From the NCBI GenBank assembly GCA_019113745.1, contig DXGV01000012.1, positions 1 to 35,577 of the forward strand: a stretch of 35,577 bases of DNA. Reading direction: 5' to 3'. Each line of letters opens with the position of its first letter. The stretch's first letter is position 1. Source of the DNA: Candidatus Blautia intestinavium. GTDB lineage: Bacteria > Bacillota > Clostridia > Lachnospirales > Lachnospiraceae. The notes beneath the pieces are model-generated. The model searched no databases. It saw only the letters and a list, made by a program, of their open reading frames with translations, and was not told the DNA's origin. This document shows positions 1 through 35,577 of the stretch, in pieces. The translations under genes were made by a program, and so were the position numbers.

Positions 1-230
1 AACCCCTCGAATTCGAGGGGTTTAAAGTCCGGATTATGCAGCCTTTCCCATAGCCCCAAAAATTCTATCACATCCCGATTCCTCATCCAATTTTGAATAA
101 CTGCTGTCGGATCATCGCTCTTATACCGTGCAATATCTGTCAAAGAAATAAATTCATTTTCAAAATCCTGCGTATAAATTCCAATATCGATTCCATTCGC
201 ATGAATTGTATCTTTAATTATCTTCCCCAT
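1..230 (-). CDS. KilA-N domain protein (partial, runs off left edge)
   Basis: The minus strand opens with ATG at 230 behind a good Shine-Dalgarno (GGGAGG, 4 nt before ATG) and stays open to the window edge, giving the first 76 residues. They contain the N-terminal KilA-N signature (ISLTDIARYKSDDP, then QNWMRNRDVIEFLGLWERL). KilA-N is a putative DNA-binding module of phages and integrated elements; full proteins are usually about 270 residues, so roughly two thirds lies outside the window. It neighbours a RhuM fragment and an XRE regulator, which fits a prophage or mobile-element remnant. The family call is firm; whether the gene is intact cannot be judged. Confidence 0.85.
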   Translation of the reverse strand, partial: MGKIIKDTIHANGIDIGIYTQDFENEFISLTDIARYKSDDPTAVIQNWMRNRDVIEFLGLWERLHNPDFKPLEFEG

Positions 231-490
231 TGTACCTCCCATAAACAAACTATAATACCCTGAAACACTGTCTCCTTTTCCCTTTGAGAAAAATCTGCCG
301 AATAACTATCCTCATCTTCCCACATTTCCCGATACGCTTCAATATAATCCCTAATACAACCGGGATATATATTCAAATACTTTCTACATACCCTTTTGTA
401 CAATCCCAGCATTTTTCATCACACGCAAAGTCCAGTAAATAATCTAACAAATGTGATAATTCATCCTCTGGAGCAGTTCTCTTGCCCAGA
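218..490 (-). pseudogene. Frameshifted small hypothetical ORF
   Basis: An open stretch ending at 218 reads LYKRVCRKYLNIYP then RDYIEAYREMWEDE, and its tail overlaps the KilA-N start by 13 nt. Just upstream (about 394-490) a different minus-strand frame reads ELSHLLDYLLDFACDEKC with protein-like composition, and the two join sensibly if one frameshift near 394-400 is allowed. No ribosome binding site or start codon is clear. I do not recognise the family. It may be a small accessory protein broken by a frameshift, or chance open frames in degraded DNA. Confidence 0.3.
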
Positions 491-557
491 TACGGAATTG
501 CGTGCCGCGCAGCGACTTTACCCGATAGCCGAACATGATGATGTTAGACTGATTCAT
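444..557 (-). pseudogene. RhuM-family fragment
   Basis: A short ORF of 37 codons, with ATG at 555-557 overlapping the end of the XRE gene, contains FGYRVKSLRGTQFRIWA. This is the most conserved block of the RhuM virulence/phage-associated family (usual form: IISVGYRVKSLRGTQFRIWA). Full RhuM proteins have over 300 residues; here only the central motif is left before a TAG stop. It is best read as a scar of a deleted RhuM gene, in keeping with the adjoining KilA-N gene. Confidence 0.6.
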
Positions 558-753
558 CTTCCACATTCTCCTTTTTAATAATCTCGTGCTGGATATAGTA
601 CTCTAAAAGACGAAGTACGTACTCTGGCGCATGGCGGTTATCCAGTTCCCACTCTGTCACAGTCCGATAGGGAATCTGAAAATATTTACAGAATTCCTTG
701 CGGTTCATGCCGGTGCTTTCCCGCAGTTCTTTTATTTTGGTTTTGCAGTCCAT
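544..753 (-). CDS. Small XRE-family helix-turn-helix regulator
   Basis: A 69-residue protein starting MDCKTKIKELRESTGMNRKE. Residues about 5-55 form a Cro/C1-type helix-turn-helix: KIKELRESTGMNRKEF, then YFQIPYRTVTEWELDNR, then a C-terminal helix PEYVLRLLEYYI. The ATG at 751-753 is preceded by GGGGTAAG; the longer open frame up to 822 would run through the promoter and is rejected. A strong promoter and a 16-bp inverted repeat lie directly upstream, so the protein probably binds there and represses itself. No partner toxin is evident nearby. It is AT-richer than the core genes, in line with a mobile origin. Confidence 0.75.
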   Translation of the reverse strand: MDCKTKIKELRESTGMNRKEFCKYFQIPYRTVTEWELDNRHAPEYVLRLLEYYIQHEIIKKENVEDESV

Positions 754-777
754 TTCACTTACCCCATAAAGAAAAAA

Positions 778-828
778 TACACGTTGCGTATTTACTATAG
801 CATACGCCAAACAAATACGCAACGTGTA
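778..828 (-). promoter_or_regulatory. Promoter with palindromic operator for the XRE gene
   Basis: On the minus strand, -35 TTGCGT (817-822) and extended -10 TGCTATAGT (-10 hexamer 794-799) are separated by exactly 17 nt. A perfect 16-bp inverted repeat (TACACGTTGCGTATTT, arms 778-793 and 813-828) brackets it. One arm covers the -35 and the other lies just after the -10, over the expected transcription start. This is the classic layout of an autorepressor operator. The binding protein (the XRE gene at 544-753) is inferred. Confidence 0.75.
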
Positions 829-1001
829 AATTCAATTTATATCAAGCGGTTTTGTCAAATTCCTGATACACAGGAACAGGTTGCTTTCCTGATACCGCAG
901 ACCGTGTGCATCTATCCTTCGCAGTCTCCTGCATCTGTCCCAACAGCTACAGCCCGTACTTCTGCAACAGCCGCGCCGCAGCTTGAGGTCTTCGATCTGC
1001 T

Positions 1002-1240
1002 TTAGGATGCTGAACTTCTGCGCCGATGCAGGAGAATCTTGCAGATTTCCTCCGTCCGGCTTTTGGCGCTAAAGGGATTGATTCCAGTGAGCAGATCCAC
1101 CAGTTTGCTTTTCTGTTTGGTCAGTCTGGGCATCTCCTTGAGCACGCAGGGCGGGATATGGTCGCGCCCTTCTGAAACCCGGACATATCCATGTCCTCCA
1201 GAGAGAACTCCACCTGCACTTTTACTGTATCCTTGTTATT
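1002..1240 (-). pseudogene. Degraded coding remnants downstream of lgt
   Basis: The 829-1256 stretch holds no intact gene. On the minus strand about 1155-1240 reads VKVQVEFSLEDMDMSGFQKG, resembling the C-terminal extension seen on some clostridial plasmid-linked methylases. In another frame 1002-1180 reads EGRDHIPPCVLKEMPRLTK, then SKLVDLLTGINPFSAKSRT, and stops at TAA 1002-1004. A further piece near 960-1005 reads KFSILKQIEDLKLRR. The pieces are in different frames and have no starts, so this is decayed mobile-element coding DNA. Parent families are uncertain. Confidence 0.35.
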
Positions 1241-1256
1241 CCAATTCTTTTTTAGC

Positions 1257-2015
1257 TCAGGCTCCCCTTCTCTTCCTGCATTTCAGCAACAGCGCAACTC
1301 CCCCAAGGAACGTAAAAATACTGATAAACTGAGAGGTAGAAAGCATCCCCACACTTCCCCGGACCAGATCGCCCCGGAAAAATTCCAGGATAAAACGGCC
1401 CGCGCTGTAAAAGATCAGATAGCAGGCTCCCACCTGACCGTCCGCCGTTTTTTTCCCTGCCACAAGCAGAAGCAGGCCAAAATGAAGGAAATCAAGAATA
1501 CTGGAATAAACCTGTGTGGGAACAAGGGCAACGTCGTTTGGAGCATAATCAGAATGATGAAAGGTAATGGAAAATATACTGTCCGTTTCTTTTCCGTAGC
1601 AGCACCCCGCAAGCAGGCACCCAATCCTGCCGAAGCCCTGAGCCAGAGCCACGGACGGAGCCATAAGGTCAAAGTATTCCAGGAAATTAAGCTTCTTTAT
1701 GCGGCAGTACATCCATCCTGCCAGAACGCCGCCGACGATCCCTCCGTATACTACAAATCCATCGGCCATAGTCTCAAACATAAAGGCAGGATTCCATGCG
1801 ATTTCTTTCCACTCTGTGATCCAGAAAAGGAGCTTGGAAAACACAAGCCCTCCCAGCAGGCACCAGATTACAAGAAAAAACACATGCTCGTCTTTCATTT
1901 TCAGTTTTTTTGCCCGGTATTCCGCCGTGATCCAGGCCGCCATCACGCCGATAGCGATCATCAGGCCGTATCCGTAAACAGTAAAAGGACCGATACTGAA
2001 TAATTCATTTTTCAT
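1257..2015 (-). CDS. lgt: Prolipoprotein diacylglyceryl transferase
   Basis: 252 residues. Lgt transfers diacylglycerol from phosphatidylglycerol to the lipobox cysteine of prelipoproteins at the outer face of the membrane. The sequence is a multi-pass membrane protein with the family landmarks: N-terminal FTVYGYGLMIAIGV, the VVYGGIVGGVLAG block, the Lgt signature GRIGCLLAGCCYG and the late AGRFILEFFRGD motif with essential arginine and glutamate. Length is slightly below the usual 260-300. The ATG at 2013-2015 has AAAAGGAG upstream. It lies on the same strand as the arginase-fold gene with a 118-nt gap; no strong promoter was recognised in the gap. Confidence 0.95.
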   Translation of the reverse strand: MKNELFSIGPFTVYGYGLMIAIGVMAAWITAEYRAKKLKMKDEHVFFLVIWCLLGGLVFSKLLFWITEWKEIAWNPAFMFETMADGFVVYGGIVGGVLAGWMYCRIKKLNFLEYFDLMAPSVALAQGFGRIGCLLAGCCYGKETDSIFSITFHHSDYAPNDVALVPTQVYSSILDFLHFGLLLLVAGKKTADGQVGACYLIFYSAGRFILEFFRGDLVRGSVGMLSTSQFISIFTFLGGVALLLKCRKRRGA

Positions 2016-2133
2016 AAATCTCTGATTCTCCTTTTATTCGTCTTTTCGCAATTTCAGTGATTTTCAACGTTATCCTCAGTCAGCGTACATCCTCTATCGA
2101 CCGTATTGTCCCCTTGTACATGAACACGCTGCA

Positions 2134-2889
2134 TCACTGGAAAACAGATCTCCGGTATAATTCCAATAGCGCCTGGTTAGCTCTGTCGTTGCAGAGACTT
2201 CCGGCTCCCGGTTCCGCTTCCCCGCAGACATCCATTCCCGGCACGTCATAATTTTCAAAAAGCAATTCCAGATATTCTGTCAGTTCCGAAAGTTTCATAT
2301 CGCCCTGGCTCCAGGAAGTAGAGGCGTCCTCCGGACACAGCACGTCCTTGTCCACCGACAGATAAACGGGCAGATCGCCTGGTATCTCTGAGAAGAATCT
2401 TAAGATTTCTTCCTTGGAAAGCTCTGCCAGCTTTTCCCTGGAAAGGAACCGCACTTTCTCCCTGAACTTTGCATCTGTCTGGGAAAACGCCTCCTCATCC
2501 GGACCCACAAGGATCACTTCTTTAAGAGCCGGAACAGTTTCCAGGGCTTCCGCTGCCCAGCCGCCGCAGGAGAGGAGCCCTCCGAAAGCCGGAGGCTGCA
2601 TATCCGTATGGTTGTCAAAAAGCACCAGCCGGAAAGGTCTGTCTGTTTTTTCCAGCCAGAAAAGGCTTATATAATGATAATTCCCGGAATCCAGAAAATG
2701 AATCCCCTCCGCCGGAAGCCCTTTCATTTTCTTTCTCAGTATCCCCGCGGCTTCTTCATCACAGTAGCAGTTGCAGCCAGTAAGATGGGAAAGTTCCAGC
2801 CACACAGGATCTGTTTCCCGGTAAAACTGCTGTTCCTTATATATATCCGTAAAATTCATAAGAATAATATTGTCTTTCATATCCTCCAT
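2134..2889 (-). CDS. Arginase-family (ureohydrolase-fold) protein
   Basis: 251 residues. The metal-binding motifs of the arginase/agmatinase/deacetylase-like fold are visible: LVLFDNHTDMQ (DxHxD), VYLSVDKDVLCPEDA (SxDxDxxxP) and GMDVCGEAEP at the end. Such enzymes use two Mn(II) ions to hydrolyse guanidino or related C-N bonds. The protein is shorter than true arginases (about 300), and the usual first metal-ligand block (GGDHS/GGNHS) is instead HFLDSGNYHYISL, so the substrate cannot be named. Two start codons, 2889 and 2880, both have GGAG-type sequence very close upstream. A GHKL kinase fragment ends 17 nt upstream. Confidence 0.75.
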   Translation of the reverse strand: MEDMKDNIILMNFTDIYKEQQFYRETDPVWLELSHLTGCNCYCDEEAAGILRKKMKGLPAEGIHFLDSGNYHYISLFWLEKTDRPFRLVLFDNHTDMQPPAFGGLLSCGGWAAEALETVPALKEVILVGPDEEAFSQTDAKFREKVRFLSREKLAELSKEEILRFFSEIPGDLPVYLSVDKDVLCPEDASTSWSQGDMKLSELTEYLELLFENYDVPGMDVCGEAEPGAGSLCNDRANQALLELYRRSVFQ

Positions 2890-2906
2890 ACTCCTGATTT
2901 ATCCGT

Positions 2907-3298
2907 TTAAAGATTATATAAAACAATGTCTGTCGTGTAAATTCCGTTTTCCAGATGGGTACGGACAGTTCCGGAATACTTCCGGGCCGCCCGCGCCACA
3001 TTGCGCAGACCCGTCCCATATGGCTTCAGTTCCTTTTCACTGCAGGGATTTTCCATATGGAAAAGAAGAGTGTTCTGCTGATACGCAACGGAAAGTATAA
3101 TTTCTGTTTCTTTTCCGCAGTCCGCGCAGGATCTCACTGCATTATCCAACAGATTCCCCAGAATCGTAACTGTATCGACAAAAGGAAGGGGCAGATTCTG
3201 GGGAACAATTTCCGCTTGGCGCGGGAAGTTCCGCCTGCTGCAGAAGCTCCGTGGTGAAATCAATGTATTGTAACAGTTCTCCGGAATTTCCCCTCTGG
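2907..3298 (-). pseudogene. Truncated, frameshifted GHKL-type sensor histidine kinase
   Basis: The C-terminal ATPase half of an AgrC/ComD-like kinase is readable: the N box TILGNLLDNAVRSCADCG and the G box KPYGTGLRNVARAARKYSG. Upstream the open frame turns to nonsense, while a different frame gives GELLQYIDFTTELLQQAE, so a frameshift lies near 3225-3240. The whole sensor domain and the phosphoacceptor histidine region are missing, and no start or ribosome site is plausible. No response regulator or peptide gene of the same system is present. This is a dead remnant of a quorum-type two-component system. Confidence 0.7.
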
Positions 3299-3352
3299 GC
3301 TTATCTGCAATCACTAAACGACTTATAAAATTTTACATCTTTCTTGAATACA

Positions 3353-3384
3353 GAAAAGCAGCCTGTTTTCACAGACTGCTTTTC
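3353..3384 (-). terminator. Hairpin terminator after the toxin-antitoxin pair
   Basis: GAAAAGCAG (3353-3361) pairs with CTGCTTTTC (3376-3384), and inner CTGT/ACAG pairs extend the stem. On the minus strand the stem ends in a run of T followed by T-rich sequence, 24 nt beyond the toxin stop codon. Likely an intrinsic terminator, with a modest U-tract. Confidence 0.55.
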
Positions 3385-3408
3385 GCGTCGCGTAATCCAT
3401 TATTCAGT

Positions 3409-3711
3409 TCAAAATTCGCTTGGGGAATAACGAACCGTCACCACGATCACGGTTTTCTTTGCTTCATCAATCCGAAAAACAGCAGTGTAATTCTCCACAA
3501 AGAGCTGTCGATATCCCCGGTTCGCATAAGCTCCTCGTTTCCGTTCTGGACAGCGGTAGGGCATCGCCTCTAATGACAGGATGGCACCCTCGATCCGGCC
3601 CACCAGATTAAGGGCCGTCCCCGGCTCCAGCAGTGTGTGGGCGATGTAATCATAGATGCCGTCCAAATCCCGCAGCGCCCGGCTCATCAGTTTAACGCTG
3701 TATTTATCCAA
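3409..3711 (-). CDS. RelE/ParE-family toxin
   Basis: 100 residues starting at TTG 3709-3711. The start is supported by AAGGAG 8 nt upstream and by the 8-nt overlap with the antitoxin stop. The sequence has the RelE/ParE fold pattern: SRALRDLDGIYDYIAHTL (N-terminal helices), IEGAILSLEAMPYRCPERK, then YRQLFVENYTAVFRID and a final strand VIVVTVRYSPSEF. ParE members poison gyrase and RelE members cut mRNA in the ribosome; the sequence does not settle which. Encoded after its Phd/YefM-type antitoxin and almost certainly co-translated with it. Confidence 0.88.
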   Translation of the reverse strand: MDKYSVKLMSRALRDLDGIYDYIAHTLLEPGTALNLVGRIEGAILSLEAMPYRCPERKRGAYANRGYRQLFVENYTAVFRIDEAKKTVIVVTVRYSPSEF

Positions 3712-3967
3712 AATGCTTTCTCCTTAAAGAAGCCAGCGCTTCCCTTGCGTCATGAAACTGTCCATCCCGTTCAAACTCGGCCTCTGCTTCTGAAATTGCG
3801 GTGTCCATCGCTGCATTTTCCACCATCGCCTCGTAGGTTTCGATACTCATCACCACCAGATCGCCATACCCGTTTTTCGTAATAAATATCGGCTCCCGGT
3901 GTGCATGACAGATGTCCGAAATCTCGTTAGTGTTGCGAAGGTCTGTAATCGGTCTGATCTGCGGCAT
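3704..3967 (-). CDS. Phd/YefM-family antitoxin
   Basis: 87 residues. The N-terminal DNA-binding dimer region typical of Phd/YefM is clear: IRPITDLRNTNEISDICH, then EPIFITKNGYGDLVVMSIET. The C-terminal AEAEFERDGQFHDAREALAS is the toxin-wrapping tail. It neutralises the toxin encoded immediately downstream and, by family precedent, represses the operon together with it. The ATG at 3965-3967 sits behind a strong AAAGGAGGTGG. The promoter directly upstream is embedded in an inverted repeat that fits an operator. Confidence 0.88.
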   Translation of the reverse strand: MPQIRPITDLRNTNEISDICHAHREPIFITKNGYGDLVVMSIETYEAMVENAAMDTAISEAEAEFERDGQFHDAREALASLRRKHFG

Positions 3968-3983
3968 ATCGCCACCTCCTTTT

Positions 3984-4018
3984 CTTTGCTCATTATTATA
4001 GCATAATTATGTGCAAAG
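3984..4018 (-). promoter_or_regulatory. Promoter/operator of the toxin-antitoxin operon
   Basis: Minus strand: extended -10 TGCTATAAT (TATAAT at 3995-4000) with only a poor -35. The -10 is centred in an inverted repeat whose arms CTTTGCTCAT (3984-3993) and ATGTGCAAAG (4009-4018) match at 9 of 10 positions. This suits autorepression by the antitoxin or the complex. Operator function is inferred. Confidence 0.6.
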
Positions 4019-4088
4019 ATACAGGTGCCAGGCAAAAAGTTTACAAAGATTTTTTATTTCCCTGGCTTGTTCAATGCCGGGCGTGATT

Positions 4089-4952
4089 TCAGGCTTTTCC
4101 TACAGAACCGAAAAGCTCCATTTTTTCTTTTACAGTGGCTTTGATAGCTTCAAATCCAGGAGCCAGAAGTTTACGCGGGTCGTAACCCTTACCCTGCTGG
4201 TCCTTGCCTTCTTCGATATATTTACGTGTAGCTTCTGCGAAGGAAAGCTGGCACTCTGTATTTACGTTGATCTTGGAAACGCCCAGGCTGATAGCCTTTT
4301 TGATCATGTCGGCCGGGATTCCTGTGCCGCCGTGAAGAACAAGAGGCATGTCTCCTGTCAGCTTCTGGATAGCGTCCAGAGTCTCAAAGCTCAGTCCCTG
4401 CCAGTTTGCCGGATATTTGCCGTGGATATTGCCGATTCCTGCTGCCAGGAAGTCGATTCCCAGATCAGCTACCATCTTACATTCCTGAGGATCCGCGCAC
4501 TCGCCCATGCCGACTACGCCGTCTTCCTCGCCGCCGATAGAGCCGACTTCTGCTTCCAGGGACATTCCATGTTCCGCGCAGATCTTAACCAGTTCTTTTG
4601 TCTTTGCAACGTTCTCTTCGATTGGGTAGTGAGAACCGTCGAACATGATGGAGGTAAAGCCCGCCTCTACGCATTTCAGACATCCTTCGTAGCTGCCGTG
4701 GTCAAGATGAAGAGCAACCGGAACGGTGATATTCAGTTCTTCCATCATTCCCTTCACCATGCCTACAACTGTTTTATAGCCAGCCATATATTTTCCGGCG
4801 CCTTCGGAAACACCCAGAATTACCGGTGAATTATTTTCCTGTGCTGTCAGCAGGATCGCCTTTGTCCACTCAAGGTTGTTGATATTGAACTGTCCTACTG
4901 CATAATGGCCTGCTTTTGCTTTTTTCAGCATTTCTGAAGCGTTTACTAACAT
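4089..4952 (-). CDS. fba: Fructose-bisphosphate aldolase, class II
   Basis: 287 residues, the usual length. It cleaves fructose 1,6-bisphosphate to dihydroxyacetone phosphate and glyceraldehyde 3-phosphate in glycolysis, using zinc. Visible motifs are ALHLDHGSYEGC (catalytic Asp and zinc His), EAEVGSIGGEEDGV, GIGNIHGKYP and VLHGGTGIP (further zinc ligands), and GVSKINVNTE (phosphate-binding NxDT-like region). The ATG has TTAGGAGG upstream and the gene stands alone with its own promoter. The tagatose-bisphosphate aldolase branch is possible but less likely, as no galactitol/tagatose genes are near. Confidence 0.93.
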   Translation of the reverse strand: MLVNASEMLKKAKAGHYAVGQFNINNLEWTKAILLTAQENNSPVILGVSEGAGKYMAGYKTVVGMVKGMMEELNITVPVALHLDHGSYEGCLKCVEAGFTSIMFDGSHYPIEENVAKTKELVKICAEHGMSLEAEVGSIGGEEDGVVGMGECADPQECKMVADLGIDFLAAGIGNIHGKYPANWQGLSFETLDAIQKLTGDMPLVLHGGTGIPADMIKKAISLGVSKINVNTECQLSFAEATRKYIEEGKDQQGKGYDPRKLLAPGFEAIKATVKEKMELFGSVGKA

Positions 4953-5011
4953 AATAAATTCCTCCTAACCTTTCTTTAGACACAGTTTTCACCATGCCCC
5001 AATATATTTCT

Positions 5012-5040
5012 AGTTTAACAGATGAAATCTGATTCGTCTA
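5012..5040 (-). promoter_or_regulatory. Promoter of fba
   Basis: Minus strand: -35 TAGACG (5035-5040), a 17-nt spacer and -10 TAAACT (5012-5017) with an upstream TG (TGTTAAACT). It lies about 60 nt before the fba ATG and 25 nt after the stop of the preceding operon. Confidence 0.6.
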
Positions 5041-5064
5041 CTGTTTTTGTGAAAATCTGCCAAC

Positions 5065-5847
5065 TCACGATCCGGTGCTTCTGTGGTAATCTCTTGTAAA
5101 ATTTTCCAGCATGGAGTCAATATTCCGGTTATGGATATGGGCTTTCGGTTTGTTCGCAAAATACGAAAGCTCCTTTTTGATATCCTTAAGGATCTCCTGA
5201 TCAGCTCCCATCTTTGCCGCCTCATTTTCGTATTCGTCAGGCGTCCGGATGCTGTGAAAGGCAAGAAGATAGCATTTCAAAGCCGGACGGCTGTGATTTT
5301 CCTCATAAGCCATGCGGAAGCACTCCAGGGCTTTTTCCATCTGAAACAGATAACTGTACGCGCAGCCCAGATTGTGGCAGACGCTTTCTCTAAAGCCCTC
5401 TCTTTCTTTATCCAGGTTTTTCTGTTCCAGAAGCTTCTGGTATACACGGATCGCATGAACGTACATCCCGTTTTCTACCAGTGTATCGCCCTTCTGTTTT
5501 TCCCTCACCGCCGGCGTTTCCCCGTCAAGCTTCTGTATTTTACTATTCAGCGCTTTCAGTTCTTCATAAGTAAGATAATTGATCTCCTTAAAAACAGGAT
5601 AGAGAAAATCCTCCGCACTGACAAATTTTCCGATTTTAGCCCGAAGCTTGGCCGCCAGCTTTGGAAGCTGAAGCTCCTCCTGGATCCAGGTACACAGGCC
5701 CTCGTTCATAATTGTCTGATCCACCAGATAAAGATTATGGTATAAATAATAGCAGAGTTCTTCCAGAGAATAGATATTGGTGCTGATATTTTCAATAAAA
5801 TACGGAATCTCCGCCTTCCTGGTCTGGCATAAAATATAGCCGCTCAT
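5065..5847 (-). CDS. TPR-like helical repeat protein, third gene of the Hsp70-like operon
   Basis: 260 residues, no signal peptide and no membrane segment, so predicted cytosolic. The N-terminal half (residues 1-115) is helical without a family I can name. Residues about 120-215 contain TPR-like helix pairs: QKGDTLVENGMYVHAIRVYQ, VCHNLGCAYSYLFQMEKALE and CFRMAYEENHSRPALKCYLL. TPR domains bind partner proteins, including Hsp70 tails, so a co-chaperone or adaptor role for the Hsp70-like protein encoded 14 nt upstream is an inference from context. The ATG has AGGAGGGG upstream. It ends the operon. Confidence 0.75.
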   Translation of the reverse strand: MSGYILCQTRKAEIPYFIENISTNIYSLEELCYYLYHNLYLVDQTIMNEGLCTWIQEELQLPKLAAKLRAKIGKFVSAEDFLYPVFKEINYLTYEELKALNSKIQKLDGETPAVREKQKGDTLVENGMYVHAIRVYQKLLEQKNLDKEREGFRESVCHNLGCAYSYLFQMEKALECFRMAYEENHSRPALKCYLLAFHSIRTPDEYENEAAKMGADQEILKDIKKELSYFANKPKAHIHNRNIDSMLENFTRDYHRSTGS

Positions 5848-5861
5848 TTATATCCCCTCCT

Positions 5862-7109
5862 TTACCACCGGGCCGTTTCTCTCCATACTTTTCCGCTTGC
5901 AGGGAACATTTCTCCAAAGCCTAGATCCTTCACTGTGATCTGACATTCCGTCCGGGAAATATACTGAAGCTCCAGAGAAAGCCTTGTGGTCTTATTGGGG
6001 CGCTTCGGAAGACCGGGCAGCTCCATGGCAACCCGTTTTTTCTCCGTATCCCCCATCTTGCTTACAATGAAAACAAGTTCTTCCACGTTGTCAAGGATCA
6101 GCTCACAGGACGCCTTGCAGTCGTACCAGTTGCTTCCCGCCTCGATCAGAGGATGATATGTTGGAGCACCCATAACCCGCATATCCATGCCTACGTCCGT
6201 CAGCACCAGAGAACGGCTCAGATAGTGATAGCCTTTCAGATTCCGGTTGATCAGACGTTCAGCCCCGGCGGCACAGGCGCCGCTGGCGAAAAGATTACTT
6301 CCGAAAAATACTTTCCGCTTCTGGTAGCAGAGCAGTTTTACAGATTTTACCGCCCATTCCTGATCAAATCCCTCTCCGTTCATCTGAATACTGGAATAAA
6401 GGTCCGTGCCGAGGGTTTCTTTTATGAATTTGAAGAAATCCTCGTCCCGCTCCTCCGGGACTTCTCTCAGGTCCGTCTCCTTCGGATCTTCCAGCCGGAC
6501 AAGGACCGGCTTAGTTCCTGAATTCATTACCATTTTGCGGAAAGTCACATGGTTTCCGTCGAAACTGTACCATCCGACGCTTCTGTTCCATGTCTCCACT
6601 TTCTGGGTCAGCACATAATAATAGAAGCTTTCTTCATAGTCCAGGAAGCTGTAAACATCCTCCGGAAATCCCAGAGACTCACAGGCTTTCCGCAGGTTTT
6701 CCACCTGCACGGCGTCCAGAGTTTCCATTGCAATGATCAGCGATTTTGTATTGTGGACCACATCCATGATCCCAAGGAATTTCAGCATTCCCCGGAAAAA
6801 ATGCGCCAGAATTTCCCATGGCATAAGGGTATCTCCGGCAATCTGCACCGGTTCCCTGCTGGCCGCGGTTTTATAGAGATCGTCCAGAAGAAAACCGTCT
6901 TTTTCCCTGGCGAAATACTCCGCCTCCAGGCCGATGCTGTAAGCGTCCTGATCCGCCCGTCTGCAAAGGCAGGTAGGCGTTTCATAGAGGCTGCTTCCCA
7001 CCTTCACAGGGACTGAGCGCGGTTCCTCCGCTTTACGGTCGTAATAGCAGATCTGTGAATATTTTTTTCCGAAATCGATCCCGATGATCAAATCCCTTGT
7101 CTCATTCAT
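5862..7109 (-). CDS. Degenerate Hsp70/actin-fold ATPase-like protein (DUF5716-type)
   Basis: 415 residues. The Hsp70/actin ATPase landmarks can be traced but are altered. The phosphate-1 loop at residues 9-18 is IGIDFGKKYS (Dna[11 protein letters not shown]). A connect-1-like helix SFLDYEESFYYYVL spans 154-167. Phosphate-2 is reduced to YSFDGNHVTF at 181-190 (Dna[11 protein letters not shown]). An adenosine-like GSNLFASGACAAGAER lies at 270-285. Residues 355-400 echo the DnaK substrate domain: MELPGLPKR for LDGIPPARR and ITVKDLGFG for VSAKDLGTG. It starts in an ATGA overlap with the 1179-aa gene. I recall the Pfam label DUF5716 for such proteins, without a known function. ATP hydrolysis is doubtful. 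Confidence 0.75.
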   Translation of the reverse strand: MNETRDLIIGIDFGKKYSQICYYDRKAEEPRSVPVKVGSSLYETPTCLCRRADQDAYSIGLEAEYFAREKDGFLLDDLYKTAASREPVQIAGDTLMPWEILAHFFRGMLKFLGIMDVVHNTKSLIIAMETLDAVQVENLRKACESLGFPEDVYSFLDYEESFYYYVLTQKVETWNRSVGWYSFDGNHVTFRKMVMNSGTKPVLVRLEDPKETDLREVPEERDEDFFKFIKETLGTDLYSSIQMNGEGFDQEWAVKSVKLLCYQKRKVFFGSNLFASGACAAGAERLINRNLKGYHYLSRSLVLTDVGMDMRVMGAPTYHPLIEAGSNWYDCKASCELILDNVEELVFIVSKMGDTEKKRVAMELPGLPKRPNKTTRLSLELQYISRTECQITVKDLGFGEMFPASGKVWRETARW

Positions 7110-10100
7110 TTCTCATGTTCCTTTTCTATGATAAACATTTCCTTCACATACTGTTCCTGGCGGAGATAGTTCTTCAGCCCTTCCGTCACCTCCTGTCTCT
7201 TGTCAAGCCTTCTGGCGGACAAAAGCCGGTTCAGGAGCTGGTATTTACTTCCCGGAGTTCCTTCCACTTTCTTCATGGTGATCACACGTTCCGCCGTTTT
7301 TCTGGAATCGCCGCGGAAGTCGATCTGGAAATAGTAGTGAAGGGATTCCCCGTAAAACAGGGTAAATGTCTTTGTAAAGATCCCCTGATAAACTTCTTTG
7401 ACAGGAGTACTTTTGTACTCCCTTTCTTTTCCAAGTCCGGTATCCAGCGCATAAAACAGAGTTACCCTTGCCTCCGGATTGGCGTGACATTCTACAAAGG
7501 TTTTATCATCAAGCTGATAGGGACTTAAAAGCTCCGGGGAAATTCTTCTGAAGAATCCGAATACCATATTATCTTTTGCGCATTCTTCCAGAAGCATTCG
7601 TTCCATTTCTGTATATTTTTCATTTTTTTCTTTAGACAGTTCTTTCAGAAGAGCCAGTCTGCACACCCTGTTTACCGGCCAGCTATGCTCCAGGGCGTAT
7701 TCCAGCCGCTCCCGGATAAAGGGCGTCATTGTATATTCTTTTACAAATATTCCATAAGCCACCTGGGTGAGATAGGCTCCTATGATCCTCTCCTTGCCGG
7801 ACTGGTTCACATAGGATTCCAGAACCGTCTCCCCCTCTTTGCGGAAGTCGGAAGTAAACATCAGAAGACTTAAGATCCTCTCCTCCAGATCGTAGGTATC
7901 CATCTCAAAGCCCTTCGCGCTTTTCCAGATGGCGATCAGTTCGTCCAGAGGGCCAAAACGGTACTGCATCAGATAGTGGAGGATCACTTCGTCGTATTTT
8001 CCGCTTCTGTATACCTCGGAAGCAAGGGCCAGAAGCTCGTCGTCCTCCGCCATATCGGATTTCAGGATCATCCGGCTTGTAAGCTTGAGCAGGCTGCTGA
8101 GAGACAATCCCTCGTAACCGAACTCTTCCACGATCCCCATTGCCTGGCGGAACATTCTCCTGGAGATCAGCACCTCCAGAAGAACCGGGCGGTCCACAAA
8201 GGCATATTCCCGGTAATTCATTTTTTTCAGATAATGGTCCAGATCCTCTCCCTGTACATGGGCCGCATAATAATCCAGGATCTCCTTTCGGATCTCTCCG
8301 CGGAACTCCTCTGTGAAAGCCTCGGATTCCGCCATCCTCTGGTAATACTCCAGACTGACGGAATCAAGGGGATTTTCACTGCAGTAGTGGAGAAGGACTC
8401 CCGGCTCCGTCACTCCCATTTTTATAAAAGCAGGCACTGCCTGACGTTCGTCTGTCAGCTTTTTCAGGTTATAGTGGATCGTGGATACATATCTTCTCTG
8501 TTTGTCGTCCTGAAACAGGATTACTGCGTCCTCGGTGTAGATCCTCGGATACGCCACTCCCTGCACGCAGGGATAAACCTCTTCTTCCTTCATCTGGCTG
8601 TGGCAGACGATCACCTGCCGGACCTTTGGATCGTCACAGTACAGGCGGTGGGTAAACAACACTCCCGCCGTCTGTTCCGCCTCCTCAGGCGTCTCCGGGT
8701 CGAAAAGAAATTCCTGATAAACAGACGCATAATTTTCATCTATTTTTCCCTCAGCGATCTTACGGCGGGCAAACCGCTTCATACTGTCACGATAACTCTC
8801 ATAGATCAGAGGCTCTTTTTCTTTATGGGCGATCACACTTGCGTAAAGAAAAGCTTTTCTTGTGTCTCCCAGGGTATTGTCATTATAGTTGAAATACATC
8901 AGAAGCGGCTTCGGAAGCTCCCTCTGGTATGAAATATCCATTGTCTCCACATAATATTCAAAGAGTCTGGTAAGTCTGAGTCCGCGGCCTACCGCCAGGG
9001 AAAACCACCGGAAATACTGAGGTTTTCTCGGATTTCCCTTCATAATATATTTGCAGACCGCCTCCAGGACGTCGTCGGAAGGGAATTTCTCATAACCGGC
9101 GGCCAGAGCCTGATACAGCACATTACTGAAGGTCTTTTCATAACCGGAAAGATAGGCAAGGCGCATGACAAGCTCTTCTGTAAGAAGGTCTCTTCTTCCT
9201 GCATAATGGAAAACCTGCATCCAGAAAGGACTGATCCTGTGAAACAGGGACATATCCCTGCTGACCCATTTCCAGGCCTCCATATACAGAAGCGGGTTTG
9301 TGCATCCTTTTTCAAACAGCTCTTCCATCATGAAAATTCCCATTGAGGGGCTGTTTTTATAATAGCTGTCCATCTGCAGCAGAAGCCACAGAAGCTGGAA
9401 GCTGTCCTCCTTCTGCATGTAGAAATTCTGGATTTTCCACAACGCCTGGGTTCTGTCTTTATACAGCCCGGTAAGCGTACAGAGATACAGATAGGTTCCC
9501 GCCAGCTCCAGCTCATCCCGGGTAAATTCCCGGTCCTGATACTTTTTCAGTATCGCCGCCGCTTCCGCGTCTTTTCCTTCCAGGTGATCCACGTAGGCCT
9601 CATATAACTGGTACTCAGGATATTCGCAGCCGGATTCCCGAAGCTGGTTCAGAATAAAGTGCGTGCTTCCCGCCCACGCCTTAAAGTCCAGACGGCCTTC
9701 CCGGTAATCTATGTAATCCTTTATCATGGATATTCTGGCTTTCTTTTCTTCCCCGTGAACATCCACCCGGACATTGGAGCCTTTTGACGCTGTTACATGG
9801 TAAATAAGCTCCTGGTAAGGACTTCTCACCACAATCTCTCCAAGCTGCGTTCCCTCTTTCAGTTTATCCGCCTGGATAATATAATCTATCCGGCAGGTGC
9901 TTCCTATAAAGTCGTCTTCCGTGAGCACGCGGCGTTCCGCCTCCAGAAAACCGCCTCTCGTTTCAATATCCAGCCTCAGATGTCCCCAGCCGCTTTTCTG
10001 AATATCAAAAGATTCCTGTACCGGTTCGCTGATGCCGTAAAACTCCGCTTCTGTTGTTTTCAGAACAAGAGACACCGGTTCCTTTTCTTTCAGTCCTATG

Positions 10101-10645
10101 AAAAACTCTTCCAGATGCTGATACGTAACAGGCTGTCTGGACATTCCCGCGTACAGAGCCTTCTCCCGGTTCCCGGCCTCCGCCATAACTATCGGGAAAT
10201 ATTTATCTGTAAAAAGGCGATATGCCTCCCGGAAATCCCTTCGGGCGATTTCCCGGAAAGCTTCCATATCTTTAATTTCTCCTTCGGAGCTTAAGATCTG
10301 TTCTTTTTTTGCTTCAATAAGAAAAGGGATCTTATATTCTCCTATATTGGAAGTCACGCACAGCCATCCTGTACACTGATCCCCGGGATTCATCCCCGTC
10401 CCGTCCGCCCCATAGGGCAGGCAGATCGTCGTCCCGGAAAATTTTCCGTTGCCCGGAACCAGTCTCCTGCTGGAGGACGTGATATATCCCTGAATTTTCT
10501 CATTATCTTCTGTGCCAAGATACAACTCGCCGCGCACCGTCTCTCCGGCCTCCAGAGTAATAGAAAGCTTTTCCTTTGAAAACAGAAGGCGAGGCTGCTC
10601 GTATCTGAATTTTCCGCTTAGTAGTTGTTCGATCTTTTTCTTCAA
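7106..10645 (-). CDS. Large beta/helical-repeat protein of unknown function (DUF5717-type)
   Basis: 1179 residues starting at TTG 10643-10645; the start is supported by GGTGA 6 nt upstream and an in-frame stop just before it. No signal peptide or membrane segment, so cytosolic. Residues about 15-115 and 195-300 are beta-rich with Ig-like spacing (SITLEAGETVRGELYLGT; SGWGHLRLDIE). About 310-1010 is a long helical solenoid with TPR-like units (ELELAGTYLYLCTLTGLYKD; MRLAYLSGYEKTFSNVLYQA). The C-terminal 150 residues are again beta-rich. I recall the family as DUF5717 of Lachnospiraceae, uncharacterised. It heads an operon and overlaps the Hsp70-like gene by 4 nt, so the products are probably made in step. 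Confidence 0.78.
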   Translation of the reverse strand: MKKKIEQLLSGKFRYEQPRLLFSKEKLSITLEAGETVRGELYLGTEDNEKIQGYITSSSRRLVPGNGKFSGTTICLPYGADGTGMNPGDQCTGWLCVTSNIGEYKIPFLIEAKKEQILSSEGEIKDMEAFREIARRDFREAYRLFTDKYFPIVMAEAGNREKALYAGMSRQPVTYQHLEEFFIGLKEKEPVSLVLKTTEAEFYGISEPVQESFDIQKSGWGHLRLDIETRGGFLEAERRVLTEDDFIGSTCRIDYIIQADKLKEGTQLGEIVVRSPYQELIYHVTASKGSNVRVDVHGEEKKARISMIKDYIDYREGRLDFKAWAGSTHFILNQLRESGCEYPEYQLYEAYVDHLEGKDAEAAAILKKYQDREFTRDELELAGTYLYLCTLTGLYKDRTQALWKIQNFYMQKEDSFQLLWLLLQMDSYYKNSPSMGIFMMEELFEKGCTNPLLYMEAWKWVSRDMSLFHRISPFWMQVFHYAGRRDLLTEELVMRLAYLSGYEKTFSNVLYQALAAGYEKFPSDDVLEAVCKYIMKGNPRKPQYFRWFSLAVGRGLRLTRLFEYYVETMDISYQRELPKPLLMYFNYNDNTLGDTRKAFLYASVIAHKEKEPLIYESYRDSMKRFARRKIAEGKIDENYASVYQEFLFDPETPEEAEQTAGVLFTHRLYCDDPKVRQVIVCHSQMKEEEVYPCVQGVAYPRIYTEDAVILFQDDKQRRYVSTIHYNLKKLTDERQAVPAFIKMGVTEPGVLLHYCSENPLDSVSLEYYQRMAESEAFTEEFRGEIRKEILDYYAAHVQGEDLDHYLKKMNYREYAFVDRPVLLEVLISRRMFRQAMGIVEEFGYEGLSLSSLLKLTSRMILKSDMAEDDELLALASEVYRSGKYDEVILHYLMQYRFGPLDELIAIWKSAKGFEMDTYDLEERILSLLMFTSDFRKEGETVLESYVNQSGKERIIGAYLTQVAYGIFVKEYTMTPFIRERLEYALEHSWPVNRVCRLALLKELSKEKNEKYTEMERMLLEECAKDNMVFGFFRRISPELLSPYQLDDKTFVECHANPEARVTLFYALDTGLGKEREYKSTPVKEVYQGIFTKTFTLFYGESLHYYFQIDFRGDSRKTAERVITMKKVEGTPGSKYQLLNRLLSARRLDKRQEVTEGLKNYLRQEQYVKEMFIIEKEHEK

Positions 10646-10701
10646 TATGGTTCACCATGCTATCCTTTAAGTTACATTCTCTTACATTTTACGACAAGCC
10701 T

Positions 10702-10730
10702 ATTATACACTACAAAATCAACGGGCGCAA
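10702..10730 (-). promoter_or_regulatory. Promoter of the Hsp70-like/TPR operon
   Basis: Minus strand: -35 TTGCGC (10725-10730), 17-nt spacer and consensus -10 TATAAT (10702-10707), about 57 nt upstream of the TTG start at 10645. It follows the sugar-kinase terminator, making the three genes an independent transcription unit. No CIRCE element is present here. Confidence 0.7.
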
Positions 10731-10777
10731 GAAAGTATGGTTCTCTCCTGCGCCCATCTGCAACCTGGTCTGCGGCG

Positions 10778-10800
10778 AAAAAAACGGAACTTCTCTTCCG
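10778..10800 (-). terminator. Terminator of the PfkB kinase gene
   Basis: Minus strand: CGGAA, loop GAGAAG, TTCCG, then seven T (10778-10784), beginning 3 nt after the kinase stop codon. The stem is only 5-6 bp but the U-tract is strong. Confidence 0.6.
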
Positions 10801-10802
10801 GA

Positions 10803-11690
10803 TCACAGATCGCTGTTCAGTACTTCCTCTCTCAGAGGGATCGAAGCCGTGGCGCCCGCTCTGGAAACCGCAATGGCCGACGCTTTGGCCGCCAGCTTCA
10901 GACCTTCCTGCACTGGCAGCCCGTCTATCAGGGATGAAATGAAATATCCCGTGAACGTATCGCCCGCCGCGGTAGTATCCACTGCTTTTACCTTATAAAT
11001 ACCCTGGCGGTGAACAGCGCCCGTCTCGTCCTGGTACACCGAACCGTTGCCGCCCAGAGTAAGAACCACTTTCGCCTTCGGATAGATTTCTCTGATCTTC
11101 TCAAGAATCCTGTCCGGCTCCTTTTCTCCTGTGATCTGGTATCCTTCGATCTCATTCACAAGAAACAGGCTGACTTTGCCAAGATCACACTTTTTCAGCC
11201 CGTCGTCGTATGGAGACGGATTCAGGATGATCATCATTCCTTTTTCATACGCCCTGTCAATGATATAATCCAGCTCGTTGATCTCGTTCTGCAGAAGGAT
11301 CATATCTCCGCTGTCAAAAGCGTCCAGGACTTCGTCTGCAAATTCTTTCGTGATGCTGCGGTTGGAGCCTCCAAAGAGCAGGATACAGTTCTGTCCGTCT
11401 TTGTCTACCTGAATGATCGTATGCCCGCTTGGTCCGTCGATCTTCCTGATAAACTCTGTATTTACTCCGTTTTCCCTGCAGGTTTCCAGAAGGACGTCTC
11501 CTTCTTCCCCGATCATCCCTGCATGGTATACCGGGATTCCCGCCTTTGCCAGCGCAATGGACTGGTTCAGTCCTTTTCCTCCGCAAAAAATCTGCCTGCC
11601 CTTTGACGCCTGTGTTTCTCCCGGAACAAGTATGGTTTCTACCTGATAGGTATAGTCCAGATTAAGAGAACCAAAATTTAATACCTTCAT
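10803..11690 (-). CDS. PfkB-family carbohydrate kinase, ribokinase-like
   Basis: 295 residues from ATG 11688-11690 with AAAGGAGG upstream; the longer open frame to 11753 runs through the promoter. The PfkB signatures are present: FCGGKGLNQSIALAKAG (sugar-binding region, ribokinase GGKGANQA type) and VDTTAAGDTFTGYF (catalytic Asp and anion hole; the usual AAGA is AAGD). The N-terminal FGSLNLDY and PGETQASKG also match ribokinase. It would phosphorylate ribose or a related sugar with ATP. No transporter or regulator is adjacent, so the exact sugar is open. Divergent from sigK. Confidence 0.85.
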   Translation of the reverse strand: MKVLNFGSLNLDYTYQVETILVPGETQASKGRQIFCGGKGLNQSIALAKAGIPVYHAGMIGEEGDVLLETCRENGVNTEFIRKIDGPSGHTIIQVDKDGQNCILLFGGSNRSITKEFADEVLDAFDSGDMILLQNEINELDYIIDRAYEKGMMIILNPSPYDDGLKKCDLGKVSLFLVNEIEGYQITGEKEPDRILEKIREIYPKAKVVLTLGGNGSVYQDETGAVHRQGIYKVKAVDTTAAGDTFTGYFISSLIDGLPVQEGLKLAAKASAIAVSRAGATASIPLREEVLNSDL

Positions 11691-11724
11691 GCTGCCGCCT
11701 CCTTTTTCAGAAACATTTGTTTTC

Positions 11725-11753
11725 AGTATACTGCCAGCCTCTTTTACCGTCAA
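11725..11753 (-). promoter_or_regulatory. Promoter of the PfkB kinase gene
   Basis: Minus strand: -35 TTGACG (11748-11753), 17-nt spacer and -10 TATACT (11725-11730), about 35 nt before the kinase ATG. A housekeeping sigma-A promoter, back to back with the sporulation-type promoter of sigK. Confidence 0.7.
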
Positions 11754-11769
11754 GATTTATTGGAAAAGC

Positions 11770-11797
11770 ACGAAAAGCCGGTCCTTTTCATAAACTA
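11770..11797 (+). promoter_or_regulatory. Predicted sigma-E/sigma-K type promoter of sigK
   Basis: AC at 11770-11771, a 17-nt gap and CATAAACTA at 11789-11797 match the sigma-K pattern AC-N16/17-CATANNNTA; the -10 also resembles sigma-E CATACANT at 7 of 8 positions. It lies 28 nt upstream of the sigK start. No sigma-A promoter is visible in this spot. Promoter consensus is established knowledge; activity is inferred. Confidence 0.55.
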
Positions 11798-11824
11798 TAA
11801 GGAAATCCCCTTTGAGGTGAAGCT

Positions 11825-12478
11825 TTGAAGACTTTCCAGAAACCTTTGACGTCTGCCGAGGAAAAATTATATCTTCAACGTTGCCGGGAGGGCGATTTGG
11901 AAGCAAAAAATATCCTGATCGAGCGCAATCTCCGCCTTGTGGCCCATGTCGTAAAAAAATATCAGGGAGCCGACGAGGAGCTGGATGATCTGATATCTAT
12001 TGGAACCATCGGCCTGATCAAGGCGGTATCCACCTTCGACGCCGCAAAATCGGCCCGGCTTTCCACATACGCCGCAAGATGCATCGACAATGAGCTTCTG
12101 ATGATGCTCCGCTCCAAGAAAAAACATTCCAGGGAAGTCTCCCTCTATGAACCTATCGGAACAGATAAAGAGGGAAATGAGATCAGTCTTCTGGATATCA
12201 TCGAAAGCCCTCCTGTAGATATTGTGACGGAATATTCTACCCGGGAAGATATCCGCCGCCTGATGTCCTCCATGAAGGAGCTTCTTTCTCCAAAAGAGTA
12301 TCAGGTGATCTGTCTGCGCTACGGCCTCTTCGGAATTCCGGAGCAGACCCAGAGAAAAATAGCCGGCGAACTGAATATCAGCCGGTCCTATGTATCCCGC
12401 ATTGAAAAAACCGCGCTGAAAAAGCTCAGAGGGATCTTTGACGAGGAGTCTTCCGGACCGCCGTCCCCGAATATCTGA
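11825..12478 (+). CDS. sigK: RNA polymerase sporulation sigma factor SigK
   Basis: 217 residues. Sigma-K drives late mother-cell genes (coat, cortex, spore release). Region 2 is clear (LRLVAHVVKKYQGADEELDD, ISIGTIGLIKAVSTFD, LSTYAARCIDNELLMMLR), followed by the sigma-K marker EPIGTDKEGNEISLLDI and region 4 (QRKIAGELNISRSYVSRIEK). The start is TTG 11825-11827 with GAGGTGA 5 nt upstream. The protein begins at FQKPLTSAEE, exactly where mature Bacillus sigma-K begins, so the inhibitory pro-sequence is absent, as in Clostridioides difficile. The reading frame is not interrupted by a skin-type element. It is one of few plus-strand core genes. Confidence 0.9.
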   Translation: MKTFQKPLTSAEEKLYLQRCREGDLEAKNILIERNLRLVAHVVKKYQGADEELDDLISIGTIGLIKAVSTFDAAKSARLSTYAARCIDNELLMMLRSKKKHSREVSLYEPIGTDKEGNEISLLDIIESPPVDIVTEYSTREDIRRLMSSMKELLSPKEYQVICLRYGLFGIPEQTQRKIAGELNISRSYVSRIEKTALKKLRGIFDEESSGPPSPNI

Positions 12479-12506
12479 AGCACACATTAAAAGTCTCAAA
12501 TAAAAA

Positions 12507-12547
12507 GCGGAAGAAAAAAGTTTATGTTTACAGACTTTCTCTTCCGC
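12507..12547. terminator. Bidirectional terminator between sigK and trhP
   Basis: GCGGAAGA (12507-12514) pairs with TCTTCCGC (12540-12547), with inner AAAGT/ACTTT pairs (12517-12521/12534-12538). The plus strand continues into ATCCTTTTATT and the minus strand into TTTTTATTT, so the hairpin can stop both convergent genes. Confidence 0.7.
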
Positions 12548-12553
12548 ATCCTT

Positions 12554-13789
12554 TTATTCCGACTGTGCTTCCGCTCTCCTGAGCAGATCATATTTTTCCA
12601 CTTTCACGCCAAGGTCTACCGTAAGCTTCTGCTGGGGATGAGGAGCGCTCTCCACAGATTTCCCGTCCCCGTCGTAAATCGCTTTTACTGTAACCGTAAG
12701 ATCTGTTCCGTCCGGCTTCATCACCTCTATGGTTTCCCCTACGGTAAACTTATTTCTCTGAGTAATATGAACCAGGCCCTTTTCATCCACTTCCTCCGCA
12801 TATCCCAGATAAGTATACTCCTTCACATAAGTATTACTGTCATAAATCTGGGCGTCTTCATCCGGTTTTCCGTAGAAAAATCCGGTAGTAAACTGACGAT
12901 AGGTACAGTTGGAGATCTGATTTTTATACCAGTCCATATTAGCTTTGTATTTTTCCGGGGACTCCAGATAATCGTCAATGGCTTTCCGGTAAGTTCTGGC
13001 CACGGTAGCCACATAAAGGGCTGTTTTCATCCGGCCTTCAATTTTCAGACTGTCGATGCCGCTGGTCAAGATATCGTCCATATGTTCGATCATACAGAGA
13101 TCCTTGGAATTAAAAATAAAAGTTCCCCTCTCGTTTTCAAATACCGGCATATACTCTCCCGGCCTTTTTTCTTCCACTACAGAATATTTCCAGCGGCAGG
13201 GATGAGTACAGGCGCCCCTGTTTGCGTCTCTTCCCGCCAGAAAGCTGCTTAAAAGGCAGCGTCCGGAATAGGAAATGCACATTGCCCCGTGGATAAAAGT
13301 CTCGATTTCCATAACCTTTGGAATATGTTCCCGGATCTCCCGGATCTCTTTCAGAGAAAGCTCCCGGGCCGTCACTACTCTTTTGGCGCCCAGTCTGTGC
13401 CAGAAAAGGTAAGTTTCATAGTTGGTGTTGTTTGCCTGTGTACTGATATGACATTCGATCTCCGGACAGATTTCTCTGGCATAAGTAAAAATTCCCGGAT
13501 CCGCTATGATCAGGGCGTCGGGTTTCATCTCCTTTAATTCATAAAGATACTCCCGCACTCCTTCCAGGTCAGCGTTATGAGCCAGGATATTCACCGTCAC
13601 ATAAACTTTCGCCCCGTATTCATGAGCGAAAGCGATCCCCGCCTTCATATCCTCTCTGGAAAAATTTTTGGCTTTCGCCCGAAGGCCGAAAGCCTCTCCG
13701 CCGATATATACAGCATCCGCGCCAAAGACCACTGCAATCTTCAGAACTTCCAGACTGCTGGCCGGCACCAGTAACTCCACATTCCTCAT
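12554..13789 (-). CDS. trhP: U32-family tRNA hydroxylation protein (peptidase U32 fold)
   Basis: 411 residues. Once annotated as collagenase-like peptidases, TrhP/YrrO-type proteins make 5-hydroxyuridine at tRNA position 34 from prephenate. Visible are the N-terminal barrel start (ELLVPASSLEVLKIAVVFGA, DAVYIGGEAFGLRA), the U32 signature ETFIHGAMCISYSGRCLLS and the cysteine-rich NRGACTHPCRWKY. The position next to trmR, which methylates ho5U34, supports this role over proteolysis. The ATG follows AAAGAGGAAAT. The 105-nt gap to trmR is in frame and carries a tandem duplication. Confidence 0.85.
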   Translation of the reverse strand: MRNVELLVPASSLEVLKIAVVFGADAVYIGGEAFGLRAKAKNFSREDMKAGIAFAHEYGAKVYVTVNILAHNADLEGVREYLYELKEMKPDALIIADPGIFTYAREICPEIECHISTQANNTNYETYLFWHRLGAKRVVTARELSLKEIREIREHIPKVMEIETFIHGAMCISYSGRCLLSSFLAGRDANRGACTHPCRWKYSVVEEKRPGEYMPVFENERGTFIFNSKDLCMIEHMDDILTSGIDSLKIEGRMKTALYVATVARTYRKAIDDYLESPEKYKANMDWYKNQISNCTYRQFTTGFFYGKPDEDAQIYDSNTYVKEYTYLGYAEEVDEKGLVHITQRNKFTVGETIEVMKPDGTDLTVTVKAIYDGDGKSVESAPHPQQKLTVDLGVKVEKYDLLRRAEAQSE

Positions 13790-13880
13790 ATTTCCTCTTT
13801 CCCGCCATGTACTCTGGCATCCAGGTATGCCTTTGGCATTTCCTCTTTCCCGCCATGCATTCTGGCATCCAGGTATGCCT
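13790..13880. repeat. 48-bp-period tandem duplication between trmR and trhP
   Basis: Two 43-bp copies (13790-13832 and 13838-13880), starting ATTTCCTCTTTCCCGCCATG, differ at only a few bases and repeat with a period of 48. Each copy contains a GGCAT/ATGCC mini-hairpin and the purine-rich sequence that serves as the trhP ribosome site. Confidence 0.85.
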
Positions 13881-13894
13881 GTTTGTTTATGGTT

Positions 13895-14539
13895 TCAGTT
13901 CACCTTCACGCTGAGGGCCGCTCCGTCTCCCAGCGGAAGGATGCTGGTTATTATCCGTGTATCATGCTTCAGGACATAAAGATATTCCCGCATTCTTTTA
14001 TAAATCGTCCTGTCTCTCCGTTCTACAAGATAGTGGGACTGGATCAGTTCTCCTTCCTGCAGAACATTGTCAGAAAGCAGTATCCCTCCCGGCTTCAGAA
14101 GTCTCAGGACATCCTCCAGCCAGTGTATATACTGTCCCTTTGCGGCGTCCATAAAAATCATGTCGTATGTCCCGGAAATCTCTCCCAGGATGCGTCCCGC
14201 GTCTCCTTCCATGAGAGTGATCTGCTCCTCCCGTCCGGCTCTGCGGAAATTTTCCCTGGCCAGAGGAATCCTTTTCTCATAATTCTCTATAGTAGTAATA
14301 TGAAGATTCTCCGGACCGTACTCGCACATAAGAAGTGTGGAGAAGCCTACGGCCGTCCCCACCTCCAGAATCTTTTCCGGCTTCTGAAGCGCCAGAAGCG
14401 TCTTGATAAAGCTCTGCATTTCCCGGCGGATGACCGGAACCTCCGCTTCCAGAGCCGTCTTTTCCAGCTCTTCCAGAAACGGCGTATTCCCCCTGTCCAG
14501 AGAATTGATAAAAGTCCGCATCCTCTCTTCTACGATCAC
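13895..14539 (-). CDS. trmR: tRNA 5-hydroxyuridine methyltransferase
   Basis: 214 residues. Class I SAM methyltransferase of the catechol O-methyltransferase-like group: SAM-binding ILEVGTAVGFSTLLM, acidic loop ITTIENYEKR, and metal/catalytic region YDMIFMDAAKGQYIHWLEDV with KPGGILLSDNVL. TrmR (YrrM) methylates ho5U34 of tRNA to mo5U, directly after the TrhP step. The start is GTG 14537-14539, overlapping the mltG-like stop as GTGA; an internal ATG at 14519-14521 is the alternative. The gene order mltG-trmR-trhP matches Bacillus yrrL-yrrM-yrrO. Confidence 0.88.
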   Translation of the reverse strand: MIVEERMRTFINSLDRGNTPFLEELEKTALEAEVPVIRREMQSFIKTLLALQKPEKILEVGTAVGFSTLLMCEYGPENLHITTIENYEKRIPLARENFRRAGREEQITLMEGDAGRILGEISGTYDMIFMDAAKGQYIHWLEDVLRLLKPGGILLSDNVLQEGELIQSHYLVERRDRTIYKRMREYLYVLKHDTRIITSILPLGDGAALSVKVN

Positions 14540-14937
14540 GAGTCTGCCCCTTCCTGTTCCGCGTCTCCTGCCAGGATCCCCATGATCCTTGAGGGAGTAT
14601 AGGCCGTGCTGAGAAGATAAGTTCCCGGCTTCATCTGTCCGCTGTAATTGGAAAGCTTTTCCTGTACCCAGAATACAAGGGCGTCCTCTACAAGACCTTT
14701 ACTCTCCAGAGTTTTGGCAATATCATAAACAGAATCATCCTCTTTTACGACAACCGTGACTTCCTGTCCTTCTCCCGGGCTCATGGCCTGCTGATTAAAT
14801 ACGTCATATCCAAACTGATATGTAACCTTTCCTATCCAGATGATCAGAACGACCACGCAGACATACAGCGCCATTCTGAAAGCGCCGCTGGCAACAGCTA
14901 CTCCTGCATTTCCCATCCTGTCTCTTGTATCTCCCAT
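14536..14937 (-). CDS. Short YceG/MltG-like membrane protein lacking the catalytic domain
   Basis: 133 residues. One transmembrane helix at about 20-42 (FRMALYVCVVVLIIWIGKVT) is followed by the LysM-like YceG N-terminal subdomain (VTVVVKEDDSVYDIAKTLES, then GQMKPGTYLLSTAYTPSRIM). True MltG is about 330-380 residues and has a C-terminal glycosidase domain with a catalytic glutamate; that domain is absent and the stop is clean. It holds the mltG (yrrL) position in the conserved cluster. It may be a glycan-binding or regulatory relative rather than an enzyme. ATG with GGGAGG upstream. Confidence 0.75.
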   Translation of the reverse strand: MGDTRDRMGNAGVAVASGAFRMALYVCVVVLIIWIGKVTYQFGYDVFNQQAMSPGEGQEVTVVVKEDDSVYDIAKTLESKGLVEDALVFWVQEKLSNYSGQMKPGTYLLSTAYTPSRIMGILAGDAEQEGADS

Positions 14938-14976
14938 AAGGTTCCTCCCTTCCGGTGCTCCTTTCCGACTGCTTCA

Positions 14977-15315
14977 TCAGAGAGGCGGTATGTTCATATC
15001 AATTCCTGCGGTGAGGCTTCTGCACACATGCTGCATGAGCCTGCAAAGGGCAAGCTCCGCGTCAAGATATGCGTTTACCTGTGGAATTCTCCGCAGCTCT
15101 GCCGATTCTCTGGAAAGCTGTTCCGCCATGCTGAAAAGATTATCGCGTCCGCCTTCGTTCTGGAGCCTGAAATTATCCGCCCGGAACTGGCTCACTCTTT
15201 CCGCCAGTTCCGGGTTTTCATTCAGTATTTTTTCCTGTTTCTTGTATTCCTGATATATAGCGCTTCTCTTAATGGACACCAGAAGTGTATGGATATTCTT
15301 CTCAATAGCATCCAT
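14977..15315 (-). CDS. YlbF/YmcA-family regulator
   Basis: 112 residues, almost all helical, with the family pattern IEKNIHTLLVSIKRSAIYQE, NPELAERVSQFRADNF and a C-terminal amphipathic helix. In Bacillus, YlbF, YmcA and YaaT form a complex that binds RNase Y and affects mRNA maturation, sporulation and competence. Here it starts 3 nt after the RNase J stop codon, with GGAGG inside the end of rnj, so the two RNA-decay genes are translationally linked. Which paralogue it corresponds to cannot be told. Confidence 0.85.
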   Translation of the reverse strand: MDAIEKNIHTLLVSIKRSAIYQEYKKQEKILNENPELAERVSQFRADNFRLQNEGGRDNLFSMAEQLSRESAELRRIPQVNAYLDAELALCRLMQHVCRSLTAGIDMNIPPL

Positions 15316-15318
15316 AGA

Positions 15319-17211
15319 TCATGCCTCCATGATGATCGGCAGGATCATAGGCCTTCTCTTGGTGCGCTTCCACAGGTAATCTCCTACAGCGTCCTTTACA
15401 ACCAGCTTGATCTTGCCCCAGTCAGTGATATGCTTCTCTATACAGGTATCCAGCGCCTGCTCCACCACTTCTCTGGCATGATCCATCAGATCCTCCGACT
15501 CTCTCACATAAACAAAGCCTCTGGAAACAATATCCGGTCCGGCAAGCACGGTATTGCTGTGACGCTCCAGCGTCATCACAACGATCATAATGCCGTCTTC
15601 AGCCAGGTGCTGACGGTCGCGGAGCACTATGTTCCCTACGTCTCCCACTCCAAGGCCGTCCACCAGGATCGCGCCCGTCTGTACGCTTCCTGTAACTTCC
15701 GCGCCGTACTCATCCAGCTCAAGCACATTTCCTGAAGAGAGAATAAAAATATTCTCTTTTGGGATTCCCAGTTCCTCGGCAAGATGCTTCTGCGCAGTCA
15801 GATGACGGTATTCTCCGTGGATCGGCACTGCATATTTCGGCCGCACCAGGGAATAGATCAGCTTGATCTCTTCCTGACAGGCATGTCCTGATACATGAAC
15901 GTCCTGGAAGATAACCTTCGCGCCTTTCATGTACAGCTCGTTGATCACCTTGGAAACTGCCTTTTCATTTCCCGGGATGGGGTTTGAGCTGAAAATAATG
16001 GTGTCGTTGGGCTTGATGGTGATCTTTTTGTGGATATTGGCCGCCATCCGGGACAGAGCCGCCATTGACTCGCCCTGGCTTCCTGTAGTTATGAGCACCA
16101 CCTTGTCGTCCGGATAATCTTTCACCTGATCCACTTCGATCAGCGTATTGTCCGGTATTCTCAGATAGCCCAGTTCTGAGGCCGTGCCGATGACGTTCAC
16201 CATACTTCTTCCTTCCACCGCGACCTTTCTGCCGAAACGGTAGGCAGTGTTGATGATCTGCTGCACACGGTCCACATTGGAAGCAAAAGTAGCGATAATA
16301 ATCCTGGTGCTGCGGTATTCATTGAAAAGATTGTCAAAAACCTTTCCTACTGTCCTCTCGGACATGGTAAATCCCTGGCGTTCCGCATTGGTGCTCTCGC
16401 ACAGCAGCGCCAGAACCCCTTTCCTGCCGATCTCCGCAAAGCGCTGCAGGTCGATGGCGTCGCCGAATACCGGAGTATAGTCCACCTTGAAGTCGCCTGT
16501 ATGGACGACGATCCCCGCCGGAGAATAGATTGCCAGTGCAGACGCGTCCTGAATACTGTGGTTTGTCTTGATAAATTCAACAGAAAAATCTCCCAGATTG
16601 ATCACCTGGCCGTGCTTTACTTCCTTCAGTTTTGTAGAGCGGACCAGATTATGCTCTTTCAGTTTATTGGTGATCAGCCCAAGTGTAAGTTTTGTAGAAT
16701 AAATTGGGACGTTGACCTCCTTCAGTACATAGGGAAGAGCGCCGATGTGATCCTCATGTCCATGGGTGATAACAAAGCCCTTGACTTTTGATATATTTTC
16801 CTTCAGATAAGTGACGTCCGGGATCACCAGGTCGATTCCCAGCATATCGTCTTCCGGAAAGGACAGACCGCAGTCTACTACTACTATACTCTCTCCATAT
16901 TCGAAAGCTGTAATATTCATTCCGATCTGCTCAAGACCGCCCAGAGGAATAATCTTCAGTTTTTCCGTGTTTCTTCGTCCCCTGCGTCCGGATCCGGCCT
17001 TCACAGCGCCTTTTCCCGCCGTTTTCGGCATATTGTTTTTTAAAGCAGCTTTCTCTGCGTATTTTCCCGTGCTTCTCTGTTTTGGACGATATTTATTATT
17101 TTTCTGCTTTGCAGTCTGTTTTCTTGTATTATTTCCGGCATTTCTTGTATAACTTCCGTTCTTTTTCTGCCTTTCGTGATTATTCGTTCTCATATTATTA
17201 TCACTTTTCAA
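15319..17211 (-). CDS. rnj: Ribonuclease J
   Basis: 630 residues. Metallo-beta-lactamase/beta-CASP RNase with 5'-to-3' exo- and endonuclease activity in mRNA decay and rRNA maturation. Visible are the zinc motif VITHGHEDHIGALPY, GIVVHTGDFKVDYTP, the beta-CASP region (STNAERQGFTMSER), GSQGESMAALSRMA, HVSGHACQEEI and IHGEYRH. The start is TTG 17209-17211 with GGAGGTG 6 nt upstream (ATG 17193 is the alternative). Compared with the usual ~555 residues there is an N-terminal extension of about 75 residues rich in Lys, Arg and Asn, probably RNA-binding or disordered. Confidence 0.93.
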   Translation of the reverse strand: MKSDNNMRTNNHERQKKNGSYTRNAGNNTRKQTAKQKNNKYRPKQRSTGKYAEKAALKNNMPKTAGKGAVKAGSGRRGRRNTEKLKIIPLGGLEQIGMNITAFEYGESIVVVDCGLSFPEDDMLGIDLVIPDVTYLKENISKVKGFVITHGHEDHIGALPYVLKEVNVPIYSTKLTLGLITNKLKEHNLVRSTKLKEVKHGQVINLGDFSVEFIKTNHSIQDASALAIYSPAGIVVHTGDFKVDYTPVFGDAIDLQRFAEIGRKGVLALLCESTNAERQGFTMSERTVGKVFDNLFNEYRSTRIIIATFASNVDRVQQIINTAYRFGRKVAVEGRSMVNVIGTASELGYLRIPDNTLIEVDQVKDYPDDKVVLITTGSQGESMAALSRMAANIHKKITIKPNDTIIFSSNPIPGNEKAVSKVINELYMKGAKVIFQDVHVSGHACQEEIKLIYSLVRPKYAVPIHGEYRHLTAQKHLAEELGIPKENIFILSSGNVLELDEYGAEVTGSVQTGAILVDGLGVGDVGNIVLRDRQHLAEDGIMIVVMTLERHSNTVLAGPDIVSRGFVYVRESEDLMDHAREVVEQALDTCIEKHITDWGKIKLVVKDAVGDYLWKRTKRRPMILPIIMEA

Positions 17212-17295
17212 TCAATGCACCTCCGTCTTTTTTATGGCACACAAACTTAGGAATACCCGCGGCATTCCTTCAAGTCTGCATTCCATTTTTGATTT

Positions 17296-17553
17296 TTACA
17301 TTTCCAGATTCACGTCCTCCAGCATCTGTTCAAATACTTTATAAACTGCTTTCAGTTCTTCTTCGTCCTCTACCATCTCGTAGCACGCCTCCGGGCTTGC
17401 CTCTGATGACACGTCCTTTAAAATATAAGCTTCCGCCTCGTCAGCAGGAGAATCTGATACCAGAAGATAAGAGATACCTCCGATCCTGGTCTGCTCCTCT
17501 ACATAAAATTCCTCTTCTGTTCCATCCGGAGACTGAAATTTAATTTTTTCCAT
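17296..17553 (-). CDS. DUF1292 family protein (YrzB-like)
   Basis: 85 residues, strongly acidic. It matches the DUF1292 pattern: an N-terminal beta strand (EKIKFQSPDGTEEEFYVEEQ), GGISYLLVSDSPADEAEAYI, then VEDEEELKAVYKVFEQMLED at the C-terminus. Function unknown. It belongs to the conserved ireB-ruvX-yrzB row, placed between ruvX and RNase J. ATG with AAGGAAG upstream; the gap to ruvX is 15 nt. Confidence 0.88.
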   Translation of the reverse strand: MEKIKFQSPDGTEEEFYVEEQTRIGGISYLLVSDSPADEAEAYILKDVSSEASPEACYEMVEDEEELKAVYKVFEQMLEDVNLEM

Positions 17554-17568
17554 GTTTTCTTCCTTATC

Positions 17569-17988
17569 TCACTTCAGGGAGTCAAGATATCCCTGTAAAA
17601 TAAAAACCGCTGCAATAGAATCCAGGTGTTCCTTTCTGTGTTCTCTGCGCACACCGGCCTCCATCAGCGTCCGCTCCGCCGCTGCTGTCGTAAGCCGTTC
17701 GTCCCACATCACAACAGGAATACCTGTCCTTTTTTCCAGCATTTCTTTGAATTCCAAAGATTTTTCCGCACGTTCTCCCATGGTATTGTTCATATTTTTC
17801 GGAAGCCCGACCACGATCTTTTCCACTCCGTACTCTGCTGTTAGTTCTTCAATACGAGCCAGAGTCCTGCGGAGCTTGTTTTCCTGCTTCCTCCAGATAG
17901 TCTCCACTCTCTGCGCGGTCAGTCCCAGAGGATCGCTGACTGCCACGCCAACTGTTTTAGACCCGTAATCCAATCCTAAAATACGCAT
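17569..17988 (-). CDS. ruvX: RuvX/YqgF pre-16S rRNA nuclease family
   Basis: 139 residues. RNase H-fold protein with [20 protein letters not shown] (first catalytic Asp), [20 protein letters not shown], and [19 protein letters not shown] with [15 protein letters not shown] (last Asp). YqgF processes the 5' end of 16S pre-rRNA in E. coli; a Holliday junction resolvase role was proposed earlier. Full length. It starts 4 nt after the ireB stop codon, and its ribosome site is poor, suggesting coupling. Confidence 0.92.
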
Positions 17989-17992
17989 ATCT

Positions 17993-18265
17993 TTAACGTT
18001 CCCAGGATTTATTCTTGATATACTCGTTTAAAAGCTCCTCTACCAGTTCGTCTCTCTCCACTTTCATGATCATGCTTCTTGCGCCTTTATGGCTGGTAAT
18101 GTAAGTGGGATCTCCGGACATAATGTATCCTACGATCTGGTTGACCGGGTTATATCCTTTTTCATCCATTGCATTATACACCAGATCCAGAACTTCTTTT
18201 ACTTCCAGTTCCTGTTCCGGCTTTGTTCTGAAATACTGCGTATTTCCCAAACTGTTTTCCGCCAT
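17993..18265 (-). CDS. ireB: IreB family regulatory phosphoprotein (UPF0297)
   Basis: 90 residues. Highly conserved family pattern: [56 protein letters not shown]. In Enterococcus IreB is phosphorylated by the Ser/Thr kinase IreK and tunes cephalosporin resistance. It heads the ireB-ruvX-DUF1292 unit. In many Firmicutes alaS lies just upstream; here mtaB is 172 nt upstream instead. Confidence 0.93.
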
Positions 18266-18437
18266 TTTCTCTCACGTCCTTACTGTTATATCTTTTCTAT
18301 ATGATAATCTATATAATAACTGTCCAGAAACTGCACAGTTACAGGCTGCTTTTGAATTTTCTGCCGGACCGACTGTCCCGGCTGCTGGATAATCATTATT
18401 ATTTTAATATATCTCCCGGCAAAATACAAGGAAAAAT

Positions 18438-19754
18438 CTATTTTGCCAGAAGTATATGGTTTTCCAGGACTTTTATGCCTTTCACAGTGATAAGGTCGTT
18501 TACCTTTAAGCCGTCCCTTTTTTCCACTGCCGTTTTTACATATTCCCGGCTGTGTCCGATCAGATACTGCCTGCCGTCCAGCTCCTCTTCCTCTTCCAGA
18601 AGGATTTCCAGTTCTTTTCCTGCCATAGCTTCCACATATTCGCTTTCTCTCTGCTCATTCAGTTCGAGAAACTCTTCGCTTCTCCGGGCTTTTACTGCTT
18701 CTGTAAGCTGTCCGTCCATGGCGGCGGCCTTTGTTCCCTGTCTTCTGGAATATTTGAAAATATGTGTTTCATAAAAACGGATGCTTCTTACAAATTCCAG
18801 GGATTCCCGGAAATCCTCTTCTGTTTCGCCGGGAAAGCCTGTAATAACGTCTGTTGTAAGGGCAGGGGCAGAATAATATTTCCGGATCAGCTCACATTTC
18901 TCACGGTATTCCTCCGCCGTATATCTCCGGTTCATCCGTTCCAGAGTTCTGTTGCATCCGCTCTGGAGAGACAGATGAAAATGAGGGCATACTTTCGGAA
19001 GCGCCGCAATACCTTCCATAAATTCCTCTGTAATGATCCTGGGTTCCAGAGATCCCAGCCGGATTCTTTTGATCCCTTCCGTATTGTGGACCGCCCGGAT
19101 CAGAGACAGAAGGTTTTCTTTTTCCTGATCCTTAAAATCCACCCCGTAAGAGCTGAGATGGATTCCTGTGAGGACCACCTCCTGATACCCCTTTGCCGCA
19201 AGTGTTTTCACCTCGTCGATGATCTCCTCTGTCCGGCGGCTGCGCACCCGGCCTCTGGCGTAGGGAATAATACAGTATGTGCAGAACTGGTTGCATCCGT
19301 CCTGAACTTTAATATAGGCCCTTACATGCTCCGCCGTATGACTGATAGACAGTTCTTCATATTCTCTGGTCCTGTTGATCTCGATCACATGCAGTTCTTT
19401 TTTCCGCTCTTTTTCATATTTTTCCAGAACTTCCACGATCTGATGCTTCTGGTTGTTTCCAAGGATCAGATCTACCGCTCCGTCCTTCTTCAGATTCTCC
19501 GTATCTGTCTGGGCGTAACAGCCTGCCGCCACCACCACGGCGTCCGGATTCATCTTTCTTGCCTTATGGAGCATCTGACGGGATTTCCGGTCGGCGATAT
19601 TCGTTACCGTACAGGTATTGATCAGATAAACGTCTGCTTTTTCGCCAAAGGGCACGATCTCATAACCGGCCTCTTCCAGGAGCTGCTGCATGGCTTCTGT
19701 TTCATATGCGTTTACTTTACATCCCAGATTGTGAACTGCTGCTTTTTTATTCAT
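18438..19754 (-). CDS. mtaB: tRNA t6A37 methylthiotransferase MtaB
   Basis: 438 residues. Radical SAM enzyme that converts t6A37 to ms2t6A37 in tRNA. Domains in order: UPF0004 with three cluster cysteines (HNLGCKVN, INTCTVTN, AAGCYAQ), radical SAM with VQDGCNQFCTYCIIPYARGR (CxxxCxxC), and a C-terminal TRAM RNA-binding domain (about 375-438). Residues such as RSRRTEEIIDEVKTL and HLSLQSGCNRTLERMNRRYT are characteristic. ATG behind AGAGGGAAA. The 172-nt gap to ireB contains GC-rich inverted repeats but no convincing terminator. Confidence 0.93.
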   Translation of the reverse strand: MNKKAAVHNLGCKVNAYETEAMQQLLEEAGYEIVPFGEKADVYLINTCTVTNIADRKSRQMLHKARKMNPDAVVVAAGCYAQTDTENLKKDGAVDLILGNNQKHQIVEVLEKYEKERKKELHVIEINRTREYEELSISHTAEHVRAYIKVQDGCNQFCTYCIIPYARGRVRSRRTEEIIDEVKTLAAKGYQEVVLTGIHLSSYGVDFKDQEKENLLSLIRAVHNTEGIKRIRLGSLEPRIITEEFMEGIAALPKVCPHFHLSLQSGCNRTLERMNRRYTAEEYREKCELIRKYYSAPALTTDVITGFPGETEEDFRESLEFVRSIRFYETHIFKYSRRQGTKAAAMDGQLTEAVKARRSEEFLELNEQRESEYVEAMAGKELEILLEEEEELDGRQYLIGHSREYVKTAVEKRDGLKVNDLITVKGIKVLENHILLAK

Positions 19755-19823
19755 ATTTTCCCTCTTTTTGTCTAATTTTAAAAATAACTTTCTTCTGTTT
19801 ACGGAAATTTAATGGCATTTCCC

Positions 19824-19852
19824 TTGACTTTTCACAAATGTACAGGTAAGAT
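19824..19852 (+). promoter_or_regulatory. Promoter of the HPr-like gene
   Basis: -35 TTGACT (19824-19829), 17-nt spacer and -10 TAAGAT (19847-19852), leaving a leader of about 65 nt before the ATG. Confidence 0.65.
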
Positions 19853-19863
19853 AAATATTGAAA

Positions 19864-19892
19864 TGTAGCTGGAAATGTGGGGAACAGCTACA
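19864..19892 (+). promoter_or_regulatory. Leader hairpin upstream of the HPr-like gene
   Basis: TGTAGCTG (19864-19871) and CAGCTACA (19885-19892) form a perfect 8-bp stem with a 13-nt purine-rich loop (GAAATGTGGGGAA). No U-tract follows; the ribosome site GGGAGG comes 18 nt later. It could bind a regulator or stabilise the mRNA; the function is not shown by the sequence. Confidence 0.45.
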
Positions 19893-19924
19893 GCGAATAT
19901 TAAATTTCAAGGGAGGTTCTCACG

Positions 19925-20161
19925 ATGAAAACATTAAAAATCTCACTGAATTCTATTGATAAAGTGAAGGCATTTGTAAACGAGATCAGCAAATTTGACT
20001 GTGACTTTGATCTGGTATCCGGAAGATATGTGATCGACGCAAAATCCATCATGGGCATTTTCAGCCTGGATCTGTCCAAACCGATCAATCTGAACATCCA
20101 TGCAGAAGGAAGTCTTCTGGATTCTATCCTGGCTATCGTTGAGCCCTATGTGATCGAATAA
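19925..20161 (+). CDS. HPr-like protein lacking the phosphoacceptor histidine
   Basis: 78 residues. The second half matches HPr: SKFDCDFDL, then DAKSIMGIFSLDL around the regulatory serine (HPr LKSIMGVMSL, Ser46), then a final helix. The first half does not: where HPr has GIHARPAT the sequence is NSIDKVKAFV, so the His15 and Arg17 needed for sugar phosphotransfer are missing. It cannot be a normal PTS phosphocarrier. A Crh-like regulator binding CcpA through a seryl-phosphate is one possibility by analogy. Strong GGGAGG ribosome site, own promoter and terminator, monocistronic. Confidence 0.82.
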   Translation: MKTLKISLNSIDKVKAFVNEISKFDCDFDLVSGRYVIDAKSIMGIFSLDLSKPINLNIHAEGSLLDSILAIVEPYVIE

Positions 20162-20175
20162 ATTTTCTTTTTACA

Positions 20176-20209
20176 GGACAGGAGTCTTCACGGCTCCTGT
20201 CCCTTTTTT
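20176..20209 (+). terminator. Intrinsic terminator after the HPr-like gene
   Basis: GGACAGGAG (20176-20184) pairs perfectly with CTCCTGTCC (20194-20202), followed by CTTTTTT. Placed 15 nt after the stop codon. Confidence 0.9.
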
Positions 20210-20277
20210 ATTTCACAGGATTTATCCTCTTTGTTCTCTCACAGGCTTGTCCTCTTTATTCCTTTCTAAGAGAAGCG

Positions 20278-21459
20278 TCATCCGACTTCTATAATCTCCA
20301 CACTCTCCAGCGCTTCCTTCATCAACTGGTCGATTTTTTCTTCCAGCTTTCTCTCAGATTTATGGATCACATTAAGATTCGGCTTTGTAACAGGATGCTT
20401 TGCCACAAAGATCGTACAGCAGTCCTCAAAAGGCTGGATAGATGTCTCAAAGGTTCCGATCTTCCGGGATATCTCTACGATCTCCTGCTTGTCAAAACCT
20501 ATTACCGGACGATAGACCGGCAGAGTGCAGACTTCGTTTGTGGCCGCAAGACTCTGAAGAGTCTGACTTGCCACCTGCCCGATACTCTCTCCTGTGATCA
20601 GTCCGAGACAACCCCTTTCCTTTGCGAAATGTTCCGCGATCCGCATCATATAGCGTCTCATGATGATCGTCAGCTCCTCATGGGGACACTGATCGTAAAT
20701 ATAAAGCTGGATATCTGTAAAATTCACCACATGAAGACGGATCGGCCCGCTGTAGCGGGCTACCAGCTCTGCCAGATCTACCACTTTCTGCTTCGCCCGT
20801 TCGCTGGTATAAGGCGGCGCATGGAAATAGACGGCGTCGATCTTTACGCCTCTTTTGGCGATCATATAGCCGGCTACCGGGCTGTCGATACCGCCGGACA
20901 GAAGAAGCATGGCTTTTCCGTTTGTTCCCACCGGCATTCCTCCGGGACCGGGAATTGTTTCAGAATATACATAAATTTTCTCGCGGATTTCCACAGACAA
21001 AGTCAGCTCCGGATTGTGTACGTCCACCGACGCCCCTGGAAAAGCGTCCAGGATCACGCCTCCCAGTTCCGCGCTTACTTCCATGGACGGAATCGGATAG
21101 GACTTCTTGGCTCTTCTTGTATACACCTTAAAGGTGCGGTCAAATCCAGGATATCTTGCCTGCATGTAGGAAAGAACATCCTTTTTCATCTGTTCCAGTC
21201 CCTGATCTTCATAGATCACCACCGGGCTGATCCCAACGATCCCGAACACTCTCTGAAGGGCTTCCACTGCCTCGTCGTAATCATACTGTTCCGGGCAGAG
21301 CACATAGACCCTTCCCTGTTCTTTCACCACCTGGAAATCTCCCTCTACCGATTCCAGGGCAAGGCGCATCTGTTTTACCAGGGCGTCCTCAAACAGATAC
21401 CTGTTTTTTCCTTTAATGGCAATTTCCGCATATTTGATCAAAAATGCATGAAATAACAT
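20278..21459 (-). CDS. thiI: tRNA uracil 4-sulfurtransferase ThiI
   Basis: 393 residues from ATG 21457-21459 (GAGGAG upstream); the longer open frame to 21513 overlaps the desulfurase gene and is rejected. ThiI adenylates U8 of tRNA and inserts sulfur to give s4U. Domains: N-terminal ferredoxin-like (MLFHAFLIKYAEIAIKGKNR), THUMP (about 60-165), then the PP-loop ATPase MLLLSGGIDSPVAGYM and the cysteine region FEDCCTIFVAKHPVTKP. No C-terminal rhodanese domain is present, so sulfur must come directly from the cysteine desulfurase encoded 19 nt upstream, as in Bacillus NifZ-ThiI. Confidence 0.94.
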   Translation of the reverse strand: MLFHAFLIKYAEIAIKGKNRYLFEDALVKQMRLALESVEGDFQVVKEQGRVYVLCPEQYDYDEAVEALQRVFGIVGISPVVIYEDQGLEQMKKDVLSYMQARYPGFDRTFKVYTRRAKKSYPIPSMEVSAELGGVILDAFPGASVDVHNPELTLSVEIREKIYVYSETIPGPGGMPVGTNGKAMLLLSGGIDSPVAGYMIAKRGVKIDAVYFHAPPYTSERAKQKVVDLAELVARYSGPIRLHVVNFTDIQLYIYDQCPHEELTIIMRRYMMRIAEHFAKERGCLGLITGESIGQVASQTLQSLAATNEVCTLPVYRPVIGFDKQEIVEISRKIGTFETSIQPFEDCCTIFVAKHPVTKPNLNVIHKSERKLEEKIDQLMKEALESVEIIEVG

Positions 21460-21478
21460 AATCTTTCTCCTCTTCTCT

Positions 21479-22633
21479 TTATCTCCGTGAATACCGTCTG
21501 AGCATGGGAACAACTTCTTTCATTGTCTGAAGAAAATAATCTGCCTCTTCCATAGTATTTTCCTCGGAAAAGCTCAGTCTTACCGTACTCTCGATCTGGT
21601 CTTTTGGCATTCCCATCGCCGTCAGGGCGGCGCTTGGCTTTCTCTTGTGGCTGGAGCAGGCGCTTCCGGCGGAAATATAGATATCCCGGTCCTCCAGAGC
21701 ATGAAGCAGGACCTCGCTTCTGACTCCCATAACACTGATGCTTAAGATATGGGGCGCCGCTTCTCTCAGTGGCATTCCGTTGATCAAAATATTTTCCATT
21801 TCTGCAAGGCCCGCCGCAATATGCTCCTTAAGCCTGTACAGACGCTCATTTTTTTCTTCCAGATCCTGATAGCTTTCTCTGGCCGCCACTCCAAGACCCG
21901 CGATCCCCGGTACGTTGTCTGTTCCGGAGCGCATTCCGTTCTGCTGGCCGCCTCCCAGTATCAGGGGCTGGACTTTTGCTTTTTCACTGATATATAAAAA
22001 TCCCACGCCCTTTGGCCCGTGTATTTTATGGCCGCTGACAGACAGAAGATCGATCCCCGCTTTTCTGGGAAAAATTCTGTATTTTCCAAACGCCTGGATG
22101 GCGTCCACATGGAAAAGGGCTTTGGGGCTTTTTTCGTGTACCAGCTTTCCGATTTCCTCTATTGGCATTACGGTACCGGTCTCATTGTTTACATACATCA
22201 CAGATACCATGATCGTATCCGGCCGGAGAACAGATTCCAGAACATCCATTTTTACTCTTCCCTCTTTGTCCACTGGAAGATACGTCACCTCAAACCCCTG
22301 CTCCTGAAGAAAGGCCGCCGGCTGGCTTACCGCCGCATGTTCCACCGCCGTTGTCACAATGTGGTTTCCACTTCTTCTGTTGGCAAGCGCCCCTCCGATA
22401 AGAGCCAGATTGTTTGATTCTGTCCCGCCGGAGGTAAACAGGATCTCTTTTTCCTGTACCTTGAGAAGACCTGCGATCGTTTTTGCGGAGTCCTTCATAT
22501 ACTGCTCCGCTTCCACGCCCTTTTTATGCATGGCGGAGGGATTACCGAAATCCTCCGTCATGGTTTTCACTACTATATCCTTCACCGTGTCATAGCATCT
22601 GGTGGTAGCGGAATTGTCAAAATAAACTTCCAT
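21479..22633 (-). CDS. Cysteine desulfurase (NifS/IscS class V aminotransferase)
   Basis: 384 residues. PLP enzyme that removes sulfur from cysteine as a persulfide. Visible are the N-terminal EVYFDNSATTRCYD, FTSGGTESNNLALIGGA, HVDAIQAFGKYR, the PLP lysine in SVSGHKIHGPKGVGFLY, and the catalytic cysteine loop SAGSACSSHKRKPS. Its pairing with thiI suggests that it is the dedicated sulfur donor for s4U8 tRNA (NifZ role); the thiS pathway may also use it. ATG at 22631-22633; the gap to rsmE is 10 nt. Confidence 0.92.
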   Translation of the reverse strand: MEVYFDNSATTRCYDTVKDIVVKTMTEDFGNPSAMHKKGVEAEQYMKDSAKTIAGLLKVQEKEILFTSGGTESNNLALIGGALANRRSGNHIVTTAVEHAAVSQPAAFLQEQGFEVTYLPVDKEGRVKMDVLESVLRPDTIMVSVMYVNNETGTVMPIEEIGKLVHEKSPKALFHVDAIQAFGKYRIFPRKAGIDLLSVSGHKIHGPKGVGFLYISEKAKVQPLILGGGQQNGMRSGTDNVPGIAGLGVAARESYQDLEEKNERLYRLKEHIAAGLAEMENILINGMPLREAAPHILSISVMGVRSEVLLHALEDRDIYISAGSACSSHKRKPSAALTAMGMPKDQIESTVRLSFSEENTMEEADYFLQTMKEVVPMLRRYSRR

Positions 22634-22643
22634 AATCTTACTC

Positions 22644-23387
22644 CTACTTTTCTAACTGGAACATTAAAACAGACAGGATCGCAAGTCCCGCCGTCTCTGT
22701 CCTTAAAATTCTTTTTCCTAAAGTAATGGGACTGGCGCCTGCCGAAACCGCCGCCTTTACCTCTTCTTCCTCAAAGCCTCCCTCCGGACCGATGAAGATT
22801 CCCACGGACTGTCCGCTTTTGATCTTCTGCAGGATTTCCTTTGTTTCAGCCATTCCGCTGGCAAGCTCATAGGGGATGAGAAGAACGTCCAGACTTTTGG
22901 CGTAATTCAGAGCTTCTTTATAAGAAAGAACCGGATGGATCCGGGGAATCAGCATACGTTTTGACTGCTTCGCGGCGCTTTCCGCAATCTGCTGCCAGCG
23001 GGCCGTCTTTTTTTCCGCTTTTTTCCCATCCAGCCGCACCACGCACCGCTTTGTTTCCACCGGAATAATCTCATAGGCTCCAAGCTCTACCGCTTTCTGG
23101 ATGATCAGTTCCATCTTATCTGCTTTTGGAAGTCCCTGGAAGAGATATATACGGCTGGGGAGCTCATAATCCGGTTCCTGGGCGTAAAGGATATGAAGAA
23201 GCACTTCCTCGCCGCTCAAGGATTCGATGACGCAGTGATACTCTTTTTTTCCGCCGTCGCTGACCCAGAGCTCCTCTCCCTTTTTCATCCTCAGCACGTT
23301 TCCAATATGATTGACGTCTGCTCCAGTGATATGGATAACATGGGCGTCATTGTCGATCTGATAGGGTTCTACAAAAAAACGCTGCAT
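22644..23387 (-). CDS. rsmE: 16S rRNA (uracil1498-N3)-methyltransferase
   Basis: 247 residues. SPOUT-class methyltransferase methylating U1498 in the 16S decoding region. N-terminal PUA-like domain (MQRFFVEPYQ, NHIGNVLRMKKGEE), then the knot domain with QGLPKADKMELIIQKAVELG, AESAAKQSKRMLIPRI and the SAM-binding FIGPEGGFEEEEV with LGKRILRTETA. The usual length and position directly after prmA are typical of Firmicutes. It follows prmA by 14 nt and is probably co-transcribed. Confidence 0.94.
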   Translation of the reverse strand: MQRFFVEPYQIDNDAHVIHITGADVNHIGNVLRMKKGEELWVSDGGKKEYHCVIESLSGEEVLLHILYAQEPDYELPSRIYLFQGLPKADKMELIIQKAVELGAYEIIPVETKRCVVRLDGKKAEKKTARWQQIAESAAKQSKRMLIPRIHPVLSYKEALNYAKSLDVLLIPYELASGMAETKEILQKIKSGQSVGIFIGPEGGFEEEEVKAAVSAGASPITLGKRILRTETAGLAILSVLMFQLEK

Positions 23388-23401
23388 ATTTTATCTGCCT
23401 T

Positions 23402-24355
23402 TCAGTCTTTTCTCGCAGTTACGGATACCCATTCTCCCTGGCGGGTAACCTCCACCAGAGTCAGCCCTGCTGCCCTGACTGCGTCTGTCACGACCTCTTC
23501 CTTTACATCCAGGATTCCGGAGGTGATATAATAAGCCCCTTTTTTCATCTGATGTACGATCACCGGGGTAAGGGGAACCAGCACGTCCGCCAGGATATTA
23601 GCTGTGACAATATCGTATTTCTCATATCCTACCTGATCCTGTACTTCTCTGTCGTCAATGATATTTCCGATGAGCATATCAAAATCTCCATCAGAAATAT
23701 TGTTGGCTTCTTTATTTTCCGCAACAGCCGGCACCGCGCATGGGTCCAGATCTGTTCCGGTTACATGGGCGGCTCCCAGTTTAAGAGCCACGATTCCCAG
23801 AATCCCGCTTCCGGTTCCCACATCCAGGACCTCTGCTCCTTTTTTCACATACTTTTTAAGCTGACGTATCACAAGCTGCGTAGTCTCGTGCATTCCTGTT
23901 CCGAAGGCGGTTCCGGGATCGATATGAAGGATCATTTTGTCCTCATCCTCCGCCTTTACTTCCTCCCAGGAAGGTACGATCAGGATATCGTCCACATAAA
24001 ACTGATGGAAATATTCTTTCCAGTTATTGATCCAGTCCTTATCCTCTGTCCAGGACTCTTCAATGCTTCCATCGCCGATGTCTGTAAAGGATCGCAGCTC
24101 CTCCAGAGCGTTCTTTACGTTTTTCAGGATATTCTTTCTGTCGGCGTCTTCTTCCAGATAAAAACTGAGATAGGCGATCCCGTCGTCCGCTGGGCCTTCC
24201 GGCATGATATCCACGAACATCTGCGCCTTGTCCTCCTCTGTCAGGGGCTGTCTGTCCTGAATTTCCACACCCTCCACGCCTACATCGGCCAGGGCGCTGA
24301 TCACCAGATCTTCCGCGTCTGTTTTCGTCTTGATCGTAAAACGGTTCCACTTCAT
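23402..24355 (-). CDS. prmA: Ribosomal protein L11 methyltransferase
   Basis: 317 residues. Methylates lysines of ribosomal protein L11. N-terminal L11-recognition domain (residues 1-130, with DWINNWKEYFHQFYV), then the class I SAM domain: FGTGMHETTQLVIRQL, VLDVGTGSGILGIVALKLGA, and the catalytic-loop ANILADVLVPLTP. ATG with AGGAGGAGG upstream. It lies downstream of the dnaJ terminator and leads prmA-rsmE-desulfurase-thiI. Confidence 0.94.
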   Translation of the reverse strand: MKWNRFTIKTKTDAEDLVISALADVGVEGVEIQDRQPLTEEDKAQMFVDIMPEGPADDGIAYLSFYLEEDADRKNILKNVKNALEELRSFTDIGDGSIEESWTEDKDWINNWKEYFHQFYVDDILIVPSWEEVKAEDEDKMILHIDPGTAFGTGMHETTQLVIRQLKKYVKKGAEVLDVGTGSGILGIVALKLGAAHVTGTDLDPCAVPAVAENKEANNISDGDFDMLIGNIIDDREVQDQVGYEKYDIVTANILADVLVPLTPVIVHQMKKGAYYITSGILDVKEEVVTDAVRAAGLTLVEVTRQGEWVSVTARKD

Positions 24356-24435
24356 ATTTTCCTCCTCCTGACAGCCTTTGCCGTCCGGGTAAATTTCTGT
24401 TTTCAGGCTTTATCCCTTATCATACATGAAAGCCG

Positions 24436-24465
24436 AAAAAAAGAAAAGAGGGAATCCCTCTTTTC
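24436..24465 (-). terminator. Terminator of the heat-shock operon
   Basis: Minus strand: GAAAAGAGGG, loop of 3, CCCTCTTTTC, followed by seven T (24436-24442), 27 nt after the dnaJ stop codon. A strong intrinsic terminator. Confidence 0.9.
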
Positions 24466-24491
24466 CTGAAAACTTTCTTATATTTCCGGCC

Positions 24492-25676
24492 TTACTCTTC
24501 AAAAGCTTCTTTCACTTTATCCATAAAGCTCTTTTTCTTCTTTCCGGTTTTCTCCGGTCCGTTTCCTTTTTCCCCGCCGGACGGCCTGTTTCCGCAGGCT
24601 GCGTCAAAGCGGCGGAGCGCTTCCTTTGCCTCTTCGCTGAGTTTCGTAGGAACCTGAACGACCAACGTCACATAATGGTCTCCACGGATGTTCCTGTTTC
24701 TCAAAGAAGGAACGCCTTTTCCTTTCAGCCGGATGCGGGTATCTGTCTGGGTACCAGGCTTCACTTCGTAAGCCACTTCACCGTCCACCGTATTGATACG
24801 CACTTCGCCGCCGAGAGCAGCCTGGGCATAAGTGATGGGCGCTGTGGAAAAAATGTTCATATCCTGTCTCTGGAAGATCGGATGGCGGGCGATATTTACC
24901 TCTACCAGCAGATCGCCTCTCGGACCGCCGTTCGTTCCCGGTTCGCCTTTTTCACGGATACGGATACTCTGACCGTTATCAATACCTGCCGGAATGGAAA
25001 CCTGGATCTTCTTTCTGGAAGAAGTATAGCCGGTGCCGCGGCAGGAACTGCATTTCTCTTTGATCACTTTTCCTGTTCCGCCGCATTCCGGACAGGTCTG
25101 TACGTTCCGGACCATGCCGAACATAGACTGCTGGGTATATACGATCTGACCTTCGCCATGACATTTCGGACAGGTTACCGGCTCTGTGCCCGGCTTTGCC
25201 CCTGTTCCGTGACAGGCGGTACACTCATCCTTCAGGACAATATCCAGCTCCTTCTCGCAGCCAAATACAGCCTCCTCAAAGGTAATGTTTACCCTTGCCC
25301 GGAGATTTGCTCCCCTCATTGGGCCGTTATTGGCGCGTCTCCTGCTTCCGCCGCCAAACAGATCACCGAAAATATCGCCGAAGATATCGCTCATATCCGC
25401 GCTGTTGAAGTCGAAACCGCCGAAGCCGCCGGCTCCGCCTCCTCCGTTTTCAAATGCAGCATGGCCGAACTGGTCGTACTGCTTTCTCTTTTCTGGATCG
25501 CTGAGGACAGTATACGCTTCCGTAGCCTCTTTAAATTTTGCCTCTGCATTTTTATCACCCGGATTTACATCCGGGTGATATTTCTTGGCCAATTTCCGAT
25601 ATGCTTTTTTCAGTTCTGCGTCGCTGGCGTTTTTTGCAACTCCCAGGACTTCATAGTAATCTCTTTTATCAGCCAT
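24492..25676 (-). CDS. dnaJ: Chaperone protein DnaJ
   Basis: 394 residues. Hsp40 co-chaperone that stimulates the DnaK ATPase and delivers substrates. J-domain at residues 1-70 with the HPD motif ([10 protein letters not shown]), Gly/Phe-rich linker with a duplicated [13 protein letters not shown], four zinc-finger repeats ([39 protein letters not shown]), then the two beta substrate domains. Type I DnaJ, full length, with a charged lysine-rich tail ([16 protein letters not shown]). It lies 25 nt downstream of dnaK. Confidence 0.97.
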
Positions 25677-25701
25677 GTTATCTCTTTCCTATGCTTTCTT
25701 C

Positions 25702-27736
<2,035 letters not shown>

Positions 27737-28384
27737 TCAGTTTGCAACTTTTACCATACTGTGACGGACTACAAATCCTTTATAGGTGTATCCCTTCTGG
27801 AGCTCTTCCACAACCATGTTCTCTCCGGCGTTTTCATCCTCCACATGCATCACTGCATTGTGGAAGTCCGGATTGAACTCTTTTCCAACGGCTTCGATCG
27901 CTTCCACGCCCAGCCCCTCCAGAGTGGTGAGAAGCTGTTTGTAGATCATCTGCATACCGTCCGCGAAAGCGTCTCCTTCCGGCGCCTGGGCCAGTCCGCG
28001 CTCAAAATTGTCTACCACAGGCAGGATCTTTTCAATAATCTCTCTTGCGCCTATGATGTACATGCTGGACTTTTCCTTTTCTGTACGCTTGCGGTAATTA
28101 TCAAATTCCGCCATACTGCGCTTCAGTCTGTCGGTCAGATCCTCCACCTGCTGTTCCAGTTTATCTTTTTTCTTTTTTCCAAAGAAAGAGGTTTTGCTCT
28201 TTCCCTCTTTCGCATCTTCCTCAGGAGTATCCTTCTGAGGCTTTTCCGCCTCTTCCTTCTGTTCCGGCTCTTTTGCCGCTGTTTCCGGAGAACCTTCTGA
28301 CGGTTCTTTCACAGCTTCGCTTTCAAGAGCCTCTTTTCCGGCTTCCTCCTGCACTTCAGATGTCTTCTTGTTTTCTTCTGACAC
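27737..28384 (-). CDS. grpE: Nucleotide exchange factor GrpE
   Basis: 215 residues. Releases ADP from DnaK. The N-terminal 70 residues are an acidic, disordered Glu/Lys-rich region, followed by the long dimer helix (KDKLEQQVEDLTDRLKRSMA), the core AEFDNYRKRTEKEK, and the beta domain with GVEAIEAVGKEFNPDFHNAV, then YTYKGFVVRHSMVKVAN at the end. The start codon is GTG 28382-28384 with an AGGTGG-type site about 10 nt upstream and no better in-frame start. It lies 28 nt after hrcA. Confidence 0.95.
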   Translation of the reverse strand: MSEENKKTSEVQEEAGKEALESEAVKEPSEGSPETAAKEPEQKEEAEKPQKDTPEEDAKEGKSKTSFFGKKKKDKLEQQVEDLTDRLKRSMAEFDNYRKRTEKEKSSMYIIGAREIIEKILPVVDNFERGLAQAPEGDAFADGMQMIYKQLLTTLEGLGVEAIEAVGKEFNPDFHNAVMHVEDENAGENMVVEELQKGYTYKGFVVRHSMVKVAN

Positions 28385-28412
28385 GTGCTCTCTTCCACCT
28401 TTCTATATCTAC

Positions 28413-29471
28413 CTATTGGCTGTCTTCCTTCTTCTTTTTTCTTCCAAATACCTGATCCAGTTCGTCTTTGAGGGTTTTCAGATTATCCACCACATTCTCG
28501 TAATCCATCCGCTTCGGACCTACGATACCGATGGTTCCGTGCATTCCCTCTCCCAGTTCATAGGTGGCAGTCACAACGCTACAGTCCTTCATGGTGTCGA
28601 TCGGGAGTTCGTCTCCGATATAAACCTGAACGCCTGTGTTATCTGTATCCGCCATCCGCTCCTTTACAAAGTCCGCCAGTTGCTGCTTTTCCTCAAAAGC
28701 GGAAATCAGCTCCGTAGCCTTTGTCTTATCGGAAAGCTCAGGATATTTGAAAAAGTTTGTCGCTCCTGAAGTATAAATCTCCAGATCGTCCTCGTCTACC
28801 TGGATAGTCGCGGCCACTGCGTCAAGCACTCTCGCTACCAGTCCGCTGTGGATACCTGCCTGCTCCTTCAGTCTTGCGATCATTCCCAGGTTAATGTCCT
28901 GAATGGGAAGACCATTCAGATTCGTATTCAACAGAAGATTCAGTTTCAGGATCGTTTCGTCATCCATCTCCTCGTCAAGATCTATGATCTGGTTACGGAT
29001 GACGTTTCCCTCACAGACCACTACCGCCACAAGCTGCAGCTCATTGACTCTGGAAAGCTGTATGAACTTCAGACGGCTTCCGCTGTACTGGGGCACGGAA
29101 ATCATAGCCGCGTAATTAGTGTTCGAGGCAAGTACCCGCGCTACTTTCTTGAGTACTTTTTCCATCTTGTCGGTCTTCTCGATCATCAGATTACGGATTT
29201 CCTGTATTTCCGCTTCCTTTTCCTGCATCAGCTCATCTACATACAGACGGTATCCTTTATCGGAAGGAATCCTTCCTGCCGACGTATGGGGCTGTATGAT
29301 GTAGCCAAGGTCTGTCAGGTCTGACATTTCATTCCGGATGGTGGCTGAGCTGACATTCAGGTCTGTGTACTTGGAAATTGTTCTGGAACCTACCGGCTCG
29401 CCTGTTTCCATATAGGTTTTGATGATCGCTTTCAGTATCTTTCTCTTGCGGTCGCTCAATCCTTCTTCCAC
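28413..29471 (-). CDS. hrcA: Heat-inducible transcription repressor HrcA
   Basis: 352 residues from GTG 29469-29471 with AAAGGAG about 8 nt upstream; a TTG further up lies inside CIRCE and is rejected. HrcA represses class I heat-shock genes by binding CIRCE, helped by GroEL. N-terminal winged helix (ERKILKAIIKTYME-like, PVGSRTISKYTDLNVSSATI, RNEMSDLTDLGYI), the typical SAGRIPSDKGYRLYVDEL, a GAF-like core and a C-terminal dimer region (LGEGMHGTIGIVGPKRMDY). First gene of hrcA-grpE-dnaK-dnaJ. Confidence 0.95.
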   Translation of the reverse strand: MEEGLSDRKRKILKAIIKTYMETGEPVGSRTISKYTDLNVSSATIRNEMSDLTDLGYIIQPHTSAGRIPSDKGYRLYVDELMQEKEAEIQEIRNLMIEKTDKMEKVLKKVARVLASNTNYAAMISVPQYSGSRLKFIQLSRVNELQLVAVVVCEGNVIRNQIIDLDEEMDDETILKLNLLLNTNLNGLPIQDINLGMIARLKEQAGIHSGLVARVLDAVAATIQVDEDDLEIYTSGATNFFKYPELSDKTKATELISAFEEKQQLADFVKERMADTDNTGVQVYIGDELPIDTMKDCSVVTATYELGEGMHGTIGIVGPKRMDYENVVDNLKTLKDELDQVFGRKKKKEDSQ

Positions 29472-29499
29472 ATTCTCAGCTCCTTTCCGCTTTTGTCTG

Positions 29500-29526
29500 T
29501 TAGCACTCGTCAATTAAGAGTGCTAA
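29500..29526. promoter_or_regulatory. CIRCE operator
   Basis: A perfect TTAGCACTC-N9-GAGTGCTAA inverted repeat, the HrcA binding site, lies between the hrcA promoter and start codon. It indicates autoregulation of the whole heat-shock operon. Confidence 0.98.
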
Positions 29527-29539
29527 CATTTACATTGTT

Positions 29540-29568
29540 AAGATAGCACCGTTGTAAACATTTGTCAA
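29540..29568 (-). promoter_or_regulatory. Sigma-A promoter of the hrcA operon
   Basis: Minus strand: consensus -35 TTGACA (29563-29568), 17-nt spacer and -10 TATCTT (29540-29545). Transcription would start just before CIRCE, so bound HrcA blocks it. Confidence 0.85.
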
Positions 29569-29634
29569 CATTATTTGTAAAAATTTTTTTGAAAAAACTG
29601 TGACTGATTGACAGCACATATAATATAGGATAAG

Positions 29635-29683
29635 AAAGGAGGAGTTTTCCCGAAAGCGTACTTTCCGGGAAAACTCCTCCTTT
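29635..29683 (-). terminator. Very strong hairpin terminating the thiamine operon
   Basis: AAAGGAGGAGTTTTCCCG (29635-29652) pairs perfectly with CGGGAAAACTCCTCCTTT (29666-29683), and inner GAAAG/CTTTC pairs close the loop on CGTA. It begins 4 nt after the thiE stop. The following U-tract is short and broken on the minus strand (TTTCTTAT). Confidence 0.75.
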
Positions 29684-29686
29684 CTC

Positions 29687-30268
29687 TCAGGGTTCACAGG
29701 TCATAGCCTCTGACATAATACATACTCCCATGGCTCCGACGGCCAGGGTTTTTTCTATCTGTACCTGATCCAGACGGATCCCGCCGATGGCGTAAACTGG
29801 AAGAGAAACAGCCTGACAGACTTCCTTCAGAAACTTCACCCCTCTGGGTGGAAGATCTTTCTTGCATTCCGTGGCATAAATATGGCCGGCGATCAGGTAA
29901 TCCGCCCCTAAAGCCGCCGCTTCTTCAGCCTCCTGTACGCTGTGTACCGAGCAGCCAACCGCTATTTTCCCCAAGTCCTCTGTTCCTGTACTGCGCAGTA
30001 CAGGAAGAGGAAGATGCAGGCCGGCGGCCTCTGTTTTTACCGCCGCCTCCCTGTAGGTATGGCAGTAAAAAGGCACCTGATATCTATCGCAGATTTCTTT
30101 TACCTTTCCGGCCAGCCGGGTATAGGCTTCCTGTTCCAGATCTTTTTCTCTTAACAGAATCCTCTCCGGTCTTTTCTTACACAGGCTCTCGATCTGTTCC
30201 AAAAAGGGGCGTACAGACAATTTCCGGTTTGTCACAACTGTAATCCGGGGCCAGAGATCTTTTTCCAT
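29687..30268 (-). CDS. thiE: Thiamine phosphate synthase / TenI-like protein
   Basis: 193 residues from ATG 30266-30268 (GGGGGAA upstream). ThiE/TenI TIM barrel: ITVVTNRKLS, ILLREKDLEQEAYTRLAGKV, VPFYCHTYREAAVKTEAAGL, HLPLP, GCSVHSVQEAEEAAALGADY, IAGHIYATECKKDLPPRG, YAIGGIRLDQV. The last gene of thiSFGHE suggests ThiE. However the usual substrate-binding NDRxDLA block is replaced by CHTYREAAV, which leans towards the TenI thiazole tautomerase side or an atypical ThiE. The sequence alone does not decide between them. Confidence 0.8.
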   Translation of the reverse strand: MEKDLWPRITVVTNRKLSVRPFLEQIESLCKKRPERILLREKDLEQEAYTRLAGKVKEICDRYQVPFYCHTYREAAVKTEAAGLHLPLPVLRSTGTEDLGKIAVGCSVHSVQEAEEAAALGADYLIAGHIYATECKKDLPPRGVKFLKEVCQAVSLPVYAIGGIRLDQVQIEKTLAVGAMGVCIMSEAMTCEP

Positions 30269-30284
30269 TATTCCCCCTTCTTTC

Positions 30285-31505
30285 TTACACATAAACATAC
30301 TCCGCCATCACTGGCTGAAGATCTTCTTCCAGCAGGCTGTCATAGACCTCCCGGACGGACCGTTCGTCCGAGATCTCAAACTGAGCGTCTCCCTTATCCT
30401 CCAGCTCTTCTACATGCTCTCCGATACCGGTGCTCACGCCGGCAGAAATCTTGGTGGCGGCGATCTTCACCAGGTTATCCCTTACCCTGGCGCACTCTCG
30501 TGTAGAAATGGTGATTCCTGCAAAAGGCATAAACAGGCGGTAAGCGCAAACCACCTGGAGAAGCTGGGCCTCGTGAACGTCCATAGGATTGATCTTATCG
30601 TTGTTAATAATAGGACGGAGCCTGGGACAGGAGAAGGAAATCTCTGCCTGGGGATATTTTTTCTGTAGATACCAGGCATGCATACCTGTGGCAAAGGCGT
30701 CTTTACGAAAATCGTCCAGTCCCAGAAGGGCGCCGAAAGCCACGCCCCGCATACCTCCCATAAGAGCTCTTTCCTGGGCGTTGACACGATAGGGGTAGAT
30801 TCTCTTATGGCCTGCCAGATGAAGAGTCTCATACTTGTCTGCATGATATGTCTCCTGAAAAACTGTCACATAGTCTGCTCCGCATTTATGGAGATAGGCG
30901 TACTCATCAGAATTCATAGGATAGACCTCCAGACCGATGACCCGGAAATATTTTCCGGCAATCTTACAGGCCTCTCCGATATATTCCACCGTAGATTTTT
31001 TCCTGCTCTCTCCTGTAAGGATCAGGATTTCCTGAAGGCCGGACTGAGCGATAGCCGCCATTTCCTTATCGATTTCTTCATATGTGAGCTGGGCTCTTTT
31101 GATCCTGTTATGGCAGTTAAACCCGCAGTAGATACAGTAATTTTCACAGTAATTTGCGATATAGATAGGGGTGAACATATAAATGGAATTGCCAAAGTGC
31201 TTTCTGGTCTCCTTCTGGGCGCACTGGGCAATCTCCTCCAGCAGAGGCAGAGCCGCAGGAGAAAGCAGGGCCTTAAAGTCTTCCGGGGTTTTGTAATCAT
31301 GAGCAAGGGCTCTTCTTACATCCGCCTCGGTATACAGACTGTAGTCGTAATTTTTCGCAGCTTCCCGGACTTTGTCCATCACATCGCTTTGGATCACCTC
31401 CATATCCGGCAGATATTTCATAGGATCCGTCCGCTTTCCTTTTTCCAGAAATTCTTTTACTTCTTCATTGATGATACTTTCGTTTACGTGATTTTCCTGA
31501 CTCAT
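30285..31505 (-). CDS. thiH: 2-iminoacetate synthase ThiH
   Basis: 406 residues. Radical SAM enzyme cleaving tyrosine to dehydroglycine and p-cresol, providing the glycine imine for thiazole formation. The cluster motif is IANYCENYCIYCGFNC (CxxxCxxC); further landmarks are LLTGESRKKSTVEYIGEA, VTVFQETYHADKYETLH and FSCPRLRPI. Its presence instead of glycine oxidase ThiO fits an anaerobe. ATG with GGAGGCAGA upstream; 12 nt after thiG. Confidence 0.94.
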   Translation of the reverse strand: MSQENHVNESIINEEVKEFLEKGKRTDPMKYLPDMEVIQSDVMDKVREAAKNYDYSLYTEADVRRALAHDYKTPEDFKALLSPAALPLLEEIAQCAQKETRKHFGNSIYMFTPIYIANYCENYCIYCGFNCHNRIKRAQLTYEEIDKEMAAIAQSGLQEILILTGESRKKSTVEYIGEACKIAGKYFRVIGLEVYPMNSDEYAYLHKCGADYVTVFQETYHADKYETLHLAGHKRIYPYRVNAQERALMGGMRGVAFGALLGLDDFRKDAFATGMHAWYLQKKYPQAEISFSCPRLRPIINNDKINPMDVHEAQLLQVVCAYRLFMPFAGITISTRECARVRDNLVKIAATKISAGVSTGIGEHVEELEDKGDAQFEISDERSVREVYDSLLEEDLQPVMAEYVYV

Positions 31506-31517
31506 GATCTCTGCCTC

Positions 31518-32294
31518 CTAGTCCTGAAGATATCCTGTAAGAGGTGAGGAAGGGCTGGCTCCTTTTTCCATAATTCTTCCCAGTCCTGAAATGTAAGCCT
31601 CTCTTCCTGCTTCTATAGCCTTGCGGAAGGCATCTGCCATAAGAGGCACGTCTCCTGCCGTTGCAATGGCGGTGTTGGCCATCACTGCCGCCGCCCCCAT
31701 TTCCATAGCCTCGCAGGCCTGGGAAGGTCTTCCGATACCGGCGTCTACGATAATCGGCAGATCGATCTCGTCAATGAGGATCTGGATAAATTCCCTGGTA
31801 CACAGGCCTTTATTGGAACCGATGGGCGCTCCCAGAGGCATGATGCAGGCGGCGCCTGCCTGTACCAGATCTCTGGCCACATTCAGATCCGGATACATAT
31901 AGGGCATAACAGTAAAGCCTTCCTTTGCCAGGATTTCTGTAGCTTTTATCGTTTCCTGGTTGTCCGGAAGCAGATATCTGGTATCCCGCATGATCTCGAT
32001 CTTTACCAGGTCGCTGCCGCAGACTTCTCTGGAAAGCCTGGCGATCCGCACGGCTTCTCGGGCGTCTCTGGCCCCGGAAGTATTCGGCAGAAGGCTGACT
32101 CCCCTGGGGATATAATCCAGGATATTGGCGGCGCCTCCTTCGTTTACCCGGCGAAGAGCCAGCGTAATGATCTGGGCCCCGGCCTGCTCTACTGCCGCCT
32201 TTATCAGATCCAGAGAATATTTCCCGGATCCCAGGATAAACCTGGAGGTAAATTCATGGTTCCCAATCTTCCAAGTGTCTTTTGTATAGTTCAT
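31518..32294 (-). CDS. thiG: Thiazole synthase ThiG
   Basis: 258 residues from ATG 32292-32294; the open frame to 32324 overlaps thiF and is rejected. ThiG joins deoxyxylulose phosphate, the glycine imine and ThiS-thiocarboxylate sulfur into the thiazole phosphate. Motifs: [47 protein letters not shown], the Schiff-base lysine in SDLVKIEIM, and [20 protein letters not shown] with MANTAIATA. 10 nt after thiF. Confidence 0.95.
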
Positions 32295-32304
32295 TTTTCT
32301 TCCC

Positions 32305-32952
32305 TCATTTCTTTTTAGTATCATTCAGTATCAGTTCCAGGATCTGGTTTGCCTCGTGGGCAGCGCACAGGGCCACCCTGGGCGCTGCCAGTCCCTGCCC
32401 TTCCTCAATCCCGGAAGTACTGTCTCCGCAGAGATAGAAATTTCTTCCCACCTGCCTGGTGACGATCGCATTGCTCCTTCCAAAGCCTCCCATTCCGCTG
32501 GCGCATACCAGAGGTTTTTCAGGAAAAAGCTCCAGACAACCGTTAACCAGCATAGCCTTATTTTCCGGCCTGTCAAAAGCTTCGCAGATAATATCTGCCT
32601 TCTGAAAAAGCCGGGGAATATTCTCTTCCGTGACCCGTTCGCAGCTAGTCTTTATATCCAGCCAGGGATTGATCTGAAGAAGCTGCTCCTTCAGGGCTTC
32701 TGTTTTATCCATACCCAGGTGGGAAATAAAATAATGCTGCCGGTTCAGATTGGTCAGATCCACCTTATCGAAGTCAATAAGGTGAAGATGCCCCACTCCT
32801 GCTCTGACCAGAAACACTGACACATGGGAACCCAGTCCTCCAAGACCTGCCACCGCCACCTCCGCATTTCTCAGCTTTTTCACCTCTTCCCCGGTACACC
32901 GGGCAAGAAGGGCATTTTGCAGCTCTTCTCTGCAAGGGATCCTTTTCTCCAT
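32305..32952 (-). CDS. thiF: ThiS adenylyltransferase ThiF (family 2)
   Basis: 215 residues from ATG 32950-32952 (GGAGGAGG upstream). E1-like enzyme that adenylates the C-terminal Gly-Gly of ThiS. Visible are the nucleotide-binding [38 protein letters not shown] and the substrate helix region. The two zinc-binding CxxC pairs of E. coli ThiF are not present; this is the shorter clostridial type. It lies 4 nt after thiS, so the carrier protein and its activator are translated together. Confidence 0.9.
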
Positions 32953-32956
32953 AAGA

Positions 32957-33151
32957 TCAGCCTCCTCCCACAAAACTGACGATCTCTATCTGATCCTCTT
33001 CCAGAATCTCTTCTGTGGGATAATTTTTCTTCGGAACAATCTTTCCGTTTTTTTCCACAGCAACCCGGTCTGTCCGGTAATTTCCTGCTTTCAGAAGACT
33101 CTCCACTGTCAGACCGGCCTCCCAGGCTGTCTTTTTTCCATTTACGATCAT
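32957..33151 (-). CDS. thiS: Sulfur carrier protein ThiS
   Basis: 64 residues, a beta-grasp ubiquitin-like protein: MIVNGKKTAWEAGLTVESLL, then DRVAVEKNGKIVPKKNYPTE, then QIEIVSFVGGG with the essential C-terminal Gly-Gly that is adenylated by ThiF and thiocarboxylated. ATG with AAAGGAG upstream. First gene of the TPP-regulated operon; its long leader contains the riboswitch and two hairpin terminators. Confidence 0.93.
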   Translation of the reverse strand: MIVNGKKTAWEAGLTVESLLKAGNYRTDRVAVEKNGKIVPKKNYPTEEILEEDQIEIVSFVGGG

Positions 33152-33191
33152 CTTTTTCTCCTTTCCGGAATCATTGTCACCCAGAGAATAA

Positions 33192-33243
33192 AAAAGGGTT
33201 CATAAAGTAATACACCCGTGGTGGTGTACCCCTTCATGAACCC
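33192..33243 (-). terminator. Second leader hairpin terminator before thiS
   Basis: Minus strand: GGGTTCATGAAG pairs with CTTTATGAACCC (one G-U pair) around an inner TACACC/GGTGTA hairpin, followed by TTTTTTATT. It lies between the riboswitch terminator and thiS, about 40 nt before the thiS ATG, and would also block entry into the operon unless it is remodelled or read through. Confidence 0.75.
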
Positions 33244-33335
33244 GTTGGCTCACTCTCAACTGTGATCTGTATTCTGTTTTTATATGGAACCATAGCCCGA
33301 AACCTCTCAGATGTCTGTCCTCTGGGGTATCGCAT

Positions 33336-33367
33336 AAAAAGAAAAAAGAGACGGACGCTGCCATCTC
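33336..33367 (-). terminator. Riboswitch expression-platform terminator
   Basis: Minus strand: GAGATGG, loop CAGCGT, CCGTCTC (33348-33367; one G-U pair), followed by TTTTTTCTTTTT (33336-33347). It directly follows the TPP aptamer, as expected for transcription termination when thiamine pyrophosphate is bound. Confidence 0.88.
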
Positions 33368-33383
33368 CTGAAATCTCGTCTTT

Positions 33384-33465
33384 CTTCCTACGTTGGCATT
33401 ATCCAAATCAGGTTCCCGGGTCGAAGTTCACAACTTCCTCTCAGCCTGTTTACAAGCTCCCCCTG
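33384..33465 (-). ncRNA. TPP riboswitch (THI element)
   Basis: Minus strand shows the conserved aptamer cores: CAGGCTGAGAGGAAG (pyrimidine sensor, CUGAGA), ACCCGGGAACCTGATTTGG and ATAATGCCAACGTAGG (pyrophosphate sensor). P1 is formed by the CAGGGGGAG region and the 3' end. TPP binding should favour the downstream terminator and switch off thiSFGHE. Confidence 0.95.
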
Positions 33466-33478
33466 TTTTTACTTTTTC

Positions 33479-33507
33479 AGTATAAGCTTCCCTCTCCTGT
33501 CTGTCAA
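33479..33507 (-). promoter_or_regulatory. Promoter of the thiamine operon
   Basis: Minus strand: consensus -35 TTGACA (33502-33507), 17-nt spacer and -10 TATACT (33479-33484), placed about 15 nt upstream of the TPP aptamer. Confidence 0.85.
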
Positions 33508-33626
33508 GATAAATTTTTCTACCGGAAATCCGGGAAGAGAAATACTACGATTACTCCGATCCGGGGAAAATAGACGAGGTAGCCGGAGGATTCATCCTAT
33601 ATACTTTTATCGTTATCTTTGCTATA

Positions 33627-34136
33627 ATGTGCCAAAGGCCATCGCTGAGTTGGTATTTGAAGAAGAATTTTTTAATGGCAGCTGATATTGCACGTTACAA
33701 AAAAAGCAAAAGGTGCCTTAAGTGTTTTTTCAAACAAGGGAGTATACAAGGAATTACAGTTAAATCAATAGAAGAATTGAATTTTCTACCTATTTACTTA
33801 AGAAAAAATGGGAAAAAAGTCAATCTACCCATCTTACTTTATAATTATATGGCATTGTTTATTTTAGCTTCTTTATGTAGATACTGTCCGGATAAGTGGA
33901 ATCCATTTGTTTTGAGGGATACTACGGGAGAAAGGCGATTGTTAGTTAAATATATTCATTATTGTGAAAGAGCGATTCCTAATTTTGTTTTAAATGAGAT
34001 ACATGCAAAAAATTATATTTTTGTAACAGATAAGTTGCGGATGGAACAATATAAAGAGAATGATTTAAATTATGATGAAATTCGGAGAATTGCCGAAGAA
34101 ATTATAGAAAGAGAGATGGGCAGTGTACTAAGATAA
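33627..34136 (+). pseudogene. YaaC-like protein remnant (C-terminal part)
   Basis: An open frame of 169 codons without a ribosome site. From about 33770 it resembles the C-terminal half of YaaC-like proteins: LPILLYNYMALFILASLCRY, CPDKWNPFVLRD, and KYIHYCERAIPNFVLNEIHA. YaaC relatives have about 300 or more residues, so the N-terminal half is missing. The first 40 codons look out of frame; another frame upstream reads VPKAIAELVFEEEFFNGS before a stop. Composition is far more AT-rich than the core genes. Probably a truncated, frameshifted accessory gene. Confidence 0.55.
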
Positions 34137-34163
34137 TGAAAAAAACTATACTTTACTTAACAA

Positions 34164-34883
34164 ATGTTGAACCATGAAGGTGAGATTATATTATTTGAGC
34201 ATGAAGAACAAGAAAGAATGGTTTTATGCGAAGTCTTATTTCATCATCAAAAGCAATTTCATGAAGAGTATATAGAAGAATTTAAAATTAGGGTTATAGA
34301 TGACGAGTTTTTGATATATAATAGTGCGAGATATCCAGTGTTTCAAAGATTTGGAGATAGTGTTATTGTTCCACCAGAGGGTGTTGTTGGAATTATTTCT
34401 GTTAAGAAAAAATTGAAGGAAATAGACGTTAAGCATGAGGCGACAGCCTTAAAAAAGGTATCTAAATTGTGTCAGTGTTGTAATGATGAGGGGAAAGTAA
34501 TACGAGGACCATTTTTGGCATTGGTATCTATGGACTCATTTGAAAAAGAAAAAGAACCAACGGACGAGTGGATATATAATAAATTGTTAGAAGTATATAC
34601 ACAAGAAGATTGCTTTGATGATCTGATAGGATATATTGGTTCTTTAAATAAATGGAGTATTTTTAAGAAAAGACCCAGGAAAGAAGATAATGCAGAATAT
34701 TTATTTTTCAACCACAGTGAAGAGGAGATGCATTTAGGATTTCAATTTTTAATTACAGGTATTTTAAGTGTGTATTATGATGAAAGTAGAAACGATATTT
34801 CTCGCCCGGGATTTACTGCATTTCCATCACGAAGAGCATGTAATAAAAAATTAGGAGATATAAAAGTAGCAAAGTTAAGATAA
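34164..34883 (+). CDS. DUF6602-like protein, probably N-terminally truncated
   Basis: 239 residues, AT-rich. The first half resembles DUF6602-type proteins: IDDEFLIYNSARYPVFQRFG, then DSVIVPPEGVVGIISVKKKL, where the family has a strand with an ExK-like element recalling PD-(D/E)xK nuclease folds (here S-V-K). The usual N-terminal portion, including the region before IIIYD, is reduced, and no ribosome site precedes ATG 34164, so the gene is probably decayed at its 5' end. Function unknown; related genes are often found near restriction or defence loci, which fits the nuclease gene that follows. Confidence 0.5.
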   Translation: MLNHEGEIILFEHEEQERMVLCEVLFHHQKQFHEEYIEEFKIRVIDDEFLIYNSARYPVFQRFGDSVIVPPEGVVGIISVKKKLKEIDVKHEATALKKVSKLCQCCNDEGKVIRGPFLALVSMDSFEKEKEPTDEWIYNKLLEVYTQEDCFDDLIGYIGSLNKWSIFKKRPRKEDNAEYLFFNHSEEEMHLGFQFLITGILSVYYDESRNDISRPGFTAFPSRRACNKKLGDIKVAKLR

Positions 34884-34944
34884 AGTAGAGAAAAACAGAA
34901 ACAATGATTTAGAATGATATATAGTTCTAAAGAGGTGTAAATTT

Positions 34945-35577
34945 ATGGATAATATTCAAAATGAAACTTTTTATAACAAAGTGATAGAATTGTTTCAAAA
35001 TGCCAAGAAAAATTTGTCTACTGCAGTAAATATGACAATGGTATATTCCTATTATGAAGCAGGGAGGATGATCGTTGAAGAAGAACAAGGCGGAAAAGAA
35101 CGTGCAGCATATGGGAAGTATATTTTGAGAGAATTGTCTCAGAGGTTGACGCAGAAATTTGGAAGAGGATATTCATATGATAATTTAAAACTGATGCGTA
35201 AATTTTATCTGGTTTATTCCAAAGACTCAATTGGGGAAACGCCGTTTCCCCAATCTGAAAAACTTCCAGTTACACAGGAAGGAAGAAAATTTTATCTGAG
35301 TTGGTCTCATTATCTTATCCTTATGAGGATAAATAATGTTGATGAACGTCATTTTTATGAAATAGAGTCCTATAGAAATGGTTGGAGCAAAGATGAACTG
35401 GCGCGTCAGTATGGGAGTTCACTTTATGAGCGGCTTGCGTTAAGCAGAGATAAAGAAGAAGTTATGCGCCTTGCGACAGAAGGTCAGATGATTGAAAAGC
35501 CAGAAGATATATTCAAAGCTCCTTATATTTTAGAGTTCACAAGACTTCCTGAACTGGTTACTTATTCTGAAACAGGA
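34945..35577 (+). CDS. DUF1016 / YhcG-type PD-(D/E)xK nuclease (partial, runs off right edge)
   Basis: 211 codons visible from ATG 34945 with AGAGGTG 7 nt upstream, open to the window edge. The DUF1016 N-terminal domain is clear: TMVYSYYEAGRMIVEEEQGG, ELSQRLTQKFGRGYSYDNLK, LMRKFYLVY. After a linker (ETPFPQSEK) come LSWSHYLILMRINNVDERHF, YEIESYRNGWSKDELARQ and the start of the nuclease part (KAPYILEFTRLPE). The catalytic D/ExK residues lie beyond the edge. Family members are about 350 residues and are often linked to type I restriction or mobile islands. It looks intact as far as seen. Confidence 0.88.
   Translation, partial: MDNIQNETFYNKVIELFQNAKKNLSTAVNMTMVYSYYEAGRMIVEEEQGGKERAAYGKYILRELSQRLTQKFGRGYSYDNLKLMRKFYLVYSKDSIGETPFPQSEKLPVTQEGRKFYLSWSHYLILMRINNVDERHFYEIESYRNGWSKDELARQYGSSLYERLALSRDKEEVMRLATEGQMIEKPEDIFKAPYILEFTRLPELVTYSETG

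Follow-up and report, generated by a model that had tools for sequence, protein, structure and literature searches.

Pseudo-Hsp70 complexes are known from eukaryotes; the operon described here is bacterial. Its proteins are direct members, far above the curated cut-offs, of the Pfam families DUF5716_C (PF18980), DUF5717_N (PF18984) and DUF5717 (PF18983), whose entry lines mention neither a function nor Hsp70 kinship, an operon or an eight-gene parent. No NCBIfam model was found for proteins 1 and 2, and the literature that we searched yielded no paper on a DUF5716/DUF5717 operon. Among characterized proteins, DnaK is comparable in that the DUF5716 family aligns with it across NBD and SBD-beta, but DUF5716 has lost the catalytic residues and the lid, and its lobe IIB segment is reduced. 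Passages of PMC8476630 describe Ssz1 of the yeast ribosome-associated complex as an Hsp70 without SBD-alpha that shows little or no hydrolysis and sits in an unusually stable partner complex. Protein 2 of our operon is likewise lidless and predicted to be nearly inactive, and it may share the stable complex that is a feature of Ssz1. Ssz1 is an ATP binder whose partner on ribosomes is a J-protein. The partners here are different ones, and Pfam showed no J-domain in the three genes or in those genes of the eight-gene operon that were scanned. We infer that DUF5716 and Ssz1 are of separate origin, using a tree that had no Ssz1 in it. The neighborhoods of GAP1-N2 GTPases, as portrayed in parts of PMC7159879, similarly combine Hsp70, GrpE, a second shortened Hsp70 and FNIII/TPR repeat proteins, with VWA domains in related themes. 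Duplicated, specialized Hsp70s are also known as bacterial DnaK paralogues (PMC11019930), but the study in question treats DnaK homologues and its main text contains no words beginning with Clostridi- or Lachnospir-.

Operon layout and proteins 1 and 3

The window, a stretch of 35,577 nucleotides from a Blautia genome, carries three minus-strand ORFs in one operon order. These are gene 1 for a DUF5717 protein (7106..10645, TTG start, 1179 aa; assigned by Pfam and AF2), gene 2 for a DUF5716 pseudo-Hsp70 (5862..7109, ATG start, 415 aa; Pfam, profiles, AF2 and Foldseek) and gene 3 for a TPR protein (5065..5847, ATG start, 260 aa; Pfam and alignment A3). Genes 1 and 2 overlap by a 4-nt ATGA (7106-7109), and genes 2 and 3 are separated by a 14-nt gap (5848-5861) that contains AGGAGG, both as described in the original prediction. 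The promoter proposed there, TTGCGC-17-TATAAT, holds up in part. Its letters are exact (10730-10702, minus strand) and TATAAT (10702..10707) is a perfect consensus and the probable -10 of the operon promoter, but TTGCGC (10725..10730) is a doubtful -35 because it has 3 of 6 consensus bases, is absent from the sites listed by a promoter scan (five others, against 6.6 expected in shuffles) and lies inside the stem of a terminator-like hairpin. This hairpin of 16 pairs (10720..10758, minus strand) stands behind the pfkB-type gene upstream of the operon (10803-11753, minus strand).

Protein 1 matches DUF5717_N at aa 1-865 (E 6.7e-270) and DUF5717 at aa 868-1171 (E 2.4e-96). Its AF2 model (mean pLDDT 88.5, pTM 0.65) predicts Ig/ASH-like beta domains plus a long TPR-like helical solenoid, so that the beta and solenoid parts anticipated from the sequence are seen in the predicted fold. 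From the N-terminus, the model comprises two Ig/ASH-like beta-sandwich regions with a helical insert (9788..10588; aa 20-112 and 192-286, with approximate boundaries), a helical solenoid in two blocks (aa 296-660 and 736-1043) that flank a small beta insert (aa 665-729; 7517..9760 in all) and, by AF2 secondary structure, a C-terminal beta domain (7277..7501; aa 1049-1123), all on the minus strand. In support of the Ig/ASH-like regions, Foldseek matched protein 1 to chains from the ciliary central pair, CEP192 SPD-2 and P. gingivalis 2qsv, with E-values of about 1e-6 to 5e-5 and about 280-300 columns for which the query portion covered is not printed. For the solenoid, support comes from Foldseek matches to Ctr9, Ski3, Naa15 and PPR10 and from weak TPR/PPR profile matches. 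The TPR-like repeats expected in protein 3 are represented by a Pfam TPR_2 match (E 5.2e-7), with TPRs at roughly aa 113-190. Genes 2 and 3 are fused in five of the 43 loci read (L074-L078), and this joining of the Hsp70-like and TPR proteins suggests that proteins 2 and 3 may contact each other.

Protein 2, a lidless Hsp70 homologue

As a single sequence, protein 2 matches Pfam DUF5716_C (E 4.7e-99), leaves Pfam HSP70 unmatched and retrieves no hits from the PDB. Its AF2 model (pLDDT 92.8) nevertheless shows an Hsp70 fold with NBD (about aa 1-296) and SBD-beta (about aa 304-413) that ends in beta strands, and only 119 aa follow the linker, compared with 264 in the window's DnaK, so that the SBD-alpha lid is absent. 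The best Foldseek match is DnaK (7kru, E 8.2e-19), which ranks well above Sse1, and structures of Hsp110 and Ssz1 are also among the matches. A profile built from 61 relatives matches DnaK at E 1.7e-21, but it finds DnaK more easily because four partner Hsp70s (see below) were included, which makes a Lachnospiraceae-only profile the cleaner test. Such a profile of 26 DUF5716 sequences finds the window's DnaK with E 2.8e-9, and when run on 3327 ORFs it gives 213 hits up to E 10, every one of which is Hsp70-type; one outgroup DUF5716 protein (L034) matches Pfam HSP70 directly at 1.8e-14. Protein 2 is thus shown to be a true, lidless Hsp70 homologue over NBD and SBD-beta, and the Hsp70/actin-like core of the original prediction emerges as an Hsp70 fold from AF2, Foldseek and profiles alike.

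This homologue had also been called degenerate, which can now be made precise. At seven catalytic positions (DnaK T11, T12, N13, K70, E171, T199 and D201), DUF5716 keeps 0-2 residues in all 90 sequences scored (58/58 from Lachnospiraceae and 32/32 from the outgroup). This count and that of the partner Hsp70s below started from ORFs of at least 300 aa. We then removed ORFs <340 aa, those whose last 150 residues repeat another exactly, those whose best match was to a profile other than DUF5716 but <100 bits, and the other Hsp70s of L049; L016, L094, L095 and L139 are excluded. A plain DnaK-like chaperone was rejected because the catalytic residues are absent. Lobe IIB is a GrpE-contacting lobe of the Hsp70 NBD and lies in the segment that links the phosphate-2 motif to the adenosine motif. 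This segment is cut down to 49 aa in protein 2, where the place of the reduction is at 6399..6521 (minus strand), and it measures 46-64 aa in 26 Lachnospiraceae sequences compared with 125-138 aa in 10 outgroup DUF5716 proteins and 129 aa in the window's own DnaK. These lengths show that Lachnospiraceae DUF5716 has lost half or more of the NBD segment with lobe IIB. Protein 2 departs from canonical Hsp70s in its catalytic residues, its missing SBD-alpha lid and its incomplete NBD including lobe IIB.

From the residue loss as such, protein 2 is predicted to hydrolyze little or no ATP. Nucleotide binding may persist, given that D8 of DnaK is kept in 55/58 Lachnospiraceae sequences and two adenosine-side glycines (the G341 equivalent and the GA glycine) in 26/26 each. 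These residues, together with a well-kept GxGFxxxWA that stands in place of the adenosine motif in most rows, would fit an ATP-switched machine of altered chemistry in which protein 2 binds and slowly turns over nucleotide via a remodeled pocket. We consider this quite improbable, since the phosphate-2 glycine loop is lost together with K70, E171, T199 and D201, with no single substitute for T199 or D201 in Lachnospiraceae, and the retained glycines may just serve the fold. The conserved DUF5716 motifs give no indication either way on peptide binding by SBD-beta.

Another reading would make protein 2 a regulatory co-chaperone of DnaK, either an Hsp110/Sse-like exchange factor or a tether, with the operon fitting DnaK to particular clients. 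The genome of the window is 83% complete and contains no strong Hsp70 other than DnaK, the one further PF00012 hit scoring 47 bits, and each of four Lachnospiraceae assemblies with 1-5 contigs (G095, G132, G162 and G164) shows only two PF00012 matches. Hsp110 and Ssz1 structures are among the Foldseek matches, and according to passages of PMC8476630 atypical yeast Hsp70s work with canonical ones. However, protein 2 is without SBD-alpha, given there as the contact element of Sse, and has lost a large part of the lobe IIB segment, and Foldseek puts DnaK well above Sse1. Furthermore, DnaK need not be its partner, because the DUF5716 protein of sister families is accompanied by three other Hsp70s. 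A co-chaperone of this kind thus seems unlikely to us.

The eight-gene operon of sister families

In sister families, the operon reads DUF5717_N, DUF5717, Hsp70 (H1), GrpE-tailed, DUF5716, Hsp70 (H2), Hsp70-VWA and TPR. The order DUF5717-H1-GrpE-DUF5716-H2-Hsp70VWA-TPR was found in 22 of the 46 outgroup loci read, from nine families, and the other 24 do not show the whole gene row, some of them being truly partial. The partner Hsp70s are lidless, one with a VWA domain where the lid would be, and they keep 6-7 of the seven catalytic residues in 90/91 sequences; the exception is an Hsp70-VWA row that is gapped at these positions. With its lidless Hsp70s, VWA domain at the lid position and GrpE-tailed partner, the operon offers a defined parts list for what is, in the literature searched, an apparently undescribed multi-Hsp70 system.

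Genes 1-3 are shown to match, in order, positions 1 and 2 (fused in gene 1), 5 and 8 of this larger operon. The tree places the DUF5716 of L041, where the operon has all eight genes, as sister (100/100) to that of Lachnospiraceae, and DUF5716 branches beside bacterial H2-type Hsp70; L041 and three other DUF5716 rows are flagged for long branches. None of the three partner Hsp70s was found in 80 Lachnospiraceae genomes per profile at E 1e-120, a cut-off that misses weaker homologues and was applied without a positive control from the same tool, and no GrpE-tailed gene is present within 43 Lachnospiraceae loci. The Lachnospiraceae operon looks like the remaining core of a larger chaperone operon with eight genes; the direction from eight to three rests on the order of the genes, the IIB segment and the tree with its long-branch flags. 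A separate reduction left DUF5717_N, DUF5717 and DUF5716 in L044. Re-acquisition of partners in Lachnospiraceae was rejected: L049 does have Hsp70 genes next to its operon, but these reach only 44-124 bits with the Hsp70 profiles of the cluster and seem unrelated.

Proposed role and distribution

What remains looks like an Hsp70 machine minus its engines in which the inactive Hsp70 has been retained. The three proteins may form the dedicated complex of the original prediction, be it chaperone, scaffold or sensor, and this complex may act apart from DnaK; we favor the scaffold reading and disfavor an ATP-driven chaperone. On balance, we lean towards a stable, predicted cytosolic complex in which a fixed pseudo-Hsp70 serves as scaffold, Ssz1-like in architecture. 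Protein 2 would be unable to run an ATP-driven cycle of binding and release and would act as a fixed module; just as Ssz1, with almost no ATPase activity, is locked to Zuo1 in yeast, its SBD-beta and NBD could hold proteins 1 and 3 or part of a client. Protein 1, with its Ig-like domains and solenoid, would be the long scaffold, and protein 3 a TPR adaptor touching protein 2. In sister families, three lidless but catalytically intact Hsp70s and the GrpE-tailed protein would cycle on this scaffold, and Lachnospiraceae would have lost this cycling half, leaving a core that acts alone or borrows DnaK. More tentatively, and with slightly more doubt than confidence, we propose that Lachnospiraceae harbor an ATP-independent "frozen" Hsp70 assembly as a family-wide bacterial counterpart of eukaryotic pseudo-Hsp70 complexes. 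It would have arisen from an eight-gene Hsp70 machine by loss of the GrpE-type partner and the three Hsp70s with ATPase function, while the dead Hsp70, the Ig-solenoid scaffold and the TPR adaptor stayed on as a core component of the cell that is probably important. The operon would then be a natural experiment on the role of an Hsp70 fold without an ATP cycle.

The gene set occurs in 96-98% of the 150 Lachnospiraceae genera sampled, with DUF5717_N in 147, DUF5716 in 145 and the TPR gene in 144. DUF5717 and DUF5716 adjoin in 138/142 genomes with places for both and lie on different contigs in the other four (places were listed for 144 of 147 DUF5717_N-positive and 145 of 145 DUF5716-positive genomes). 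All three genes follow one order on one strand in 43/43 loci read, which were chosen for carrying DUF5716 or DUF5717 (42 distinct; L031 and L055 have an identical DUF5717 sequence). The co-conservation on which the original prediction depended is therefore found in almost all sampled genera of the family. Further afield, 58 of 116 genomes sampled from the wider order are DUF5717_N-positive and half are thus negative, 10/243 are positive in the class sample, all of the same family, and 4/299 exceed the cut-off in the phylum sample, again all of the same family, with one sub-threshold match (18.7 bits) from another.

This distribution bears on the view that the operon is a sensor or a conflict-type chaperone system, anti-phage or effector-regulating, akin to the HSP70/GrpE/FNIII-TPR theme around GAP1-N2 GTPases. 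The Hsp70s, GrpE, VWA, TPR and Ig-like repeats of the eight-gene operon do resemble this theme as given in parts of PMC7159879, but no TRAFAC GTPase of that kind and no GAP1 gene is present in the operons or among 10 scanned ORFs that flank them or are linked to them. None of the three proteins of the window matches PADLOC-DB 2.0, 4 of the 5 eight-gene partners scanned match it weakly, and the genes are near-universal and mostly single-copy in one family, unlike patchy defense genes. We thus regard the sensor or conflict-type view as very improbable and reject a defense or conflict system given the lack of a linked GTPase in the ORFs scanned, the near-universal presence and the negative PADLOC result for the three proteins. 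A mobile element was likewise rejected, as protein 1 has no plasmid match, a result that also speaks against a conflict-type system. Protein 2 does match four fecal records named "Bacteriophage sp."; the one that we opened (L139) looks like bacterial DNA, being unannotated, with a description that begins UNVERIFIED, and carrying the whole three-gene operon.

The operon and the proteins that it encodes

The three minus-strand ORFs of the original prediction, together with their ATGA overlap and 14-nt gap, are borne out by the ORFs and sequence of the window. Pfam assigns DUF5717_N and DUF5717 to protein 1 (1179 aa), DUF5716_C to protein 2 (415 aa) and TPRs to protein 3 (260 aa), the N-terminal part of which has no family above cut-off. 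The promoter proposed for this operon stands only in part: its -10 element is perfect, but the -35 element matches at only 3 of 6 bases and lies inside a terminator-like hairpin of 16 pairs behind the upstream pfkB-type gene. The window belongs to a Blautia genome: a scan of genome contigs matched protein 1 in Candidatus Blautia intestinipullorum (96% identity) and Candidatus Blautia excrementipullorum (88%). The window also carries dnaJ and dnaK (24492-27582) ca. 14 kb upstream on the same strand, and PF00012 finds only DnaK and one 47-bit match in this genome (83% complete).

The model of protein 1 (mean pLDDT 88.5, pTM 0.65) predicts a pair of beta-sandwich regions at the N-terminus, two long blocks of helical solenoid flanking a small beta insert, a C-terminal beta domain and a helical tail. 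Its Foldseek matches include ciliary central-pair and CEP192 chains, which carry ASH/MSP-like domains, and also Ctr9, Ski3 and Naa15 as examples of TPR/PPR proteins. With low TM-scores of 0.07-0.16 (query length) among the 50 matches listed, these are resemblances of predicted fold and no evidence of common function.

Protein 2 as a predicted pseudo-Hsp70

The original prediction of a degenerate Hsp70-like ATPase is supported for both fold and degeneration. As a single sequence, protein 2 has no PDB match; with a cut-off of E 0.01, a profile of 61 relatives recovers 136 different PDB sequences, DnaK being the best (E 1.7e-21). The 60 listed comprise 59 of Hsp70 type and a single TPR protein; the profile contains TPR fusions besides four partner Hsp70s from the operon of other families described below. 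A cleaner profile, built solely from 26 Lachnospiraceae DUF5716 sequences and run on 3327 ORFs from the window and all fetched loci, matches the window's own DnaK at E 2.8e-9, and each of its 213 matches to E 10 is best fitted by a DUF5716, H1, H2, Hsp70-VWA or DnaK profile (H1, H2 and Hsp70-VWA being partner genes of that operon). The AlphaFold2 model (mean pLDDT 92.8, pTM 0.84) has DnaK 7kru as top Foldseek match (E 8.2e-19, TM 0.61 by query length).

We scored seven catalytic positions (DnaK T11, T12, N13, K70, E171, T199 and D201) on an alignment with the window's DnaK. According to PMC13012618, T199 is important for hydrolysis, and E171 and K70 are pocket residues. None of the seven is kept in 45 of 58 Lachnospiraceae DUF5716 proteins, one in 12 and two in a single protein, and outgroup DUF5716 (n = 32; other families of the order) keep none in 22 cases and one in 10. 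The three other Hsp70 types of the outgroup operon retain 6-7 of them in 90/91 sequences, the exception being gapped there, and a smaller hand-chosen alignment (26 + 10 DUF5716; 9, 7 and 8 partners) agrees. SBD-alpha is absent from protein 2 in both the alignment with DnaK and the AlphaFold2 model. Sequence and model thus mark protein 2 as a predicted pseudo-Hsp70. DnaK D8 is retained in 55/58 Lachnospiraceae DUF5716 and two adenosine-side glycines each in 26/26, so nucleotide binding may persist. Protein 2 would be unable to cycle and would sit as a fixed module within a stable complex that also includes proteins 1 and 3. Its closest analogue in this presumed mode of work, though not a subfamily assignment, would be Ssz1, described in PMC8476630 as truncated, without SBD-alpha, with little or no ATP hydrolysis and unusually stable with Zuo1.

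Conservation and linkage in Lachnospiraceae

Co-conservation of the three genes holds across 150 Lachnospiraceae genomes, one per genus (125 of good quality): DUF5717_N was found in 147 (123 good-quality), DUF5716 in 145 (122) and the TPR gene, using our own profile A3, in 144 (122). Searches of this sample with these profiles found none of the three in the good-quality genomes G089 and G151 and only a DUF5717_N piece in G158, also of good quality. DUF5717 and DUF5716 adjoin on one strand in 138 of the 142 genomes with listed places for both, and lie on different contigs in the other four. Order and strand of all three genes are identical in 43/43 loci, which were chosen for carrying DUF5716 or DUF5717 and include two with identical DUF5717. 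Five of these (L074-L078, selected for their long frames) have genes 2 and 3 fused into a single ORF of 684-723 aa.

Within the order, DUF5717_N is positive in 58/116 genomes. The class and phylum samples gave nothing convincing beyond the order: 10/243 and 4/299 genomes were positive, all of the same family, with one further sub-cut-off match of 18.7 bits in the phylum sample. Four faecal GenBank records named "Bacteriophage sp." match DUF5716 (MT835486.1, MT835719.1, MT835988.1 and MT837634.1); the one opened, MT835486.1, carries the complete operon under a description starting UNVERIFIED and is probably bacterial DNA. A literature search, with most subscription papers and preprints outside its reach, returned no relevant paper on DUF5716 or DUF5717, and the accessible parts of PMC7159879 and PMC11019930, found on Hsp70 clusters with GrpE, VWA and TPR, do not describe the operon.

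An eight-gene operon in sister families and its proposed reduction

Other families of the order carry an operon of eight genes in fixed order: DUF5717_N, DUF5717, Hsp70 (H1), GrpE-tailed, DUF5716, Hsp70 (H2), Hsp70 with C-terminal VWA, and TPR. The row from DUF5717 to TPR is complete, in order and on one strand, in 22 of 46 outgroup loci, and these 22 come from nine families. Among them, DUF5717_N stands as its own gene in 15, belongs to one long ORF in two (L103, L104) and is undetected in five (L035, which starts inside DUF5717, L109, L110, L111 and L122). At L034:6787-8862 and L034:12127-14019, with equivalents elsewhere, lie lidless Hsp70s that have VWA in place of the C-terminal lid; the operon's GrpE-tailed proteins mostly measure about 560-645 aa, and the N-terminal part of the two long ones scanned has no Pfam family above cut-off.

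None of the remaining 24 loci shows the row in full. A contig end or the limit of the stretch taken cuts many of them, and in some the genes are dispersed. Genome G040 retains the complete set of eight as DUF5717_N-DUF5717-H1, GrpE-DUF5716 and H2-Hsp70VWA-TPR blocks (L134, L042 and L045), an argument for a functional link that does not depend on synteny; near the last block lies a 2466-aa ORF (L045:10778-18178) with no Pfam family above cut-off. In other loci of its family f5 (L116, L117, L118), nothing beyond gene 1 or genes 1 and 2 is seen. Truly partial operons stop after DUF5716 (L115) or H2 (L107), or miss the TPR gene (L123, L133) or DUF5716 (L112).

The operon of the window corresponds to positions 1 and 2 (fused), 5 and 8 in original order. 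The nine Lachnospiraceae DUF5716 rows group together (100/97) in a maximum-likelihood tree built from 44 sequences. Their sister (100/100) is DUF5716 of L041, from an operon that includes all eight genes, the last two with frame breaks; long branches are flagged for L041 and for three further DUF5716 rows, making their places less sure. H2-type Hsp70 falls between DUF5716 and a group of DnaK, H1 and Hsp70-VWA. GrpE contacts lobe IIB of Hsp70, and the segment presumed to hold it, present in DnaK (129 aa) and outgroup DUF5716 (125-138 aa), is cut to 46-64 aa in Lachnospiraceae. Because of the tree, this segment and the conserved gene order, loss from eight genes to three is the simplest account. 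With a threshold of E 1e-120, the H1, H2 and Hsp70-VWA profiles were each run on 80 Lachnospiraceae genomes and matched in none, a search without same-tool positive control that weaker homologues would escape; profiles from the same sequences score 780-1422 bits on full-length outgroup ORFs. Near the operon, neither a GrpE-tailed gene nor an Hsp70 of the cluster type occurs in the 43 Lachnospiraceae loci, apart from weak Hsp70 matches in L049. This Blautia locus (G029) has, directly downstream on the same strand (L049:835-8670), four Hsp70-family genes of 502-527 aa, one only weakly Hsp70, and a 442-aa ORF without Pfam family, none of them above 139 bits with eight-gene cluster or DnaK profiles. 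A second, independent reduction of the eight-gene operon has apparently occurred in family f16 (G051), where L044:3817-8916 holds only DUF5717_N, DUF5717 and DUF5716, after which come a 238-aa ORF without assignment and a gene of the YitT family.
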